Of a stretch of 64,000 bases of DNA, positions 1-64,000 are shown in pieces; within the stretch, counting starts at the first letter, position 1, and the number at the start of each line of letters is the position of its first letter. The stretch is from Blastocatellia bacterium. GTDB lineage: Bacteria; Acidobacteriota; Blastocatellia; Chloracidobacteriales; Chloracidobacteriaceae. The stretch lies in assembly GCA_019695185.1 (NCBI GenBank), contig JAIBAN010000030.1:1-64000 (forward strand), read 5' to 3'. Under the pieces are notes generated by a model. It did no database searches. It had not been told where the DNA came from and was given only the letters and a program-made list of their open reading frames with translations. Made by a program: the position numbers and the translations under genes.

Positions 1-62
1 CCCTGAACCCTGGACCCTGAACCCTGAACCCTGAACCCTGAACCCTGGACCCTGGACCCTGT
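1..62. repeat. Heptamer tandem repeat (CCCTGAA/CCCTGGA)
   Basis: About nine tandem copies of a 7-bp unit alternating between CCCTGAA and CCCTGGA run from the left edge of the window to 3 bp from the serA stop codon. The same unit recurs, as an inverted pair, at 33671-33811. The partner arm of this copy, if there is one, lies outside the window. Confidence 0.9.
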
Positions 63-65
63 TTT

Positions 66-1655
66 TTAGAGCTGAATGCTGCGGGCCGACAGGACATCCG
101 GAATTTCGGTGAGAATTGTCAAAATTTCGCTCGAAGCCGGGCTGTCAATTTCGGCCAGCAGGATGGCACTGCCCCCCAACTCCTTGCGGCCCAGATAGAG
201 TTGGGCAATGTTGATCTGATTTTCACCCAGTTTGGTGCAAATCCGTCCGAGTACGCCAGGAACGTCCCGGTTCGTACAGAGGAGCAGGTTTCCTTTGGGA
301 ATGGCTTCCAGAGCAAATCCGTTGACCCGGACAATCCGCAAATCCTTTTCTCCAAACAAAGCACCGGCTACTTCACTTTCGCGGTCATCGGTTTCCACCC
401 AGATTGAAATCAGGCTGGCATAGTCGGCTGACTTGCGGTTTTTGGCCTCCGTGACCTTGATGCCCCGTTCTTCGGCAATCAAGGAAGCATTCACGAAGTT
501 GATACAGTCGCTGGTGGGCCGCATGAGGCCAACCAGAATGGCCTGAGTGACGGGCCGCACGTCGGATTCGGCAATCCGCCCGTTGTATTCAATGTGAATC
601 CGCTTGATGTTATGGCCAAACGCCTGCCCCTGGAAGGAGCCCAGTTTTTCGCCCAAGGTAATTGAAGGACCGACTTCGGCCAAAACCTCAGCACTGACCG
701 CCGGCACGTTGACCGCCCCAAACACCGCTCCGGTTTTGAAGAAATCCACCATCTGGTGGGCAATTGCCACCGCCACATTGACCTGGGCTTCAGTGGTTGA
801 GGCTCCCAGGTGCGGTGTGTAAATCACCTTGTCCAAACCAAAAAGCGGGTGGTCCGTGGCGGGAGGTTCCGTCGCAAACACGTCCAGTGCGGCACCGGCC
901 ACCTTGCCGGATTTGATGGCCTCAACCAACGCATCCTCGTCAATCAGCCCACCTCGGGCACAATTGACAATCCGCACGCCAGGTTTCATTTTGGCAAACG
1001 CCGCTTCGTTAATCAGGTTGGCGGTTTCAGGCGTGAAGGGCGTGTGGAGCGTAATAAAATCGCTCCGGGCAAACAAATCCGCCAGCGAAACGGATTCCAC
1101 TCCCAGTTTGGCGGCGGCTTCCTTCGTCAGATAGGGGTCAAAGGCAATCGGGTGCATTCCGAAAGCAATCGCACGGGTGGCGACATTGCCCCCAATTCGG
1201 CCCATGCCGATGATGCCCAGGGTTTTGTCGTAAAGCTCAACCCCGGTTAGCTTTTTCCGTTCCCAACGCCCGGATTTGAGGGAAGAAGTGCCTTGCGGCA
1301 CATTCCGGGCCAGGGCCATCATGAGCGCGAAGGCGTGCTCACAGGTGGTCACCGTATTGCCGCCCGGCGTGTTCATTACCACAATGCCCCGTTTGGTGGC
1401 AGCGGCAGCATCAATGTTGTCCACTCCGGTTCCGGCCCGGCCAATGATTTTCAGGTTATCAGCGGCCTCAATTACTTTGGCCGTTGGCTTGGTGTCGCTC
1501 CGCACCACCAGACCATGATACGGAGCAATACATTCAATCAATTCCGCTTCTTTGAGTTCGGGTTTGACATCAAGCTCGATGTTGTCCGCCGAACGAAACA
1601 CGGCCAACCCGTCTTCAGCCAGGTTGCCGCAAACTAAAACCTTGAATTTCGTCAT
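66..1655 (-). CDS. serA: D-3-phosphoglycerate dehydrogenase
   Basis: First step of the phosphorylated serine pathway: oxidises 3-phosphoglycerate with NAD+ in the cytoplasm. The 529-residue length fits the long SerA type. Visible features in order are the N-terminal substrate domain, the NAD-binding loop LGIIGMGRIGG near residue 145, the catalytic Arg in NCARGGLIDE, the Glu in ATEPP, the His in TPHLGASTTEAQ, an intervening ASB-like domain, and a C-terminal ACT domain from about residue 450 (VPGVLGRICTKLGE), the usual site of serine feedback. The ATG start sits downstream of an AAAGGA. No other serine-pathway gene is adjacent. Its 3' end abuts a heptamer repeat. Confidence 0.97.
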   Translation of the reverse strand: MTKFKVLVCGNLAEDGLAVFRSADNIELDVKPELKEAELIECIAPYHGLVVRSDTKPTAKVIEAADNLKIIGRAGTGVDNIDAAAATKRGIVVMNTPGGNTVTTCEHAFALMMALARNVPQGTSSLKSGRWERKKLTGVELYDKTLGIIGMGRIGGNVATRAIAFGMHPIAFDPYLTKEAAAKLGVESVSLADLFARSDFITLHTPFTPETANLINEAAFAKMKPGVRIVNCARGGLIDEDALVEAIKSGKVAGAALDVFATEPPATDHPLFGLDKVIYTPHLGASTTEAQVNVAVAIAHQMVDFFKTGAVFGAVNVPAVSAEVLAEVGPSITLGEKLGSFQGQAFGHNIKRIHIEYNGRIAESDVRPVTQAILVGLMRPTSDCINFVNASLIAEERGIKVTEAKNRKSADYASLISIWVETDDRESEVAGALFGEKDLRIVRVNGFALEAIPKGNLLLCTNRDVPGVLGRICTKLGENQINIAQLYLGRKELGGSAILLAEIDSPASSEILTILTEIPDVLSARSIQL

Positions 1656-1704
1656 AACTCGCTTATCGTCCTTTTATTTTTTAGCTTCAGCTTGGCGCAT
1701 GAAG

Positions 1705-2232
1705 TCATCTTTGCTGCAACAAGAATTTGGCGGTTCCGGCCTTGTCCTGCCGCACGTCACTTTCGAATGGCAGGTCAAATCCGGCGGTGGTATGAACTGC
1801 CCGTTCGGCTTCCTCACGGGAAGGAAACGGTCCCATCCAAAAAACCCCTGAATCCGCCAAATAGACGTTCCACTCGATTGAATCCTCATAAATCTGATGG
1901 GTCACTTCATAGCGGCCCACCAAATGAAAGGCCGCTTCTTCTGGAGTTTGCCAGGGATAAGTCCCCAGTTCCTCGTCGTTGCCCCAGGTTCCGGTTTCGG
2001 TACTTTGCCTGACCCGCCCAATCAGAACACCGTTCCACACAACCCGCCGGATAAGACTGCAGCCGTAGACATCCGGTTGCGTTCCTGTATCTTCTTCAAA
2101 CCATAAGCGCTTGGCGAGAGAACCTGTCGGCATACGCATAAGTTTCACCCAAAAGAGAAAGGACTGAGAATCAAAGCCGGTGGATTGTGCATCAACCCAG
2201 GTTGTGTAACCCTGTTCTAATTGATGATTCAC
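1705..2232 (-). CDS. Hypothetical protein
   Basis: 175 residues, GTG start, not recognised. It has no signal peptide or membrane segment and looks like a soluble acidic protein rich in aromatic residues. The central part (EEAAFHLVGRYEVTHQIY) and the stretch IEWNVYLADSGVFWMGPF suggest an alpha/beta fold. It lies between serA and two small membrane-protein genes on the same strand. The reading frame is open throughout and no competing frame makes better sense, so it is probably real. The ribosome binding site is weak. Confidence 0.6.
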   Translation of the reverse strand: MNHQLEQGYTTWVDAQSTGFDSQSFLFWVKLMRMPTGSLAKRLWFEEDTGTQPDVYGCSLIRRVVWNGVLIGRVRQSTETGTWGNDEELGTYPWQTPEEAAFHLVGRYEVTHQIYEDSIEWNVYLADSGVFWMGPFPSREEAERAVHTTAGFDLPFESDVRQDKAGTAKFLLQQR

Positions 2233-2286
2233 AATTTTACCAGTCTTTTTATCCTCAGTCCCTGAACTTCAATTTCGGGTCAGCGG

Positions 2287-2682
2287 TCAAAAAGGCAGCC
2301 GCTTAAAGAACATCATCAGAAGAATCACCAGCAGCACATTGAAAAAAACCGAAAGCGCAGTACTGACAAAAGCACCCAACACCGCTTTTCCGAATTCTGC
2401 TTTGAAAAACACTTTGAAAGTTGCAACCCGAGTGGCAAACCACAAGGCAAAAAACAGCCAGGGCGGGCCAAATCCGAAAAACGACATGACCTGCACCACC
2501 ACAAACTCGGCTACACAAACCGAAATGGCTTCCGCGTAGGTTGCCTCGCGGACTCCTGTGGCCCGAATCGAAAAGCGGTGCGCCCATACTAAATAGGCAT
2601 AGGATACCAGTGTGTAAATAACCCAAATCAAAAACATCCGCTCACGCGGACCGGTTGGAGCCAAAAGCCATTCATAGGGCAT
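2287..2682 (-). CDS. Small integral membrane protein, paralogue A
   Basis: About 131 residues with three to four predicted membrane segments and no recognised family. The start is placed at the ATG at 2682 because GGAGG precedes it at good spacing. A longer reading frame to 2799 would translate a 9-bp repeat array. It shares clear blocks with the next gene upstream: ATGVREATY, TFKVFFKAEFGKA and a C-terminal KR-x-PF, so the two are tandem duplicates. The conserved basic loop (FKVFFKAEFGK) between membrane segments is the best candidate functional site. The function is unknown. Confidence 0.75.
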   Translation of the reverse strand: MPYEWLLAPTGPRERMFLIWVIYTLVSYAYLVWAHRFSIRATGVREATYAEAISVCVAEFVVVQVMSFFGFGPPWLFFALWFATRVATFKVFFKAEFGKAVLGAFVSTALSVFFNVLLVILLMMFFKRLPF

Positions 2683-2700
2683 AAAAACCTCCAAAAAATG

Positions 2701-2860
2701 AAGTCCTGGGAGTCTTGGGAGTCCTGGGAGTCCTGGGAGTCTGAAGAAGTAATCAGTGACAAGGAAACCGTGACAGGATTTTGTCTTGTCACCTGTCACT
2801 TGTCACCGGTCACTTGGTTTTGACTCTCAAGACTCCCAAGACTCTCAAGACTCTCAAGAC
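2701..2860. repeat. Inverted 9-bp repeat element with a nested 7-bp repeat
   Basis: The left arm (2701-2745) is tandem GAGTCYTGG units. The right arm (2822-2860) is the same unit inverted (CTCYCAAGA). Inside lie four 7-bp units ending in GTCAC (2786-2813) and two scattered inverted GTGAC copies (2754-2780). The element sits between two paralogous genes, 19 bp from one start codon and 6 bp from the other gene's stop codon. Confidence 0.9.
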
Positions 2861-2866
2861 TTTCGG

Positions 2867-3292
2867 TTAAAACGGTGGTCGCTTGAAAATAATCGTCCAG
2901 ACAATCACGCCCAGCACATAAATCAAGGTAAAGGTTGCGCCCATGAGAGTGCTTAACAAAACTCCCAACAGGGCTTTTCCAAATTCGGCTTTGAAAAAGA
3001 CTTTGAACGTCAGCACCCGTACCAGAAACACCAACGGAATTCCCCAGGGAAACAAAAACCCAAACAAAAACAGCAGGCCGGTCAGCAGCAGGTCAATCAC
3101 CCGGATGGTTATCGCCTGACTGTACGTGGCTTCTCGGACACCCGTGGCCTTGATGGCAAACCGGTACGACCAAAAAGTGAATAAGGTGTACAGAACGTAA
3201 AAAACCAGAAACCCAAAAATCAACCGCCCCTGGAATCCACGCAGAATTGCCAGTAACCATTCGATAATCCACGAAAACCATCCTTCGATCAT
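2867..3292 (-). CDS. Small integral membrane protein, paralogue B
   Basis: About 141 residues with three to four hydrophobic segments. It is a paralogue of the gene at 2287-2682, sharing ATGVREATYSQAI, TFKVFFKAEFGKALLG and the C-terminal KRPPF. The start was moved from 3334 to the ATG at 3292, which has GAGG just upstream. The 14 extra residues of the longer frame do not resemble the paralogue. The family is not recognised. The pairing suggests two subunits of one membrane assembly or a recent duplication. Confidence 0.75.
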   Translation of the reverse strand: MIEGWFSWIIEWLLAILRGFQGRLIFGFLVFYVLYTLFTFWSYRFAIKATGVREATYSQAITIRVIDLLLTGLLFLFGFLFPWGIPLVFLVRVLTFKVFFKAEFGKALLGVLLSTLMGATFTLIYVLGVIVWTIIFKRPPF

Positions 3293-3359
3293 AAAACCTC
3301 GATTTTGTTTTCCGCCCAAGCCACAATCCCGCAAAAAAAGAGCCGAGAAGGAAACCGGT

Positions 3360-4076
3360 TCACATGTTCACGGAAGATTGTTCGCTTTGCAGGGTAATGT
3401 TTGTGTTTGGATGACTGACGCTTAACGAGTCAACTTTGTTCCAACGATCATAACAGGCCATGCTGACCAACAGCCAGAAAGCTCCAAAAAAGTAGCCCGC
3501 CACCACATCACTGACCCAGTGCGCCCCCAGAAAAATCCGGGAAAAGCCGACGGTCACAACCAGTAAAACAAAGAATGAAACCAGGAGGCTCCGCAATTTG
3601 GAGGGTGGCAGCAGGCGACAGGCTAAAAAAGCGGCAAAGCCGTAAAATGTCACATAGTGCATGACGTGTCCGGAGGGAAAGCTAGTGCTGGCCTCATGGA
3701 CCAGAGTTCGGACCTGGACGGAAGTTGGCCGGGGTCGCAACATCACCAGTTTGACCACGGTATTTAAGCTGTATCCCAAACCGGCGGAAAAAAGCAGGGC
3801 TCTGACGGCAATTGGCTGGCCCAGTCTGGCAAGAACGATCATTCCCATCAAAACCAGAAAACATGCGCCCAGAATATAATTTCCCGGCAGTGAAATGGCC
3901 TGCATTCCCATTTCCAAACCGGGAAAGGAAACCATCTGGACGGTCTGTGAAACCGCAACATCAAACCCGAAGGGCTGCTTCCCGTGCCACACCACCAGGG
4001 CTGTCAAAAAGAAAAAGCCTGTCAAACAACCAATTTGACCTAACAACAACCAGCGTGCCGAAGATGATTTGGACAT
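3360..4076 (-). CDS. PAP2-superfamily membrane phosphatase
   Basis: 238 residues with about six membrane segments. The three signatures of the type 2 phosphatidic acid phosphatase family are present in order: KLVMLRPRP (K-x6-RP), FPSGH, and SRIFLGAHWVSD (SR-x5-H-x3-D). The family removes phosphate from lipid phosphates such as undecaprenyl pyrophosphate or phosphatidate on the outer face of the inner membrane. The substrate cannot be told from sequence. It lies 23 bp upstream of nothing obviously related: the next gene downstream would be a membrane-protein paralogue, and upstream is the uvrD/pcrA helicase. Confidence 0.9.
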   Translation of the reverse strand: MSKSSSARWLLLGQIGCLTGFFFLTALVVWHGKQPFGFDVAVSQTVQMVSFPGLEMGMQAISLPGNYILGACFLVLMGMIVLARLGQPIAVRALLFSAGLGYSLNTVVKLVMLRPRPTSVQVRTLVHEASTSFPSGHVMHYVTFYGFAAFLACRLLPPSKLRSLLVSFFVLLVVTVGFSRIFLGAHWVSDVVAGYFFGAFWLLVSMACYDRWNKVDSLSVSHPNTNITLQSEQSSVNM

Positions 4077-4099
4077 GACAGCAAAAACGGCTTCCTGAT

Positions 4100-6427
4100 T
4101 CAGATTTTTTCAAGCTTGGCGGCGGCTTCGACAAATTTTTTCACCCCGTAACCGGGAAAATTGATCACCAGCTTGTCGCCTTCACGCTTCAGAATCAGCC
4201 CGGTACCATACTTGTCGTGGCGTACCCGGTCACCAGCCTTGAATCCTCCGCTTGTGCCGGCAGGTGACCGTTTGGGTTCCGGTTCCGGTTGGCGGTATCC
4301 GTAGTTTGAGCCGGAAGCAGGGGCCGCCGCTGCCTTGCGGGCCTGCTGCATTTTGAAGAAATCCCGCACGTTATCAACGCTGTTGTAAACGGTCATGGCA
4401 GGTTTGGGGGCGGCGGCGCGCCCGGCTTCGGGATTTCCTCCTGAAACCGCAATAAACCGTTTGCGGGTGTCGTCGTTTTTCCGGGCCAGCCAGCTATCCC
4501 CGCGCGAACGGTTTTCCAGGCGTTCCAAGGGGAGTTCGGCCAGGAAACGGGAAGGCTCGTTATACACCTCGTCACCATATTGCCGCCGCCACTCGGCGTG
4601 GGTGATGAAAAGCTGCTTTTTGGCCCGTGTCAGCGCCACATAAAACAGGCGGCGCTCCTCCTCCATTTCAACCGCACTGGCCACCGAACGTTGGTGCGGA
4701 AACAATCCTTCTTCCATCCCCGCCACAAATACCAGCGGAAACTCCAGTCCTTTCGCCGCATGAATGGTCATCAGGGTCACCTGCGCGTCTTCGCGGAGTG
4801 CATCCGTGTCGGCCACCAACGCCGCATGGTCAATAAAATCCCGGATGGTTTCGCCCCGCAGTTCGGCTTCGGCGGCGGCGCTGACCAGTTCCTCCAGGTT
4901 GAGTAACCGGGCTTCGGCATCCTCGGACCGTTCGTCCTCCAGCCATTTGGCATAACCTGATTGTTTAATGACTGCTTTCAGCAAGTCCGCCTGCGAAAGA
5001 TGCTCCGCTTGTTCGGTCAGCGCTTCAATTAACGACTTGAAGGCTCGCAGGGCGTTGGCGGCCCGTGCCTGAACCCGGTTTTCCTCAATCATCCGGCCCA
5101 GGTTTTCCCAACAGGTCAGACCTTCGCGGCGGGAATTTTCAAACAGGGCGTCCAGCGTGGTTTTTCCGATGCCACGAGGCGGGGTGTTAATCACCCGTTC
5201 AAACGCCACAGCGTCGGTATGATTCAGGACCAGTTTCAGATAGGCAATCACATCCTTGATTTCGGCCCGCTGGTAAAAAGAAAAGCCTCCGACCAGCACA
5301 TATTTCAGTCCAACCCGGCGGCAGGCTTCTTCCAGCACCCGCGACTGGGCGTTGGTCCGGTACAGGACTGCGGCCTGGGCCTCGGCTCCCAGATGAGAAC
5401 GCCGCCAGCGGAGAATCTCATTCACAATGAAGTCAGCTTCGGCTTCGCCGGAACCGGCTTGGTAATAGTGAATCTTTTCGCCTTCGCTGTTGGCAGTGAA
5501 AAGGTCTTTCTCCTTGCGTTCCTTGTTGTTTTTAATGACCGTGTTGGCTGCCGAAAGGATGGTTTTGGTCGAGCGGTAATTTTCCGTCAGCTTGATGAGT
5601 TTGGCTCCCGGATAATGGTTCTCAAAATCCAGAATGTTTTTGATATCGGCTGCCCGGAAGCGGTAAATGGATTGGTCCGGGTCGCCCACCACGCACAAAT
5701 TCTGTTGTTTTTGGGTCAGGAGCCGAATCAGGGCATATTGGGGCGGGTTGGTGTCCTGATATTCGTCAATCAGTATATAGCGGAACCAGTTGTTGTAATA
5801 CTCCTGGACCTCGGGAAACTTCCGCAAAATCCGGACCGATTTTAAGAGCAAATCGTCGAAATCAAGGGCATTGTTGGCCGCCAGCCGTTCTTCATACAGT
5901 TTGAACACCCGGCCAATCGTGGCTTTTTTGGGGTCGTTCGATTTCAGAAAACTTTCCCAGTCCTGACCATGGTTTTTGGCTCCGCTGATGGCAAACTGGG
6001 CATTGCGGGGCGGCAGCATTTTTTCGTCAATATGCAAATCCTTGAGACAGGACTTGACGATTTTAGCCTGGTCGTCCGTATCGTAAATGGTGAAATCGTT
6101 CGTGTAGTTTCCCCCCAGCAGATGCAAATTGCGCCGCAGCAACCGGACACAGAAGCTGTGAAAGGTCGAAATCAACGGTGAACTGGCATACCGTTCCGGC
6201 GGAATCAGTTTCTCAATCCGCTCTTTCATTTCTGCGGCAGCCTTATTGGTAAACGTCACCGCCAGAATATTGCCGGGCCGCACGCCGCAGGACTCAATCA
6301 GATAGGCAATCCGATAGGTAATCACACGGGTTTTGCCCGAACCGGCCCCGGCCAGCACCAGTACCGGACCTTCCGTGGTGGTGACGGCTTCCCGCTGTTG
6401 GGGGTTCAATGTTTTTAAGAAATCCAC
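4100..6427 (-). CDS. pcrA: UvrD/PcrA-type ATP-dependent 3'-5' DNA helicase
   Basis: Superfamily 1A helicase of 775 residues acting in nucleotide excision and mismatch repair and in clearing replication-transcription conflicts. Motifs in order: Walker A GAGSGKTRVI, TFTNKAAAEMKE (Ia), DEYQDTNPPQ (II), GDPDQSIYRFRAAD (III), ENYRST (IV), TIHAAKGLEFPLVF (V) and FYVALTRAKK (VI). The C-terminus ends in the Tudor-like module typical of PcrA (RVRHDKYGTGLI), which contacts RNA polymerase in known members. A low-complexity linker lies around residues 640-720. The stop codon is 23 bp from the PAP2 gene. Confidence 0.96.
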   Translation of the reverse strand: MDFLKTLNPQQREAVTTTEGPVLVLAGAGSGKTRVITYRIAYLIESCGVRPGNILAVTFTNKAAAEMKERIEKLIPPERYASSPLISTFHSFCVRLLRRNLHLLGGNYTNDFTIYDTDDQAKIVKSCLKDLHIDEKMLPPRNAQFAISGAKNHGQDWESFLKSNDPKKATIGRVFKLYEERLAANNALDFDDLLLKSVRILRKFPEVQEYYNNWFRYILIDEYQDTNPPQYALIRLLTQKQQNLCVVGDPDQSIYRFRAADIKNILDFENHYPGAKLIKLTENYRSTKTILSAANTVIKNNKERKEKDLFTANSEGEKIHYYQAGSGEAEADFIVNEILRWRRSHLGAEAQAAVLYRTNAQSRVLEEACRRVGLKYVLVGGFSFYQRAEIKDVIAYLKLVLNHTDAVAFERVINTPPRGIGKTTLDALFENSRREGLTCWENLGRMIEENRVQARAANALRAFKSLIEALTEQAEHLSQADLLKAVIKQSGYAKWLEDERSEDAEARLLNLEELVSAAAEAELRGETIRDFIDHAALVADTDALREDAQVTLMTIHAAKGLEFPLVFVAGMEEGLFPHQRSVASAVEMEEERRLFYVALTRAKKQLFITHAEWRRQYGDEVYNEPSRFLAELPLERLENRSRGDSWLARKNDDTRKRFIAVSGGNPEAGRAAAPKPAMTVYNSVDNVRDFFKMQQARKAAAAPASGSNYGYRQPEPEPKRSPAGTSGGFKAGDRVRHDKYGTGLILKREGDKLVINFPGYGVKKFVEAAAKLEKI

Positions 6428-6433
6428 GATGTT

Positions 6434-6724
6434 TTAGGTTCCTTTTGCAATGTCCGTCAGGGAATTCAGCCGTTCCACCCTGAGCCGGGCCCCGGTACTG
6501 CCAATCACCCGAATTGAACTTCCCTGCTCAATCAGGTGCGGGGCTTCCGCCGGCCAGATTTCTCCAGCCAGGTTGATATATCCCTCCGGATGCAGGTCGG
6601 TGGCAGCCCGCCCGACATCCCCGATTTGAAATCCCAAGGTGGGCTGATGTTTGCGCTTCCAGGCAAATCGGTATAACCGGAAAGCCAGCACCGGGTTAGT
6701 AACGATAGAAAATATCTTCATCAA
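6434..6724 (-). CDS. NfeD-like OB-fold protein
   Basis: 96 residues. The second half matches the C-terminal OB domain of NfeD proteins: IGDVGRAATDLHPEGYINLAGEIW in two blocks, then a G-x-x-I-x-V-x-G strand pattern. NfeD proteins usually work with SPFH (stomatin-like) membrane proteins. Here the membrane part is missing and no SPFH gene is next to it, so only a short N-terminal hydrophobic stretch remains. It overlaps the 3' end of the upstream gene by 29 bp and ends 6 bp before pcrA starts, so the three may be co-transcribed. Confidence 0.75.
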   Translation of the reverse strand: MMKIFSIVTNPVLAFRLYRFAWKRKHQPTLGFQIGDVGRAATDLHPEGYINLAGEIWPAEAPHLIEQGSSIRVIGSTGARLRVERLNSLTDIAKGT

Positions 6725-7667
6725 CCTTGGCCAAACGGCATTTGGTTTCCTTCAGCTCAATTTCCTGAACGAACTTGCCATTTTCATACAAAACAGTTCG
6801 CCGCGGCACCAGAATATTCTGAACCGGATGATAGTCGTAAAATGATTCCCGGAATTTGGTGGGAGCGGCTCCAGGCGTCAACACGACCTCATATTCCAGG
6901 TGCAGAATATGAAAAGTTTTATCGCTGATGTAGTACCGGGTTTTGGTCTGGTCCTTATGGGTCAGTTCCAGAATTGAGGTGTCCAGTCCTGTGATACGTT
7001 CGGTTCCGGCCCGTTCGATGGAGGTTCCGTCTTCCTTATAGCGCAACAACGCCTGAAAATCATGAACCAGGGATGCCATAAAACTGGCTTCGGCTTCAGG
7101 GGCCGGACGAAACGGCGTGCCGTCCTTGGCCGCCCAGGCGACTGCTCCATTGAACCCAAACGTATAGGTCTGTTTCGGAAACTCGACATCCACCCGGACA
7201 AAATCCTTGTCCGACATGTCTTTCCGCAGAAACCGGCGGAGGAACTTCCCTTCCAAAGGGGGCCGGTCATCTCCGGTGGCCAGTTTGATGATGCCTTCTT
7301 CCGTATTATTGGTCAGCACGTACTGCAATACCGGACGGCTGCCATAGGCCAAAATCACCACTTCCGCCAATTGTTCGGCGGTCCAGCTTTTGGGATTGCC
7401 GGGTTTGAAGGTTTTATCCGGTTTCGGAGGTTTGTCTTCTTTTTTGGCCTCTTCTTTTTTAGCCTCTTCTTTCTTGGCTTCCTCTTTTTTGGCCTCTTCT
7501 TTAGCAGAGTCAGGTTTTTGCCCGGTCCCGGCGGGCGGTCGGGTAGCCGGGGCGTGCGGCAGACTCGGTTGGCTGGCAGCCAAACCGCTGAGGGAAACAA
7601 CGAAAATCAATACATGCAAGGCCCAAACCCGCAAATGGCGACGGGTGGCAAGAGGTTGTGAAGCCAT
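6696..7667 (-). CDS. Secreted LolA-like protein with a KKEEA repeat
   Basis: About 323 residues. The start is placed at the ATG at 7667, which has GGAAGG upstream and begins a good signal peptide (hydrophobic stretch WALHVLIFVVSLSGLAAS). The mature protein begins with a Pro-rich stretch, then about four tandem KKEEA pentapeptides encoded by a 15-bp DNA repeat, then a beta-rich domain with strands such as YTFGFNGAVAW and TRYYISDKTFHIL. That domain resembles the LolA/outer-membrane-lipoprotein-sorting fold, but only by pattern. It is probably periplasmic. The charged repeat may be a spacer across the periplasm. Confidence 0.65.
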   Translation of the reverse strand: MASQPLATRRHLRVWALHVLIFVVSLSGLAASQPSLPHAPATRPPAGTGQKPDSAKEEAKKEEAKKEEAKKEEAKKEDKPPKPDKTFKPGNPKSWTAEQLAEVVILAYGSRPVLQYVLTNNTEEGIIKLATGDDRPPLEGKFLRRFLRKDMSDKDFVRVDVEFPKQTYTFGFNGAVAWAAKDGTPFRPAPEAEASFMASLVHDFQALLRYKEDGTSIERAGTERITGLDTSILELTHKDQTKTRYYISDKTFHILHLEYEVVLTPGAAPTKFRESFYDYHPVQNILVPRRTVLYENGKFVQEIELKETKCRLAKVDEDIFYRY

Positions 7668-7782
7668 CAGAAAAACCTTCCTTATGGTAGTAATCTTGAG
7701 TGTATGCTCTGACAGGAGCGTCAGCTTCGTGGCGTCAGCCTTGGCAAAGGTTGGAAATATACCGCAAACCCGGCTCATTTAC

Positions 7783-7912
7783 CATTTGCGATTGCCCATT
7801 TGCGATGTGCGATTGCCTGATTGCTCCTCATGGCGGTTGCCTGCCACTGTGCCCTCCCCGAAATATGACCGGATTTCCCAATGGGCAATCGCAAATGGGC
7901 AATCGCAAATGC
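7783..7912. repeat. Inverted heptamer element (ATTTGCG/ATTGCCC)
   Basis: The left arm (7783-7817) reads as 7-bp units ATTTGCG, ATTGCCC, ATTTGCG, ATGTGCG. The right arm (7877-7912) is the inverse, GGGCAAT and CGCAAAT alternating. The core is about 60 bp. It lies in the divergent gap between the LolA-like gene and the methyltransferase, about 85 bp before the latter's start. Degenerate relatives of the unit occur at 20321-20442 and 32773-32881. Confidence 0.88.
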
Positions 7913-7997
7913 CAAACACTTGTCCGAAATAGGGGTTTTCCCTAAGATAGCCCGAATCTTTGGACCCCAGTCAAGCTGAAAAGGAACCCTTTACGAC

Positions 7998-8570
7998 ATG
8001 GAACAGTACGCAACATTTTTCAAATCAATGCTGCGCCATCCCTTGCAAACCGGTTCGGTGATACCGAGTTCGCGCTATCTGGCCCAAACCATGGTCCGCG
8101 ATATGGATCTCAAAAATGCCTCCTGTGTGGTTGAACTTGGCCCTGGCACAGGTGCTTTTACCCGCACGATTCTTTCCCAACTCAACCCCCAGGCCGTCTT
8201 TTTCGCCCTGGAGTGGAATCCCAATCTGGTCACGTTTCTCAAACGGGAGTTTCCCAACGCTGAAATTCATTGTGACAGTGCCGAACATCTGGGAAAGTAT
8301 CTGGCTGAGCGAAACACCAAGGCCGATTACATCCTTTCCGGCCTTCCGCTTTCCTGGCTCCCCAAAGACCTCGGCGAACGGGTGCTTGATACGGTTCACG
8401 AGTCCCTGACCGACCACGGCAAGTTTTCCATGTTTCAATACATCCACTCCTCCATGACCCCGATGGGTGCCCAAGTCCATCACATGCTGAAAAAGCGCTT
8501 TCGGAGCATCAAAATCTCCCGGACCTTGCGGAATTTGCCGCCCGCCCTGGTCCTGACTTGTGAAAAGTGA
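7998..8570 (+). CDS. Phospholipid N-methyltransferase-like SAM-dependent methyltransferase
   Basis: 190 residues, cytoplasmic or peripheral. The SAM-binding loop VELGPGTGAFT is near residue 45 and an acidic strand end follows (FALEWNP). The post-SAM region YILSGLPLSWLP resembles the SGLP motif of bacterial PmtA enzymes, which methylate phosphatidylethanolamine towards phosphatidylcholine. KsgA-like rRNA dimethyltransferases share the fold, but they carry NLPY in place of SGLPL. The ATG start has AAGGAA about 13 bp upstream. It stands alone between an inverted repeat and the phaR promoter. Confidence 0.75.
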   Translation: MEQYATFFKSMLRHPLQTGSVIPSSRYLAQTMVRDMDLKNASCVVELGPGTGAFTRTILSQLNPQAVFFALEWNPNLVTFLKREFPNAEIHCDSAEHLGKYLAERNTKADYILSGLPLSWLPKDLGERVLDTVHESLTDHGKFSMFQYIHSSMTPMGAQVHHMLKKRFRSIKISRTLRNLPPALVLTCEK

Positions 8571-8695
8571 AAGACCAGGCGTCAGGTGCCGGATTTCCAA
8601 ACCCTGAATCCATTGATTTCCGGCTTTCCTGCTCAATTCCCTCCTCCTTAAAATTTCAAAGACCCCGGCTCTGAGACTCGCCACCCGGAAAATTT

Positions 8696-8747
8696 TAACG
8701 CATCGCGTTATTTTTTTCTTGACAGGATATAACGCACCGCGTTATCT
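8696..8747 (+). promoter_or_regulatory. phaR promoter with two palindromic operators
   Basis: A -35 box TTGACA (8719-8724) and a -10 box TTATCT (8742-8747) are separated by 17 bp. Two near-identical palindromes flank and overlap it: TAACGC-ATC-GCGTTA at 8696-8710 and ATAACGC-ACC-GCGTTAT at 8729-8745. Their centres are 34 bp apart, about three helical turns. The second fills the spacer and overlaps the -10 box, so a bound dimer would block RNA polymerase. The protein that binds is not shown by the sequence; PhaR itself or a TetR-type repressor are candidates. Confidence 0.8.
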
Positions 8748-8811
8748 TACCGGTGCAGTGAGACGAATTCACCAAAACAATAACGTGGCAGCACTTTGCT
8801 GGGAGGGTTTT

Positions 8812-9411
8812 ATGGCTCGGACGATTAAAAGATATGCCAACCGGAAGCTGTATGATGTGACCGAACGGCGCTACATCACCCTGGATGAGATCAGCGAACT
8901 GATCCAAAACAACGAAGAAATTCAAGTAATTGACAAGGTTACCGGTGAAGACATCACCGAGAACGTGCTTTCGAAGGTCGTGGTCGCTTCGGCGAACCAA
9001 CCCGATGGGGCGCTCCCAAAAAATGTGCTGGTGAGCCTCATCCAACGCCCCGGCGACGCCTTCATGGGGTATGTGCGCAAGACCATCACGACCGGTTTTG
9101 AAACCGTGAATCACTTTGAACGGCTTTCCAAGACCTTGCGCGACCTGCTTCGTCCCGATGCCAATGGGGATACCGCTGCCACCGAAGAACTGGCTCCCGC
9201 CTTGCGGAGCGCGATTGAAAGCTATGTGCAGGAATCTGTGCAGGCACATTTGGCAGAACTTAAATTTGCGGAGCGTTCCGAGGTGGAGCGCCTTCGACAA
9301 CAGGTTCGTTCGCTTGAACGACAATTAAAGGCGCTTCAGCCGTCACAGCCCGAGCAGCTCGCCGAAGTGGTCCCGGTGACCACGCGGAAACGTGTAAAAC
9401 GCTCGGCTTGA
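8812..9411 (+). CDS. phaR: Polyhydroxyalkanoate synthesis regulator PhaR
   Basis: About 199 residues. The start at the ATG at 8812 follows GGGAGG and begins with the family's hallmark ARTIKRYANRKLYDV, the N-terminal DNA- and PHB-binding domain, followed by the accumulation-regulator domain (YITLDEISELIQ...VIDKVTGEDIT). In known bacteria PhaR represses phasin genes and its own gene, and lets go when PHA granules bind it. The C-terminal third is a Leu- and Glu-rich coiled coil (ERLRQQVRSLERQLKAL). A phasin gene follows 78 bp downstream. The strong promoter with two operators fits autoregulation. Confidence 0.92.
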   Translation: MARTIKRYANRKLYDVTERRYITLDEISELIQNNEEIQVIDKVTGEDITENVLSKVVVASANQPDGALPKNVLVSLIQRPGDAFMGYVRKTITTGFETVNHFERLSKTLRDLLRPDANGDTAATEELAPALRSAIESYVQESVQAHLAELKFAERSEVERLRQQVRSLERQLKALQPSQPEQLAEVVPVTTRKRVKRSA

Positions 9412-9489
9412 GAGTTTGGGCTGTGAGGCCCTTTGACCCGGAATCTGGTTTTCCAACCGTTTTTTTATCTAAGATAGGAGTTTTCAGTT

Positions 9490-10059
9490 ATGGCAACCCG
9501 TAAAGCAACCACCGCAACCACCACCAAAAAGACCGCTCCCAACTACCGTGCGCCCCGTCGTCCGGCAACCAAAACGGTGAAAAAAGTGGCCAAACCGTCC
9601 TTTAACCCGTTTGAAACCGTGACCCAGGTCGCCACCAAAGGCATCCGCTTGGGTTTGGGAACTGCTCTTTTGCTGACCGAAAACACCGCCAAGTTTTTCT
9701 CAGCCGCCATGGAAAAAGGCAATGGTGTGAATTTGACCGTCCCCACCATGCCGACCATCCCAACCATCCCGACGTTTAACTCGGAACGGTTTGAACAATT
9801 GCGTTCAATTCCGATGAATCAAATCACCCTGGTGAAAAACAGTTTGAGCGAACTGGCTGAAAAAGGTGCCAAACAAATGTCAAAGCTCACCCGCCGGGAA
9901 AAGAAGCAGGAAGTCAACCTTGAAGAAGAAGTGTTGAACGTGATTGCCACACTTGACCTGCCCTCCAAGTCCGATTTGAAAGAATTCAAACAACGGATGA
10001 CCGAGCTTTCCAAACGGGTTGAAAAACTGACCCAGACTCAGACCACGGCCACGGCCTAA
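9490..10059 (+). CDS. Phasin-like PHA granule-associated protein
   Basis: 189 residues. The N-terminus is Lys/Thr/Ala/Pro-rich and basic (residues 1-35), like the histone-like tails of PhaF proteins, here placed at the front. The middle holds an amphipathic helix (ATKGIRLGLGTALLLTENTAKFF), then a Pro/Thr linker of TMPTIPTIPT type. The C-terminal end LPSKSDLKEFKQRMTELSKR matches the PhaI/PhaF phasin coiled coil that usually reads LPTR-x-D. It lies next to phaR, its usual regulator. It probably coats granules and may link them to DNA. No PHA synthase gene is in the window. Confidence 0.75.
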   Translation: MATRKATTATTTKKTAPNYRAPRRPATKTVKKVAKPSFNPFETVTQVATKGIRLGLGTALLLTENTAKFFSAAMEKGNGVNLTVPTMPTIPTIPTFNSERFEQLRSIPMNQITLVKNSLSELAEKGAKQMSKLTRREKKQEVNLEEEVLNVIATLDLPSKSDLKEFKQRMTELSKRVEKLTQTQTTATA

Positions 10060-10070
10060 AACAGTTGTTC

Positions 10071-10183
10071 GTTTTGAGTTCTGAGGTTTGAACTTGGAAT
10101 CACTGAAAGACCAAAGACCACTCCCGGTTTTTGGTCTTTTTCTTTTTCAACCTCAAAGTAATTCAAAACTCAAAACTTCCAAC
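10071..10183. repeat. Inverted heptamer element (TTTTGAG type)
   Basis: The left arm (10071-10097) and right arm (10149-10183) are degenerate inverted copies of the TTTTGAG heptamer. The phasin terminator sits in the core between them. The same unit makes up the elements at 24325-24455 and 50722-50810. Confidence 0.65.
10106..10141 (+). terminator. Rho-independent terminator of the phasin gene
   Basis: A perfect 10-bp stem AAAGACCAAA (10106-10115) pairs with TTTGGTCTTT (10130-10139) across a 14-nt loop and continues into a T-rich tail. It lies 46 bp after the phasin stop codon. Confidence 0.75.
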
Positions 10184-10255
10184 CCGGCTTGGCTGAAAAC
10201 TGGAAGGGTGCTAGATTCGCGCGCAGATAAATTCCGCTTTCTTTGGATGAATTGA

Positions 10256-11506
10256 ATGACCATACACGAAGGAACTGCTCTCGACCCCTCGTTTGCAAAA
10301 GAAGAATCAGTTACAGCTTTGAAACAAAGCCAAAAAAACGCCGCCAATCCGGCCCGTAGCGGCTTTGGCCTCCGCGATGCCGTGAAGGAGGAAGTGACCG
10401 GCGACTATGACAGCCCGCTGGTGGCTCAAATCCGGCTTCAGGGGAATCTTCATCAGGCTGGCCGTATCACCTTTCGTCTGGCCAAGGAATTTGGCTTTTG
10501 CTATGGCGTGGACCATGCCCTGAGCCTGGCTTATGAAACCCACCGCCGTTTTCCTGACAAAACCATCTACCTGACAGGCGAAATTATCCATAACCCCTCA
10601 GTTAACCAACGATTGCAGGAAATGGGCTACCGGTTTCTGACCCCGCAGGATGTGGTGACTGAAAAGGATGTGGTCTTGATTCCCGCATTTGGCACCCCGG
10701 TTGACCAGCTCAGCCGATTGCAGGACACCGGCTGTTTACTGGTGGATACAACCTGCGGTTCGGTGGTTCATGTCTGGAACCGGGTGGAACGCTATGCGAA
10801 GGACGGTTTTACGGCAGTCATTCATGGGAAATACCACCATGAGGAAACCGAGGCCACCCGTTCCCAAACCCAGCTCCATCAAGGCGGCAAATACCTGGTA
10901 GTTCGGGACCGGGAAGAAACCCAGGAAGTCTGCGATTTCATCCTTGGAAACCGGACCACAGAACAATTTCAGGACCGATTCAAATCGGTTGCTTCACCTG
11001 ACTTTAACCCGGAACGAGACCTTCAGCGCATTGGTCTTGCCAATCAGACCACTATGCTCTCCAGCGAATCCCTGGAAATCGCCGACATGCTGCGGCAGGC
11101 AATTGAAAAACGTCATGGTCAGGACGAAATTAAACAACGGTTCCGGTCCTTTGATACCATTTGCAGCGCTACCCAGGAGCGACAGGACGCAGTGCTGGAA
11201 TTGATTCAGGAACCGCTTGACCTGATGCTGGTCTTGGGAGGGTACAACAGCAGCAACACCACCCATTTGGCGGAAATTTCCGCCCTTACCTGCCCCACCT
11301 TTCACATTGACAAACCGGATTGCCTGCTCTCAGCAACTAAGATTCGGCATCAGCCGGTTCATTCCAAATCGGAAATCATTTCGGAAAACTGGCTGCCGAC
11401 TGGAGTCATTACCATTGGTGTGACAGCCGGAGCCTCTACTCCCAATCGGGTGGTGGGGGATTGTATTGAGCGGATTGTTGAACTGACTTCTGCTTTGCAG
11501 GACTGA
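10256..11506 (+). CDS. ispH: 4-hydroxy-3-methylbut-2-enyl diphosphate reductase
   Basis: Last step of the MEP isoprenoid pathway: an iron-sulfur enzyme that reduces HMBPP to IPP and DMAPP. At 416 residues it is the long form also seen in cyanobacteria and plants. Cluster-ligand cysteines lie in GFCYGVDHAL, VDTTCGSVVH and DTICSATQERQ. The conserved GEIIHNP motif and the HGKYHHEET strand are present. The N-terminal 70 residues are an extension beyond the core enzyme. The ATG follows GGATGA. No other isoprenoid gene is adjacent. Confidence 0.95.
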   Translation: MTIHEGTALDPSFAKEESVTALKQSQKNAANPARSGFGLRDAVKEEVTGDYDSPLVAQIRLQGNLHQAGRITFRLAKEFGFCYGVDHALSLAYETHRRFPDKTIYLTGEIIHNPSVNQRLQEMGYRFLTPQDVVTEKDVVLIPAFGTPVDQLSRLQDTGCLLVDTTCGSVVHVWNRVERYAKDGFTAVIHGKYHHEETEATRSQTQLHQGGKYLVVRDREETQEVCDFILGNRTTEQFQDRFKSVASPDFNPERDLQRIGLANQTTMLSSESLEIADMLRQAIEKRHGQDEIKQRFRSFDTICSATQERQDAVLELIQEPLDLMLVLGGYNSSNTTHLAEISALTCPTFHIDKPDCLLSATKIRHQPVHSKSEIISENWLPTGVITIGVTAGASTPNRVVGDCIERIVELTSALQD

Positions 11507-11595
11507 GGGCTGGAGGGCGAGGGTTGGATTTTCACTGCCTGGGAGCAACGCGGACTGTTTTCCCAAAATGAAACCTGCACCTTCAGCCCTTTCCC

Positions 11596-12477
11596 TTAAT
11601 CTTTGGGGTTAAATACCACAAACTTATCCTGATTGTTGACATAAACACTGCTGAACAAGGAAGTGGGTAACAAGCCATGCTCCCTACCTCCAGGCAGGCT
11701 GCGCCGGACAAAAGTGACCGGCAGATTTGAGAAGAATTTCTCACCCACCTTGAGCCTTCTTAATTCCCCTTGCCAAACGGAATTTCCTCCAGTCGGTGTT
11801 CGGACCTGGAGAAACTGGTTTGACCGCACCACATCAAGTTCCAAATCAGTGGCGGCAGGTTCAAAAAACAGCAACCCTGAGCTTCCGGAATCCACCATCA
11901 GGCGAAGCGGTGTTTTGGTCTTTGATTGGGTCAGTTCGACGACGATTCTTCCTTGCTGCAAATGGGATTCAAGTTTAACCCCACTGGTCGGTTGATACCC
12001 GGTTTCCAGATTCCAGAACTGAACCTGTTTTGACTGGTAATCAAGCAGGAAATTCATGCGGTTCAAAATATTCTGCCCCAGAATTCCATCCACTGATGCA
12101 CTCCAACCTGTTAATTCCCCTTTTACCGTAACAATCACATCCGAACCGGAAAAAGACCGCTGGCCAATTTCCAAATTTTCGACTTGGCCTCGACCTCTGG
12201 TTTTCACTCCGGCAACTGTCGCCACCTGCACTGTCTCATGGGTCTGGATTCCTGTGGTTCGGGCTACTTCGTGGCTGACCATGGTCAAGGTTGTCCCAGT
12301 ATCCAAAACAAACGAGAATGGTCCCATCCCATTGATTTTTACCGGAATGACAATCAGTTGTCCCTGTTCAATCCGAAAACGGATAATCTCCGCTCCTTCC
12401 GGTTTACCTCCCCAAGCCTGTCCACAGAACAGGCTCATGAACCCCAAAAAATAGCCAACCCGGTGCCATGTCGTCAT
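11596..12477 (-). CDS. Secreted retropepsin-like aspartic protease, two-domain
   Basis: About 293 residues. The start at 12477 has AGGGAG upstream and begins a signal peptide (GYFLGFMSLFCGQAWG). Two tandem retropepsin-type halves are visible: the first active-site loop is FVLDTGTTLTMVS (near residue 60), the second LMVDSGSSGLLFF (near residue 200). Both carry D-T/S-G, so a pepsin-like active site could form within one chain. ILGQNILNRMNFLLDYQ is the usual follow-on motif. It probably acts in the periplasm on an unknown substrate. It is divergent from the zinc-finger membrane gene. Confidence 0.8.
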   Translation of the reverse strand: MTTWHRVGYFLGFMSLFCGQAWGGKPEGAEIIRFRIEQGQLIVIPVKINGMGPFSFVLDTGTTLTMVSHEVARTTGIQTHETVQVATVAGVKTRGRGQVENLEIGQRSFSGSDVIVTVKGELTGWSASVDGILGQNILNRMNFLLDYQSKQVQFWNLETGYQPTSGVKLESHLQQGRIVVELTQSKTKTPLRLMVDSGSSGLLFFEPAATDLELDVVRSNQFLQVRTPTGGNSVWQGELRRLKVGEKFFSNLPVTFVRRSLPGGREHGLLPTSLFSSVYVNNQDKFVVFNPKD

Positions 12478-12596
12478 TGTGGTGTTCTCCCTTAGCAAAG
12501 TGGCTTTCACGGTGAACACCCTACTGACGGGACCTCCAACAATCGTGACGAAGGGATGATTTTTTGAATTAACCCGGCGGAATCCGAGTGATGAAA

Positions 12597-12613
12597 TTAT
12601 GATGAAATCATAA
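12597..12613. promoter_or_regulatory. Perfect 17-bp dyad in a divergent promoter region
   Basis: TTATGAT-GAA-ATCATAA is a perfect inverted repeat with 7-bp arms. It sits in the 301-bp space between two divergently transcribed genes (starts 12477 and 12779), where an operator for either would be expected. No binding protein can be named. The rest of the gap is AT-rich with no further signal. Confidence 0.5.
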
Positions 12614-12778
12614 ATGTATTTATTTTCTTAGATTTATCGTTCTTCAATAATTTTCAGGGGCCGGTCTTCCCTTCCTCAGGAACAGACGGAATTGTTTTTT
12701 CAAAGACAAATTTTTGATTGGCAGGTAAAGTGTGTGCTGGCTACTTCACCCGAATTTATTATGTGGAAGGTCTCCACT

Positions 12779-14032
12779 ATGAATGACGTGTGGCAGGTGA
12801 TTTCCAGAGGCGAAACCTTTGATGGTGACCTAGATGCCCTGAAACTTGTTGTTTCCAAAGGGGTTCTGCAACCAACTGATAAAGTCCGGTGCAATGAGGG
12901 TGAGTGGGTCGAAGCTCAGGAAGTTGCAGCCTTACAGGAAATTTTCAGGCAGGTACACGATTCCACAGGTCAAGGCACCCTTCCGGCACTCCCTCCGAAA
13001 CCTCCTTTCCCTGCCACCTTACCAACCACAAAAACCGCCTATGGGTCAGACGGTTTCCCTCAATCGCTCCAGGAAGAATTCACTCCTCAGTTGGTGGCAA
13101 TGGTGTCTGGGCAAACCTGCCAAAACCACCTTGAACTGGATGCCACCTACGTCTGTTTTCCCTGTTCCGGAGTCTATTGTTCGAATTGCCTGAATCTAGT
13201 TGGGATTCCTTCCGCTGGAGTCTGCCGGCAATGTGGGGGGTTATGCCTTCCATTCACGGAAGCAAAAGCCAAAATCCTTCGGTGGGTGGAGCGGAAAACC
13301 CCTTTTGGGTGGGTTGACCTTCAACCGGCATTGACTGTCACCATCCATGACTGGCCTTCCGTGTTGTTGGGGTCGGTTTTTTATACTATTTCACAGATGT
13401 GGTCCGGTTACATGATCGTCTTTTTTCCCTACTTCGTCATTATCGGACTTTTCATCGGGAATATCATGATGTTCGTTTGTGCCTCCCACATTATTAAACG
13501 AGTGGCATCCCAGCCTGAAGCAACCGGAAAGATTATTGAACTGAATATTTTTCTGGAGGACCCGTTTCATGCTTTTTCAGTTGGTACCGGTATTTTGTTG
13601 GTTAGCCTGGGTCCGCTTTTTGCAATTGTTATTGCCGCCATTTTTTACAACCTCCGTTTTCTGGCTGAGTTGTCGTCGTTTCCTCAGGAATGGTTGACAT
13701 ACTGGGGTATGATTTTCCTGATTTGGGCGGTCTTTTACTATCCCATTGGAATGCTGGTGGGTGGTTATACTGAAAGTTTCAAAGCTGCCGTCAACCCTCT
13801 TTTGGGATTTGATACGGCCCGCCGCATGGGGTTCACCTTTGTCAAACTTTATGGAGCCTATCTTTTAGGAGGAGGCATGCTCGCCTGTCTGACGTGGCTT
13901 TCATTTCAAATCCCTGTTCCAGGATTGGGAGTTTTGGTGGGAATACTTATTTTCTGGGCCAATCTTTTTTTTGCTGGACTGATTGGCCGGGCCTTATTTA
14001 AGACTGCTGACCAACTTCATATCAAAGACTAA
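12779..14032 (+). CDS. Zinc-finger membrane protein with Yip1-like domain
   Basis: About 417 residues. The start at 12779 has GGAAGG upstream. Three parts are seen. The N-terminal 60 residues (VWQVISRGETFDGDL...LQPTDKVRCNEGEWVEA) resemble the GYF_2-type domain common in planctomycete and acidobacterial proteins. A B-box-like cysteine cluster follows around residues 105-150 (CQNHLELDATYVCFPC, YCSNCL, CRQCGGLC). The rest is about five membrane segments of Yip1 type. The binding modules would face the cytoplasm. The partner is unknown. Confidence 0.7.
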   Translation: MNDVWQVISRGETFDGDLDALKLVVSKGVLQPTDKVRCNEGEWVEAQEVAALQEIFRQVHDSTGQGTLPALPPKPPFPATLPTTKTAYGSDGFPQSLQEEFTPQLVAMVSGQTCQNHLELDATYVCFPCSGVYCSNCLNLVGIPSAGVCRQCGGLCLPFTEAKAKILRWVERKTPFGWVDLQPALTVTIHDWPSVLLGSVFYTISQMWSGYMIVFFPYFVIIGLFIGNIMMFVCASHIIKRVASQPEATGKIIELNIFLEDPFHAFSVGTGILLVSLGPLFAIVIAAIFYNLRFLAELSSFPQEWLTYWGMIFLIWAVFYYPIGMLVGGYTESFKAAVNPLLGFDTARRMGFTFVKLYGAYLLGGGMLACLTWLSFQIPVPGLGVLVGILIFWANLFFAGLIGRALFKTADQLHIKD

Positions 14033-14081
14033 AAAAACTTTGCCTGCCGGTGCCTGAATTAACTTCAGGGCGGCAGGCAAA
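14031..14081 (-). terminator. Rho-independent terminator of ftsH
   Basis: On the minus strand a stem of 11 bp (TTTGCCTGCCG pairing with CGGCAGGCAAA, 14071-14081 with 14039-14049), extended by CCTGAA/TTCAGG inside, is followed by seven T. The T-run overlaps the stop codon of the convergent plus-strand gene. Confidence 0.85.
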
Positions 14082-14107
14082 CTATTTCAGGTGAATAAAC
14101 GGAACCG

Positions 14108-16024
14108 TTAGGCCGTAGCCGGGTTGTCTCCCGGAAGCGGAGGCAAAATCGGCTTGAGCACTGAGGGACGTTGATGGTCCGTGGGTTGCGGGCGATTGTC
14201 ATCCTGTCCGCTGGTAGGTTGGTCATCAAGCGGGAGGCCGGCAATCAGGCGGCGAACCTGGATGGCATCCAATGATTCGTGTTCCAGCAAGGCTTCAGCC
14301 AAACGCACCAAGGCATCCTTGTTTTCCACAATGAGTTGCTTGGCCCGGTTGTACTGTTCCATCACAATCCGTTTGACTTCCTGGTCAATCTTGATGGCAG
14401 TGTCTTCGCTGTAATCCTGATGCTGGGCAATTTCCCGACCCAGGAAAATCTGCTCTTCCTTTTTCCCAAAGGTCAGCGGGCCCAATTGAGACATCCCAAA
14501 CTCACACACCATGCGGCGGGCCATCTCAGTGGCTCGTTCCAAATCGTTCGAAGCCCCGGTGGTGACATGATTAAGGAAGATTTCCTCTGCCAGCCGACCA
14601 CCCATCAAAATGGCAATCTGGCCTTCGATATATTCTCTGGTATGCGAATACCGGTCAGCTTCCGGCAATTGCTGGGTCAAGCCCAAAGCCATACCGCGCG
14701 GAATGATCGTGATTTTGTGAACCGGGTCGGCATTGGGAACCTTGACCCCAACCAGAGCATGGCCGGCTTCGTGATAGGCCGTATTGCGTTTTTCCTCGTT
14801 CGACATCACCATCGAGCGTCGTTCAGAGCCCATGATGACTTTGTCTTTAGCCCATTCAAAATCCTTCATGGTCACAACCTTTTGGTTATGACGGGCGGCG
14901 TTGAGGGCTGCTTCGTTGACCAGATTGGCCAAATCAGCCCCGGTAAAGCCTGGGGTACCACGGGAAATCACGCTGATGTCAACATCATCTCCGAGCGGAA
15001 TCTTGCGCGTATGGACCGCCAGAATTCCTTCGCGGCCTTTGACATCCGGGCGTTGGACCACAATCCGACGGTCAAACCGGCCTGGGCGAAGCAAAGCCGG
15101 GTCGAGGACGTCTGGACGGTTGGTTGAAGCCATGAGAATGACGCCTTCATTGGATTCAAACCCGTCCATTTCAACCAGCAATTGATTGAGGGTTTGTTCC
15201 CGTTCGTCGTGACCGCCGCCCAGCCCGGCTCCCCGGTGCCGTCCGACTGCATCTATTTCGTCGATGAAAATAATACAGGGGGCATTTTTCTTCCCCTGCT
15301 CAAACAGATCACGAACACGGGACGCGCCCACCCCAACAAACATTTCGACAAAATCAGAACCGGAAATTGAGAAAAAGGGCACGTTGGCTTCACCCGCAAC
15401 AGCACGGGCTAACAGGGTCTTCCCTGTCCCCGGAGGGCCCATCATCAGAATTCCTTTGGGAATCCGGCCACCCAGTTTCTGAAATTTTTGCGGTTCCTTC
15501 AAAAACTCAATGATTTCCTGCAACTCCTCTTTGGATTCCTCCACCCCGGCCACATCTTTGAACGTTACCCGTTTGGATTGATTGGAGAGCAGTTTGGCCC
15601 GGCTTTTTCCAAAAGAAAGGGCCTTGTTGCCACTTCCCTGCATTTGCCGCATCATGAAAATCCAGAGGCCCAGAAGCAGCAATACCGGTGCAAATGAAAT
15701 GATCGCCGAAATCCAAAGGGCATTGGTGGCTGGCCGAAACTTGACATCGGCTCCGCTTTCACGCAACTGGTCGGCCAGTTTGGCAATCACGGCTTCATTG
15801 GCGATTTCAGTTTTGAACTCTTTGTCATTGACGAACTTGCCGGTGATTTCGGTTTCACCGATGAGGGCTTCCTTAACTTCTTTGGCGGCAATCTTTTGAG
15901 AAAGGATCGTATAGCTTGGCGATTGATCCCCTGAAGCACCGCTTCCATGAAAGACTTTCCAAAGCAGCACAGCGCCGCCGAAAATAATTATCCAAAAAAC
16001 GATCTGTCTGACTGTTGAACTCAA
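14108..16024 (-). CDS. ftsH: ATP-dependent zinc metalloprotease FtsH
   Basis: 638 residues. It is a membrane-anchored AAA+ protease that degrades misfolded membrane proteins and short-lived regulators. Two N-terminal membrane segments (residues 7-22 and 107-125) bracket a small periplasmic domain. Then come Walker A GPPGTGKT, Walker B IIFIDEID, the second region of homology, and the zinc site HEAGH of peptidase family M41. The C-terminal tail is Pro-rich. The start codon is TTG, chosen because AGGAAG lies at good distance and the first residues match the family. tilS lies directly upstream, a widely conserved neighbourhood. Confidence 0.97.
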
Positions 16025-16053
16025 GATGTCTTCCTACCTTCCGTTCAATTCAA

Positions 16054-16162
16054 CGATTGCCCAGGCAATCGCTACGATCTATTACGTTCCTGGCCGGTCT
16101 GGAGCCCCCCTGAGAGGTGCCCATGCTGCATCATTTACCATATCGATTCCGGCAATGATGCA
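16054..16162. promoter_or_regulatory. Two dyads upstream of ftsH
   Basis: CGATTGCC-CA-GGCAATCG (16054-16071) is a perfect 18-bp palindrome 30 bp before the ftsH TTG. TGCATCATT (16127-16135) and AATGATGCA (16154-16162) form 9-bp arms around an 18-bp spacer. Both lie in the 259-bp gap between tilS and ftsH. They could be operators or, for the second, a hairpin in the leader. Nothing else is seen in this gap. Confidence 0.5.
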
Positions 16163-16283
16163 TGTCGTTCAGTGTACACAAGGCAACGACAATTGCCTAG
16201 CCGTTTCAGAGAATTGAGCACCTTTGTGAACCATCTTTGAAAGGACTCGGATTGGGGTTTCAGACGAATTGGGGGTTCACAAC

Positions 16284-17321
16284 TCAAGCCTCACTTCTTT
16301 CACGCTCAAACAGCAAAAAGTTTCCAACCCTGCGCACCCGCCGACAGCCCGGTAAAATGATTTCCTTTGCCTGGGCATTAACAGCAAGCAATACTTGTGC
16401 CAATTGGCAAATATGCCGGTATGACACTGCCGGAAATTCATCCTGTTGAGCCACTTGGTGCAAAACCCGATGTTGTAAAGCCTTTGGCAAGCGGTCCAGT
16501 TCTGCTACCGGCAACCAGGTACCGGCTTCGGTTTGGTGACTTGACTGTGACAGCCAAGCCTCGGTTTGGGTTGCAAAAAAGTCGGCGTCCTGTTGTGCTT
16601 GTTCGGCAGTTCGAGCCAAAGCAGCGGCAACTTTCGGATTCAAACCCGTTAATTCAGGCCAAATCACCTTGCGTAGACGATTTCTGGTCAACGTCACATC
16701 GTCATTGGTGGCATCGTGCCGGAACGGCAGGTGCCACCGCCCCAGATACCCTTCAACTTCCGAACGTGTCACATCAAGCAGAGGGCGAATGACCCGGATG
16801 ATTTCACCTTGGTTCTTCTCAATGTTGATTCTCCGCTCTGAACTGATTCCCGCCAATGCATCCATTCCGGCCCCCCGAATCAATCGGAGCAAAACTGTTT
16901 CGGCCTGGTCGGTCAATGTGTGGCCGGTTGCAATCAGTGAAACCCCAACGTTCCGGGCAAGTTGGCTGAGAAAACCGTAACGTTCACGCCGGGCAACGGC
17001 CTCCCAGTTTTTTCCCTCCCCCACAGCCAACTGTGAAATGTCCCGGCATTCCACCTGGGCAGAAATTCCAAGCTGTTGGGAAAATTCAACCACAAAATCC
17101 GCATCTGCTGTCGCGTCAGCACCTCGCAGACCATGATTGAGATGCCCCACGTACAAAGACAGGGCCGGGTTGATCTTGTTTCGATGTGTAGCCAAAAGAT
17201 GCAGCAAGGTGACCGAATCAGGACCGCCGGAAACCGCCACTACCAAACCTGTGGTATGGGAAAATCCTTTGATTCTCTGTAGTCTGCGGGCCACTTTGGG
17301 CCAAAGTGGATCAACAACCAT
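16284..17321 (-). CDS. tilS: tRNA(Ile)-lysidine synthase
   Basis: About 345 residues. It charges cytidine 34 of the CAU-anticodon tRNA-Ile with lysine so that AUA is read as isoleucine. The N-terminal PP-loop SGGPDSVTL and the following YVGHLNHGLRG and GHTLTDQAETVLLRL blocks are the TilS ATP pyrophosphatase core. The C-terminal part carries the substrate-binding domain. The start was moved from 17552 to the ATG at 17321 (VVDPLWPKVARR), 31 bp after the upstream stop. The longer frame would overlap that gene heavily. Confidence 0.93.
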   Translation of the reverse strand: MVVDPLWPKVARRLQRIKGFSHTTGLVVAVSGGPDSVTLLHLLATHRNKINPALSLYVGHLNHGLRGADATADADFVVEFSQQLGISAQVECRDISQLAVGEGKNWEAVARRERYGFLSQLARNVGVSLIATGHTLTDQAETVLLRLIRGAGMDALAGISSERRINIEKNQGEIIRVIRPLLDVTRSEVEGYLGRWHLPFRHDATNDDVTLTRNRLRKVIWPELTGLNPKVAAALARTAEQAQQDADFFATQTEAWLSQSSHQTEAGTWLPVAELDRLPKALQHRVLHQVAQQDEFPAVSYRHICQLAQVLLAVNAQAKEIILPGCRRVRRVGNFLLFERERSEA

Positions 17322-17352
17322 AAGATTCTGCCCTGGGCTGAAAAACCACTCC

Positions 17353-17847
17353 TTACGGCTGATACTCCAATTGCCGCAGGGCGTTTTCCCATAAATCGGC
17401 TGCTGGTTCAGGTTGATTGACAATTCTGTACATAAACTCATCAAACCCGGATGCCAGCGGGCTTTCCCAGGTTCCACCGTCAAATTGAAAGGCGCGGATT
17501 TCGTTGGTAGCCACATCAGGGATGAGGGGGCAGCCTCCGGCGTCAGTGGCAAACACCAAGTGCTGGCTCCGCTTCAAAATACCTTCTATTGCCCCCCACC
17601 CCTGGAACATTTCGTCCCAGTTCTGGTTTACCACTTCCAATTCAGACAGGCGGGGAAAATTGATGAATCCACCCAAGCATCCGCCATCGCAGATTTGATA
17701 AAACTCAACCACCTCCGAATGAACCGGAAGGGAGGTCGGCCAGCAATGTTCGGATGGGGGATGAATGGTAAAAACCGACAAAGGGAAAGGTTGGTCCGCC
17801 AGTTTGAGAGAAACCAGTTTTTGCAATATCGCACCCCAATCTCTCAT
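17353..17847 (-). CDS. SUKH (SMI1/KNR4)-like protein
   Basis: About 164 residues, cytoplasmic. The pattern LPVHSEVVEFYQICDGG, then GGFINFPRLSELE, then LVFATDAGGCPLIPD, resembles the SUKH fold, where a (hydrophobic)-x-x-FY-x-x-(N/D)GG helix end is diagnostic. SUKH proteins often act as immunity proteins to polymorphic toxins, but solitary housekeeping copies exist. No toxin gene is near, so no immunity role is claimed. The ATG at 17847 follows AAAGGTG. A TTG start at 17868 is possible. It lies between Wzz-like and tilS genes. Confidence 0.6.
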   Translation of the reverse strand: MRDWGAILQKLVSLKLADQPFPLSVFTIHPPSEHCWPTSLPVHSEVVEFYQICDGGCLGGFINFPRLSELEVVNQNWDEMFQGWGAIEGILKRSQHLVFATDAGGCPLIPDVATNEIRAFQFDGGTWESPLASGFDEFMYRIVNQPEPAADLWENALRQLEYQP

Positions 17848-17898
17848 CGGATTTTTCACCTTTGTCAAGAAACAGGCTGGTACGAAGTGAGAATGACT

Positions 17899-18705
17899 TC
17901 AATCGGCAATGGCAGCCGATGCAGGTATTCCCCAACCAATTCGGCGCACAAACTCCCAGCCAACCACCATCATCATTCCCAAACACAAGGCGGCAATTGA
18001 AGCCAGCACCGCATACCTTACAGGTTGAGGGGAAAAAATCACATCCGGTGCCGTGATTTCCAAAGCCAACCGGGTCGGATAGGTCTGTTTCGTCAGGAGT
18101 TTGGACCGAACTTCAAACAAATCGTGCTCACACTGCGCAATTTCTACCGGTCCGGCATTGGCCTTCCGCAAGGTTTCCAAGCGGGCGACCAACTCGTTTT
18201 CGCGGGTTTTGAAGAGTTTCACCGCCTCTTCAAAGGGTTTGTTGGTGCGTTCGATGACAGCCTGTGCCGCAGTTTCAACCGTGGAACGAGCAGCCCCTTT
18301 ATCCTCACTGTCGGCTGTGATTCGGATCAGATATACAATCCGTTCCCGTTTTCTTCCGGTTTCAAGGCATTCAGCATTCAATCTGCCGCCAGCCCCGCCA
18401 CGGCGTTTCTTTTTTTTCTTTCCAGGTTCCTCAGTTTCCACCCCGGTGACCGGTGCATCATCCTGTTTGGCCAGAAAACCCGGAGCATTGATGACCTCAA
18501 CCAGGAGGTGGGGTTCTTCGACCGCCTCCTGGTCAACCCGGCCAATTTCCACAAACGCCGTTCCTTGATAGACTGGCACCTTTCGGTTTGCCCACCAATA
18601 TCCACCGGCTCCAACAACCAGGGCCACCACGACCAGCCAAATCGCCCGCCGCCAAACGGCCCAGAATAAATCCACCAATGAAAGTTCTGTCTGTTCCATT
18701 TCCAT
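17899..18705 (-). CDS. Wzz/chain-length-determinant-like membrane protein
   Basis: 268 residues. Two membrane segments, near residues 20-38 (AIWLVVVALVVGAGGYWW) and 228-248, bracket a periplasmic region with a long helical part (EEAVKLFKTRENELVARLETLRKA). This is the layout of polysaccharide co-polymerases, which set polysaccharide chain length. A Lys-rich insert (PGKKKKKRRGGAGG, near residue 95) is unusual for a periplasmic segment. No glycosyltransferase or polymerase genes are adjacent, so the assignment rests on topology alone. Confidence 0.6.
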   Translation of the reverse strand: MEMEQTELSLVDLFWAVWRRAIWLVVVALVVGAGGYWWANRKVPVYQGTAFVEIGRVDQEAVEEPHLLVEVINAPGFLAKQDDAPVTGVETEEPGKKKKKRRGGAGGRLNAECLETGRKRERIVYLIRITADSEDKGAARSTVETAAQAVIERTNKPFEEAVKLFKTRENELVARLETLRKANAGPVEIAQCEHDLFEVRSKLLTKQTYPTRLALEITAPDVIFSPQPVRYAVLASIAALCLGMMMVVGWEFVRRIGWGIPASAAIAD

Positions 18706-18782
18706 GCGGCAGGATGTGGTCCTCCACAGGCCACTCAGTTTCTATGCCGGAGCTTTCAAACCAATATCAAACCGCTTACTTT

Positions 18783-20309
18783 CTATAATTTACTTGCCTG
18801 AGCACGTTTCCACCCAAAGTGTTTCCAGGCGCTCTGCGTACCATTGACGTTCCGCTCCACAGTTCCGGAAGCGGTTTCCTGTTGGTGCAGGAAACCTGCC
18901 AGCAAAACTGCCAGTTCAGCGGGCTCCAGCGGCGGATCAGCCGGTGAAACTGCTGGTTGGGTAGCTTGACGGTCAAAATAGCGGCGGATAAAGCCTGTAT
19001 CCAAAAACCCGGCCTGAAATTCGGAATCGGCGACCAGGTTTTGAAAAAATTCCAGGTTGTTGCGGGCTCCGCTGACGGCAAATTCCCGCAATGCCCGCTC
19101 CAGACGGGCAATTGCCTGTTCCCGGTCACTGCCCCAGCAGACCAGTTTGGCCAGCAAGGGGTCATAATCAATCGGGACATCCCAACCTTCAAACACACCG
19201 GAGTCAACCCGGACTCCCGGCCCTTCCGGCAGCCTCCAGGTCGTGATTTTGCCCGGAGCCGGCATAAAATCACGGGCCGGGTCTTCGGCATAGATGCGGC
19301 ATTCAATTGCCCAGCCGCGCAACACAATGTCTTCCTGCTGTAAGGTCAGTTTTTCACCCGCCGCCATGCGAATCTGAAGCACAGCCAAATCCAGCCCGGT
19401 CACCAGTTCCGTGACCGGATGCTCCACCTGCAACCGGGTGTTCATTTCCAGAAAGTAGAAATTCCGGTCAGCATCCACCAGAAACTCCACGGTTCCAGCA
19501 CTGTGGTACCCAACCAGTTTGGCCACATGAACGGCAGCCTCCCCCATACGGCGGCGCAAATCCGGGTCATTGATCGGTGAAGGACATTCCTCAATCACCT
19601 TTTGGTTGCGCCGTTGCACGGAGCATTCCCGTTCCCCCAGATACACCACATGACCAAACTTGTCACCCATGATCTGGATTTCAATGTGCCGGGGCCGCTC
19701 AATGTAGCGTTCCAGGTAAACGGTTGCATCCTTGAAGGCAGACATGGCTTCGGAACGGGCCAGTTCAAACGACGACGGCAGTTCCGCTTCGGAACGGATA
19801 ATCCGCATCCCCTTCCCGCCCCCGCCCGAGGCAGCCTTGAGCATGATTGGATAACCAATCTGCCGGGCCACATCCTGGGCCGCCGCAACTGTCTCAACCG
19901 GATCCTGTACGCCCGGCACCACCGGAGCCCCAGCTTTAATAGCAATTTCACGGGCGCTGATTTTATTGCCCATGGCTTCAATGGCCGGTGCAGGCGGTCC
20001 GATGAAAACCAGTCCAGCAGCTTCCACCGCAGCCGCAAACGCAGCGTTTTCCGACAGAAACCCATAGCCGGGATGGATTGCCTCAGATCCGGTTTGCTGT
20101 GCTGCAGCAATGATTTTTTCAACTGAAAGATAGCTTTGCAACGCCGGCGAGGGGCCAATATGAACGGCTTCATCAGCCATGCGGACATGAAGGGCATTGG
20201 CGTCCACGTCTGAATACACCGCCACCGGAGAAATCCCCAAATCCCGGCAGGCACGAATCAATCGAACGGCGATCTCACCACGATTGGCAATCAGGACTTT
20301 TTTGAACAT
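18783..20309 (-). CDS. accC: Biotin carboxylase (acyl-CoA carboxylase subunit)
   Basis: 508 residues. It carboxylates biotin on a carrier protein using ATP and bicarbonate. Seen are the N-terminal IANRGEIAVRLIRACRDLG, the ATP-grasp glycine loop KAASGGGGKGMRI, and the catalytic block FLEMNTRLQVEHPVTE. The last 60 residues extend past the usual AccC end but contain no biotin attachment motif (no MKM). The carrier protein and carboxyltransferase genes are not adjacent, so either acetyl-CoA carboxylase or a propionyl-CoA-type enzyme is possible. The ATG start opens the conserved FKKVLIANRGE. Confidence 0.93.
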   Translation of the reverse strand: MFKKVLIANRGEIAVRLIRACRDLGISPVAVYSDVDANALHVRMADEAVHIGPSPALQSYLSVEKIIAAAQQTGSEAIHPGYGFLSENAAFAAAVEAAGLVFIGPPAPAIEAMGNKISAREIAIKAGAPVVPGVQDPVETVAAAQDVARQIGYPIMLKAASGGGGKGMRIIRSEAELPSSFELARSEAMSAFKDATVYLERYIERPRHIEIQIMGDKFGHVVYLGERECSVQRRNQKVIEECPSPINDPDLRRRMGEAAVHVAKLVGYHSAGTVEFLVDADRNFYFLEMNTRLQVEHPVTELVTGLDLAVLQIRMAAGEKLTLQQEDIVLRGWAIECRIYAEDPARDFMPAPGKITTWRLPEGPGVRVDSGVFEGWDVPIDYDPLLAKLVCWGSDREQAIARLERALREFAVSGARNNLEFFQNLVADSEFQAGFLDTGFIRRYFDRQATQPAVSPADPPLEPAELAVLLAGFLHQQETASGTVERNVNGTQSAWKHFGWKRAQASKL

Positions 20310-20320
20310 AGCGGACCTTC

Positions 20321-20442
20321 AATTGCGGTTGTCCATGTGCGATTGGCGATTATTTGTTTTCATTGGTACCCCGTTTGAGTCTGTGAGATCTCTTTCCCAG
20401 AGCGAGGAGACTCCCAAACGGCACAATGCAAATCGCAAATGG
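20321..20442. repeat. Degenerate inverted heptamer element
   Basis: The left arm (20321-20352, AATTGCGGTTGTCC...GCGATTGGCGA) and right arm (20421-20442, GCACAATGCAAATCGC) are degraded relatives of the ATTTGCG element at 7783-7912. An inner imperfect hairpin starts CCGTTTGAGTCT and closes with AGACTCCCAAACGG. It fills the gap directly upstream of accC. Confidence 0.6.
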
Positions 20443-20458
20443 AAAGCAGCAAAAGGAT

Positions 20459-20863
20459 TTACACAATCATTGCATTGGCTGGGCGACGCGGGTCATATCG
20501 AACGCTCACCCGGCAGCCGACCAAGTAGGCTTTGATATTGGCCATTTGATCAGCATTCAGATTTTGGGTGGATTCGTAAGTCACGCCTGAAACGTGATAA
20601 CGGTAGGAAACAGTACAAAACGCCCCCAAATTGATGGTTGTCAGGGCGACCGAACGACCGTCCTGGATCATATCCAGTATCAGTCCTTCTACAATTCGTC
20701 CATGTTGTAACAGCCAGCGACGACGAAGGACTTCAGGATCCTCACGCCGAAAAAGCTTCCGAAACCACGCGCCTAAACCGCGTTCCTGTGCATCCGCCAC
20801 CACCTTGGTGTCCTTCCCCAAACAAAATTCCGCGTTCCCAACCTTCATTGGAGATTGAAACAA
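20459..20863 (-). CDS. Small protein with DUF3592-like end
   Basis: 134 residues, possibly starting at the second ATG (20848). The C-terminal half, VSYRYHVSGVTYES followed by VSVRYDPRRPANAMI, has the strand pattern of DUF3592 proteins, which usually also carry membrane segments. None is present here. The N-terminal part is basic (WFRKLFRREDPEVLRRRWL) and may sit on the membrane surface. It follows the next gene upstream by 17 bp, so the two probably form an operon. Confidence 0.6.
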   Translation of the reverse strand: MFQSPMKVGNAEFCLGKDTKVVADAQERGLGAWFRKLFRREDPEVLRRRWLLQHGRIVEGLILDMIQDGRSVALTTINLGAFCTVSYRYHVSGVTYESTQNLNADQMANIKAYLVGCRVSVRYDPRRPANAMIV

Positions 20864-20880
20864 ATGAAACCCGGCCGGGC

Positions 20881-21594
20881 TTATTCATCAGCAGGTTTGC
20901 GGGCTGCTACTGAAGGAACGAAAACATGGTTGTCAATGATGATGTCGTCTTTAGTCCCCAACGTTCCGTCCGGGCCAGCCGAAACGAGATTGTATTGAGT
21001 AAATGCCGGAACCATGGGACGCCCCTTGATTCCATCACCGACTGCCGCCAATTGGCCAGTTGGGACGTAGCGCAGGCGACTTTCCCAGTAGTCCAGAGTT
21101 GGCCCAGTCAGAAAACCTTCCTTCCGCAAATCGTCCAGTTGAGCCGGTAAGGCGCTGTGCTTTTCCTTATACTGTTGCAGGGCAATACTGATTTCCAGCA
21201 TGCGCACCCGGGTGGACGCCAATTGGCGCTCATTCCGACCCCGCAGCCATTTGGGAACATCAAACCCGATCATCGTGACAATCGTGCCGACCAATACCAG
21301 GGAGACCACACCGCTCGCCAGGGCCATTTTTTGTCCCCCATAGCGGGCAGGAAAATTCCTGGACCGCTGCCAAGTCCGAAAGCCCAGGATCATTCCAACG
21401 ATACTCAAAACGATGAAAAATTTTGAAAAATAACAGGCTGCTCCGCCCAGTGTGAACGTCAAGGCGATCATGGCAGGACCCAGTTTAGGGATTTCAGCAA
21501 TTGTATCGGTTTGCGGTTCACCGATGGCTTTTGCACCACATGGGCAAAATGTCAACCGATCATCTTTCGGTTCACCGCAACAAGGACAAAGCAT
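20881..21594 (-). CDS. Zinc-ribbon membrane protein with GspG-like C-terminus
   Basis: About 237 residues. The start at 21594 follows AAAGGGAA and opens a zinc ribbon (LCPCCGEP...FCPCG) with four cysteines in CxxC pairs. Two or three membrane segments follow (residues 45-125). The C-terminal third (IALQQYKEKHSALPAQLDDL, then SAGPDGTLGTKDDI) matches the soluble end of type II secretion major pseudopilins, including the calcium-site GPDG-x-x-GT-x-DD. There is no prepilin cleavage site, so it is not a pseudopilin but a protein that borrows that domain. Confidence 0.7.
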   Translation of the reverse strand: MLCPCCGEPKDDRLTFCPCGAKAIGEPQTDTIAEIPKLGPAMIALTFTLGGAACYFSKFFIVLSIVGMILGFRTWQRSRNFPARYGGQKMALASGVVSLVLVGTIVTMIGFDVPKWLRGRNERQLASTRVRMLEISIALQQYKEKHSALPAQLDDLRKEGFLTGPTLDYWESRLRYVPTGQLAAVGDGIKGRPMVPAFTQYNLVSAGPDGTLGTKDDIIIDNHVFVPSVAARKPADE

Positions 21595-21772
21595 AATGAC
21601 AGATTCCCTTTCAGGGCAGATGAAAACGAGCTGGCAAGATGAAGAAAACAAGAAATGATGACAAAGGGCTGCCGCTCTGCTTCAAACGCCTCTTTGATGA
21701 AAAAATTTCGTTACAGGCGGGGCTCGACAAATAAGCTTGCCGCCGAAACAAAGTGGGTTATGGTAAAATCTG

Positions 21773-22495
21773 TTACCGACCTAACACGGCTTCTTTCATT
21801 TTCGGATGTACGGGTTCAGATGATTCCTGCAACGGCAAAGGTTTCATTGAGGGCGGATCAGGAATGGTTTGGTCATCCAGCTTTTGAGATTGTTGCAGGG
21901 TGTAATACATTCGATGAACCACGGTCCAATGAGAAAAAACCGCCAGTATCCACAGTACCGCCCGCATTTTGTGACCAAACAAGGTTCCTTCAGGACCGAT
22001 TTCCGTCAACGAACCGATAATCAAAAGGACAACCCGTTCCGGACGTTCCAAAAAACCAACCTTACATTGCTCGATCAGACTTTCCGCCCGTGCCCGCGTG
22101 TAACTCACCATCACTGATCCCATCAGGGCAATGCCAGTCAGCGCCACATAGAGCACACTGTGCTGTTCGGTGTTCCGGGCATAAAAAGTCATAATTCCCA
22201 CCAGCACAATCACATCGGAGTAGCGGTCCATGACCGAATCAAAAAAGGCTCCGAAATGAGTGACCCGGTTGTTGAGCCGGGCCACCCGACCATCAACCAT
22301 GTCAAACAGGTTGGCAAAAATCATCCACAGACCGGCTTGAAAAAAAAGACCGCAGCCGTACTCGTAGGCACACCAGATATTGATCAGCAGCCCGATGAAA
22401 GTAAGGTGATTGGGATTGGGAATCAACCGGGCCACACCACGCACAATCGCATCCAGAACTTGCCTTCCGGCGGCACCGATACGTTCACTGAGCAT
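21773..22495 (-). CDS. CDP-alcohol phosphatidyltransferase
   Basis: 240 residues with about six membrane segments. The signature D-x2-DG-x2-AR-x8-G-x3-D-x3-D is complete: DMVDGRVAR, then G-AFF-D-SVM-D. The enzyme class joins a CDP-activated lipid to an alcohol (glycerol phosphate, inositol phosphate, serine) in the inner membrane. The exact alcohol cannot be told. The C-terminal 40 residues are a Pro-rich cytoplasmic tail. Confidence 0.88.
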   Translation of the reverse strand: MLSERIGAAGRQVLDAIVRGVARLIPNPNHLTFIGLLINIWCAYEYGCGLFFQAGLWMIFANLFDMVDGRVARLNNRVTHFGAFFDSVMDRYSDVIVLVGIMTFYARNTEQHSVLYVALTGIALMGSVMVSYTRARAESLIEQCKVGFLERPERVVLLIIGSLTEIGPEGTLFGHKMRAVLWILAVFSHWTVVHRMYYTLQQSQKLDDQTIPDPPSMKPLPLQESSEPVHPKMKEAVLGR

Positions 22496-22631
22496 AGCGG
22501 GGATGGCCTCAAGAATTCGTCAAAGTAGGTCGGGAAAACCAGGTTCAAACCGTGTTTTGGTATTGAGTGGCGTATACTAGTGACCACCCTCCTCTTTGTC
22601 AAGAAAGGTCCCGCCCTCCTCCAGTCCGCGC

Positions 22632-22707
22632 TTGACAATTGAAAAACAGTGCGGTAGCGTCCGCAGCTTCGGAATCAGACCGATTTTTTGCGGGACTTGC
22701 CCGCAGC
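22632..22707 (+). promoter_or_regulatory. rpmE leader with possible promoter and hairpin
   Basis: TTGACA (22632-22637) is followed 17 bp later by TAGCGT, a fair -10. The leader then holds GCGGG-ACTTG-CCCGC, a small GC hairpin about 25 nt before the ribosome binding site AAGGAG. Ribosomal protein genes often have such regulatory leaders, but I cannot match it to a known one. Confidence 0.4.
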
Positions 22708-22732
22708 GTTACTGTTGTTTCAAGGAGCCACC

Positions 22733-22954
22733 ATGAAAGAAAAAATTCACCCTAAATATAATCAGACCACCGTTCACTGCTCGTGTGGCAATACTTTCAC
22801 AACCCGTTCCACCAAAAAAGAGATTCGGATTGAAATCTGTTCCGCCTGCCATCCGTTTTTCACCGGCAAACAAAAGCTGGTTGACACGGCTGGACGTGTT
22901 GAACGATTCAACAAAAAATACGGCAAAAAGCCTGCGACCCAGGCCGAAGCCTAG
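22733..22954 (+). CDS. rpmE: 50S ribosomal protein L31
   Basis: 73 residues, start at 22733 after AAGGAG. It has the family opening [11 protein letters not shown], the zinc-binding CSCG and [13 protein letters not shown], and the closing [10 protein letters not shown]. This is the cysteine-containing (zinc) form. It sits two genes' distance upstream of prfA, the common rpmE-prfA order. A terminator separates them. Confidence 0.96.
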
Positions 22955-23091
22955 CAGGAGAACCCCTTCCTTCCGACCACCGCTTTGCACCCCTTTCTTC
23001 ATCCGGCCTGTCGGCTGCAGCGATGAACTTAGCGTCCGCGGTGGTTTCTTTTTGTCGTGTCTTCAACCTTTCCGATTTCCCTAATCACCAC

Positions 23092-23126
23092 GTTCCGCCT
23101 CCCTTTCAGTGAGGCGGAACCAGTTT
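23092..23126 (+). terminator. Rho-independent terminator of rpmE
   Basis: A perfect 10-bp stem GTTCCGCCTC (23092-23101) with GAGGCGGAAC (23111-23120), 9-nt loop, followed by a short TTTT. Apart from this hairpin, nothing is seen in the 292-bp gap between rpmE and prfA. Confidence 0.7.
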
Positions 23127-23246
23127 TCGGTGTTGTGTGCGGGTTTGGTCTTTGGTGCTTCAGCCAGAGTCACCCCAAATCGAAAGGCAACATGAACAAA
23201 CCTGTTTTTCCCTGAACATCAGGGGTACCCGGAAGGGACGGCAATT

Positions 23247-24323
23247 ATGCTCGACAAACTGATTTCCCTTGAATCGAAATTTGAAGAACTGACTGAACAA
23301 CTCAATGACCCCAACGTCGTGACCGACGTTTCCCGTTATGCCAAGTTGGCCAAACAACACCGCGACCTGAGTGTGGTGGTGGAAAAGTTTCGTGAATTCC
23401 GCTCCCTCAAGGAAGGGTTGGCGGAAACCCGTGCCTTGCTTGACGAGTCCTCTGACCCGGAGATGCTTGAATTGGCCCGTGAGGAACTGCTTTCTCTGAC
23501 CAACCGCATTTCCACCTGCGAAGAAGAATTGAAAATCCTGCTGCTGCCCAAAGACCCGAATGATGAGAAGAACGTCATTTTGGAAATCCGGGCGGGAACC
23601 GGTGGCAACGAAGCCTCACTCTTTGCCAGCGAACTGATGCGGATGTACACCCGTTTTGGGGAGCGGCATAACTGGAAAGTCCAGATTCTGAGCACCTCCG
23701 AATCCGAAATTGGCGGTTTCAAGGAATGTATCGCCATGATTGAGGGAGACAAGGTTTATTCCAAGCTCAAATTCGAGTCCGGGGTGCATCGGGTGCAACG
23801 AGTCCCGCAAACCGAGGCTTCGGGCCGGATTCACACCTCAACCGTAACCGTGGCGGTCTTGCCCGAAGCTGAGGAAGTTGACATTCAAATCAACCCGAAA
23901 GACCTGCGGGTTGACACCTATTGTTCCTCTGGTCCAGGCGGCCAATCGGTCAACACCACCTATTCGGCAGTCCGTATCACCCATTTGCCAACTAATACCG
24001 TGGTGGCGATTCAGGACGAAAAATCCCAAATCAAAAACCGGGAAAAAGCCATGCGGGTGTTGCGTGCCCGATTGCTCGAAGTTGAGATGGAAAAGCAACA
24101 AAGCGCTATTTCATCCGAACGCCGGTCCCAGGTTGGCAGCGGCGAGCGCTCAGAGAAAATCAGAACCTACAATTTCAAGGAAAACCGGGTTTCCGACCAT
24201 CGGATTGGGCTCACGATTCACTCCTTGAACCTGTTTATGGATGGTGATCTGGAAGAAATCATTCAAGCGCTTATCACCCACTATCAGACTGAAAAACTGA
24301 AGGAAGAAGCAGAAGCCGCCTGA
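23247..24323 (+). CDS. prfA: Peptide chain release factor 1
   Basis: 358 residues, the usual RF1 length. It releases the finished peptide at UAG and UAA codons. The stop-codon recognition region [15 protein letters not shown] carries the RF1-type P-x-T. The catalytic GGQ lies in [12 protein letters not shown]. The methyltransferase prmC, commonly next to prfA, is not here: a Nudix gene follows instead. The 3' end abuts a heptamer element that fills the space to the next gene. Confidence 0.97.
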
Positions 24324-24324
24324 T

Positions 24325-24455
24325 TTGAGTTTTGCGTTTTGCGTTTTGGGAAATACTTCAAATTCAAAATTAAAAATCGGTTTATTCACCTTTATTCAAT
24401 ACTTTGACGACAAGAAGTTCCGGTGAACTCAAAACTCGAAACGCAAAACTCAAAA
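24325..24455. repeat. Inverted heptamer element spanning prfA-Nudix
   Basis: The left arm (24325-24349) is TTTTGAG/TTTTGCG units starting 1 bp after the prfA stop. The right arm (24424-24455) is the inverse, ACTCAAA/ACGCAAA units, and lies inside the annotated 5' end of the Nudix gene. The core is about 75 bp, AT-rich. Confidence 0.85.
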
Positions 24456-24899
24456 CAGCAACGCAGTGTCACTCTGGTTGTGGCGGCCATCATCACCAAC
24501 GGTGAAGGGATTTTCATCACGCAACGGTTGCCTGGCGGCAGACTTGGTGACCAATGGGAATTTCCGGGTGGAAAACTGGAATGGGGGGAATCCCCCGAAG
24601 CGGGTTTACAACGTGAAATCCGCGAGGAAACCGGCCTGGAAATTGAAGTTGGCGACCTCTTCCATGCAATTCACTATGCTGTGGACCTGGAACGGGCATT
24701 TGCCGTGTTGTTTTACTGGTGCCGGATTACCAACGGAACGCTCCAACTCTTGGGTTGTCAGGATGCGCGCTGGGTGACCGTTACCGAATTTGACACGGTA
24801 TCATTTTTGCAGGCCAACCTTCCGGTGGTGGACCGACTGCAAGCCCGTGTCCGCACTCTTGGTTCGTTATCACCTGTGTTTTCTGCACAAAATTTCTGA
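24423..24899 (+). CDS. MutT-type Nudix hydrolase
   Basis: 158 residues, GTG start. The Nudix box is intact: GKLEWGESPEAGLQREIREE followed by TGL, fitting G-x5-E-x7-RE-U-xEE-x-GU. The front strand VVAAIITNGEGIFITQR and the substrate loop are of the MutT/NudG kind, which clean the nucleotide pool of oxidised dNTPs. The first 12 codons are the right arm of a heptamer element, so the true start may be further in, although no better in-frame ATG or ribosome binding site is seen. Confidence 0.85.
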   Translation: MNSKLETQNSKQQRSVTLVVAAIITNGEGIFITQRLPGGRLGDQWEFPGGKLEWGESPEAGLQREIREETGLEIEVGDLFHAIHYAVDLERAFAVLFYWCRITNGTLQLLGCQDARWVTVTEFDTVSFLQANLPVVDRLQARVRTLGSLSPVFSAQNF

Positions 24900-25001
24900 A
24901 CTCTGAACCCTAAGTTCAACCACTTGACGCGAAATAACTAAACTTGAAAGGAGCTTCGACGCCGGAGGCCATACGGTACCTGTCCGGCTTCGCAGGGCAC
25001 T

Positions 25002-27194
25002 ATGGAACTTGGTTTGATTTTTGGGATTAGCCTCGTGGCGCTCGGCTTTGCAGGCTTCCTCATCGGTGACGTGATGAAACGCGACACCGGGACCCCTGAA
25101 ATGCGCGCTATTTCAGATGCCATCAAAGAAGGGGCGGAAGCGTTTCTGCGCCGCCAGAACAAAACCATCATTATGTTGGCAGTTGCTTTGGCGGCTGTCA
25201 TCTTTATTCTCTATGCTTTTGTGCGGACTCCCAATCCGAATGACCCAGTGACGGATCCCAAGGTTTTGGCCTTGTGGACAACCGTCTCATTTGTTTTCGG
25301 GGCGGCCTGCTCGGTTAGTTCCGGCTACATTGGCATGTGGGTTTCCATCCGGACCAATATCCGGACGGCTTCAGCAGCCACAAAAAGTCTGAACGGTGCG
25401 CTGCAAACCGCATTGCGGGGCGGAGCCGTTTCAGGCTTTTTTGTGGTTGCCCTTTCACTGGTCGGGGTGGCCGGACTTTTCACCATTATTAAAATGGCCA
25501 ACGTGGTGCAGGATGTGCAAAAAATTCCGCTCCTGATTGCCGGTTATGGCTTTGGAGCGTCCTTTGTGGCCCTGTTTGCTCAGTTGGGCGGCGGGATTTA
25601 TACCAAAGCAGCCGACGTGGGTGCGGACCTGGTGGGCAAGGTCGAAGCCGGAATCCCCGAAGACGACCCGCGCAACCCGGCAGTGATTGCCGACCTCGTG
25701 GGTGATAACGTCGGTGACTGTGCTGGTCGTGGTGCCGACCTGTTTGAATCAACCGCTGCTGAAAACATCGGGGCCATGATTCTGGCTGCCGGTCTGTTTG
25801 CCGCCAACCGCTCCGCCTTCGGAGCTGACCAGATGATTGGCGTGCTGCTCTTTCCGTTGGTGGCCCGTGCCTTCGGGTTGCTGGCTTCGATTGTGGGCGT
25901 GATGGTGGTCAGCACCAAGGAAGACGGCGACCCGATGGCAGCCCTCAATCGTGGGTACTATGTGACTTCGATTCTGGCCGCGGTCGGATTTGGCTTCGCC
26001 GCCAACTGGCTGCTCAAAAACAATGCTCACCCCGATGCCTGGAAATCTTTCTTTGGGTGCGGCGTGATTGGAATTTTGACCTCCATCGCGTTTGTGTACC
26101 TGACCCAATACTACACGGAATACAAGTATCGCCCGGTGCAGGCCATTGCCGAAGCTTCGGTCACCGGCCCGGCCACCAACATCATTGCCGGAAGCGCCGT
26201 CGGGTTCGAATCAACCGCATTGCCGATTATCGTGATTTCCATCGCCATTCTGTCCTCGTTCTACCTCGGTCATAATTCCGGGCTGGCTGAGGCAGGGCTC
26301 TTCGGTACGGCGGTGGCCACGATGGGGATGCTTGGTACGGCGGCCTACATTCTGGCCATGGACACCTTTGGCCCGATTACCGACAACGCCGGCGGGATTG
26401 TTGAAATGTCGCAACAGCCGGAACATATCCGTGAAAAGACCGACCGTCTGGATGCCGTAGGCAACACGACCAAGGCTCTGACCAAAGGATATGCCGTGGG
26501 TTCCGCAGCTTTGGCAGCGTTTTTGCTTTTTTCAGCCTATATGGATGAAGTGAAAAACTACGGCCTCAAACTGGAACGGATTGACTTGGCCAAACCTGAA
26601 GTCTTCATCGGAGCCATGCTGGGAGCCATGCTCGTGTTTCTCTTCTCAGCCATGACCATCAAGGCTGTGGGCCGGGCTGCCCAGGCCGTGATTGAGTCGG
26701 TGCGCGACCAGTTCAAAAAGAAACCGGGCATTCTCAAAGGAACCGAAAAACCGGACTATGCGAGCTGCGTGGACATCGTGACCCGCGCGGCCTTGCGTGA
26801 AATGGTGCTGCCTGGAATTCTGGTGGTGTCTTCACCAATTATCATCGGCGTGCTGTTCAAATGGGTCTATCAATCCCAAGGCGGCGGCCTCGTGAGCGCT
26901 GAAACCAGCAAACTGGCCACCGGTGCAGAAGTGGTCGGCGGGATGCTCATGGTCGGAACCATCACCGGGATTCTGGTGGCGCTCTATCTGAACAACGCCG
27001 GCGGTGCCTGGGACAATGCTAAAAAATATATTGAAACCGGCAAATTCGGCGGCAAACGCAGCGATGCGCACAAGGCAGCCGTGGTCGGTGACACGGTCGG
27101 CGACCCCTTCAAAGATACGGCTGGTCCGTCACTGCACGTGTTGATTAAACTGCTGGCGACCATCACACTGGTGATGGCCCCGTTGTTTATCTAA
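25002..27194 (+). CDS. hppA: Membrane-bound pyrophosphatase (ion pump)
   Basis: 730 residues, about 16 membrane segments. It couples pyrophosphate hydrolysis to ion export across the inner membrane. The substrate site DDPRNPAVIADLVGDNVGDC is typical, as is the C-terminal block VGDTVGDPFKDTAGPS. In the segment GNTTKALTKGYAVGS the residues at the two positions that separate potassium-dependent from independent enzymes are Lys and Thr. By established rules this marks a potassium-independent, proton-pumping type. The ATG follows AGGG, with an unusually long GC-rich leader (24950-25000). Confidence 0.95.
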   Translation: MELGLIFGISLVALGFAGFLIGDVMKRDTGTPEMRAISDAIKEGAEAFLRRQNKTIIMLAVALAAVIFILYAFVRTPNPNDPVTDPKVLALWTTVSFVFGAACSVSSGYIGMWVSIRTNIRTASAATKSLNGALQTALRGGAVSGFFVVALSLVGVAGLFTIIKMANVVQDVQKIPLLIAGYGFGASFVALFAQLGGGIYTKAADVGADLVGKVEAGIPEDDPRNPAVIADLVGDNVGDCAGRGADLFESTAAENIGAMILAAGLFAANRSAFGADQMIGVLLFPLVARAFGLLASIVGVMVVSTKEDGDPMAALNRGYYVTSILAAVGFGFAANWLLKNNAHPDAWKSFFGCGVIGILTSIAFVYLTQYYTEYKYRPVQAIAEASVTGPATNIIAGSAVGFESTALPIIVISIAILSSFYLGHNSGLAEAGLFGTAVATMGMLGTAAYILAMDTFGPITDNAGGIVEMSQQPEHIREKTDRLDAVGNTTKALTKGYAVGSAALAAFLLFSAYMDEVKNYGLKLERIDLAKPEVFIGAMLGAMLVFLFSAMTIKAVGRAAQAVIESVRDQFKKKPGILKGTEKPDYASCVDIVTRAALREMVLPGILVVSSPIIIGVLFKWVYQSQGGGLVSAETSKLATGAEVVGGMLMVGTITGILVALYLNNAGGAWDNAKKYIETGKFGGKRSDAHKAAVVGDTVGDPFKDTAGPSLHVLIKLLATITLVMAPLFI

Positions 27195-27228
27195 GATTGA
27201 ACTTCTCCAGCTCTTGGAGTGGTTTGTG

Positions 27229-27275
27229 AAAAAAGCCTTTAAGCTACTTCCTATCAGTAGCTTAAAGGCTTTTTT
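27229..27275 (+). terminator. Strong terminator after hppA
   Basis: A perfect 20-bp stem (27229-27248 with 27256-27275) around a 7-nt loop, beginning with six A and ending with six T, so it can work in both directions. It lies 34 bp after the hppA stop codon. Confidence 0.92.
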
Positions 27276-27437
27276 CATAAAGCGGGCTTTTTCATAGAGT
27301 GGGAGGCATTTGTAAGAAAATTGAAAAAATGAACTAAAACTCAACTTTTTCGACCTTTTCTTTTTTGCTTTTTTTTCCGGTTATGTTACCAGTTGCGACT
27401 GTTCCATCCCCATCCTGCACCAGAGACAAATGAACCT

Positions 27438-27917
27438 ATGTTTCTTCGAATACTGAAGTTTTTGCGGCTTCCGATGACGATGATTGCCATCTTTACCATT
27501 GCCCGGTACTTCATCGGGTTGGCAGGTGTGCCCTACGCACCGCGTGGAAATGCCATGTTTTCAATCGTAGGGTTGACGCTTGTCAGTGCTATTTACTTCG
27601 GTGCCATGTCCGGGAAAGTCGGCGGACTTTCCCGCCTGAGCCCAGTCCTGATTGGCTTGACTCTCGCTTTCTGGAGTCAAATACTCATTTTCCTGGCCAC
27701 TTGGCTCAGTTATGCAACCGGCCATGAAGCTGTTTCCTATTTTACCCATTGGGATTCGCTGAATTTCAAAGTTCCCACCCCTGCGCCACCCATGGTTGAC
27801 GCGCTGAAGCTTCGACTGGGAGGCTTTGTTGTCTTTCCCGTCATTTGTACGGTGGCAGCCTACCTTGGGCGAGGTCTGGGATTGCTCCTGGTGGACGAGC
27901 CGAAATCCGGAAAATAA
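27438..27917 (+). CDS. Small membrane protein, family unknown
   Basis: About 159 residues with four hydrophobic segments (residues 12-30, 40-58, 68-90, 128-148). The start is placed at the ATG at 27438; a TTG at 27393 would add 15 unlikely residues. The conserved-looking features are PYAPRGNAMFSIVGLT after the first segment and a Gly-rich last segment. The family is not recognised. It stands alone between two strong terminators, so it has its own promoter, probably in the T-rich stretch 27340-27390. Confidence 0.65.
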   Translation: MFLRILKFLRLPMTMIAIFTIARYFIGLAGVPYAPRGNAMFSIVGLTLVSAIYFGAMSGKVGGLSRLSPVLIGLTLAFWSQILIFLATWLSYATGHEAVSYFTHWDSLNFKVPTPAPPMVDALKLRLGGFVVFPVICTVAAYLGRGLGLLLVDEPKSGK

Positions 27918-27959
27918 ACCAACGAACTGCGGTGACAGCTTCTACACGGTTCCCAACCA

Positions 27960-27995
27960 AAAAAGAGCGCCGGTTGTTCGACCGGCGCTCTTTTT
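27960..27995. terminator. Bidirectional terminator between convergent genes
   Basis: A 15-bp perfect stem (AAAAAGAGCGCCGGT, 27960-27974, with 27981-27995) and loop TGTTCG, A-run on one side and T-run on the other. It serves the membrane-protein gene on the plus strand and secA on the minus strand. Confidence 0.92.
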
Positions 27996-28019
27996 CATTT
28001 CAGAAACTGCTCTGGGTGC

Positions 28020-30776
28020 TTATTTTCCGTGACAGTTCTTATATTTCTTGCCTGAGCCACAAGGGCAGGCATCATTGCGACCAACTTTGGCGGCCTTGAT
28101 TAAAGGTTGCGGTTTGGCTGCCGCTGTCTCAGCTTCACCAGCGCGTGCGGCTCCGGCATTGGCCTTGGTATAGGTCAATTGAGCCTGATTGCGCACGGGA
28201 CGCGGCATGGGCCGGTTGGCTGGCAGGGCTGCCGGTTGCGCCGGTGGCAGCGATTCCTCTTCCTCTTCAGATTCGATGGATTCCACTGCATGTTCAGCCA
28301 CTTCGATTTTCATGTTGAACATCAGCCGCACCGACTCCTGGTCCACCCGGTCCACCATTTGCTCAAACAGGTCACGTGAACGCCGTTTGTACTGCTGGAG
28401 CGGGTCTTTTTGGCCATAGGCTTCGAGGCCGATGCCGTCCTTGAGGTGGTCAATCGTCAGCAAATGGTCTTTCCACTGGGCATCAACCACGTTCAACATA
28501 ATGTAGCGTTCCAGTTCCCGCAGCCGTTCCGGACCAATCGCCTTTTCTTTTTCATCGTATCCGTCCCGAATGGTTTTCCAGACTGCCGCCCGGATTTCGG
28601 CAGAACTCATTGTATCCAGGTCCAGTCCTACTTCATCCAGGTTGACTCCATACAGGTCCATTAGTTTGACCTTGAGTCCTTCCAGGTTCCAGTCTTCGGC
28701 GTGCATTTGGGGACCGGCAAATTCCTCAAAGAGGTCTTCCAGCAGGTCTTCGGCCACGTCAATGAATTTGCGCCCGCCTTCGCCTTCCTCAATCATTTCC
28801 CGGCGCAGCCCGTAAATGATTTCACGCTGCTTGTTCATGACATCATCATATTCAAGCAAATGTTTACGGATGGAAAAGTTATGCGCTTCGACCGATTTTT
28901 GGGCCCCTTCGACCCGTTTTGAAACCATCCGGCTTTCGATGGCCACGCCATGCTCCATGCCCAGCGTGAGCATCAGGTTTTTGACCCGTTCGCCGCCGAA
29001 TATCCGCATCAAATCGTCTTCCAGTGAAAGGTAAAACCGGGAGGAACCGGGGTCCCCCTGACGTCCGGCGCGGCCCCGCAACTGATTATCAATCCGGCGG
29101 GATTCGTGCCGTTCCGTACCGAGAATATGCAACCCGCCCAAAGCCACCACTTCTTCGTGCTCCTTAGCTACGATTTCTTTGGCTTGGGCCAGTGCAGCTT
29201 CAAACTGCTCGGTTGTGGCTTCGTCCGGATTGATTTCCTGTTTTTTGAGAAATTCCCTGGCCAGAAACTCAGGATTGCCGCCCAGCAGAATGTCGGTTCC
29301 GCGTCCGGCCATGTTGGTGGCAATCGTAATGGCCCCTTTGCGTCCGGCCTGGGCCACGATTTCAGCTTCTTTTTCGTGAAACTTGGCGTTCAACACCTGA
29401 TGGGGAATGTTGAGCGGTTTGAGCATTTTGGAAAGCAGCTCAGAGTTTTCAACGGAGGCGGTCCCCACCAGTACCGGTTGGCCTTTCTCCTGGAGTTCCT
29501 TGATTTCCTCGACTACGGCTTCCCACTTTTCCTCAGCCGTCCGGTAAATCATATCGGGGTTGTCTTTCCGCACCATAGGCCGGTTGGTGGGAATCACCGT
29601 TACATCCAGGTTGTAAATTTTGGCAAATTCAGCCGCCTCAGTTTCCGCCGTCCCGGTCATGCCGGCCAGTTTGCTATACATGCGGAAATAATTTTGCAGG
29701 GTCACCGTGGCCAGGGTCTGGTTTTCCCGTTCGATTTTGACGCCTTCCTTGGCTTCAACAGCCTGATGCAGGCCATCGGACCAACGCCGCCCGTGCATCA
29801 CACGCCCGGTGTGCTCGTCAATGATATGCACCTGGCCTTCCATGACCAGATAATCCTTGTCCCGGCGATAGAGCGTATGGGCCCGCAACGCCTGGCTCAG
29901 ACAATGCAGGATGTCGCGGTTCGGCAGGTCATACAGGTTACCGCAGCCAAGCAGTTTTTCGGCGTGCTCGATACCTTCTTCCGTAAGAGTGGCCGAATGG
30001 GTTTTTTCATCCACCAGAAAATCGGTTTTAGGATCGAGGCGGGGAATGATGTCGTTGGCCGTATAGTATTTTTCGGTTGAATCTTCCGAAGGACCGGCAA
30101 TGATGAGCGGTGTCCGCGCTTCGTCAATCAGAATCGAGTCCACTTCGTCCACAATGGCATAATTAAAACCCCGCTGGACGCAGTATTCGAGGCTGAATTT
30201 CATATTGTCGCGCAGGTAATCGAAGCCAAACTCATTGTTGGTGCCGTAGGTCACATCGCACCCATAGGCTTCTTTGCGCTCAAAATCATCAATATTGCTT
30301 TGGATGACACCGACGGAAAGTCCCAGGAACTTGTGAATTTTTCCCATCCACTCGGCGTCGCGGCGGGCCAGATAGTCGTTGACCGTGACCACATGAACAC
30401 CGTTTCCGGTCAGCGCATTGAGATACGTTGGAGCAGTAGCGACCAGGGTTTTCCCTTCCCCGGTCCGCATTTCAGCAATCCGCCCCTGATGCAGCACCGT
30501 GCCGCCAATCATCTGAACGTCAAAATGGCGCATTCCAGTGGTCCGCCGGGAGGCTTCCCGCACGGTTGCAAAGGCTTCCGGCAACAGGTCGTCGAGGGTG
30601 GCCCCATTGTCCAGTTTTTCCTTGAACTTGACGGTTTGGGCCCGCAACTGGGCATCATCAAGCTTTTGCAACGCCGGCTCAAAGTCATTGATTGCAGCGA
30701 CATACGGACGAATCCGTTTCAAATACCGTTCGTTGGCACTGCCGAAAACACGGGCGAGTAGTTTGTCAATCACCAT
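28020..30776 (-). CDS. secA: Preprotein translocase ATPase SecA
   Basis: 918 residues. It drives secretory proteins through SecYEG. Walker A is [14 protein letters not shown], the DEAD box lies in [16 protein letters not shown], and the helicase-like second motor domain carries [13 protein letters not shown]. The C-terminal zinc site, [14 protein letters not shown], binds SecB and ribosomes in known SecA. A Pro/Ala-rich linker precedes it. The ATG start gives [19 protein letters not shown], the family opening. Confidence 0.97.
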
Positions 30777-31504
30777 AAAAAAACACCGGGGTTGAGGCCG
30801 TGGTCAAACCGGGAAACACAGGTTCTGTCCCTGCCACCGACGACACCACCCCGCAACCGAGTTGAAAGCTCCTTAGGGTAAGCCTGAATGAGCACTTCCA
30901 AACCTTTGCGGAAAGTCAAATGGAAATGCGGTTTCGGGAACAACACGTTGGCTGGAATAGAAAGTTCCAGCTTCCTGATACGAAACGGCGGATTGTACGG
31001 GATGGGATGGGGCACGTCAAGAACGCGCATAAAAGACTCTTGAAAGCCCCCGGCTGCTATGCTATAAATCTTTCCAGTCTTAATAACTCCAATCAAAACA
31101 AAGAGCTACGGGCTTTGGTTGATTCAGCGGAAAATCATCTCTGCCGAAATCAAACCACCGGTTCACGGTCATTTTGATCAGAGGGGCTGCTTTGTTTGTC
31201 TTTTGCAACAATCCAGGGACAATTCGTACACCCAAATTCTTTGATTGCGCAATTGTGTGCGACTGTAGTAAAACAATTCTTTCAATCAAGCAGCCAGACC
31301 GTCGTCAATCTCAAATCCTAAAACTGCGGAACAGAGATTGGAAGTTTCAAAGACGTTTACGACGGGATGCCTCTTCAACTACTGAATGAGTAAGTGTGAC
31401 ATGGGTTTTCGTCACCCTTTCAGTTGCCGGTCAATCCTGAGAACGACCAGCAGCAATTCGGGCTTGAAGAAGAACCTTTCACTTACTTCGAGGTCAACAC
31501 AGCA
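30777..31504. other. Large intergenic region (about 730 bp)
   Basis: It lies between secA and the Roadblock gene, divergently transcribed. I see no tRNA, no repeat element and no convincing gene. A minus-strand frame of 108 codons (30770-31096) lacks a ribosome binding site and any recognised motif. The second half is AT-rich and may hold promoters for both sides or a small RNA. Confidence 0.5.
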
Positions 31505-32002
31505 ATGTCAAACCCCGCAATGGTGCTTTATGGCGAAGAGTACCAGCAAATAAAATCCATCATTGGCAAGCTTTGCGAAGATGCGAATGCGAAGATTGTG
31601 TTTCTAGTTGATAAAAACGGACAGCAAATTGCTTCGCATGGCGAACTTGGTGACATTGATACGACGAGTTTGGCATCTTTGACTGCTGGGAATGTGGCTG
31701 CGACCGATGGACTTGCCCGCTTGATTGGTGAAAAAGAATTCCCGGTTCTCTCACACGAAGGTGAAAAGGACAACATTCATATTTCGATTGTTGCCCAGCG
31801 TGTGATTTTGGTGGTGATTTTCGACGAACGTTCCAGCCTGGGACTCGTCCGCTTACGGGTCAAGCGTGCTTCGAATGAACTCTCCGATGTGTTTGAAGCC
31901 ATTGTGCGTAAAGTGGAACAGGAAAAAGAAAAAGGGACCGACCTCGAATCACCCTTCGCCGAAATTACTGACGAAGACATTGACAATCTGTTCCGGGAAT
32001 AA
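31505..32002 (+). CDS. Roadblock/LC7-domain protein (MglB-like)
   Basis: About 165 residues. The ATG at 31505 is chosen over an upstream TTG because SNPAMVLYGEEYQQI matches how such proteins start. The Roadblock fold shows in IIGKLCEDANAKIVFLVDKNGQQIAS followed by LASLTAGNVAATDGLARLIGE. Roadblock proteins are GTPase-activating or scaffold partners of MglA-type GTPases, and the mglA-like gene follows 84 bp downstream. The C-terminal tail is acidic and helical. It is probably cytoplasmic, acting in cell polarity or surface motility. Confidence 0.9.
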   Translation: MSNPAMVLYGEEYQQIKSIIGKLCEDANAKIVFLVDKNGQQIASHGELGDIDTTSLASLTAGNVAATDGLARLIGEKEFPVLSHEGEKDNIHISIVAQRVILVVIFDERSSLGLVRLRVKRASNELSDVFEAIVRKVEQEKEKGTDLESPFAEITDEDIDNLFRE

Positions 32003-32086
32003 CGGGCTTTGGTTTTTGTCAGTTTGGGCGGAGCGTTCCTCCGTCACAGGATTTAATTTTATCTTTTACTCGTAAGGGTTGCCGCC

Positions 32087-32677
32087 TTGACATTCATCAA
32101 CTACGCATCACGAGAAATCAACTGTAAGATTGTGTACTACGGTCCAGGTTTGGGGGGAAAGACGACAAACTTGCAGTACATCTACGACTCAACGGCCCCG
32201 CAAGCCAAAGGCAAGCTGATCAGTTTGGCCACTGAGACAGATCGTACGCTCTTTTTCGACTTCCTACCTTTGGAACTGGGCACAGTACGCGGCTTCAAAA
32301 CTCGTTTCCACCTTTATACCGTGCCGGGTCAGGTGTTTTATGACGCCAGCCGTAAATTGATTTTGAAAGGTGTGGACGGGGTGGTCTTCGTCGCCGACAG
32401 CCAATATGAGCGCATGGACGCCAATATTGAATCGCTGTGGAACCTTGAGAACAACCTCAAGGCACAAGGGTATGATCTGATGAAAATTCCCTATGTGCTT
32501 CAGCTCAATAAACGCGACTTGCCTGGCGTTATGCCCATTGAAGAGCTCAAAAAAGAACTTATGCGCAAAGGCGAGCCAGTTTTTGAAGGTGTGGCTTTCA
32601 AAGGCGTCGGGGTCTTTGACACCCTCAAAGCCGTAGCCAAGCAGGTTCTGGTTGAGTTGAAAAAGGGCGGCGGCTAA
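32087..32677 (+). CDS. MglA-like small Ras-family GTPase
   Basis: 196 residues, TTG start preceded by AAGGG. The opening [20 protein letters not shown] is nearly invariant in MglA-like proteins. The P-loop is [10 protein letters not shown] (many relatives have GLCGKTTN), the G3 region is [15 protein letters not shown], and the base-recognition motif is LNKRDL. In Myxococcus, MglA and its Roadblock partner MglB set the leading pole for motility. Here the pair is encoded in the order mglB-mglA. No flagellar or pilus genes are near. Confidence 0.93.
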
Positions 32678-32699
32678 AACCCGGCCAACAATCAAACCC

Positions 32700-32761
32700 A
32701 AAGGCGAAAAGGACGAAAGAACGGTTTCCTCAAACCGGTCTTTCCCCTATTCGCCTTTTTT
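32700..32761 (+). terminator. Terminator of the Roadblock/MglA operon
   Basis: Outer stem AAAGGCGAA (32700-32708) with TTCGCCTTT (32750-32758), inner stem around AAAGAACGGTTT and AAACCGGTCTTT, followed by six T. Confidence 0.8.
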
Positions 32762-32772
32762 CTTTACCACCT

Positions 32773-32881
32773 CCCGTTTGCCACGTGCGAATTGGCGTTT
32801 TTCATGCAAGGTGAAAACGCAGTTGCCGTTCCGTCGAAGCTGTGCCAAGTGAGCCAGTGGCAAATGGCAAATCGTAAATGG
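32773..32881. repeat. Degenerate inverted heptamer element before fabI
   Basis: The right arm (32853-32881) is clean 7-bp units GCCAGTG, GCAAATG, GCAAATC, GTAAATG. The left arm (32773-32798) is a degraded inverse. The core contains a small hairpin, CGTTTTTCA...TGAAAACG. It fills the space from the terminator to 13 bp before the fabI start. Confidence 0.7.
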
Positions 32882-32894
32882 AGAACCCTTTCTC

Positions 32895-33671
32895 ATGTTG
32901 ACTGGAAAAAAAGGTCTTGTTCTGGGAGTGGCCAATAAACGCAGCATTGCCTGGGGAATTGCGCAGGCAGCAGCCAAAGCGGGAGCCCGTTTGGCTTTGA
33001 CCTATCAGGGCGAACGACTGGAGGAAAACGTCCGGGAACTGGCTGCCACCCTGGAAAATCCGGTGATTTTGCCCTGTGATGTGACCAAAGAAGAGGAAAT
33101 TACCAGCCTTTTCGCTTCCCTCAGCGAAGAATTCGGCACCCTCGATTTCCTGGTTCACGCCATCGCCTTTGCGCAAAAAGAGGATTTGGAAGGGACCTAC
33201 CTCAACACTTCCCGTTCCGGTTTTCAAACCGCCCTTGATATCAGCGCCTATTCCTTCACGGCCCTGGCACGGGCAGGGATGCCCATGATGAAAGACAACG
33301 GAGGAAGCATCATCACTTTGACCTATCTAGGTGCGGAGCGGGCCATGCCCCATTACAATGTGATGGGCGTGGCCAAAGCAGCCCTGGAATCAAGTGTTCG
33401 TTATCTGGCCAATGATCTGGGTCCGCATAACATCCGGGTCAACGCTATTTCCGCCGGCCCTATCAGCACGCTGGCTGCCCGTGGCATCAGCGGATTTACT
33501 AAAATGCTGCAACACCACCGCGAAACGGCTCCGTTACGCCGGACCACCGAAGTCGCCGAAGTCGCTGACACGGCCCTTTTTCTATGTTCTCACATGGGTC
33601 GGGGGATTACCGGCGAAGTCCTGTATGTGGATGGCGGATACCGTAGCGTGGGCATGATGCCCCTTTCTTAG
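32895..33671 (+). CDS. fabI: Enoyl-[acyl-carrier-protein] reductase (NADH)
   Basis: 258 residues. It reduces the double bond in each round of fatty acid elongation. It is a short-chain dehydrogenase with the FabI-specific opening LGVANKRSIAWGIAQ, and the catalytic pair is Y-x6-K in HYNVMGVAKAALE. The last third, GPISTLAARGISGF, is the flexible substrate loop, and the C-terminus holds GRGITGEVLYVDGGY. The ATG follows GGAG. Two fatty-acyl CoA genes follow, but across a 140-bp repeat element. Confidence 0.95.
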   Translation: MLTGKKGLVLGVANKRSIAWGIAQAAAKAGARLALTYQGERLEENVRELAATLENPVILPCDVTKEEEITSLFASLSEEFGTLDFLVHAIAFAQKEDLEGTYLNTSRSGFQTALDISAYSFTALARAGMPMMKDNGGSIITLTYLGAERAMPHYNVMGVAKAALESSVRYLANDLGPHNIRVNAISAGPISTLAARGISGFTKMLQHHRETAPLRRTTEVAEVADTALFLCSHMGRGITGEVLYVDGGYRSVGMMPLS

Positions 33672-33811
33672 GGTTCAGGGTTCAGGGTTCAGGGTAACCA
33701 AGCCGGAAATTGGAAGGTACCACCATATTTTTGGTTTTGCCTCACTTCTTCTTGTTTTTACACATTCCCATCTCTCGTAAAACCCTGAACCCTGAACCCT
33801 GAACCCTGGAG
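33671..33811. repeat. Inverted heptamer element (GGGTTCA) between fabI and hbd
   Basis: The left arm (33671-33695) is GGGTTCA x3 and its first base is the last base of the fabI stop codon. The right arm (33782-33811) is CCCTGAA x3 plus CCCTGGA and its last unit supplies the GGAG in front of hbd. The unit is that of 1-62. The core is about 85 bp. Confidence 0.93.
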
Positions 33812-33814
33812 ATT

Positions 33815-34675
33815 ATGACTTCATTCAAAACTATCGGCGTCCTGGGTGCGGGAACCATGGGGCGCGGCATTGCCCAAGTTTGCGCCCAACAGGGTTATCA
33901 GGTTTTGTGGAGCGACGTTTCCGCCAAAGCGTTGGAAACGGGGTTTGCCACCATTGAAACCGGACTCAAAAAACTGGTTGATAAAGGAAAGCTGCCGCCC
34001 GCAGCAGTTTCCGAAACGATGGAACGGATTACCTGCACGGCTGACCTGAGCACCCTGGGGGAAGCAGACTTGGTTATCGAAGCAGTTCCTGAACAACTCG
34101 ACCTCAAACAAAAACTGTTTGCCGAGCTTGACCGGATCACCGCAGGAAAAGCCATCCTGGCAACCAACACCTCTTCGCTCAGTGTTTCAGCCGTCGCAAC
34201 AGCCACCACCCGCCCCGAACTAGTGATTGGACTCCATTTCTTCAACCCGGTCCCGGTCATGAAACTGCTGGAAATCATTCGCGGAGAACAGACTTCCGAC
34301 GCAACTCTGCAACAGGCCCTCGCTTTTGGCCGGAGCATCAAAAAAGATACCATTGTGGTGCAGGATTCACCCGGTTTTGCCACCAGCCGCCTGGGTCTGG
34401 CCCTGGGTCTGGAAGCAATCAGGATGTTGGAATCAGGAGTTGCATCGGCTGCCGATATTGATCGGGCCATGGAACTGGGATACAACCACCCCGTCGGACC
34501 ACTCAAACTGACCGACCTGGTTGGACTCGACGTGCGCCTCAATATCGCTGAGTATTTACATGCAAAACTGGGTTCGGAATCCTTTAAGCCCCCGGCCCTG
34601 CTCCGCCAGATGGTGGCTGAAGGCAAACTGGGGAAAAAGTCCGGGCGTGGCTTTTACGAGTGGAACGACAAATAA
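33815..34675 (+). CDS. hbd: 3-hydroxybutyryl-CoA dehydrogenase
   Basis: 286 residues. It interconverts acetoacetyl-CoA and 3-hydroxybutyryl-CoA with NAD(P). The nucleotide loop is GVLGAGTMGRGIAQV. The catalytic His lies in LHFFNPVPVMKLLEII with the family's Glu, and the C-terminal dimer domain has MELGYNHPVGPLKLTDLVGLD. It could serve butyrate-type or beta-oxidation chemistry, or feed (or drain) PHB through the 3-hydroxybutyryl-CoA pool. The enoyl-CoA hydratase follows 119 bp downstream. Confidence 0.93.
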   Translation: MTSFKTIGVLGAGTMGRGIAQVCAQQGYQVLWSDVSAKALETGFATIETGLKKLVDKGKLPPAAVSETMERITCTADLSTLGEADLVIEAVPEQLDLKQKLFAELDRITAGKAILATNTSSLSVSAVATATTRPELVIGLHFFNPVPVMKLLEIIRGEQTSDATLQQALAFGRSIKKDTIVVQDSPGFATSRLGLALGLEAIRMLESGVASAADIDRAMELGYNHPVGPLKLTDLVGLDVRLNIAEYLHAKLGSESFKPPALLRQMVAEGKLGKKSGRGFYEWNDK

Positions 34676-34794
34676 ACATTGTCTATTTAGTATTGACCAT
34701 TGATTGAAAGAACTGATTTTCCCGCAGGCGGTCTGTTTCTGGAAAATTGGTTTCTTCAATGGCAAATCCCAAATGACCTGAAAGGAAAACGGTT

Positions 34795-35571
34795 GTGTAC
34801 GAAAATGTTTTGATTGAAAAACAGGGGCGGGTGGCATTTCTGAAAATCAATCGCCCGACCAAAATGAATGCCCTCAACATTCCCACCCGCAATGAAATTT
34901 TGCAGGCTCTGGACGAGTTGCAGGAAGATGCGGATGTACGGGTACTGATTATCACCGGGGTTGGCGAAAAAGCCTTTATCGCCGGTGCCGATATCAGCGA
35001 ATTTGCCGGTATGACGGCCATTACCCAACGGGATGTGATGACCCGGCGGCGGGCCTTTGATGCCGTTGAAAACTTTCCCAAACCGGTGATTGCCATGATT
35101 AACGGCTTCTGTTTGGGTGGTGGCTGTGAGCTTGCCCTGGGCTGTGACATCCGGGTGGCCAGTGAAAATGCCAAATTGGGACAACCTGAAATCAAATTAG
35201 GGGTGATTCCCGGCGGCGGCGGTACCCAGCGCATGGCCCGGCTGATTGGCGAAGGCAAGGCAATGGAACTGATTCTGACCGGAGACATGATTGATGCCCA
35301 GGAAGCACTCCGCCTGGGTCTGGTCAATCATGTTTTCCCACTGGCTGAACTGGAAGCCAAAACACTTGAAATCGCCAACAAAATCGCCGAAATGAGCCCG
35401 ATTGCCCTTCGGATGGCCAAAGAAGCCGTCAAGGGGGCTGCCCGCATGAACCTCCGGGAGGGTTTGGAACGCGAAGTGGATTTGTTTGCCCTGTGTTTTG
35501 CCAGCGAAGACAAGGAAGAAGGCGTCAAAGCCTTTTTGGAAAAGAGAAAGCCGGAATTCAAAGGCCGCTAA
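34795..35571 (+). CDS. Enoyl-CoA hydratase (crotonase family)
   Basis: 258 residues, GTG start after AAAGGAAAAC. It adds water across the double bond of 2-enoyl-CoA. The oxyanion-hole segments are AFIAGADISEFAGM and GFCLGGGCELALGCD. The two catalytic glutamates are in CELALGCD and GQPEIKLGVIPGGGGTQR. With the upstream dehydrogenase it makes a two-step beta-oxidation or crotonyl-CoA module. Confidence 0.93.
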   Translation: MYENVLIEKQGRVAFLKINRPTKMNALNIPTRNEILQALDELQEDADVRVLIITGVGEKAFIAGADISEFAGMTAITQRDVMTRRRAFDAVENFPKPVIAMINGFCLGGGCELALGCDIRVASENAKLGQPEIKLGVIPGGGGTQRMARLIGEGKAMELILTGDMIDAQEALRLGLVNHVFPLAELEAKTLEIANKIAEMSPIALRMAKEAVKGAARMNLREGLEREVDLFALCFASEDKEEGVKAFLEKRKPEFKGR

Positions 35572-35574
35572 AGC

Positions 35575-35685
35575 AGAAAGCCTCTGCCTGGACGACAGAG
35601 GAACGTAGAAGCGCACCGAGGAAAGTCAAAAAGTATGTTTGAGGGTATGCTCCGTGCGCCTCTGCGCGCCTCTGTGGTGAAAAAA
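35575..35685. repeat. Degenerate inverted CTCTGCG element
   Basis: The right arm (35656-35685, GTGCGCCTCTGCGCGCCTCTGTGGTGAAAA) has the same end as the clean copies at 41758-41855 and 62083-62179. The left arm (35575-35625) is badly degraded. The right arm lies inside the start of the DUF1684 gene. Confidence 0.5.
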
Positions 35686-36411
35686 CGAACAATTGTCACG
35701 TGGTTCGGACGGCTGGGCCCGCTCTTCCTGGCTCTGGTTGCCTTTTCCTGTTCTGCTCACGAAGCCCAGCCAATCCCCACCAATCCTGTTCTACCGGCGC
35801 TTCCCGCTCGCACTGAGCCGAATCTGACTGGCAGCAACCCGCTTTCCGACCCCCAGGCCACTCCCGAAAAAGTCACGGCAGCGCTCAAAGAGCAACGGGC
35901 TGCAAAGGACTATTCCTTCAAAAATTACGACCAATCACCCATTCCTGCCGCAATTCGCCCCACCTTTACCGGATTAACCTACTTTCCCATTGATTTGAAC
36001 TTTCGCTTTATCTGTCACATCAAACCTGTGACAACCAAAGAACTGGTCGAAATGCCAGCCAGCAAGGGTGAATTGCGCAAATACCGTCGGTTCGGAACGT
36101 TTGAATTTACAATAGCCGGCCAGACCCAAAAACTGACGGGTTTCAAAACCGCAGACGCCACCCCCTTGGAAACAGCCTTGATTTTTATCCCTTTCAAAGA
36201 TGCGACGGCTGGCAAGGAAACTTATGGAGCTGGCCGGTACCTGGAACTTGAGCAGAATGCCAGCGGGACCTACGTGCTGGATTTCAACCGGGCCTATCAT
36301 CCTTTTTGCCTCTACAATCCTGACTTCAGTTGCCCGCTTCCACCGGCTGAGAACATCCTTAAAACAGCCATCCCGGCAGGCGAGAAACTACCCAACTCCA
36401 ACCAACATTGA
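35635..36411 (+). CDS. DUF1684 lipoprotein-like secreted protein
   Basis: 258 residues. The C-terminal 90 residues match DUF1684: FKDATAGKETYGAGRYLEL, then VLDFNRAYHPFCLYN and CPLPPAENILKTAIPAGEK. The N-terminus is a signal segment ending near AFSCSA, so a lipoprotein is possible. The ATG has GAGGAAAG at good spacing, yet the first 14 codons come from a repeat arm, and a GTG at 35674 is an alternative. The biochemical role of DUF1684 is not known to me. Confidence 0.8.
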   Translation: MFEGMLRAPLRASVVKKRTIVTWFGRLGPLFLALVAFSCSAHEAQPIPTNPVLPALPARTEPNLTGSNPLSDPQATPEKVTAALKEQRAAKDYSFKNYDQSPIPAAIRPTFTGLTYFPIDLNFRFICHIKPVTTKELVEMPASKGELRKYRRFGTFEFTIAGQTQKLTGFKTADATPLETALIFIPFKDATAGKETYGAGRYLELEQNASGTYVLDFNRAYHPFCLYNPDFSCPLPPAENILKTAIPAGEKLPNSNQH

Positions 36412-36521
36412 CGTTCGCCGGGCGCTTTGAAGAAATTTTTGGTTTTCCTGCATCCAAAACCCCGGCCTGACCGAAAACCAGTGCATCCCCCATCACGCCA
36501 GTTATCTGAAAAAGGACTTTC

Positions 36522-38033
36522 ATGCGGTCACCTCAACGCGCCTTGTGTTTAGCCCTCGTCAGTATTTTCTTCTTTTTTTCCGGACCGGTTTGGGCCCAAC
36601 AACAGACCGAACCATCCAACAGGATTCCGGCCAAGGATTTACAGGCGGATTTCACCATTTTGCGAAAAGCCTATGAAGCGCTCCATCCGGGACTTTATCG
36701 CTATCAAAGCAAAGTTCAAATGGATGCGGAATTTACCGCCTTGCAAACCGAACTGAACCATGACCTGACCCTGCCGGAAGCCTATCTGGCGATTTCCCGG
36801 TTTTTGGCCAAAGTCAAGTGTGGCCATTCCTATCCGAATTTTTATAACCAGCCCAAAGCCATTGCCAACAAGCTGTTTCAGAATGCCAACCGGGTTCCGT
36901 TCCACTTCCGTTGGATTGACCGGCGCATGATTGTGACCCGCAATTTCTCAGAGGAAACCCGACTCAGACCGGGTTCGCAAATTCTGAAACTGAATGGAAT
37001 CCCCGTGGGTGTCATCCTTGACCGACTGCTCACGGTTGCACGGGCGGACGGCTCCAATCAGGCCAAACGGATCGCCAATCTGGAGGTGCGGGGCTTTGAC
37101 CGGTATGAAGCCTTTGACATCTATTTCCCGCTTTTCTTTCCATTTGAGGACCAAACCTTCAGCCTCGAAGTCAGATTTCCAGGGCAAACCAAAGCCACCA
37201 CGCTCAAAGTGAAACCACTGACGTACGAACAACGGCTGGCTCCCATCAAGACAGCGGTCGAAAATCAAAAAGGCGGCGACCAGCCTCTGTTTGAGTTTCG
37301 CTGGCTCGATGCCAAAACCGGGTACCTGCGCATGCCGACCTGGGCGCTCTATGACAGCAAATGGGATTGGAAAGCCTATCTGGACAATGTTTTTACCCAA
37401 TTGCAGACAGCCCAAGCAGGCCACCTGATTCTGGATGTGCGGGAAAACGAGGGCGGGCTGGATGTTGGCAATTACATTATCGGCAAACTCATCAGCCGAA
37501 ACCTGACCCTGAACACCTATGAACGGCTGGTGCGTTACCGGAAAGTGCCGGATGACCTGGCCCCCTTTCTTGATACCTGGGACCCGTCCTTCAAAGACTG
37601 GGGTGAAGCCGCCACGCCCCGCAACGATGGGTTTTACCGGTTAAAACGGTACGATGACGGTGATGCCATGACCGTGATTGAAGGTTCCTCCAAACCGTAT
37701 CAAGGGCGGATTTATGTGCTGGTTGGGGCGACCAACAGTTCCGCCACCTTTCAATTTGCCCAAATCATTCAACAAAACAAGCTTGGGTTGCTGGTGGGTC
37801 AGCCGACCGGAGGCAATCAGCGGGGTATTACCGGGGGTGCTTTTTTCTTTCTGCGGCTGCCAAATTCAAAAATCGAAGTTGACGTGCCGTTGATTGGGCA
37901 GTATCCAGCCACTGAACAACCCGATGGCGGACTGCTGCCGGATATTGCCGTGACACCACGCATTGCCGACATCGCCCGTGGCGTTGACACTGAACTGGAA
38001 ACCGTAAAAAAACTTACCCGGCAAGGCCGTTGA
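36522..38033 (+). CDS. S41-family peptidase
   Basis: 503 residues. A signal peptide (ALVSIFFFFSGPVWAQ) comes first. The S41 core is near residues 300-480, with LILDVRENEGGLD, the nucleophile region VGATNSSATFQFA, and PTGGNQRGITGG. Members are tail-specific or carboxyl-terminal processing proteases, or related hydrolases of the periplasm. The region 130-230 may hold a PDZ-like segment (LRPGSQILKLNGIPVGVIL). The ATG follows AAAGGA. Confidence 0.88.
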   Translation: MRSPQRALCLALVSIFFFFSGPVWAQQQTEPSNRIPAKDLQADFTILRKAYEALHPGLYRYQSKVQMDAEFTALQTELNHDLTLPEAYLAISRFLAKVKCGHSYPNFYNQPKAIANKLFQNANRVPFHFRWIDRRMIVTRNFSEETRLRPGSQILKLNGIPVGVILDRLLTVARADGSNQAKRIANLEVRGFDRYEAFDIYFPLFFPFEDQTFSLEVRFPGQTKATTLKVKPLTYEQRLAPIKTAVENQKGGDQPLFEFRWLDAKTGYLRMPTWALYDSKWDWKAYLDNVFTQLQTAQAGHLILDVRENEGGLDVGNYIIGKLISRNLTLNTYERLVRYRKVPDDLAPFLDTWDPSFKDWGEAATPRNDGFYRLKRYDDGDAMTVIEGSSKPYQGRIYVLVGATNSSATFQFAQIIQQNKLGLLVGQPTGGNQRGITGGAFFFLRLPNSKIEVDVPLIGQYPATEQPDGGLLPDIAVTPRIADIARGVDTELETVKKLTRQGR

Positions 38034-38101
38034 GAGGATTGCGAACAGAGTTCAGTTTCATCCATCCAGACAATTGCCGTCCGTCACGGCTTTTGATACA
38101 T

Positions 38102-38138
38102 AGGGTGCGCAGTTCACTTTGACTTCGCACCCTTATTT
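38102..38138 (+). promoter_or_regulatory. Hairpin just before rlmB
   Basis: AGGGTGCG (38102-38109) pairs perfectly with CGCACCCT (38126-38133), loop 16 nt, followed by TTATTT. It ends 7 bp before the rlmB ATG, which has no Shine-Dalgarno. It may be the terminator of the S41 gene or a translational switch for rlmB. Confidence 0.5.
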
Positions 38139-38140
38139 GC

Positions 38141-38869
38141 ATGGCACATATCTACGGCATTTCCCCTATTTTTGAAGCTTTGAAAGCTGGCAAACGTGAT
38201 TTCCAACGACTTCTCTTTGCCCGTGGAGCCAAACCGGCCCGACTGGAAGACCTGCGGCAACTGGCACGAAAAAAAGGCATTCCCTGTTTTGAGGAACCAC
38301 GTGAGAAACTCGACCAGTTGACCGGTGGGGTCAACCATCAGGGCGTGGTGGCGGTGGTTTCAGCAGCCAGTTACGCCGACCCTTCAGAGATTCTGGATGC
38401 CCTTCCTGAAAACCCGCTGTTGGTGCTTTTGGACCAGGTTGAGGACCCGCACAATCTGGGTGCCATCATCCGTACCGCCGAATGTGCCGGAGCCAATGGC
38501 GTTTTTATTACCGAACACCATGCCGCCCACCTGACCGACACTGTAGTCAAAGCCAGTGCCGGAGCCACCGAATATGTGCCGGTGGCCCGTGTGACCAACC
38601 TTTCCTACTTTATTGAAAGTCTGAAAGCCCGCCACATCTGGGTAATCGGAGTGGAAGCCAACGGGGAGAAATCCTATCCGGAATGGGATTTTCAGCAGCC
38701 CACTGCCATTGTGATGGGAAGCGAAGGAAAAGGATTGCGCCGGTTGGTCCGGGAACACTGTGACATGATTGTTTCCATCCCGTTGCTCGGCCAAATCACC
38801 TCGTTGAATGTTTCAGTGGCCACGGGTGTCCTTTTATATGAAGCGGTCCGCCAACGGCGCGCCAAATGA
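38141..38869 (+). CDS. rlmB: 23S rRNA 2'-O-ribose methyltransferase (SpoU family)
   Basis: 242 residues. It methylates the 2'-OH of a guanosine in 23S rRNA (G2251 in E. coli). The N-terminal substrate domain begins AHIYGISPIFEALKAGKR. The knotted SpoU domain has LDQVEDPHNLGAIIRTAEC, IVMGSEGKGLRRLV and IPLLGQITSLNVSVATGVLLYE. The start has no Shine-Dalgarno sequence and lies just after a hairpin. Confidence 0.93.
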   Translation: MAHIYGISPIFEALKAGKRDFQRLLFARGAKPARLEDLRQLARKKGIPCFEEPREKLDQLTGGVNHQGVVAVVSAASYADPSEILDALPENPLLVLLDQVEDPHNLGAIIRTAECAGANGVFITEHHAAHLTDTVVKASAGATEYVPVARVTNLSYFIESLKARHIWVIGVEANGEKSYPEWDFQQPTAIVMGSEGKGLRRLVREHCDMIVSIPLLGQITSLNVSVATGVLLYEAVRQRRAK

Positions 38870-38940
38870 AAAAAGCACGGGAGAGGCAGTTCCCGTGCTG
38901 CATAACAATCCACAAATTCCAGGCGTTTGGAAGAAGTTTT

Positions 38941-39085
38941 GGGAGTCTTGGGAGTCTTGGGAGTCTTGGGAGTCTTGGAAGTCCAGGGAGTCAGGAAATC
39001 CTTGCCACGTTGTCACGTTGTCAAAACTGTAAGAGTTCGACTCCCAAGACTCCCAAGACTCCCAAGACTCCCAAGACTCCAAGAC
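38941..39085. repeat. Inverted 9-bp repeat element, second copy
   Basis: The left arm (38941-38992) is GAGTCTTGG units. The right arm (39039-39085) is the inverse, GACTCCCAA units, and ends 1 bp from the stop codon of the minus-strand gene. In the core is a short ACGTTGTC heptamer pair (39006-39022). Same unit and nested design as 2701-2860. Confidence 0.93.
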
Positions 39086-39086
39086 T

Positions 39087-40049
39087 TTATTTCCCGTCTA
39101 CGGACACCGAAAAACGGTCTCCGGTTTTGGTTACCACAACGGTGTGGGTTCCAGCTTGGAAAGTACGGGACTCACCATCGTTCAAGCCTTCGACCTTGAA
39201 GGTATAAACCTGACCATCGGCATTCACATTCATTTGGCCGTCTTTGCTCTGGAACATCACCCGGATATTTGATTCCTTGGGGGCATTGCCATTTTCAGAA
39301 GTCCGATTGACTTCTTCCGTGACAATCACCTGATGCTGTCCGGCTTCACCTTTGGGGGCCACAACAATGTGCCGTTCCTTGACGTCACCGGGTTTTCCAT
39401 CCTGGTCCACAAACACATGGAACATTTTGTCGCCGCCTTCACTCCGCAGCATGACGGGATGCCCCATTTCCTTGCCGTCCACTTTCAGCACCAGCTTATC
39501 CCCCTGCCGGGTGACGGTCACATTATGTTGACCGGCGGCAAAGGTCCGGGTTTCCCCTTCGGCCAAATCCGTCAGGCGAATGGTTTGAGAGGCTCCGCCC
39601 TGGGTAACAGTGACTTCCTTCTTCTGAGAGTCAGCCACGACCTTCAACATATTGTTCTGGTCGTCTTTGAGCATAATCACTTGTGAATCACGGATTTCAA
39701 CATTGCCACCGGGTCCATCCGCACTCATAAACACCATGACCGGTTTGCCGTCTTTGCCCTTGGGCAACAGGTCGGCATCAGATAATTCCTTCCCATCCAG
39801 ACTGACGGCCAGAGTGTTGCCCCGGCGGGTCACAACGATGGTGTGATTGCCGGAAGAAATGGTTTTTGAGGCCCCCTCGGTCAAATCCTGCAACCGAACG
39901 TGTTCAGGTTTGCCATCATTCAGGACCAGGACGACCTGGCTGTCAGGTGTCCGAATGACACGCGGCCCTTCGGCATAGGTTGGAACAGAGCTCCCTACGG
40001 CAAAAACCGTAGCGGCGAACAAAACAAAACTCAGCAGTCTCAATTTCAT
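39087..40049 (-). CDS. Secreted triple-repeat protein, likely sigma-54 target
   Basis: About 320 residues. Start at 40049 after AAGGGG, opening a signal peptide (LLSFVLFAATVFAVGSS). It holds three copies of a 35- to 40-residue unit: LTEGASKTISSGNHTIVVTR, LAEGETRTFAAGQHNVTVTR and LNDGESRTFQAGTHTVVVTK, each ending in a x-V-x-x-DGK strand. The unit pattern is beta-rich. A conserved DGKPVMVFMSADGPG stretch lies between the first two. The family is not recognised. It has its own -24/-12 promoter (40134-40149) and follows the regulator gene of the same circuit. Confidence 0.8.
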   Translation of the reverse strand: MKLRLLSFVLFAATVFAVGSSVPTYAEGPRVIRTPDSQVVLVLNDGKPEHVRLQDLTEGASKTISSGNHTIVVTRRGNTLAVSLDGKELSDADLLPKGKDGKPVMVFMSADGPGGNVEIRDSQVIMLKDDQNNMLKVVADSQKKEVTVTQGGASQTIRLTDLAEGETRTFAAGQHNVTVTRQGDKLVLKVDGKEMGHPVMLRSEGGDKMFHVFVDQDGKPGDVKERHIVVAPKGEAGQHQVIVTEEVNRTSENGNAPKESNIRVMFQSKDGQMNVNADGQVYTFKVEGLNDGESRTFQAGTHTVVVTKTGDRFSVSVDGK

Positions 40050-40133
40050 GTGTGTTTCCCCTTCAATTTTTAGAAATTGCAAATCGGAACTGGTGTAGGT
40101 TTTCGCACGAGGTGCGTTGGTGCTTTTCACTAA

Positions 40134-40149
40134 TGCAAAGACCGTGCCA
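40134..40149 (-). promoter_or_regulatory. Sigma-54 promoter of the triple-repeat gene
   Basis: On the minus strand TGGCACG-GTCT-TTGCA matches the -24/-12 consensus at every key base (GG, ten bases, GC). A start of transcription near 40124 would give about 75 nt of leader before the ATG at 40049. Confidence 0.9.
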
Positions 40150-40170
40150 CTCAGGGAGGAAATTCAGAAT

Positions 40171-40310
40171 TGGGCATTAGGCATTGAGCATTGAACCAAA
40201 TTTACAATAACTTGAAGAAGTTGCCATTTTTCCCAATCAAATCCCGTGAAAACAGCCATGAGAACAGAAACCGGGAAACTCAGGCTCAAGGCTCAAGGCT
40301 CAGGGCTCAA
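40171..40310. repeat. Two heptamer arrays (GGCATTR and GGCTCAA)
   Basis: Three GGCATT(A/G) units at 40171-40190 and four GGCTCAA units at 40283-40310, with a partial inverse (TTGAGC, TTGAACC) at 40185-40197. It lies upstream of the sigma-54 promoter at 40134, where the activator binds in such systems. Next to it are the dyads TCCTGA-AA-TCAGGA (40317-40330) and TTTCCT...AGGAAA (40338-40355). Confidence 0.7.
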
Positions 40311-40373
40311 TTGAAATGTCCTGAAATCAGGAAAGGATTTCCTCATATCAGGAAATGGCACAGTGCAAATGCC

Positions 40374-41735
40374 TTACAGGCTAAACTTTTCCAGCCGATA
40401 CATAAAGGTTTTGTAACTCATCCCCAACAGTTTGGCAGCATTGGTCCGATTCCCACCAGCCAGTTCAAGCGCCTGTTTGAGCAAGCCCTCTTCCATGCTC
40501 TCCCATTGAATGCCCATGGCGGGCAACCGGAAGGGGCAACCTGGCGTAGCGGTTGGGCGGGCGATTTCAGGCGGCAAATCCGCCAGTGTCACACTTCCTT
40601 CATCTGCCAGCAGAACCAGCCGTTCAATCACGTTGGAAAGCTCGCGGACATTGCCGGGCCAGGAATATTCCATCAGGCAGCGCAAAACATTGGGCGGCAA
40701 TGGTTCAATCGAAATGCCATATTTGGCTGAAAATCGTTTCAGAAATTCCTGCGCCAGTAAGGGAACATCCTCCCGCCGGTCCCGCAGGGCCGGAATCTGA
40801 ACCGGAACCACATTCAACCGGTAAAACAAATCCTCGCGGAAAGCTCCTTCAGATACGAGTTTTCCCAGGTCCCGATTGGAAGCAGCGACAATCCGGACAT
40901 CACATTCGACCTCACCCCGACCGCCCAGGCGGGTAAACCGGCGTTCCTGCAACACCCGCAACAATGCAGCCTGGAGAGGCAAGGGCATGGAGGGGATTTC
41001 GTCCAAAAACAGGGTTCCCCCTTGCGCTTCCTCAAATTTCCCGACCCTCCGTTGGTTGGCTCCGGTAAAAGCCCCTTTTTCATAACCAAATAACTCGCTT
41101 TCCATCAGGGTTTCAGGAATGGCGGCACAGTTGACCGCCACAAAAGGTCCTTTGGCCCGTCCACTTTCAAGATGCAGCGTGCGGGCCACCAGTTCCTTGC
41201 CCGTCCCGGACTCGCCATTGATGAGCACCGTGGCGTCGGTGGCGGCAATTTTCTTGAGGGTTCGGTAGAGCCGCTGCATGGACTCCGCCCGCCCAACCAG
41301 TTCCCCCAATTGGTCCCGGTCTGCAATTTCCTCTTTGAGCCGCAGGTTTTCATGTTCCAGTTGGCGGGTCCTGAGCACCCGCCGGACGGCAATCAGCAGT
41401 GCATCCCGCTCAAACGGCTTGGTTAAATAGTCGTCTGCCCCCAACCGGATGGCTTCAACCGCATGAGAAATCGAGCCATAGGCGGTCATGATGATAAACG
41501 CACAAGGGAATTCGCGTTTGCGGACTTCGGTCAGCAATTCCCCGCCCGTCATGCGCGGCATCCGCCAGTCACACAAAATCAAATCCGGCGGGCTGGTTTC
41601 CAATGCGGTCAACGCTGCCTCGCCATCAGGGGCTTCCTGTACCGTAAACCCTTCTTTTATAAGAATATCGGCTATGATTTTCCGTTGTGGGGCTTCGTCT
41701 TCAACGACCAGGAGACGGGATTTCAGTTTTTCCAT
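40374..41735 (-). CDS. NtrC-family sigma-54-dependent response regulator
   Basis: About 453 residues. Start at 41735 after AAGGAAG; the longer frame only translates a repeat. The receiver domain comes first (LLVVEDEAPQRK, phospho-acceptor Asp in LILCDWRMP, conserved Lys in YLTKPF). Then the AAA+ domain has Walker A GESGTGKE and the sigma-54 contact loop GAFTGA. The end is a Fis-type helix-turn-helix (NAAKLLGMSYKTFMYRLEKF). It is probably phosphorylated by the histidine kinase encoded just upstream and activates sigma-54 promoters, two of which flank this operon. Confidence 0.95.
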   Translation of the reverse strand: MEKLKSRLLVVEDEAPQRKIIADILIKEGFTVQEAPDGEAALTALETSPPDLILCDWRMPRMTGGELLTEVRKREFPCAFIIMTAYGSISHAVEAIRLGADDYLTKPFERDALLIAVRRVLRTRQLEHENLRLKEEIADRDQLGELVGRAESMQRLYRTLKKIAATDATVLINGESGTGKELVARTLHLESGRAKGPFVAVNCAAIPETLMESELFGYEKGAFTGANQRRVGKFEEAQGGTLFLDEIPSMPLPLQAALLRVLQERRFTRLGGRGEVECDVRIVAASNRDLGKLVSEGAFREDLFYRLNVVPVQIPALRDRREDVPLLAQEFLKRFSAKYGISIEPLPPNVLRCLMEYSWPGNVRELSNVIERLVLLADEGSVTLADLPPEIARPTATPGCPFRLPAMGIQWESMEEGLLKQALELAGGNRTNAAKLLGMSYKTFMYRLEKFSL

Positions 41736-41757
41736 GAAACTTCCTTTGTTTTTCTTT

Positions 41758-41855
41758 ATCACCGCAGAGGCGCAGAGGATCCGCAAAGTCCCACAGAGTT
41801 TTGCTCTTATTCTCTGCGAAGTCTCTGCGAATCCTCTGCGCCTCTGCGGTGACAT
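41758..41855. repeat. Inverted CTCTGCG element inside the two-component operon
   Basis: The left arm (41758-41798, opening TCACCGCAGAGGCGCAGAGG) and right arm (41812-41855) can pair over about 40 bp, the outer 22 bp without a mismatch. In RNA it would be a long hairpin between the kinase and regulator genes. Confidence 0.92.
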
Positions 41856-41864
41856 CAAAATGAT

Positions 41865-43352
41865 TTAATCTCTGACGAGGGGAATCCGGACCACAGCAAT
41901 CGTACCACCATCCGGATTATCAATCATTTCCAATTTGCCCCGGTGCCCGCCTTCAATCAATTGTTTTGCCAAAAAGAGGCCCATTCCGGAACCGCCGGTT
42001 TTGGTCGTGACATGGGGGGTAAAAAGTTTTTGCCGAACCTCGACTGGCATTCCCGGCCCCCGGTCGGTAATGTGAATCATTCCATAAAAGCCGTCGTTTG
42101 AAAGTTTCACATGAACAACTTCGCCTTCCGGGGATGCCTCAAACGCATTTCCAATTAGATTGGCCAGGGCTGAACGAAGGGCCGAAGGAACCACTTTGGC
42201 TCGAATAGGTTCGTCCGTGGCATCCAGTTCGAGGTTTTTCCCTCCTTGCACCAGTTCAAACGCCACATCCTGAACCAATCGGGAGAGGTCAACCACTTCA
42301 GGTTCGGCGGCTCCGCCTGCCCCAATTGCCAAAAACGACCGTAACCAATTATCAATCCGGCGGATTTGCCCGCGTGCCGTGGCGACCATTTCCTCCCCTT
42401 CCCCATTGACCTTGGCACCCAGTTCCTCGACGATTAAACCAAGTGTATTGAGCGGGTTGCGGAGCGTATGCCCCAAACCGCGAGCCAAGTCGCCCAGTTC
42501 CGCCAGATGTTCCCGCGCTTTCCAGGCTTCTTTTTCATGCTCCAGTTCCGCCAAGCGAGCTGACATCCGGTTAAACGAAGCCTGTAATTCACCGACCTCA
42601 CCTTTGGAGGTCACTTCCACTTGAGTTCCCAATTCTCCACGGGCCAAGGCTTCGACACCATTTGCCAGTTTTCGCAACGGTTGCGTCACCCGATGGGCAA
42701 ACATGGCCGCCATCAACCAGCCAATCAGCATCAGCAGGCTTCCGGCAATCAGCCCCTGGGTTTGGGTTTTCTGTACAATCTGGAGCGAATGGGAAGGAGG
42801 CAGCGGAATCCGGCGTTCGCCACCCGGTGCGCCCCGCACCACCAACATTCGGTCAAATGTATCGTCTTTTTTTTCAACTTCCACCCGCACTGGGTGGTCC
42901 TTGAATTGTTTGATGATTTGGTTGGGGCCGGTTTTCTCGTCCGTCACAAACACCCGTTCGCTTTGAGCGGTAGTTTGGTTTTTCCCGTCATCTTTGGTGA
43001 TGGTGACCCGTTCATGGTACTGCTTTGCCCCTGGCAAAGGCTTGCCATCTTTGGTTTTGAAGAGGATGTCAGGTGGTGGCGTCCCATCTTTTGAGGTGAA
43101 AACAAACGCCGTGGGCGGATTTCCCCCAGGAGCCGGAGGTTTGGGGGTTTCCTCCACTTTGACCGTTATTTGGCCATTTTGGTTGGTAGAATGGATTTCC
43201 CGAAAAAAAACCGCCTGGCCGACATTGGCCGCCACTTCGTTCAATTCACGTTCAATCGCCTTGAGTTGCTGGATTTGCAGCCACCATTGAAAACCGACCA
43301 AAGCCAGCAGCATGACTGCCGTCCCCAAAAACAACTGTGTTCGAATGCGCAT
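41865..43352 (-). CDS. Sensor histidine kinase
   Basis: 495 residues. Membrane segments at residues 7-28 and about 200-220 bracket a periplasmic sensor of about 170 residues rich in charged and Pro residues. A HAMP domain follows, then the H box in LGDLARGLGHTLRNPLNTLG, then the ATP-binding domain with LANLIGNAFEASPEG (N box), ITDRGPGMP (G1) and GGSGMGLFLAKQLIEGG (G2). It is the NtrB-like kind that partners NtrC-type regulators. The regulator gene follows 129 bp downstream across a hairpin element. The ATG start lies 41 bp from a sigma-54 promoter. Confidence 0.95.
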   Translation of the reverse strand: MRIRTQLFLGTAVMLLALVGFQWWLQIQQLKAIERELNEVAANVGQAVFFREIHSTNQNGQITVKVEETPKPPAPGGNPPTAFVFTSKDGTPPPDILFKTKDGKPLPGAKQYHERVTITKDDGKNQTTAQSERVFVTDEKTGPNQIIKQFKDHPVRVEVEKKDDTFDRMLVVRGAPGGERRIPLPPSHSLQIVQKTQTQGLIAGSLLMLIGWLMAAMFAHRVTQPLRKLANGVEALARGELGTQVEVTSKGEVGELQASFNRMSARLAELEHEKEAWKAREHLAELGDLARGLGHTLRNPLNTLGLIVEELGAKVNGEGEEMVATARGQIRRIDNWLRSFLAIGAGGAAEPEVVDLSRLVQDVAFELVQGGKNLELDATDEPIRAKVVPSALRSALANLIGNAFEASPEGEVVHVKLSNDGFYGMIHITDRGPGMPVEVRQKLFTPHVTTKTGGSGMGLFLAKQLIEGGHRGKLEMIDNPDGGTIAVVRIPLVRD

Positions 43353-43392
43353 GGAAAATCACTCCCTCACAAACAAAAGGTGAACTATATTA

Positions 43393-43408
43393 GGCAAACA
43401 CCGTGCCA
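43393..43408 (-). promoter_or_regulatory. Sigma-54 promoter of the kinase-regulator operon
   Basis: On the minus strand TGGCACG-GTGT-TTGCC keeps GG and GC ten bases apart and shares its first nine bases with the promoter at 40134-40149. A start near 43383 gives a short leader to the kinase ATG at 43352. An imperfect dyad GGTTC-N10-GAACC (43429-43448) lies just upstream and may be an activator site. Confidence 0.9.
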
Positions 43409-43532
43409 AAAACCAGACCTCACCTTTGGGTTCCAACCGAGTTGAACCTGAACCGTTTGAAGAGCGTAGAAATCAAATTAAAACTCAACTGAAACTGCTC
43501 CCATCAAATCCAAACAAATCTGACTTTTTATC

Positions 43533-45845
43533 ATGAGTACCCAGAAACCAACCTATCAATTCGGCCCGATAGAAATTGAAACCGAGGCGTTCCGGCTACT
43601 CAAAGACGGAACTCCGGTGGCGGTTGAACCCAAGGCGTTTTTTGTTTTGCTTTATTTTGTGGAGAATCCAGGGCGGCTCATCACCAAAAATGAACTCCTC
43701 GATGCTGTCTGGAAGGAAACCGCAGTCACTGAAAATGCCTTGACTCGCATCATTGCCCAATTGCGTAAAGCGCTGGGTGATGACGCCAAAGTCGCCCGTT
43801 ACATTGAAACTGTCCCCACCCAGGGGTACCGCTTTGTTGCGTCTGTCACAAAATTCGCTTCGGAATCCAGCCAAGCTCCGGAAACCGAGCAAAATTTGAC
43901 TGACCGTGAAATTCAAACAACCTCAGCCGAAGCCTTTCGGGTTCCGGTTGCCCAGGCGAATCCCTTCGCCGGTAACCCAACCCCCTCCAGACCTGTCTGG
44001 AAAACAACCATGGCATTGGTTGCGCTGGGGTTCCTATTGGCCGTTGGACTGCTGGGCATGTCACTCACCAAGAGACCAACCACCGTCTCAGGCAATTTTC
44101 CCTCGACCGTGAGCCGGGTCAGTCAAGTAACGGTTTCGGTTGGCCTTGATATGTTTCCGTCCTTTTCACCTGATGGAAATTCGATTGTCTACAGTTCGGA
44201 TAAAACCGGTACTTTCGAAATTTATCTCAGGCAATTGACGCTCAACGGGAGTGAAATTCAACTTACCAACGACCAAGCCGCCAATTTCCAACCGGCCTGG
44301 TCACCGGACGGGAGTGAGATTGCTTTTTTTTCCAAGAAGAAAGGTGGAATTTGGGTAATTCCGGCATTGGGTGGTACGCCCCGCCAACTTACCACCTTTG
44401 GCTCCCACCCGGCTTGGTCAAATGACAGCCAGCACATTGCTTTTCAATCAGACGGGTTGGCAGATTGGAGTCAAACAGCTTATGAAGCCTTATCCCCTTC
44501 GACGCTTTGGTTGGTACCGGCCAAAGGAGGAACACCACGACAATTAACCCAACCAGGCATGCTTGAAGGTGGACATGGTTCCCCTTCCTGGTCGCCTGAC
44601 AACCGGCTCATTGTTTTCACCAATCAAGACCCAAACCTTTCGGAAATTGCCGTGTATGATTTTCAGACCAATCAAACCAAATTGGTCCTCAAGGAACGGC
44701 AACCTTATTACAATCCGATTTTTTCACGCGACGGAACCTCCCTTTTCTTTGCCACCTATCAGGATAATTTCAGAATCTGGCAACTCCCGGTCAATGCCGC
44801 CGGTGAGGCCCAAGGCCAACCCGTCGAAATTGCCAATACAGCAGGCAGCCTGGCCAAACATCTGGCCCTGTCCCCTGACGGAAAAAGGCTTGCCTGTAGC
44901 ATGCAAAGTCTTTCCAGCAATCTCTATACCGTTCCGATTTCGCCCCTTACCGGTGAACCGACCGGGCCGCCGCGCCCATTGACTCAGGATTCACTGCGCC
45001 GGAAAACAATCCCGGTTTTCTCACCCGACGGGAATCAGTTGATTTACCGTACCCAACGAACCGGTGATTTCGGTGAGCCCTGGATTGTCAATGCCGACGG
45101 AAGCCAGGCAAAACCGCTGGGAGCCGATATTATAGGGGTTTTCGGCTGGTTCCCGGATGGCAGACTGGCAGCCCTTAGACGGGAAGGAAATGCGCCGCTC
45201 CTGGTGGCATATGATTTGAAAACAGGTAAAGAATCCAGACTTGAGAAGCAAATGACCGATGCCCGCAACGCGCTTCGGCTTTTTTTAAACAACGGCCTGG
45301 GAATTGGGTTTGTCCGGTTGTCGCCGGACGGGAAAAAACTGGTCTTCAATTCACGAAGAGGAGGAGCCATCAACCTGTGGCTGGTGGACACGGAATCCAA
45401 TTCCTTGAAGCAGCTCACCTTTGATAAAGAATTGATGGGATTTCCCACCTGGTCACCCGACGGCAAAGAAATTGCCTTTGAAATGCGTCGAGGTGAAAAC
45501 ACTTTTTTGGCCACTATGGCTGTGCCCGACGGCCCCATTCAGCAAGTCAACCATGAGCCCGGACAAACCTGGACCGGCGGGTGGTCACCGGATGGTGCAA
45601 AAATTTCTGCTGCCCTGTTCCGTAACGGATTCTGGAATATCTCCTGGTTTTCGCGGGATGGAAACACACAAAAGCAACTCACCCATTTTACTCAGCCCAA
45701 TGGCTTTGTCCGGGTTCCGGTCTGGTCTCCCAAAGGTGACCAGATCGTGTTTGAATATGGCTTGACGACCGGAAACATTCTGATTTACGACATTGGTGCC
45801 AACACTTCGGATGATCCCACGACGTTCAGAAAGTCCCTCAAATGA
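43533..45845 (+). CDS. Winged-helix/TolB beta-propeller membrane protein
   Basis: 770 residues. The N-terminal 100 residues are an OmpR/CadC-type winged helix (PKAFFVLLYFVENPGRLITKNELLDAVW in two blocks, then YIETVPTQGYRFVA). A linker and one membrane segment follow (TMALVALGFLLAVGLLGM, near 158). The rest is a PD40/TolB propeller with repeated FSPDG or WSPDG motifs (at least nine seen). This design is much expanded in Acidobacteria. The propeller would sit in the periplasm and the winged helix on DNA. Target genes are unknown. It shares its upstream region with the divergent kinase operon. Confidence 0.9.
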   Translation: MSTQKPTYQFGPIEIETEAFRLLKDGTPVAVEPKAFFVLLYFVENPGRLITKNELLDAVWKETAVTENALTRIIAQLRKALGDDAKVARYIETVPTQGYRFVASVTKFASESSQAPETEQNLTDREIQTTSAEAFRVPVAQANPFAGNPTPSRPVWKTTMALVALGFLLAVGLLGMSLTKRPTTVSGNFPSTVSRVSQVTVSVGLDMFPSFSPDGNSIVYSSDKTGTFEIYLRQLTLNGSEIQLTNDQAANFQPAWSPDGSEIAFFSKKKGGIWVIPALGGTPRQLTTFGSHPAWSNDSQHIAFQSDGLADWSQTAYEALSPSTLWLVPAKGGTPRQLTQPGMLEGGHGSPSWSPDNRLIVFTNQDPNLSEIAVYDFQTNQTKLVLKERQPYYNPIFSRDGTSLFFATYQDNFRIWQLPVNAAGEAQGQPVEIANTAGSLAKHLALSPDGKRLACSMQSLSSNLYTVPISPLTGEPTGPPRPLTQDSLRRKTIPVFSPDGNQLIYRTQRTGDFGEPWIVNADGSQAKPLGADIIGVFGWFPDGRLAALRREGNAPLLVAYDLKTGKESRLEKQMTDARNALRLFLNNGLGIGFVRLSPDGKKLVFNSRRGGAINLWLVDTESNSLKQLTFDKELMGFPTWSPDGKEIAFEMRRGENTFLATMAVPDGPIQQVNHEPGQTWTGGWSPDGAKISAALFRNGFWNISWFSRDGNTQKQLTHFTQPNGFVRVPVWSPKGDQIVFEYGLTTGNILIYDIGANTSDDPTTFRKSLK

Positions 45846-46027
45846 GAAGGAGCTGCCCCTAATCTCATTAGGAATTTCCCACCTGGGTTCAATCCCCTTA
45901 CCGGGTTGAGCTTTCCTTTTGTCTTTATTAACAGCGGTGATTTTTTGGTTGAGGAAGAGCAGATAAAAATGACACAATACATTGCTCTCTATGAATGCCG
46001 CTCAGTCATTTTTTGAGGAGAAGAGTC

Positions 46028-46597
46028 ATGCCCATTCCTGCTGAAAAAGATGTCACCCGGATGCTTCAAGAATGGAATAGCGGAAACCAGGAAATTCTGA
46101 ATGAGCTTTTGGAATCGGTCTACCACGAACTCAGGCTTCTGGCACGCAATTACCTTAGCAAAGAACGTTCAAACCATACCTTACAGCCAACCGCTCTGGT
46201 GAATGAAGCTTATCTGCGACTGATCCGCCAAAGAAATGTGACGTGGCAAAACCGAGCCCATTTTTTCGGGATTGCCGCTCAAATCATGCGGCGCATTCTG
46301 ATTGACCATGCCCGCAAACACCTCTATGCCAAACGAGGCGGAGGGGCAGTCAAAATCTCGCTCAACGACATGTTTGAAACCCCAAATCAACCGGACGTTG
46401 AGTTAATCGCATTGGATGATGCCCTCAAAACACTGGAGGAAGTGGACCCACAACAATGCCGGATTGTTGAATTGCGTTTTTTTGGCGGTCTTACAATTGA
46501 AGAAACCGCTTTGGTCCTGGGAATCTCGCAAACCCAGGTCAAAGAGGAATGGAATTTTGCCAAAGCCTGGTTGTATCGGCAAATGAAACGAACCTGA
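46028..46597 (+). CDS. ECF-type RNA polymerase sigma factor (TIGR02999-like)
   Basis: About 189 residues. Start at 46028 after GAGGAG. Region 2 shows LLESVYHELRLLARNYLSKE, LQPTALVNEAYLRLI and NRAHFFGIAAQIMRRILIDH. Region 4 is a helix-turn-helix (GLTIEETALVLGISQTQVKEEW). This type has no classic anti-sigma factor and is found next to Ser/Thr kinase genes, as here (323 bp to the next gene). The kinase is the likely controller. Confidence 0.92.
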   Translation: MPIPAEKDVTRMLQEWNSGNQEILNELLESVYHELRLLARNYLSKERSNHTLQPTALVNEAYLRLIRQRNVTWQNRAHFFGIAAQIMRRILIDHARKHLYAKRGGGAVKISLNDMFETPNQPDVELIALDDALKTLEEVDPQQCRIVELRFFGGLTIEETALVLGISQTQVKEEWNFAKAWLYRQMKRT

Positions 46598-46919
46598 TAA
46601 AGAATTGGGCAATGGGGGATTGAACACGATGCAGGGACGACGACATTGATTCCATGAGGCGAGGGGCGGGTCTTTTCACAGAAGGTGCGGAGAGAATTGA
46701 CAACAACATCAAAATCTGAGGGCTCCCACCACCGTTCCCAAACCGCCCCCCCGATCTGGAAAAGGGCAAGCTGTTCCCAGGATTACGATTCTCATTTCTC
46801 AATCTCCTCTTCACAATTCACCCAAGTTTCTGACTGTTTTTGAATTCATTCACGCGTTAAGCCACAATCCAGCTCCAAACATCCTTCCCGTTTCTTAATC
46901 CAAATCCAGGAGTTATTGC
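46598..46919. other. Intergenic region between sigma factor and kinase
   Basis: About 320 bp with no open frame that makes sense. Only degenerate repeat-like words are seen (GAATTGGGCAATGGGGGATTG at one end, ATTCTCATTTCTCAATCTCC near 46788). It may carry the kinase promoter. Confidence 0.4.
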
Positions 46920-48836
46920 GTGAGTGGTGACTTTCAAAAAGTCAAACAAATTGTCCAGCATGCGTTGAAACTCAACGCAGTGGAACGGGCGGCGTATCTT
47001 GAAGCTGCCTATCGTGACACTCCCCACCTCCAAGCCGAAATTGAATCTCTGCTTGCCGCCCACCAGGAAGCCAATTCTTTTCTGGAATCACCGATTGCCA
47101 AAGGGAGCGGATTTCGCAAACTGCTTACCCCTCCCACGTCTGATACATTTGAACTTTCCAAACGCCCTCACCAACAACCAACCAGCCTTCCCCAGGAGGT
47201 TGGTCCTGGGGTGTGTCTGAAAGATCGTTACGTCATTGAACGAAAAATCGGGCAAGGCGGGATTGGGGTTGTTTTTTTAGCTTCCGACCGGGATATGCAC
47301 GGCCGGGCGGTGGTGGTGAAAGTACTCCATGCCCGCAGTTCCGGGGAATGGACCCGACGGAAATTTCTGCATGAAAGCGAGGCGCTGACCCGCGTCAACC
47401 ATCCTGGCGTGGTGAAGGTGCTGGACCGGGGAGTCTGGGAGGAAACCATTCCCTTTTTGGTAATGGAATATATTGACGGGGTGACCTTGCGCTCCTGCCT
47501 TGAATCCAGCGGAATGGCTTTTGATCATATTGCCGATATTGTCAGGCAGGTGGGGGAGGCATTGGAAGCCGTTCATAGCGAAGGCATCTTTCACCGGGAT
47601 CTGAAACCCGACAACATCATGATCCAGCGACTCAGCGGCGGAGCCGAACAAGTCAAACTGATTGATTTTGGCATCGCCAAAGTGCGGGACCCAATCTCGG
47701 CTGACAGCACCGAAGGGGAGATGAATGTTGGCACGCTGGCCTACATGGCACCGGAACAATTTGAAACCGGCGAATGTTCCGCAGCCAGCGACATGTATGC
47801 CTTAGGAGTGGTTTTACATGAAATGGTAACCGGGAAAAAACCCCAATTTGCCGGATTCGAAAAGGGGGCCCGGCGTATGGGAACAGCCTCCGATTTCTTT
47901 CAGATGAGGGTTGAGCCGCTCACATTACGCCCTGATTTTCCACCTGAGGCTGATTCCCTATTGAAACAGGCGCTTGCCTATTTGCCACAAAACCGACCTC
48001 AGAGTGCTCGTTCATTTGGTTTGGCGTTAGCAAGGATTTTGCTTCCGGAATCCACTCAACTCCTGCCCCTTACCAACCCTCATGCGCCCTTGTCTGTTGA
48101 GCCTGTACCACCGACTCAGCCAGTGGAAACCCGGCCCACGCTTCCAGTGACAGAGGGCTATCCTTTCCGGTTCAACCGGCGGACGTGGCTCGGATTTGGA
48201 TTGGTGGCCGGGTTGGGAGCCGCAGTGGGTTTGGGTGTATGGTTCCGGCAATCTCCACCACCCCCTCCTCCCAATCCTTCTCCAACCCCGGTCACGGTTG
48301 AAAGAATTCGCTATTATCTTGAAATTGAAGGCCCACAAAAAAGTCGGCAGAAACAAAGCGAGGCAATTCCCCTCCAACCGGAAACCTCCATTTGGCTTCA
48401 TTTTCTTCCAACTCAAAGCGGATATCTCTATCTGTACTCTGTCAATGAGCGAAACCAAATCCTGCTCTTTCTGACTGGAGTTGAAGCTGCCTCCGCCCCG
48501 CTTCCGGTCAATACCCTACGGGCCGGGGCCGATTTTCAATTTCCTTCCGGAGTGAAAGCCTTCGGCGTGGGTGGACCTGGGCCCACCACCATTACCGCTA
48601 TTTTTTCGACCGAACCCCTGACCAAACCCGCGTTTTTCAACAAACCGCCACAAACTGAACTGACAGCCCAGGAAATACGTGAACTCATTGATTTTCGCGC
48701 ACAACATGCGTTTCCGGTTCAAAAAGAAAAGCCTCTTTCAAATGGAAAATCGTTTTTTACCATTTTGAAAACTGACGCCACGTATGCCCGAAAACCATTG
48801 GTGTTCGATATTGTGCTGCAACATAAACAAAAGTAA
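46920..48836 (+). CDS. Membrane Ser/Thr protein kinase with C-terminal DUF4384
   Basis: 638 residues, GTG start. An N-terminal helical region (residues 1-85) resembles that of other ECF-linked kinases. The kinase domain begins near 98: Gly loop IGQGGIGVVF, Lys in VVVKVL, catalytic loop FHRDLKPDNIM, DFG, and APEQ. A Pro-rich stretch precedes one membrane segment (WLGFGLVAGLGAAVGLGVWF). Outside the membrane is a DUF4384-type domain (SGYLYLYSVNERNQILLF). The two secreted proteins encoded next carry the same domain, so shared recognition or assembly is likely. Confidence 0.9.
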   Translation: MSGDFQKVKQIVQHALKLNAVERAAYLEAAYRDTPHLQAEIESLLAAHQEANSFLESPIAKGSGFRKLLTPPTSDTFELSKRPHQQPTSLPQEVGPGVCLKDRYVIERKIGQGGIGVVFLASDRDMHGRAVVVKVLHARSSGEWTRRKFLHESEALTRVNHPGVVKVLDRGVWEETIPFLVMEYIDGVTLRSCLESSGMAFDHIADIVRQVGEALEAVHSEGIFHRDLKPDNIMIQRLSGGAEQVKLIDFGIAKVRDPISADSTEGEMNVGTLAYMAPEQFETGECSAASDMYALGVVLHEMVTGKKPQFAGFEKGARRMGTASDFFQMRVEPLTLRPDFPPEADSLLKQALAYLPQNRPQSARSFGLALARILLPESTQLLPLTNPHAPLSVEPVPPTQPVETRPTLPVTEGYPFRFNRRTWLGFGLVAGLGAAVGLGVWFRQSPPPPPPNPSPTPVTVERIRYYLEIEGPQKSRQKQSEAIPLQPETSIWLHFLPTQSGYLYLYSVNERNQILLFLTGVEAASAPLPVNTLRAGADFQFPSGVKAFGVGGPGPTTITAIFSTEPLTKPAFFNKPPQTELTAQEIRELIDFRAQHAFPVQKEKPLSNGKSFFTILKTDATYARKPLVFDIVLQHKQK

Positions 48837-48876
48837 TCCCTGTCCCAGTGGGAACTTTCCAATCAGGTCCAAGCTT

Positions 48877-49761
48877 ATGAAGTACCTTTCACAGATAATT
48901 GCCCTGTTTCTCTGTTCCACTTTGATCTGGGCTGCCCCGCAGTCCTCAAAAAAACGCTCGTCACAATCTTCCTCTGGCAGCCAGAAGATTCTTGCCGCGA
49001 CAACCTCAGTTGCGAACCCGCCCGTTTCCGACAACTCCAGTGAAAAGGCCAACCCGGAAGACACACGCTATGTCTTTATCAAAACCCGCCCGGTTTCGGG
49101 CAAGTCTTCAGCCAAACCCAAACCAACCAGCATTGGCCTGGGGCTCACGCTTTTTCAGGACATGCCCGAAGGGAAAATCATCCGAGTTGACCCAACTCAA
49201 ACCTTTCACACCGGTGACAAAGTCCGGTTTCAACTGGAGCCAAACGTTGATGGTTTTCTTTATATTTTTCACATGGAAAACAACCGGGAGCCCAAGATGT
49301 TGTTTCCGGATGTCCGCCTGAATGAAGGGGCGAACCGGTTGTCAGCCCATGTCCCGGTTGAAATTCCTTCCCGAAAAGAAGCAGACCCCAATAACCGCTG
49401 GTTTCAAATGATTGGCAACCCCGCCACTGAAAGCCTCTATTTTGTCGTTACACGGAAACCATTGCCGAATGTCCCTACCGGTGAGGAATTAAAGAAATAT
49501 TGCGAAATCTATGGCCAGGGAAAACCCTGTCTGTGGCACCCCAACCACAGCATTTGGCACACCATCACCAGATACGTCAACCGGCCTGAAGTGGAAAGAA
49601 CTGAAAAAAACTTTGGCCAGGAGGAAACCGAAGAGGAGTATGTGGCAACCAGCCGGGACATTGGACTTTCCGCTGATGCCCCGTCCCCGACACAAGTCAA
49701 AATGGCAACTTCCGCCAACGCCCGGATGCTGGTCATGCGGGCGGAATTGAAACACCGGTAA
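48877..49761 (+). CDS. Secreted DUF4384 protein, paralogue 1
   Basis: About 294 residues. Start at 48877 begins a signal peptide (YLSQIIALFLCSTLIWAA). The domain DKVRFQLEPNVDGFLYIFHM...KMLFPD is DUF4384. In the family it folds as a beta-sandwich, also seen fused to kinases. The region around 190-230 has TESLYFVVTRKPLPNVPTGE. The next gene is a paralogue. It is 40 bp after the kinase stop, so the three probably form an operon. Confidence 0.82.
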   Translation: MKYLSQIIALFLCSTLIWAAPQSSKKRSSQSSSGSQKILAATTSVANPPVSDNSSEKANPEDTRYVFIKTRPVSGKSSAKPKPTSIGLGLTLFQDMPEGKIIRVDPTQTFHTGDKVRFQLEPNVDGFLYIFHMENNREPKMLFPDVRLNEGANRLSAHVPVEIPSRKEADPNNRWFQMIGNPATESLYFVVTRKPLPNVPTGEELKKYCEIYGQGKPCLWHPNHSIWHTITRYVNRPEVERTEKNFGQEETEEEYVATSRDIGLSADAPSPTQVKMATSANARMLVMRAELKHR

Positions 49762-49879
49762 CCAAGTCAATCCGACCGGAAACGAACGAACCCCACAGCC
49801 AGAAACCCTGAATGTGGGGTTCAGTTTTGGATAAAAGCCCATCTCCATTGGAAAAAAACTGCCCGCTGAAGGCACAGCT

Positions 49880-50722
49880 ATGAAGTCTATCACGTCAATC
49901 ATTGCAGTCTTACTTTGTACCGCAACTGCCTTTGGAGCACCCCCAAGCCATAAAAAAACCGTCGCCTCCAGGGTCCCTGAGAGAAGGTACATCCATTCAG
50001 CCAGAAAACCGGAGGTGCGAGGCTATCTTGTCTTTCTTTCGAACCGCCCCAAAAAAACAAGAAAGCGAGGCCCGACAAAGACAGGCAACCACATCCCGGT
50101 TAGTTTGGGGATGACACTTTTTAAGGAAATGCCGGAAGGCCCTCCCATGCGAGTTGCCCCCAACCAAATCTTTCATACCGGCGACAACGTTCGCTTCCAA
50201 CTGGAACCAGGGATGGATGGATACCTTTACATTTTCCATGCCGAGAATGATGAAAAACAGAAGATGCTTTTTCCGGATATCCGATTAAATGGCGGGAATA
50301 ACGAAGTGTTCGCCCATAGCCTGGTGGAGATTCCTTCAGCCAAAGAAGAGGACCCGGCACACCGTTGGTTTCATTTTATTGGGAACTCGGCAACCGAAAA
50401 TTTCTATTTCATCGTTACCCGGAAACCGCTCCCATCAGTTCCCAGCGGGAAGGAATTGAAAGACTACCTTGAGCATTACGGAGGGCAAGTATGGGTTCCC
50501 AGTCAAGCTCTGTGGAAGCAGCTTAGAGCGTGGGCCGACCGACAGGAAATTCAGGAAACGGAGAGAAATTTCGGACTGAAAGAAACGCTTCAGGAACAGC
50601 AGGCAAAAACCAAGCGGGACATTGTACTGGGATCTGATGCACCGTCGCCAACCAATCTGAAAATCGCCGTTTCCCGGAAAACAGGGATGGTGGTGATACA
50701 TGCCCCGCTCAACCATCAATAA
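49880..50722 (+). CDS. Secreted DUF4384 protein, paralogue 2
   Basis: 280 residues with a signal peptide (SITSIIAVLLCTATAFGA). It aligns by eye with the previous protein throughout: GDNVRFQLEPGMDGYLYIFHA, KMLFPDIRLNGG, TENFYFIVTRKPLPSVPSG, and a C-terminal DAPSPTNLKIA. The N-terminal linker after the signal peptide is basic. It is a tandem duplicate that has kept its domain but changed its linker. The function is unknown. Confidence 0.82.
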   Translation: MKSITSIIAVLLCTATAFGAPPSHKKTVASRVPERRYIHSARKPEVRGYLVFLSNRPKKTRKRGPTKTGNHIPVSLGMTLFKEMPEGPPMRVAPNQIFHTGDNVRFQLEPGMDGYLYIFHAENDEKQKMLFPDIRLNGGNNEVFAHSLVEIPSAKEEDPAHRWFHFIGNSATENFYFIVTRKPLPSVPSGKELKDYLEHYGGQVWVPSQALWKQLRAWADRQEIQETERNFGLKETLQEQQAKTKRDIVLGSDAPSPTNLKIAVSRKTGMVVIHAPLNHQ

Positions 50723-50810
50723 TTTTGAGTTTTGGGCTTTGAAGACCGCGCTTTTCTCAACCCGGCAAAGAAAACGGGGGCGCTCAAACTCAAAACTCAA
50801 AACTCAAAAC
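50722..50810. repeat. Inverted TTTTGAG/ACTCAAA element
   Basis: The left arm (50722-50741) is TTTTGAG-like. The right arm (50783-50810) is four ACTCAAA units. It lies between convergent genes, from the last base of one stop codon to 4 bp from the alaS stop. Confidence 0.85.
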
Positions 50811-50814
50811 TGTT

Positions 50815-53439
50815 TTACAGCAGTTTTTCCACTGCCCCCGCCGCTGCGGCCAAGGCTTCATCCAGTTTGGTTGCATCACGACCGCCAGCCTCGGCCAAAT
50901 CAGGCTTTCCGCCGCCGCCGCCGCCGACAATGGCAGCCAGTTCCTTGACGATCTTCCCAGCCTGGACACGTTTGGTCAAATCATCGCTGACTCGTACCAA
51001 TAAGGAGACTTTTTCCCCTTCGCGCTGGCCGAGCACAACCACCCCGGAACCAAGTTTTTGCACCAGCCCGTCAGCCAGACTGCGCATACCGGACTTATCC
51101 AGGTTTTCAACCTCATGTGAAACCACTTTGACACCACCTACTTCACGGGCGGAATCAAGTGCATTGGCGGCACTCAACCGGGCCAGCTTCAAGCGCAGGC
51201 TTTCCATTTCACGCTCGGACTGGCGCAATGCCTGTTGGAGTTTGTCCACCTGGGCCGGCAGTTCCGGAACGGCAGTCTTGAATGTATCGGCCAAAGTTGC
51301 CAGCACATGTTCATCCTGCTGGAATTTGGCAAAGGCATCTTCTCCCGTTACCGCCACAATCCGACGGGTTCCGGCGGAGATTGCCGTTTCACTCACGATT
51401 TTGAACAGACCGATGTCACCGGTTGCGTTGGCATGGGTTCCACCGCAGAGTTCCTTGGAAAAGCCCGGCACATCCACCACCCGCACCCGGCTGGCATATT
51501 TTTCGCCGAACAGCGCCATGGCACCGCCTGCAACTGCGGTTTCAAGGTCCATTTCATTTTTATGCACATCTTCGTTGCGCCGAATCTGGGCATTGACAAG
51601 GCGTTCGATTTCGGCGATTTCCTCCGCAGTCAGCGCCGCATAATGGGTAAAATCAAAACGCAGTTTGTCGGGTGCCACGATGCTGCCAGCCTGTTTGACA
51701 TGAGTTCCCAAGACTTCCCGCAAAGCAGCATGCATCAAATGGGTAGCGGTGTGATTGAGCACCGTTCGCTGCCGCCGGACGGCATCCACCGAGGCCGAAA
51801 CCAAGTCTCCCGGATGAACCGCGCCCCGTTCGACCGTCACTTTATGAACCGTCAACCCAGCCACGGGAGCATAGGTGTCCGTGACCCGCAACACCACCGC
51901 ATCGCTGTCAATCACGCCGGTATCGCCCACCTGACCGCCCGACTCGGCATAGAACGGCGTCCGGTCCAACACCACTTCGCCTTCCTGCCCGGCCTGGAGC
52001 ACTTCCACCGCTTCATCGCCAAGCAAAACCGCCCGGACGCGGGTTTCCGGCAGTGCAGTCCCTTCGTAACCGGTAAAAACCGTGGGACCGACATTCAAAA
52101 TTTCCTGATAAACCGGTTTGAGATGCTTGGCCGCCCCCTTCCAGCTTTCACGGGCACGCCGACGCTCTTCTGCCAGAGCAGCTTCAAATCCGTCCGTATC
52201 AACTTCCATCTTGCGCTGTTCCGCCACAAAAGTGATGAAATCAAGCGGTAACCCATAGGTTTGATACAAGTCAAAGGCATCTACACCGGAAATGACACCG
52301 GCAGAAGCCCGTGTTAAGGAATCTTCCAGCCGTCTCTGACCATTAGTTAAAACAGAGGTGAACAGCCGCTCTTCTGTAAGTGCCCCCCGTACCACTTCCG
52401 CTGCCTGGGTGCGCAATTCGGGAAAAGGTCCGGCCATGTGGTCAATCACAAAGTTGGTGACTTTGTGGAAGAAAGCATCCTGCATCCCCAGCCGTTTGCC
52501 ATGCCAGATGGCCCGCCGCATGATTTTGCGAAGTACGTAATTGCGGCCCGTATTGCCGGGATAAATGCCGTCCGCCAGACAAAAGGCGGTGGTCCGGGCA
52601 TGGTCGGCAATCACCCGCATGGAAACGTTGTCATCGTCTCCGTTATAGACATATTCCTTGCCTGACAAATCCGCAATGAAGTCAATAATCGGGCGAATCA
52701 AATCGGTTTCGTAATTGGTTTTCTTGCCTTGCAGGACCGAGGTCACGCGCTCCAGGCCCGCACCGGTATCCACTGAAGGTTTGGGCAGCGGAGTCAGCGT
52801 TCCGTCTTCCGAACGGTCAAACTGCATAAACACCAGATTCCAGATTTCCATGATGGTGTCGCCCGGACCGTTGACAAACTCCGCCCGGTTGTCGTCCTTG
52901 CTGTCGCCCAGAAAGTAGTGAATTTCCGAGCACGGCCCGCAGGGTCCGGTGTCGCCCATCTGCCAAAAGTTATCCTTTTTGCCAAACCGCAAAATCCGGT
53001 CCGCCGGTGCGCCAACCTTTTTCCACAGGTCAAAGGCTTCGTCGTCATCGTCATACACCGTAAACCAGAGCCGGTCCAAATCCAGGGCAAATTCCTTGAG
53101 GAGCAATTCCCAGGCAAAAGCGATGGCACCTTCCTTGAAATAGTCTCCGAAGGAAAAATTCCCCAGCATTTCGAAAAACGTGTGGTGGCGCGCTGTCTTG
53201 CCGACCTCTTCCAGGTCGTTCTGCTTGCCCCCGGCCCGGATGCACTTTTGGGATGTAGTGGCGCGGCTGTATTCGCGTTTGTCGAGTCCCAGAAAGACGT
53301 CCTTAAACTGGTTCATGCCAGCGTTGGTGAAAAGCAGCGTGTCATCCGGCGGCAAAACCGGCGAACTTTTGACGATGCGGTGGTTGTGTTTGGCAAAGTA
53401 ATCCAAGAATTTTTGGCGAATGTCATGTCCTGTAGTCAT
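50815..53439 (-). CDS. alaS: Alanyl-tRNA synthetase
   Basis: About 874 residues. Start at 53439 (TTGHDIRQKFLDYFAKH), which matches the family opening; the longer frame adds 27 odd residues. It charges tRNA-Ala and edits mischarged Ser and Gly. The class II core begins with SSPVLPPDDTLLFTNAGMNQF. The editing site has HTATHLMHAAL (HxxxH) and the zinc-binding LCGGTHANATGD. The C-terminal Gly-rich DHHA1 domain holds IVGGGGGGKPDLAEAGGRD. Confidence 0.97.
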   Translation of the reverse strand: MTTGHDIRQKFLDYFAKHNHRIVKSSPVLPPDDTLLFTNAGMNQFKDVFLGLDKREYSRATTSQKCIRAGGKQNDLEEVGKTARHHTFFEMLGNFSFGDYFKEGAIAFAWELLLKEFALDLDRLWFTVYDDDDEAFDLWKKVGAPADRILRFGKKDNFWQMGDTGPCGPCSEIHYFLGDSKDDNRAEFVNGPGDTIMEIWNLVFMQFDRSEDGTLTPLPKPSVDTGAGLERVTSVLQGKKTNYETDLIRPIIDFIADLSGKEYVYNGDDDNVSMRVIADHARTTAFCLADGIYPGNTGRNYVLRKIMRRAIWHGKRLGMQDAFFHKVTNFVIDHMAGPFPELRTQAAEVVRGALTEERLFTSVLTNGQRRLEDSLTRASAGVISGVDAFDLYQTYGLPLDFITFVAEQRKMEVDTDGFEAALAEERRRARESWKGAAKHLKPVYQEILNVGPTVFTGYEGTALPETRVRAVLLGDEAVEVLQAGQEGEVVLDRTPFYAESGGQVGDTGVIDSDAVVLRVTDTYAPVAGLTVHKVTVERGAVHPGDLVSASVDAVRRQRTVLNHTATHLMHAALREVLGTHVKQAGSIVAPDKLRFDFTHYAALTAEEIAEIERLVNAQIRRNEDVHKNEMDLETAVAGGAMALFGEKYASRVRVVDVPGFSKELCGGTHANATGDIGLFKIVSETAISAGTRRIVAVTGEDAFAKFQQDEHVLATLADTFKTAVPELPAQVDKLQQALRQSEREMESLRLKLARLSAANALDSAREVGGVKVVSHEVENLDKSGMRSLADGLVQKLGSGVVVLGQREGEKVSLLVRVSDDLTKRVQAGKIVKELAAIVGGGGGGKPDLAEAGGRDATKLDEALAAAAGAVEKLL

Positions 53440-53611
53440 AGCGGCGAAAGATAGCGGAAGTGATTTTTGGATTGCAAGATGTTTGAGGTCCCTCCGGTGC
53501 AGGCAAACCGGAACCACCAAAGGCTTTTGTTTCGCTCAGACCTTTTCGACATGTTTTTGTCATTTGAACACTAGCAAACGAAACCCACACTCATCTTCTG
53601 GAGGCTCAGGT

Positions 53612-54601
53612 ATGGCAGAAAAGTCACGTTCCCTGGAATTCATCATCGGCGCGCTGTTGCTGGTGGTCTTTGGTGTTGCATTCACCCTCATGCTCAGAAT
53701 GTACTATACCGAAAACGACAACAAATATAATGATGTCATTCATGCTCAGGGCAATGACTTTCTTGAAGTCCGGGTGGCTGTTACCGGAGTGGACCCGATC
53801 AAGGGTGAACTGACGGCCCGCTTGAACTTTGAACCCAAAGGCGCATTAAAAGGCGAAGATGGGTACAGCGTGACCGAAGACCTTACGATCTTCGTCAATT
53901 CAATCAAAGGCAAGCAAGTCGAAACCTTGAAAAAGGGCCACCGCCCGACACCACTGGAAGTCACCTTTGACATCTATGGTGACGAAGCCACCGACTACCC
54001 GTTCGACCAGCACGACTGCGACATTGACATCATGGTGACCACGCCTGAAAAACCGAAACCGGCGGAACCACCCCCAACCACTCCAGCCCCGGCAGAAGGA
54101 ACCGAAGGCGAACCGAAACCGGCACCCAAGGAAGCCCCCAAGAAAGACGATAAAGGTGTGACCTCCGTTTCTCAGGTGATGGAAGGCGAACCGGTCAAAT
54201 TGACCGTCCTGGTGGATGCGGCGATTACCGGCTATCGAATCAGCCCGGAAAAATCCGATCAGGATGCCGATATTGGATACATTGGACTGGACCTTGAAAT
54301 TGAACGCACTCCCACGGTGAAAATCTTCTCGATGTTTATTCTCATCTGTTTCTGGGCCTTGACCATTACGATTTTGTCACTGACCTGGGCTGTGACCTTC
54401 CGTGAACGGAAGCTTGAGTTTGCCATGTTCACCTTTATGGCCGGGATGTTGTTTGCTTTTCCAGCAGTTCGAAACCTGCAACCGAACATTCCGCCGCTCG
54501 GTACCCTGACCGATTTTCTTTCAGTCTTCTGGTGTCAGGGCATCATTGTTTTGTGTATTACCACTCTCCTGGGAATATGGATCTTTCGGCCAGCCAAGTA
54601 G
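53612..54601 (+). CDS. DUF4436-like membrane protein
   Basis: About 329 residues. Start at 53612 after GGAGG. One N-terminal membrane segment, then a periplasmic domain (VTFDIYGDEATDYPFDQHDCD, with the family's YPFD), a Pro/Glu/Lys-rich insert near 150-180, and three C-terminal membrane segments. The layout is that of DUF4436, known mostly from actinobacteria. The function is unknown. It is divergent from alaS. Confidence 0.75.
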   Translation: MAEKSRSLEFIIGALLLVVFGVAFTLMLRMYYTENDNKYNDVIHAQGNDFLEVRVAVTGVDPIKGELTARLNFEPKGALKGEDGYSVTEDLTIFVNSIKGKQVETLKKGHRPTPLEVTFDIYGDEATDYPFDQHDCDIDIMVTTPEKPKPAEPPPTTPAPAEGTEGEPKPAPKEAPKKDDKGVTSVSQVMEGEPVKLTVLVDAAITGYRISPEKSDQDADIGYIGLDLEIERTPTVKIFSMFILICFWALTITILSLTWAVTFRERKLEFAMFTFMAGMLFAFPAVRNLQPNIPPLGTLTDFLSVFWCQGIIVLCITTLLGIWIFRPAK

Positions 54602-54604
54602 GAA

Positions 54605-54740
54605 AAATTGAGAATTGAGAATTGAGAATTGAGAATTGAGAATTGAAAGAGGTTTGTACCTATATGCAAACTCAATTCTCGATTCTCAATTCTCAGTTCT
54701 CAGTCCTCAGTCCTCAGTCCTCAGTCCTCAGTCCTCAAAT
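54605..54740. repeat. Inverted heptamer element with two unit types
   Basis: The left arm (54605-54646) is ATTGAGA x5. The right arm (54671-54740) is CTCAATT-like units x4 that change to CTCAGTC x5, ten in all. It fills the gap between the DUF4436 stop (54601) and the convergent M23 stop (54744). Confidence 0.92.
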
Positions 54741-54743
54741 CAT

Positions 54744-55904
54744 TTATGGGATAATTTTATCCCCTGGCAGCGGCAGGGCATTGACCAAAGGCAACGTCTC
54801 TTTTCCCCGAACTACATGGCCACCGGACAAAACCGTAGGAAGTCCCTGACTGGAAAACACACTCAATGGCGAGTTGTCCCAGGCATCCACAAAATGGACA
54901 TGTAAATGCGGTTCCGAAGTATTCCCCGAATTACCGACCTTCCCCAACATCTGACCAGCCACCACCAGTTCACCCGGATTGACAAGCGGTGAATGGTTCA
55001 TCATGTGCGCATAGACGCTGAACAGTTTCTCTCCGTGCTGAATCACCACAAAATTGCCCGCCGGATGATTCGCATCACGACCTCCGATTTCCTGATCTGA
55101 CAGCTCCCGCTCCACGGCGACCACACGCCCCGGTGCCACCGCCCTGATTTCCTTGCCCCAGGCAAAATAATCCTCTTTCTGTAGACTGAAGGCCGGAACC
55201 GAACTGCGGTTTTGCTCGTCCACTTGCAGAAAATCTATGGCAAACCTTTGACTGCAATAGACTTGGTTTTCCGTTGGAAGCAACGCAAACCGATGATTGT
55301 AATTCAATGGTGCGTTGACGTTGAGCCAGGTTTTTCCATCAAAAGCGAGCGGAAACCGCATGGGCTGCGGGGTTGAAAACGGTTGTAAGGGAACTTCGAC
55401 AATTTTGGGACCGTTCGGAGCGAGGTTCACAACCATGCGGGCTTTTGTCGGAGTTTCCGTCGGTTTGGTCAACCCGGTGACCAAAATCAAAGCGCTTTCA
55501 TTCGTTTCCAGACTTCTGGTTCCACTTGGCCTGACGGAAAACCCTCCGTTGGGTTCCCGATGGACCACCAACAGCATTTCTTTGAAATCCTTTTTCTTGT
55601 AAACAGTCGATTTGAGCACCTTGCCTGAGGCATTCAGCACCTCAAACTGGATTTTTGAGATGGTGACCGGGGTACGGTCAGGGTTGGTCACGATTGCATC
55701 CCCAACCACCACCCAAAAACCGGAAGCCTCCCGGCTGACAGGCCATTCAGCCCGGATTGGATTTAAGGTAATGCCGATTGGGGCTGCGGCTGTGTGTGCT
55801 TGTAAGCCTCCGTGCCAGCTTCCCTGGAGCAGCAGAAAGCAACTGCACAAACCAAGTGCCAGCAAAAAACGAAATGGAAATGAAATCATGTGCGTAAGGT
55901 TCAT
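54744..55904 (-). CDS. M23-family peptidase, secreted
   Basis: 386 residues. Start at 55904 after GAGGAG, with a hydrophobic export signal (FRFLLALGLCSCFLLLQGS). The C-terminal LytM domain has a possible first metal ligand in RDANHPAGNFVVIQHG and the HLHVHF motif near residue 330; VYAHMMNHSPLVNPGELV fits the family. M23 enzymes cut peptidoglycan crosslinks or act as inactive regulators of amidases. The first 200 residues are an Ig-like or beta-rich domain of unknown family. It could shape the cell wall. Confidence 0.85.
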   Translation of the reverse strand: MNLTHMISFPFRFLLALGLCSCFLLLQGSWHGGLQAHTAAAPIGITLNPIRAEWPVSREASGFWVVVGDAIVTNPDRTPVTISKIQFEVLNASGKVLKSTVYKKKDFKEMLLVVHREPNGGFSVRPSGTRSLETNESALILVTGLTKPTETPTKARMVVNLAPNGPKIVEVPLQPFSTPQPMRFPLAFDGKTWLNVNAPLNYNHRFALLPTENQVYCSQRFAIDFLQVDEQNRSSVPAFSLQKEDYFAWGKEIRAVAPGRVVAVERELSDQEIGGRDANHPAGNFVVIQHGEKLFSVYAHMMNHSPLVNPGELVVAGQMLGKVGNSGNTSEPHLHVHFVDAWDNSPLSVFSSQGLPTVLSGGHVVRGKETLPLVNALPLPGDKIIP

Positions 55905-56090
55905 CGTGTCTCCTCAATTGGTTTTGTTTTGTGAATTGGGTATTTGTTGTTTTCAAACGAAAGAGGATGTTCAGCCGGGTTCGGAAAGACTTGACCCTGG
56001 ACGCCAATTTCCTGACCAATCACGACACGGCAACGCAAGGCTGAGAACCGAGAGTCCTCAAAACAGAAGAACATAAGGTGAAAGGAAGCT

Positions 56091-57095
56091 ATGAAAATCT
56101 GTACCGTGCAGGCGCAATCCGTCGCCAAAGTGCTGACCCTGGCAGCCACCCTTGGCTTAAAACAGGAGGACCTGCTTCAGACAATCGGAATTGACCGTGC
56201 CGTGCTGGGTGAACCCGATGCCCGGATTCCGAATGCCCGGTTGATTGAATTGTATGAGGAGGTGGCCCGATGCTCCGGTGACCCGGATTTGGGCCTGCAT
56301 CTGAGTGAAGCAGCCGATTTGGGAATGTTTGATGTCTTTGGGTATACCGTCCTGAACAGTCCGAACCTGGGCGAAGCCTTTCGCCGGACCATGCGGTTTT
56401 ACCAGCTTTGGACCAATGGAGGCCGGTTGCAGCTTGAAACCACCGCCGGGGAAGTCAGATTCCGCTATGTGGTGGACCCTTCCCAGCCGCCGGGCCGGCA
56501 TGAATGTGAATTTACCCTGGCCTTCCCGGTCGTGTACGCCAACCGCCTGACCGGGCGCAATTGCTCCCCCCGGCTGGTCCGATTCCAGCACGCCAAACCA
56601 CTGCGGACCACTGAACATGCCCGGATTTTCAAAGCCCCGGTTCGGTTCAATCAATCCTGGAATGAACTGGTTTTTGCCAGGGAAGTTCTGGAATACCCCT
56701 TACCGGCGGCAGACCCGCAACTGGGCTCCCTGCTCGTCCGGCTGGCTGAGGAACAGCTCGCCAAACTGGCCCCACCCACCACGTTGGTCGAACAGGTTGA
56801 ACAGCTTATCGCCCAAGCCCTGCGCGGAGGCGACCCCGGCCTGCCGGTGGTGGCCCGTCAATTGGGACTCAGCCCGCGCACGCTTCAACGTAAATTGCGC
56901 GAAGCCAAGACCTCACATCAAATCATCCTGGATGACCTGCGTAGCACCTTTGCCCGGCAATACCTCCGCAATCCAGCGTTTGCCGTCTGCGAAGTTGCCT
57001 ATCTGCTTGGGTTTTCCGATGCAAGTGTCTTTAACCGGGCCTTTCGCCGCTGGACCGGGCTTTCGCCTCAGGAATTTCGCCGGCAGGAACCGTAA
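56091..57095 (+). CDS. AraC-family transcriptional regulator
   Basis: 334 residues. The N-terminal two thirds is the arabinose-binding-like domain of OruR/ArgR type (ALGLKQEDLLQTIGIDRAVL, then LGLHLSEAADLGMFDVFGYT). The C-terminal AraC DNA-binding domain has two helix-turn-helix motifs (VVARQLGLSPRTLQRKLREA and VAYLLGFSDASVFNRAFRRW). The inducer and targets are unknown. It stands alone on its strand and has a strong terminator. Confidence 0.92.
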   Translation: MKICTVQAQSVAKVLTLAATLGLKQEDLLQTIGIDRAVLGEPDARIPNARLIELYEEVARCSGDPDLGLHLSEAADLGMFDVFGYTVLNSPNLGEAFRRTMRFYQLWTNGGRLQLETTAGEVRFRYVVDPSQPPGRHECEFTLAFPVVYANRLTGRNCSPRLVRFQHAKPLRTTEHARIFKAPVRFNQSWNELVFAREVLEYPLPAADPQLGSLLVRLAEEQLAKLAPPTTLVEQVEQLIAQALRGGDPGLPVVARQLGLSPRTLQRKLREAKTSHQIILDDLRSTFARQYLRNPAFAVCEVAYLLGFSDASVFNRAFRRWTGLSPQEFRRQEP

Positions 57096-57359
57096 ACCGA
57101 AGCCGGCCCGCTCATTTTGTTCGGCAAGTCACGCCACAAAAAAGCTAAACCATTCCAATAAAATAACTTAAAGGAAAAAACCAAAATGTCTCGGAAAATT
57201 TTTGCATTTTTTCAAAAAAAATTTTTTTTGACCGCATCTTTTTGTACCTCTGCGGGTAATAAGTAAATGCGTGAGAAATTATTTCGGTGTTTCCCAAAAA
57301 CACCGATTCGAGAACAGTTTCCCTGGCGGCCCCCCAAAAACCGTCCAGGGGTATGTTCA
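57096..57359. other. AT-rich intergenic region after the AraC gene
   Basis: It contains long A and T runs (57170-57235) and no clear gene. A short frame ends before the terminator. Nothing further is seen. Confidence 0.4.
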
Positions 57360-57398
57360 CCGGTGGAACCCTCCCTACAGGTTCCACCGGCTTTTTTT
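57360..57398 (+). terminator. Strong terminator after the AraC gene
   Basis: An 11-bp perfect stem CCGGTGGAACC (57360-57370) with GGTTCCACCGG (57380-57390), then CTTTTTTT. Confidence 0.9.
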
Positions 57399-57401
57399 GT
57401 T

Positions 57402-58103
57402 TTACCAGCCAATCTCAACCAACACTTTTCCGTTTTTGACGGTTACGGATTTGAGGTATGGCTTGACGGCTTCTTCAATCGGGGTTTTGGTCTCCAACGG
57501 AATTGCCTGCTCGGACAGCTTTTCGGCCAGGGCTTTCTCAGCCATGCTTCTGAGTGGTTCGTTCAATTTTTCCGGGAGTTGGGCAATTTCCAGACTGGTG
57601 ATTTTGGGATTGCTCAAATGAATGGATTTTGTCTTTGGGTCATAACTGACGCCGGCAAACATGGTGGCGGTACCGGTCAGGCGCGGCTTTGGCAGAGCCG
57701 CCGGTCCATCCAGTTTAGGGCCGCCCGGAGGAAGCGGCGGTTTGCCAAGGCCGGGACCAGGACCAGGACCACGACCAGGACCACGACCGGGGCCGGAAGG
57801 AGGTTCCGGCGCATTTGCCGGGACCGCAGGCAGCTTTGGCAGTGAAATCGTCGGAACCGCCACAATATTCACTTTCACACCGATTTGGTCTTTCCCTTCT
57901 TCCAGCACGACAACCGGGTCGCTGATTGTCACTTCAACCGGAGCTTTTTCCTTTTCCCCGTTGCCAGGCTTGATGGGGAACTTTTCCTCCACTTTTTTCT
58001 GGATTTCCTCCTTGGGGATTTCCACAACAATCGAGAGATTTTTGGCGCAGGACGCCAGCAGAAAAACAGCCAGAACCAGACACAAACGGGAACAGTGCCG
58101 CAT
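57402..58103 (-). CDS. DUF1439-like lipoprotein
   Basis: 233 residues. The lipobox LLASC is at residue 19, so it is a lipoprotein. The pattern VVEIPKEEIQKKVEEKFPIK, then ISDPVVVLEEGKDQIGVKVNI, fits the YceB/DUF1439 lipid-binding-like fold. Unlike the usual family it carries an inserted Pro/Gly/Arg repeat (GPGRGPGRGPGPGPG, near 105-125), encoded by a GC-rich simple repeat. It starts in a gap next to the GH13 gene, divergently. Confidence 0.7.
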   Translation of the reverse strand: MRHCSRLCLVLAVFLLASCAKNLSIVVEIPKEEIQKKVEEKFPIKPGNGEKEKAPVEVTISDPVVVLEEGKDQIGVKVNIVAVPTISLPKLPAVPANAPEPPSGPGRGPGRGPGPGPGLGKPPLPPGGPKLDGPAALPKPRLTGTATMFAGVSYDPKTKSIHLSNPKITSLEIAQLPEKLNEPLRSMAEKALAEKLSEQAIPLETKTPIEEAVKPYLKSVTVKNGKVLVEIGW

Positions 58104-58269
58104 TGGATGGGTTCTCCTTTGGATGAGAGGGTGGATTGGGTGGTTTTGAGGTGCAAACCGGGCTACTATACCTGAAATCCACCATCTGTCAGCGGTTCTC
58201 CCAAACGATTTGCAAAAGAAATAACATTCCCTCTGTCACCCGTTTCGGTTTTTCCCGTGAGGTTGTCCC

Positions 58270-59670
58270 ATGCGCATTGTAACCGCTTTGTTGCTTTGCC
58301 TGTTTGTGACCGGTCTGCTTGCAGCCCAACAGAAACCAGTTCCTGGCCGGAATCGCTCCATGAAAGAAAACCCTTATCAGCCCAAGCCTTATGTGACCAT
58401 CAGCCATCCGGAATGGTCCAAAAACGCGACGATGTACCAGCTCAACACCCGGCAATTCACACCCGAAGGCACCTTTCAGGCAGCGGAAAAACAGCTCCCC
58501 CGGCTGAAACAGCTTGGGGTGGACATACTCTGGGTCATGCCGATTCATAAAATCGGGGAAAAGCACCGAAAAGGGAGTTTGGGCAGCCCCTACGCGGTCA
58601 AGGATTATTACAGCGTCAATCCGGAATTCGGCACCCTGGCTGATTTCAAACATTTCGTCAAAGCAGCACATGAACAAGGGTTTCACGTCCTGCTCGACTG
58701 GGTTGCCAACCACACCGCCTGGGACAACAATCTTGTCACCGAGCACCCTGAATGGTACGACCGGGATTGGAAAGGTGAGTTTCGCCCAACCCCCTGGTGG
58801 GATTGGGACGACATTATCAACCTCAATTACCGGCAATCGGGGCTGCGGAAATACATGACCGAAGCGATGAAATACTGGGTCAGGGAAACTCACATTGACG
58901 GGTTTCGTTGCGATGTGGCCGGATTTGTGCCGGTGGATTTCTGGAATCAGGTACGGAAGGAACTTGACCGCATCAAACCGGTCTTTATGCTGGCCGAGTG
59001 GGAATCACGCGACCTCCATGCTGCCGCCTTTGATATGACCTATGCCTGGAGCTGGTATGACGCGGTTCATGAAATTGCCACCGGGAAAAAGAAGGATTTA
59101 AGCGGACTCTTTGTGTATTACTCCTGGAACGAAAGTTCCTTTCCCGCTGATTCCCTGCGGATGACCTTTGTCAGCAATCACGACAAGAATTCATGGGATG
59201 GCACCGAGTTTGAACAGTTTGGTCCGGCGTTGGAACCGGCCATCGTGCTTTCCTGCACCGGTGAGGGAATGCCCCTGATTTACAACGGTCAGGAAGCGGG
59301 CAACCGAAAACGGCTCAAGTTCTTTGAAAAGGACCCGATTGAGTGGCGTGAACATCCCAATGGAACGCTTTACCAGAAACTGTTTGCCCTTAGAAAAAAG
59401 AACACCGCGCTCTGGAACGCCCATTGGGGTGCTACCATGATTGGCATTCCCAACAGTGTGCCTGACAAAGTCTTCAGTTTTGTGCGCCGCAATGACAATG
59501 ACAAAGTGTTTGTCGTACTCAACTTTTCCGACCAACCACAGACCGTCACCTTCCGGGAAGCATTGTATCACGGCACCTACACGGAGTTTTTCAGCGGTAC
59601 GGCAACAACGCTGGACGCAGCTTCCAAACTGGAACTGCCACCGTTTGGCTACCGGGTGTTTGTCAAATGA
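58270..59670 (+). CDS. GH13-family (alpha-amylase-type) glycoside hydrolase, secreted
   Basis: 466 residues with a signal peptide (VTALLLCLFVTGLLAAQ). The four GH13 regions are present: I in LLDWVANHTAW, II in DGFRCDVAGF (Asp nucleophile), III in MLAEWES (Glu acid/base), IV in FVSNHDKNS. A beta-sandwich C domain ends the protein (KVFSFVRRNDNDKVFVVLNF). It acts on alpha-glucans. The exact linkage cannot be told. It lies alone between genes of unrelated function. Confidence 0.93.
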   Translation: MRIVTALLLCLFVTGLLAAQQKPVPGRNRSMKENPYQPKPYVTISHPEWSKNATMYQLNTRQFTPEGTFQAAEKQLPRLKQLGVDILWVMPIHKIGEKHRKGSLGSPYAVKDYYSVNPEFGTLADFKHFVKAAHEQGFHVLLDWVANHTAWDNNLVTEHPEWYDRDWKGEFRPTPWWDWDDIINLNYRQSGLRKYMTEAMKYWVRETHIDGFRCDVAGFVPVDFWNQVRKELDRIKPVFMLAEWESRDLHAAAFDMTYAWSWYDAVHEIATGKKKDLSGLFVYYSWNESSFPADSLRMTFVSNHDKNSWDGTEFEQFGPALEPAIVLSCTGEGMPLIYNGQEAGNRKRLKFFEKDPIEWREHPNGTLYQKLFALRKKNTALWNAHWGATMIGIPNSVPDKVFSFVRRNDNDKVFVVLNFSDQPQTVTFREALYHGTYTEFFSGTATTLDAASKLELPPFGYRVFVK

Positions 59671-59710
59671 AGCCAAGGGGAAAGATTTCCGCCTCTGAAT
59701 CAGGACAACG

Positions 59711-60160
59711 TCAAGGACAAAGCCCAGGGGGGCTTCGCTTGAGTTTGGTTAAACGAATGGTCCGTAAATAAACCAAAGAAGCCACGGGTCCTCCGCTCCA
59801 AGGTTTATCAAGCTCAAGCTGCAGGTTCACCTTTTCGGAATTGTTGTTTTGTTGAGAAGCAAATTCGGTAATTTCAAGGGTTAGCGGGTACGTATTTCCT
59901 TCAGGAGAATGCAAGACACCTGAAATTTTATTTCTAACGGCCCCGTTATCACTTATTGCCTGAAACCGTTTCCCGACTTTGACAGTCAGGCGAATCTCAA
60001 AGTCATGGTTTAACGGGTCATGGAGTTGAACACTCAGGTTGTACCATTCAGGTTTTGCCTCTTCGCCACTGCCATGAGATGTGCCGAAACCTAAAATGAC
60101 CAAAAGCAAAATCACAACTCTCAGCCATTCCCGTTTTATGGGCACCATCCTATTTTGCAT
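59711..60160 (-). CDS. Hypothetical secreted protein
   Basis: About 149 residues. Start set at the ATG at 60160 with AGGT upstream; another ATG lies 12 bp in. An N-terminal hydrophobic segment (RVVILLLVILGFGTSHG) suggests a signal peptide. The rest is beta-rich (NLSVQLHDPLNHDFEIRLTV, and PLTLEITEFASQ). The family is not recognised. It lies 61 bp after the stop codon of the HEAT-repeat gene, on the same strand, and may be co-transcribed. Confidence 0.6.
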   Translation of the reverse strand: MQNRMVPIKREWLRVVILLLVILGFGTSHGSGEEAKPEWYNLSVQLHDPLNHDFEIRLTVKVGKRFQAISDNGAVRNKISGVLHSPEGNTYPLTLEITEFASQQNNNSEKVNLQLELDKPWSGGPVASLVYLRTIRLTKLKRSPPGLCP

Positions 60161-60221
60161 GAATACCTGTTTTAGATTCTGCCGGGCACTCAAATCGCAT
60201 TTTCCACAAACATTTTACTTG

Positions 60222-61910
60222 CTACCGACTGGCGGAATTGCTGCCATATTTTTGGGAAATCCATTTTTTGGCATCTTCCACCGGCATGATGCGGATGGCA
60301 CCGTTGTCCATAATATAGGTAAATGGATGGTTACAATTGCCAATAGTCCCAAGCACTCTTTCCAAATCTTCAAATAAAGTTGTTTCGTTCCAGAAATCGA
60401 TCTCTGGCCATAACCCATTGGACGAGGTTCCGTTTGGTTTCAACTTCAAAGGTTTTCCAGATAGAACGATGGGAATGCCACTGTTTCGACTCAATTCAAC
60501 CGCCGCTTGATTGGCAGCCAATGCCCCTACCCGTTTCACCTGAACGGTTGCAACTTTTTGAAACAGTGCCGGATCAAGCAAGTTATTGAGCTGCACAATG
60601 ACAACTGCACTGTCATCAGAATGTGCCTGCTGGATGTAGGTAAGCAATGCCGGAAGCCCTCTCGGGTTTCCAATTTTGGCCAAAGCACGAGCGGCTTCCT
60701 TTGCCAGAAACTGATCTCTATCCGTGGCCTGAATTTTTGTCAGCATTACCAAAACGTCAACGGCTGCTGAAACTTTCCAGCTTCCCAATATTTCGGCTGC
60801 ACTTCCTGCCAAAAACTGATTGTTGTCATGCAGATAAGCAATCAAGGTTGGAACCGCTGTCCGGGCTTCAAGGTCGAAAAGAAGGCGCATAAAAAGCTGA
60901 CGATTCGAATAATCTTCATTTTCATTGCGCCCCAATAGGTGTCGGTTTTCCAAATGCCGGATCAAGACTGGAGCAATCGACATTGCATGCATTGTCAAAA
61001 TATGTCGAACCACCTCACTGCGAACCTGCTCGTCTTGAGGATCACTTGGAAATTTGATGATCAGTCGCTCTAGTATCAGCGGAAAAACCTTGGATTCCTC
61101 AAAAAAAGCAAGTGCGACTAAAACCTGTAAATGGAGGTGCTTATCGTTTGTCTCCTGAGCCAGTTGCCAAAGTTGCGGCACATATTGCTTCCCATCCAGT
61201 TTGACCACGGCATCCACTGCCTCAAAGGGCAAATTTGGCTCCGGGTCGGCAAATAACTTGACGAGTTCCGGAAGTGCCTCTTTTGCCTGGAAACGGACCA
61301 ATTCTTTTGTAGCTGCTTGCCGTTCATTTGAATTCGAAGAAGATAATTGCTTGATCAAAGGTGGAATTGCTTCCTTGGCACCGATTTTTATCAAGGATTC
61401 CAAAGCAGCTTTGTGCACAAACGGTTCTGATGATTCCAGCAAAGCAACAATTTCTTCTTTCAACGGGGTACAATCAAAATTTTTCAAAATATCAAAAATT
61501 AGCAATTGGCAGCCCGGCCCATTCATTTTTAAGTGAGGTCTGAAAATCGAGACCGGAAATTCCAGTTGTTTGGTTTCAATGACAAACTTGGCTTTCCTCC
61601 ACACCTGGAAAAGAAAATCCTGATCTTTGATCTCAGCCAGGTTTTCCTGTAGAAAAGCCTCAACCACTGAGAAACATTCCTCTTTGGTATAATCCTCCAC
61701 CAGTTCAATTTCAAAAGAACACCCTCTGGAAACAAAAAACGCAATCTCATCCAGTCGGACCACTGGAGCAGGCAAGCCTGATGGCCTCTTGCGCAGCAGC
61801 CCCCCTGTGGCGTCCGAACGGGATTTGCTTTGGGAAAAAACGGGTAGCGGATGAAGGGCAAGCCCTCCACACAGCAGTACAAGCGGCAAGAGAAAGAAAG
61901 CTCTGCGCAT
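60222..61910 (-). CDS. Secreted HEAT-repeat protein
   Basis: About 562 residues. Start moved from 62159 to the ATG at 61910, which opens a signal peptide (FFLLPLVLLCGGLALHPLP); the longer frame runs through a repeat. At least eight HEAT-type helical repeats are seen (KIGAKEAIPPLIKQLSSSN, RFQAKEALPELVKLFADPE, ALAKIGNPRGLPALLTYIQQ). The C-terminal 90 residues (GIPIVLSGKPLKLKP, then YIMDNGAIRIMP) resemble the short STN/secretin N-domain. It is probably periplasmic or outer-membrane linked. The partner is unknown. Confidence 0.8.
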   Translation of the reverse strand: MRRAFFLLPLVLLCGGLALHPLPVFSQSKSRSDATGGLLRKRPSGLPAPVVRLDEIAFFVSRGCSFEIELVEDYTKEECFSVVEAFLQENLAEIKDQDFLFQVWRKAKFVIETKQLEFPVSIFRPHLKMNGPGCQLLIFDILKNFDCTPLKEEIVALLESSEPFVHKAALESLIKIGAKEAIPPLIKQLSSSNSNERQAATKELVRFQAKEALPELVKLFADPEPNLPFEAVDAVVKLDGKQYVPQLWQLAQETNDKHLHLQVLVALAFFEESKVFPLILERLIIKFPSDPQDEQVRSEVVRHILTMHAMSIAPVLIRHLENRHLLGRNENEDYSNRQLFMRLLFDLEARTAVPTLIAYLHDNNQFLAGSAAEILGSWKVSAAVDVLVMLTKIQATDRDQFLAKEAARALAKIGNPRGLPALLTYIQQAHSDDSAVVIVQLNNLLDPALFQKVATVQVKRVGALAANQAAVELSRNSGIPIVLSGKPLKLKPNGTSSNGLWPEIDFWNETTLFEDLERVLGTIGNCNHPFTYIMDNGAIRIMPVEDAKKWISQKYGSNSASR

Positions 61911-62082
61911 AGTTTTTGAATTGGTGGCAAACTTTCGGGACTCAAGATGGAAGGTCTGTATTTTTGACGCCCGGATATGACAATGGTTCATTTTTCTCTG
62001 CTTTTTTGCAAACCCAAAGCCCCATTTGCCTGAGAAACCTAAATCGGACCACACAACATCGGAACACTTTGCCATTTTTTTC

Positions 62083-62179
62083 TCACCGCAGAGGCGCAGA
62101 GAAGACGCAGAGGATGCGCAGAGAAAAAAACAGAAAAACTCTGCGCAAACTCTGCGCAAACTCTGCGTCTCTGCGGTGA
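62083..62179. repeat. Inverted CTCTGCG element upstream of the HEAT gene
   Basis: The left arm (62083-62123, TCACCGCAGAGGCGCAGAGA...) and right arm (62139-62179, ending CTCTGCGTCTCTGCGGTGA) pair with few mismatches around a 15-bp A-rich core. Same family as 41758-41855. Confidence 0.92.
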
Positions 62180-62541
62180 AAGTATTAATTCAAAATGTTC
62201 CCATCTTTTGTGGACTGATTTAGAAACCGGCTGCATTTTTTTACGGGATGAAACCTGAATTTTTTGGATAGAAATTCTTGAGTGGCTGCCAGGATGACGT
62301 TTCGTGGTGCAGGCAGCGCCACCTCAGCAGCCAACCCAAGATGGTGCGGGCAAGCCGGGCAAACAACCCCCAGTTCGTTCCACCCAGCCTACCCCACGCT
62401 GAAGGGGATGAAGCATGAGCTTTGGGGGGTTGCTTTTCATTTTTTGAAGCCAGTTGTGGAAAAAATGAAAACAAACTGATTTCTGATGCAAAAAATCAGC
62501 AAAACTTTGCCTTGTGTTTTTCCAGCACAAAAGCACTTTGC
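62180..62541. other. Unexplained GC-rich region
   Basis: About 360 bp without a credible gene. The part 62280-62420 is GC-rich, with several short inverted segments (GGCAGCGCC/GCAGCC, CCCC/GGGG), unlike nearby spacers. A minus-strand frame through it (62241-62474) lacks gene features. It could be a repeat or a structured RNA. Confidence 0.4.
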
Positions 62542-63270
62542 CTACCAGGAACGTTTTCGTTTTTCGGTTCCCAGGACCTGCCCGGTTTCCGCGTTCAGAC
62601 GACTGACAAAAAGTGGATGGCCCAGGTCGTTGATGGTCCAGCGGAACTCCACCGTTGTTCCTTTCAAGGTGAAACCAATGCTGACTGATGCAGTGATGAG
62701 TTTGTCCCTGGGGCGCAATTTTTGCTGCCACACCTTTTTGCCGGTTGCCCAATCAAAGCGGGCCATGCTGTCGCCTGTTCCGAAAAAAAGTCCGGCACCG
62801 GATTTACCCCCATGCACCGTATCGCCATTTGGGTTGAGGACCGGCTTGGTCCATTTGGGGGTCATCTTCGTCACGTCCCACAGCGTCATTTCATAGGAAT
62901 ACCCTTTGTCCGGTTTGTCAGAGAGCAGGGTGGCCACTGTCAGCAATTCATTTTCAACCTGAATGAAGCTCATTCCACGAAAGGTCAATCCGGCAAAACC
63001 GGGGCACTGAAAGGTAATGGTTTTGGTTCCGGCCTGAGTGATTTGAGTTCCCAAGCCCGTGGCGTCAATTACATACCGGTGCGCGGCAGTTTCAAACTCG
63101 ACGCTTTCGAGCGTGATGACTTCCCGTGTCTCTTTGGCCTCCTGAAAAGCAATGAGCGGTACGGTTTCGACTCCTGATTGACGTTTGGTGCGGGCCGGAA
63201 CCGTTTGGGCAACTCCGATTCCAGACAGACCCAAGCACCAGAGCACCAACAAAAAGACGGGTAATTTCAT
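62542..63270 (-). CDS. Secreted PQQ-like repeat protein
   Basis: About 242 residues. Start at 63270 after AAAGGAAT, with a signal peptide (LPVFLLVLWCLGLSGIGVAQ). The repeats DWATGKKVWQQKL and LNAETGQVLGTEK, with the x-TG-x-x-(x)W type blade ends, suggest a few PQQ-like propeller blades, far short of the eight needed for a closed propeller. It may be a fragment or a small relative. The function is unknown. Confidence 0.6.
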   Translation of the reverse strand: MKLPVFLLVLWCLGLSGIGVAQTVPARTKRQSGVETVPLIAFQEAKETREVITLESVEFETAAHRYVIDATGLGTQITQAGTKTITFQCPGFAGLTFRGMSFIQVENELLTVATLLSDKPDKGYSYEMTLWDVTKMTPKWTKPVLNPNGDTVHGGKSGAGLFFGTGDSMARFDWATGKKVWQQKLRPRDKLITASVSIGFTLKGTTVEFRWTINDLGHPLFVSRLNAETGQVLGTEKRKRSW

Positions 63271-63517
63271 GAGGGATTCCTTTTTGACGCAATTCACACA
63301 CAGGATTCAGGCGGCAATTTTCCTTTGCCCAGCATACCTTGTCCAGCCTTTGGCTATGCCGGAAATCCTTGACAAATGAATCCATTTGGCAAAAGGTTGG
63401 AAAGCAGTTGAACGAAGCGTCCGGTTGGAACTGCTCCAAACCTCATTTCAGACCGGCTTCTTCCCTTATACTTATTCATTTGCCCTCATATCATTTCGAA
63501 GATGGAGAAGCATCTAT

Positions 63518-64000
63518 ATGTATCTTGATGAGTTTAAGCGATTACTTCCGGACAATGACCCGGTCGAAACCCAGGAATGGCTCGATGCCTTTGAAGCCAT
63601 CGTGACCAACGACGGGAACGAGCGGGCTCGTTACCTGCTGCGCAAGCTGCTCAAAAAAGCGCGCCTGATGAAGGTCGGTTTGCCGGAACTCGTTCAAACC
63701 CCCTATATCAACACAATCTCCCCTGAACAGGAACCATCCTTCCCCGGTGACGAAAAGATGGAAAAACGCATCCGGCGGCTGGTTCGCTGGAATGCCGCGG
63801 TGATGGTCAGCCATGCCAATAAAATCAATCCGGGTCTCGGCGGCCACCTTTCCACCTATGCGTCATCGGCCAGCCTCTATGAAGTCGGATTCAACCATTT
63901 CTTTCGGGGAAAAGACCAGGATTCGGGCGACCAGATTTTCTATCAGGGACACGCCGCCCCCGGCATGTATGCACGGGCGTACCTCGAAGGCCGACTGGAC
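63518..64000 (+). CDS. aceE: Pyruvate dehydrogenase E1, homodimeric type (start only)
   Basis: 161 codons from the ATG at 63518 (GGAGAAG upstream) to the window edge; the gene continues outside. The sequence WLDAFEAIVTNDGNERARYLL, then YINTISPEQEPSFPGDEKMEKR, RWNAAVMVSHANK, and GLGGHLSTYASSASLYEVGFNHFF is the N-terminal half of AceE, the thiamine-dependent decarboxylase of the pyruvate dehydrogenase complex. It was not listed as an open frame of its own because it has no stop in the window. Confidence 0.93.
   Translation, partial: MYLDEFKRLLPDNDPVETQEWLDAFEAIVTNDGNERARYLLRKLLKKARLMKVGLPELVQTPYINTISPEQEPSFPGDEKMEKRIRRLVRWNAAVMVSHANKINPGLGGHLSTYASSASLYEVGFNHFFRGKDQDSGDQIFYQGHAAPGMYARAYLEGRLD

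Follow-up and report, generated by a model that had tools for sequence, protein, structure and literature searches.

Proteobacteria have sigma-54 envelope-signalling systems that include a periplasmic accessory protein. One such protein, ZraP, binds zinc, acts as a chaperone and is expected to be helical; CpxP is helical, and CpxR is not known to be a sigma-54 activator. In the ZraPSR system of Escherichia coli and Salmonella, the sigma-54 promoters of both zraSR and zraP are driven by ZraR, and the periplasmic chaperone ZraP has been reported to repress its own system (PMC4987338). A literature search on sigma-54 regulators of Acidobacteriota found nothing relevant or comparable.

A ZraPSR-like arrangement in an acidobacterial genome

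The window analyzed here, a stretch of 64,000 nucleotides from a Blastocatellia bacterium (contig JAIBAN010000030.1), carries the genes of a sensor histidine kinase, an NtrC-type response regulator and a secreted protein that we call the DGETR protein, a name coined for this analysis only. As in ZraPSR, a kinase and an NtrC-type regulator are combined with a (here predicted) periplasmic accessory protein and a small regulon, and sigma-54 promoters are found both on the kinase-regulator operon and on the accessory gene. In contrast, zraP is divergent from zraSR whereas the DGETR gene follows its kinase and regulator on the same strand, and the DGETR protein is beta-rich, contains no Cys and is unrelated to ZraP. 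No ZraP-type Pfam match to it was found at E<=1, and its repeated unit shows no resemblance to ZraP, CpxP or Spy. The regulator reached 379.6 of the 760 bits of the ZraR equivalog cut-off and the kinase 77.9 of the 479 bits for ZraS. Since these cut-offs were missed and the secreted protein is unrelated to ZraP, we regard the circuit as one that works like ZraPSR and not as a member of it. The arrangement also recalls CpxP-CpxAR and other two-component accessory proteins, in which the gene of a secreted protein adjoins the genes of its sensor system and is under the control of that system, but no sequence relation of the DGETR protein to CpxP was seen with Pfam.

The kinase (41865..43352, minus strand) was found by Pfam and TM prediction to consist of a TM segment, an extracytoplasmic loop of ~170 aa, a second TM segment, and HAMP, HisKA and HATPase domains. 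The regulator (40374..41735, minus strand; Pfam) has a receiver, an AAA+ sigma-54 activator domain and a Fis-type HTH. Both proteins thus carry the Pfam domains of an NtrC-type sigma-54 two-component system, and sigma-54 itself is encoded in the window's genome. The earlier note had made the DGETR gene the last of a two-component cassette, and this order holds, with the kinase running from 43352 to 41865, the regulator from 41735 to 40374 and the DGETR gene from 40049 to 39087, all on the minus strand. The same succession of kinase, NtrC-type regulator and unit protein on one strand was observed in 16 genomes; in genome G001, contig ends separate the regulator from the unit gene, and the two are likely linked. 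No copy of the unit was found inside the kinase sensor loop. The extracytoplasmic parts of the kinases are poorly conserved, as are the secreted proteins outside their units, so that no constant client or ligand suggests itself.

The DGETR protein contains three copies of a beta-rich unit

The DGETR gene (39087..40049, minus strand), delimited by translation, homologs and a three-unit HMM search, starts with the ATG at 40049, stops at 39089-39087 and encodes 320 aa. Judged by eye, the N-terminus (aa 1-26; 39972..40049, minus strand) resembles a signal peptide, with KLR, a hydrophobic stretch and a terminal PTYA followed by E, and on this reading the protein would be exported or periplasmic. 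A unit HMM, for which all sequences came from outside the window's bacterial family, detected exactly three units, all on the minus strand: unit 1 (aa 49-88; 39786..39905) at 35.1 bits, unit 2 (aa 156-195; 39465..39584) at 47.6 bits and unit 3 (aa 284-320; 39090..39200), which reaches the C-terminus, at 41.4 bits. The best domain score among 1000 shuffles of the protein was 7.0 bits. These data bear out the three-copy beta-rich repeat that had been read from the sequence, together with its motif, (D/E)G-x-[ST]-[KR]-T-[IF]-x-[AS]G-x-H-x-[VI]-x-VT[RK] followed by a strand ending in VDGK or LDGK. The repeat is slightly longer than the 35-40 aa first proposed: the HMM units span ~40 aa, and the beta-hairpin that precedes the motif is repeated as well, which brings the full repeat to ~55 residues.

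Just past the DGETR stop codon, between two convergent genes, lies an array of a tandem 9-bp repeat, AGTCTTGGG, with an inverted tandem copy 55 nt later (38931-39091), which could fold back into a long hairpin. The window has comparable arrays of 7- and 9-bp repeats at 2702-2861, 33670-33808 and 54606-54738.

An AF2 model of unit 2, for which the input alignment comprised the other two units and three relatives, was beta-rich, with six strands and a short turn, and had a pLDDT of 75-85 in the core and 70 overall. Prediction of the whole protein from its single sequence was poor (mean pLDDT 53) and served for secondary structure only, but the strand pattern does recur three times. Profile, sequence and fold searches yielded no Pfam, NCBIfam or PDB family that fits the DGETR protein, in agreement with the initial failure to place it, and both the family and the three-gene circuit are without a name in the libraries searched. 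The best PDB match by sequence, an alpha-xylosidase fragment (E 0.001), was unconvincing, and the PDB fold search with the unit 2 model gave a best E of 0.55, with none below 0.5. The Pfam Laminin G domain (Laminin_G_1, PF00054) matched the DGETR protein at 26.2 bits (cut-off 24; E 1e-5). The unit hairpin, GxHxVxVTRxGDxLxVxVDG, resembles the LamG core hairpin, but the unit has ~55 residues and about six strands, and the match covers a 35-column fragment of the 131-column profile (positions 55-89). Membership was rejected, the match being limited to one hairpin in one of 15 members, with single units and relatives below the cut-off.

Sigma-54 promoters and paired palindromes mark the unit genes

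A -24/-12 (sigma-54) promoter, TGGCACGGTCTTTGCA, lies 84 nt before the DGETR ATG (40134..40149, minus strand), in line with the sigma-54 promoter named in the earlier note; it fits the consensus at every position scored in the scan and is conserved in nearly all cassette homologs. Upstream of it, a motif scan located a tandem pair of 12-bp palindromes (40320..40352), CCTGAAATCAGG and CCTCATATCAGG, with a spacing of 21 bp; they are conserved in relatives and are probable activator sites of the neighbouring regulator. They are the only palindromes in the window that match at 12/12. For the kinase gene, the consensus scan placed a -24/-12 promoter, TGGCACGGTGTTTGCC, at 43393..43408 (minus strand), 40 nt upstream of the ATG. 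A further exact -24/-12 consensus, TGGCACAAGTATTGCT, is present at 16387-16402 on the minus strand, with no 12/12 palindrome nearby.

Among the 16 first-found members of the family, a -24/-12 site was present 33-138 nt before the start in all 16 (score 0.80-1.0), and a 12-bp palindrome, CCYSAWWTSRGG, was found upstream of the promoter, commonly as a pair 19-21 bp apart. Perfect (12/12) palindromes occurred in 12 of these 16 upstream regions, with 15 sites in all compared to 0.05 expected from shuffles; one member had no site at 11/12, and for another the upstream sequence was only 163 nt long. The motif was fixed on these 16 members and then tried on members not used to define it. All six test members had both the -24/-12 promoter and a palindrome (>=11/12), and three domain relatives outside the circuit had neither (0/3). 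Kinase operons had their own -24/-12 site (score >=0.80, within 250 nt) in 11 of 14 cases, compared to 2.5% of random windows. The DGETR gene thus shows the features of a target of an NtrC-type system, namely a -24/-12 promoter, upstream palindromes and an encoded sigma-54. We infer, with good support, that the regulator binds the paired palindromes and switches on the unit gene. No palindromes were found beside the kinase promoter itself, so that autoregulation would need either action over ~3 kb or another activator.

In the window's own genome (8.3 Mb), 62 palindromes were counted, compared to 7 for the reversed pattern, and there were three tandem pairs, one of them weak. Since most of the 62 single palindromes (about 44 examined) have no -24/-12 site nearby, single sites alone were not used for calling the regulon. 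One locus of this genome (L062 3708-4256, contig C72) combines tandem palindromes and a -24/-12 promoter with the gene of a secreted 109-aa protein without a Pfam match, and is a second strong candidate target. Genes of S41/Tricorn-type PDZ proteases have tandem palindromes both in this genome and in G003, which represent two genera, and the accompanying -24/-12 sites are weak (0.79-0.81). In four loci of Polarisedimenticola-type genomes, small single-TM proteins are encoded directly after the regulator, some of them with a promoter and palindrome.

The unit family and its kinase type occur together

Members of the unit family were detected in about 23 of 396 Acidobacteriota genomes, and one relative that bears a name is Candidatus Polarisedimenticola svalbardensis; a collection scan with a three-row unit alignment recovered four loci only. 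A caspase/TPR protein and a Geminicoccaceae locus were judged chance matches to the unit. The DGETR gene is single-copy in its own genome, G003 (same family, other genus) encodes a three-unit ortholog that is 37% identical to the DGETR protein, and G001 has a two-unit form. Most homologs contain one unit, followed either by a Cys/His module (CPxH) or by an acidic region that carries a short helix-like motif at the C-terminus. A Cys/His module (...CPEGD...CPKH...) ends seven of the unit proteins and may be metal-binding. A gammaproteobacterial MAG has a unit protein and lacks the regulatory sites and the kinase.

The kinase type and the unit family were found together in 20 of the 396 Acidobacteriota genomes, the unit alone in 3 and the kinase alone in 8 (odds ratio ~300). 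Because the kinase profile was built from cassette kinases, their genomes are circular in this comparison; excluding the genomes that supplied the profile gave p = 2e-10. At least one genome counted as kinase only (G256) has a unit protein after the regulator. Unit genes that are unlinked to the cassette retain the promoter and site, and in most such genomes a site also adjoins the kinase-regulator pair; in G275, for example, this pair is directly followed by the tandem site that the unlinked unit gene carries. Those genomes with an unlinked site-bearing gene that we examined each encode one kinase with the matching type of N-terminus, followed by a regulator, and eight genomes without a site-bearing gene encode none. 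Distances between units correlate with those between regulators (Mantel r = 0.66, p = 2e-4), a correlation that may reflect shared descent only, as the Mantel test does not separate it from coevolution. Taken together, the gene order, both -24/-12 promoters, the shared palindrome and the kinase co-occurrence strongly support the view that the DGETR protein is the output of the adjacent two-component cassette.

Outside Acidobacteriota, one of 299 Pseudomonadota genomes (G657) has a related kinase-regulator pair preceded by a tandem site; in place of the unit protein there is a divergent, secreted protein that looks helical. The layout of this pseudomonadotal locus (L173 4250-6471), with the tandem palindromes between the pair and the divergent gene, is ZraP-like.

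Proposed role of the DGETR protein

We consider it probable, at roughly 0.6, that an envelope-signalling circuit, dependent on sigma-54 and self-amplifying, has the DGETR protein as its dedicated output, and that this protein plays a periplasmic accessory and feedback role. In this circuit, the membrane kinase would read a periplasmic or envelope signal, and the phosphorylated NtrC-type regulator would assemble on the two palindromes, which at 19-21 bp apart would lie on the same face of the DNA. The regulator would then turn on two sigma-54 promoters, that of the DGETR gene and that of the kinase-regulator operon. Once exported, the DGETR protein would bind a stress product or client in the periplasm and damp the kinase, as ZraP does for ZraS. 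The circuit itself, that is the order, promoters, sites and co-occurrence, is well supported. Self-amplification, for which the regulator would have to reach the kinase promoter from about 3 kb away in the window, has moderate support, and a chaperone, ligand-binding or feedback activity of the protein, suggested by analogy, moderate to weak support. The envelope-stress role that had been proposed at first sight is plausible through the ZraPSR analogy and the site-bearing periplasmic-type S41/PDZ protease of two genomes.

The DGETR protein could instead be a pure effector, an envelope-binding, matrix or metal/peptide-sequestering protein without feedback on the kinase. Its three tandem units suggest multivalent binding, and some relatives have the added CPxH module or transporter-type neighbours (MacA/MacB-like in one, RND/MMPL-type in another). 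We hold this to be unlikely, since the unit gene is usually the single gene that adjoins its kinase-regulator pair and since there are few tandem sites, both of which fit a dedicated accessory protein. That the secreted protein is a co-sensor, which brings the signal to the loop of the kinase and without which there would be no activation, would accord with its co-occurrence and co-divergence with the kinase. This is improbable, as a promoter that is off without sigma-54 activation is ill suited to supplying a co-sensor constitutively, and a few genomes have the kinase with no unit protein detected. Slightly less credible still is an ordinary lectin domain protein of the Laminin-G/ConA-like kind whose neighbours are coincidental, a reading to which the above-cut-off Laminin_G_1 match and weak Foldseek matches of the unit model to jelly-roll lectins point, and against which stand the partial coverage of that profile, the failure of units and relatives to reach the cut-off, the poor best fold match and neighbour genes that are conserved, hence not coincidental.

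The circuit might further represent a separate sigma-54 envelope-stress class alongside Zra and Cpx, defined by a kinase family of its own, a conserved paired operator and a new secreted beta-unit family as feedback chaperone or ligand trap, in about 12 Acidobacteriota families and rarely beyond; we put this forward tentatively, at somewhat less than even odds. The circuit proved to have a wider distribution and a clearer definition than a first reading could show. It recurs across Acidobacteriota, a major soil phylum, and is more strictly conserved as a regulatory circuit than is the sequence of its output protein. It gives proteins that are unnamed in the libraries searched a function-linked label and, with a defined operator, promoter, kinase type and secreted family, it is directly testable.
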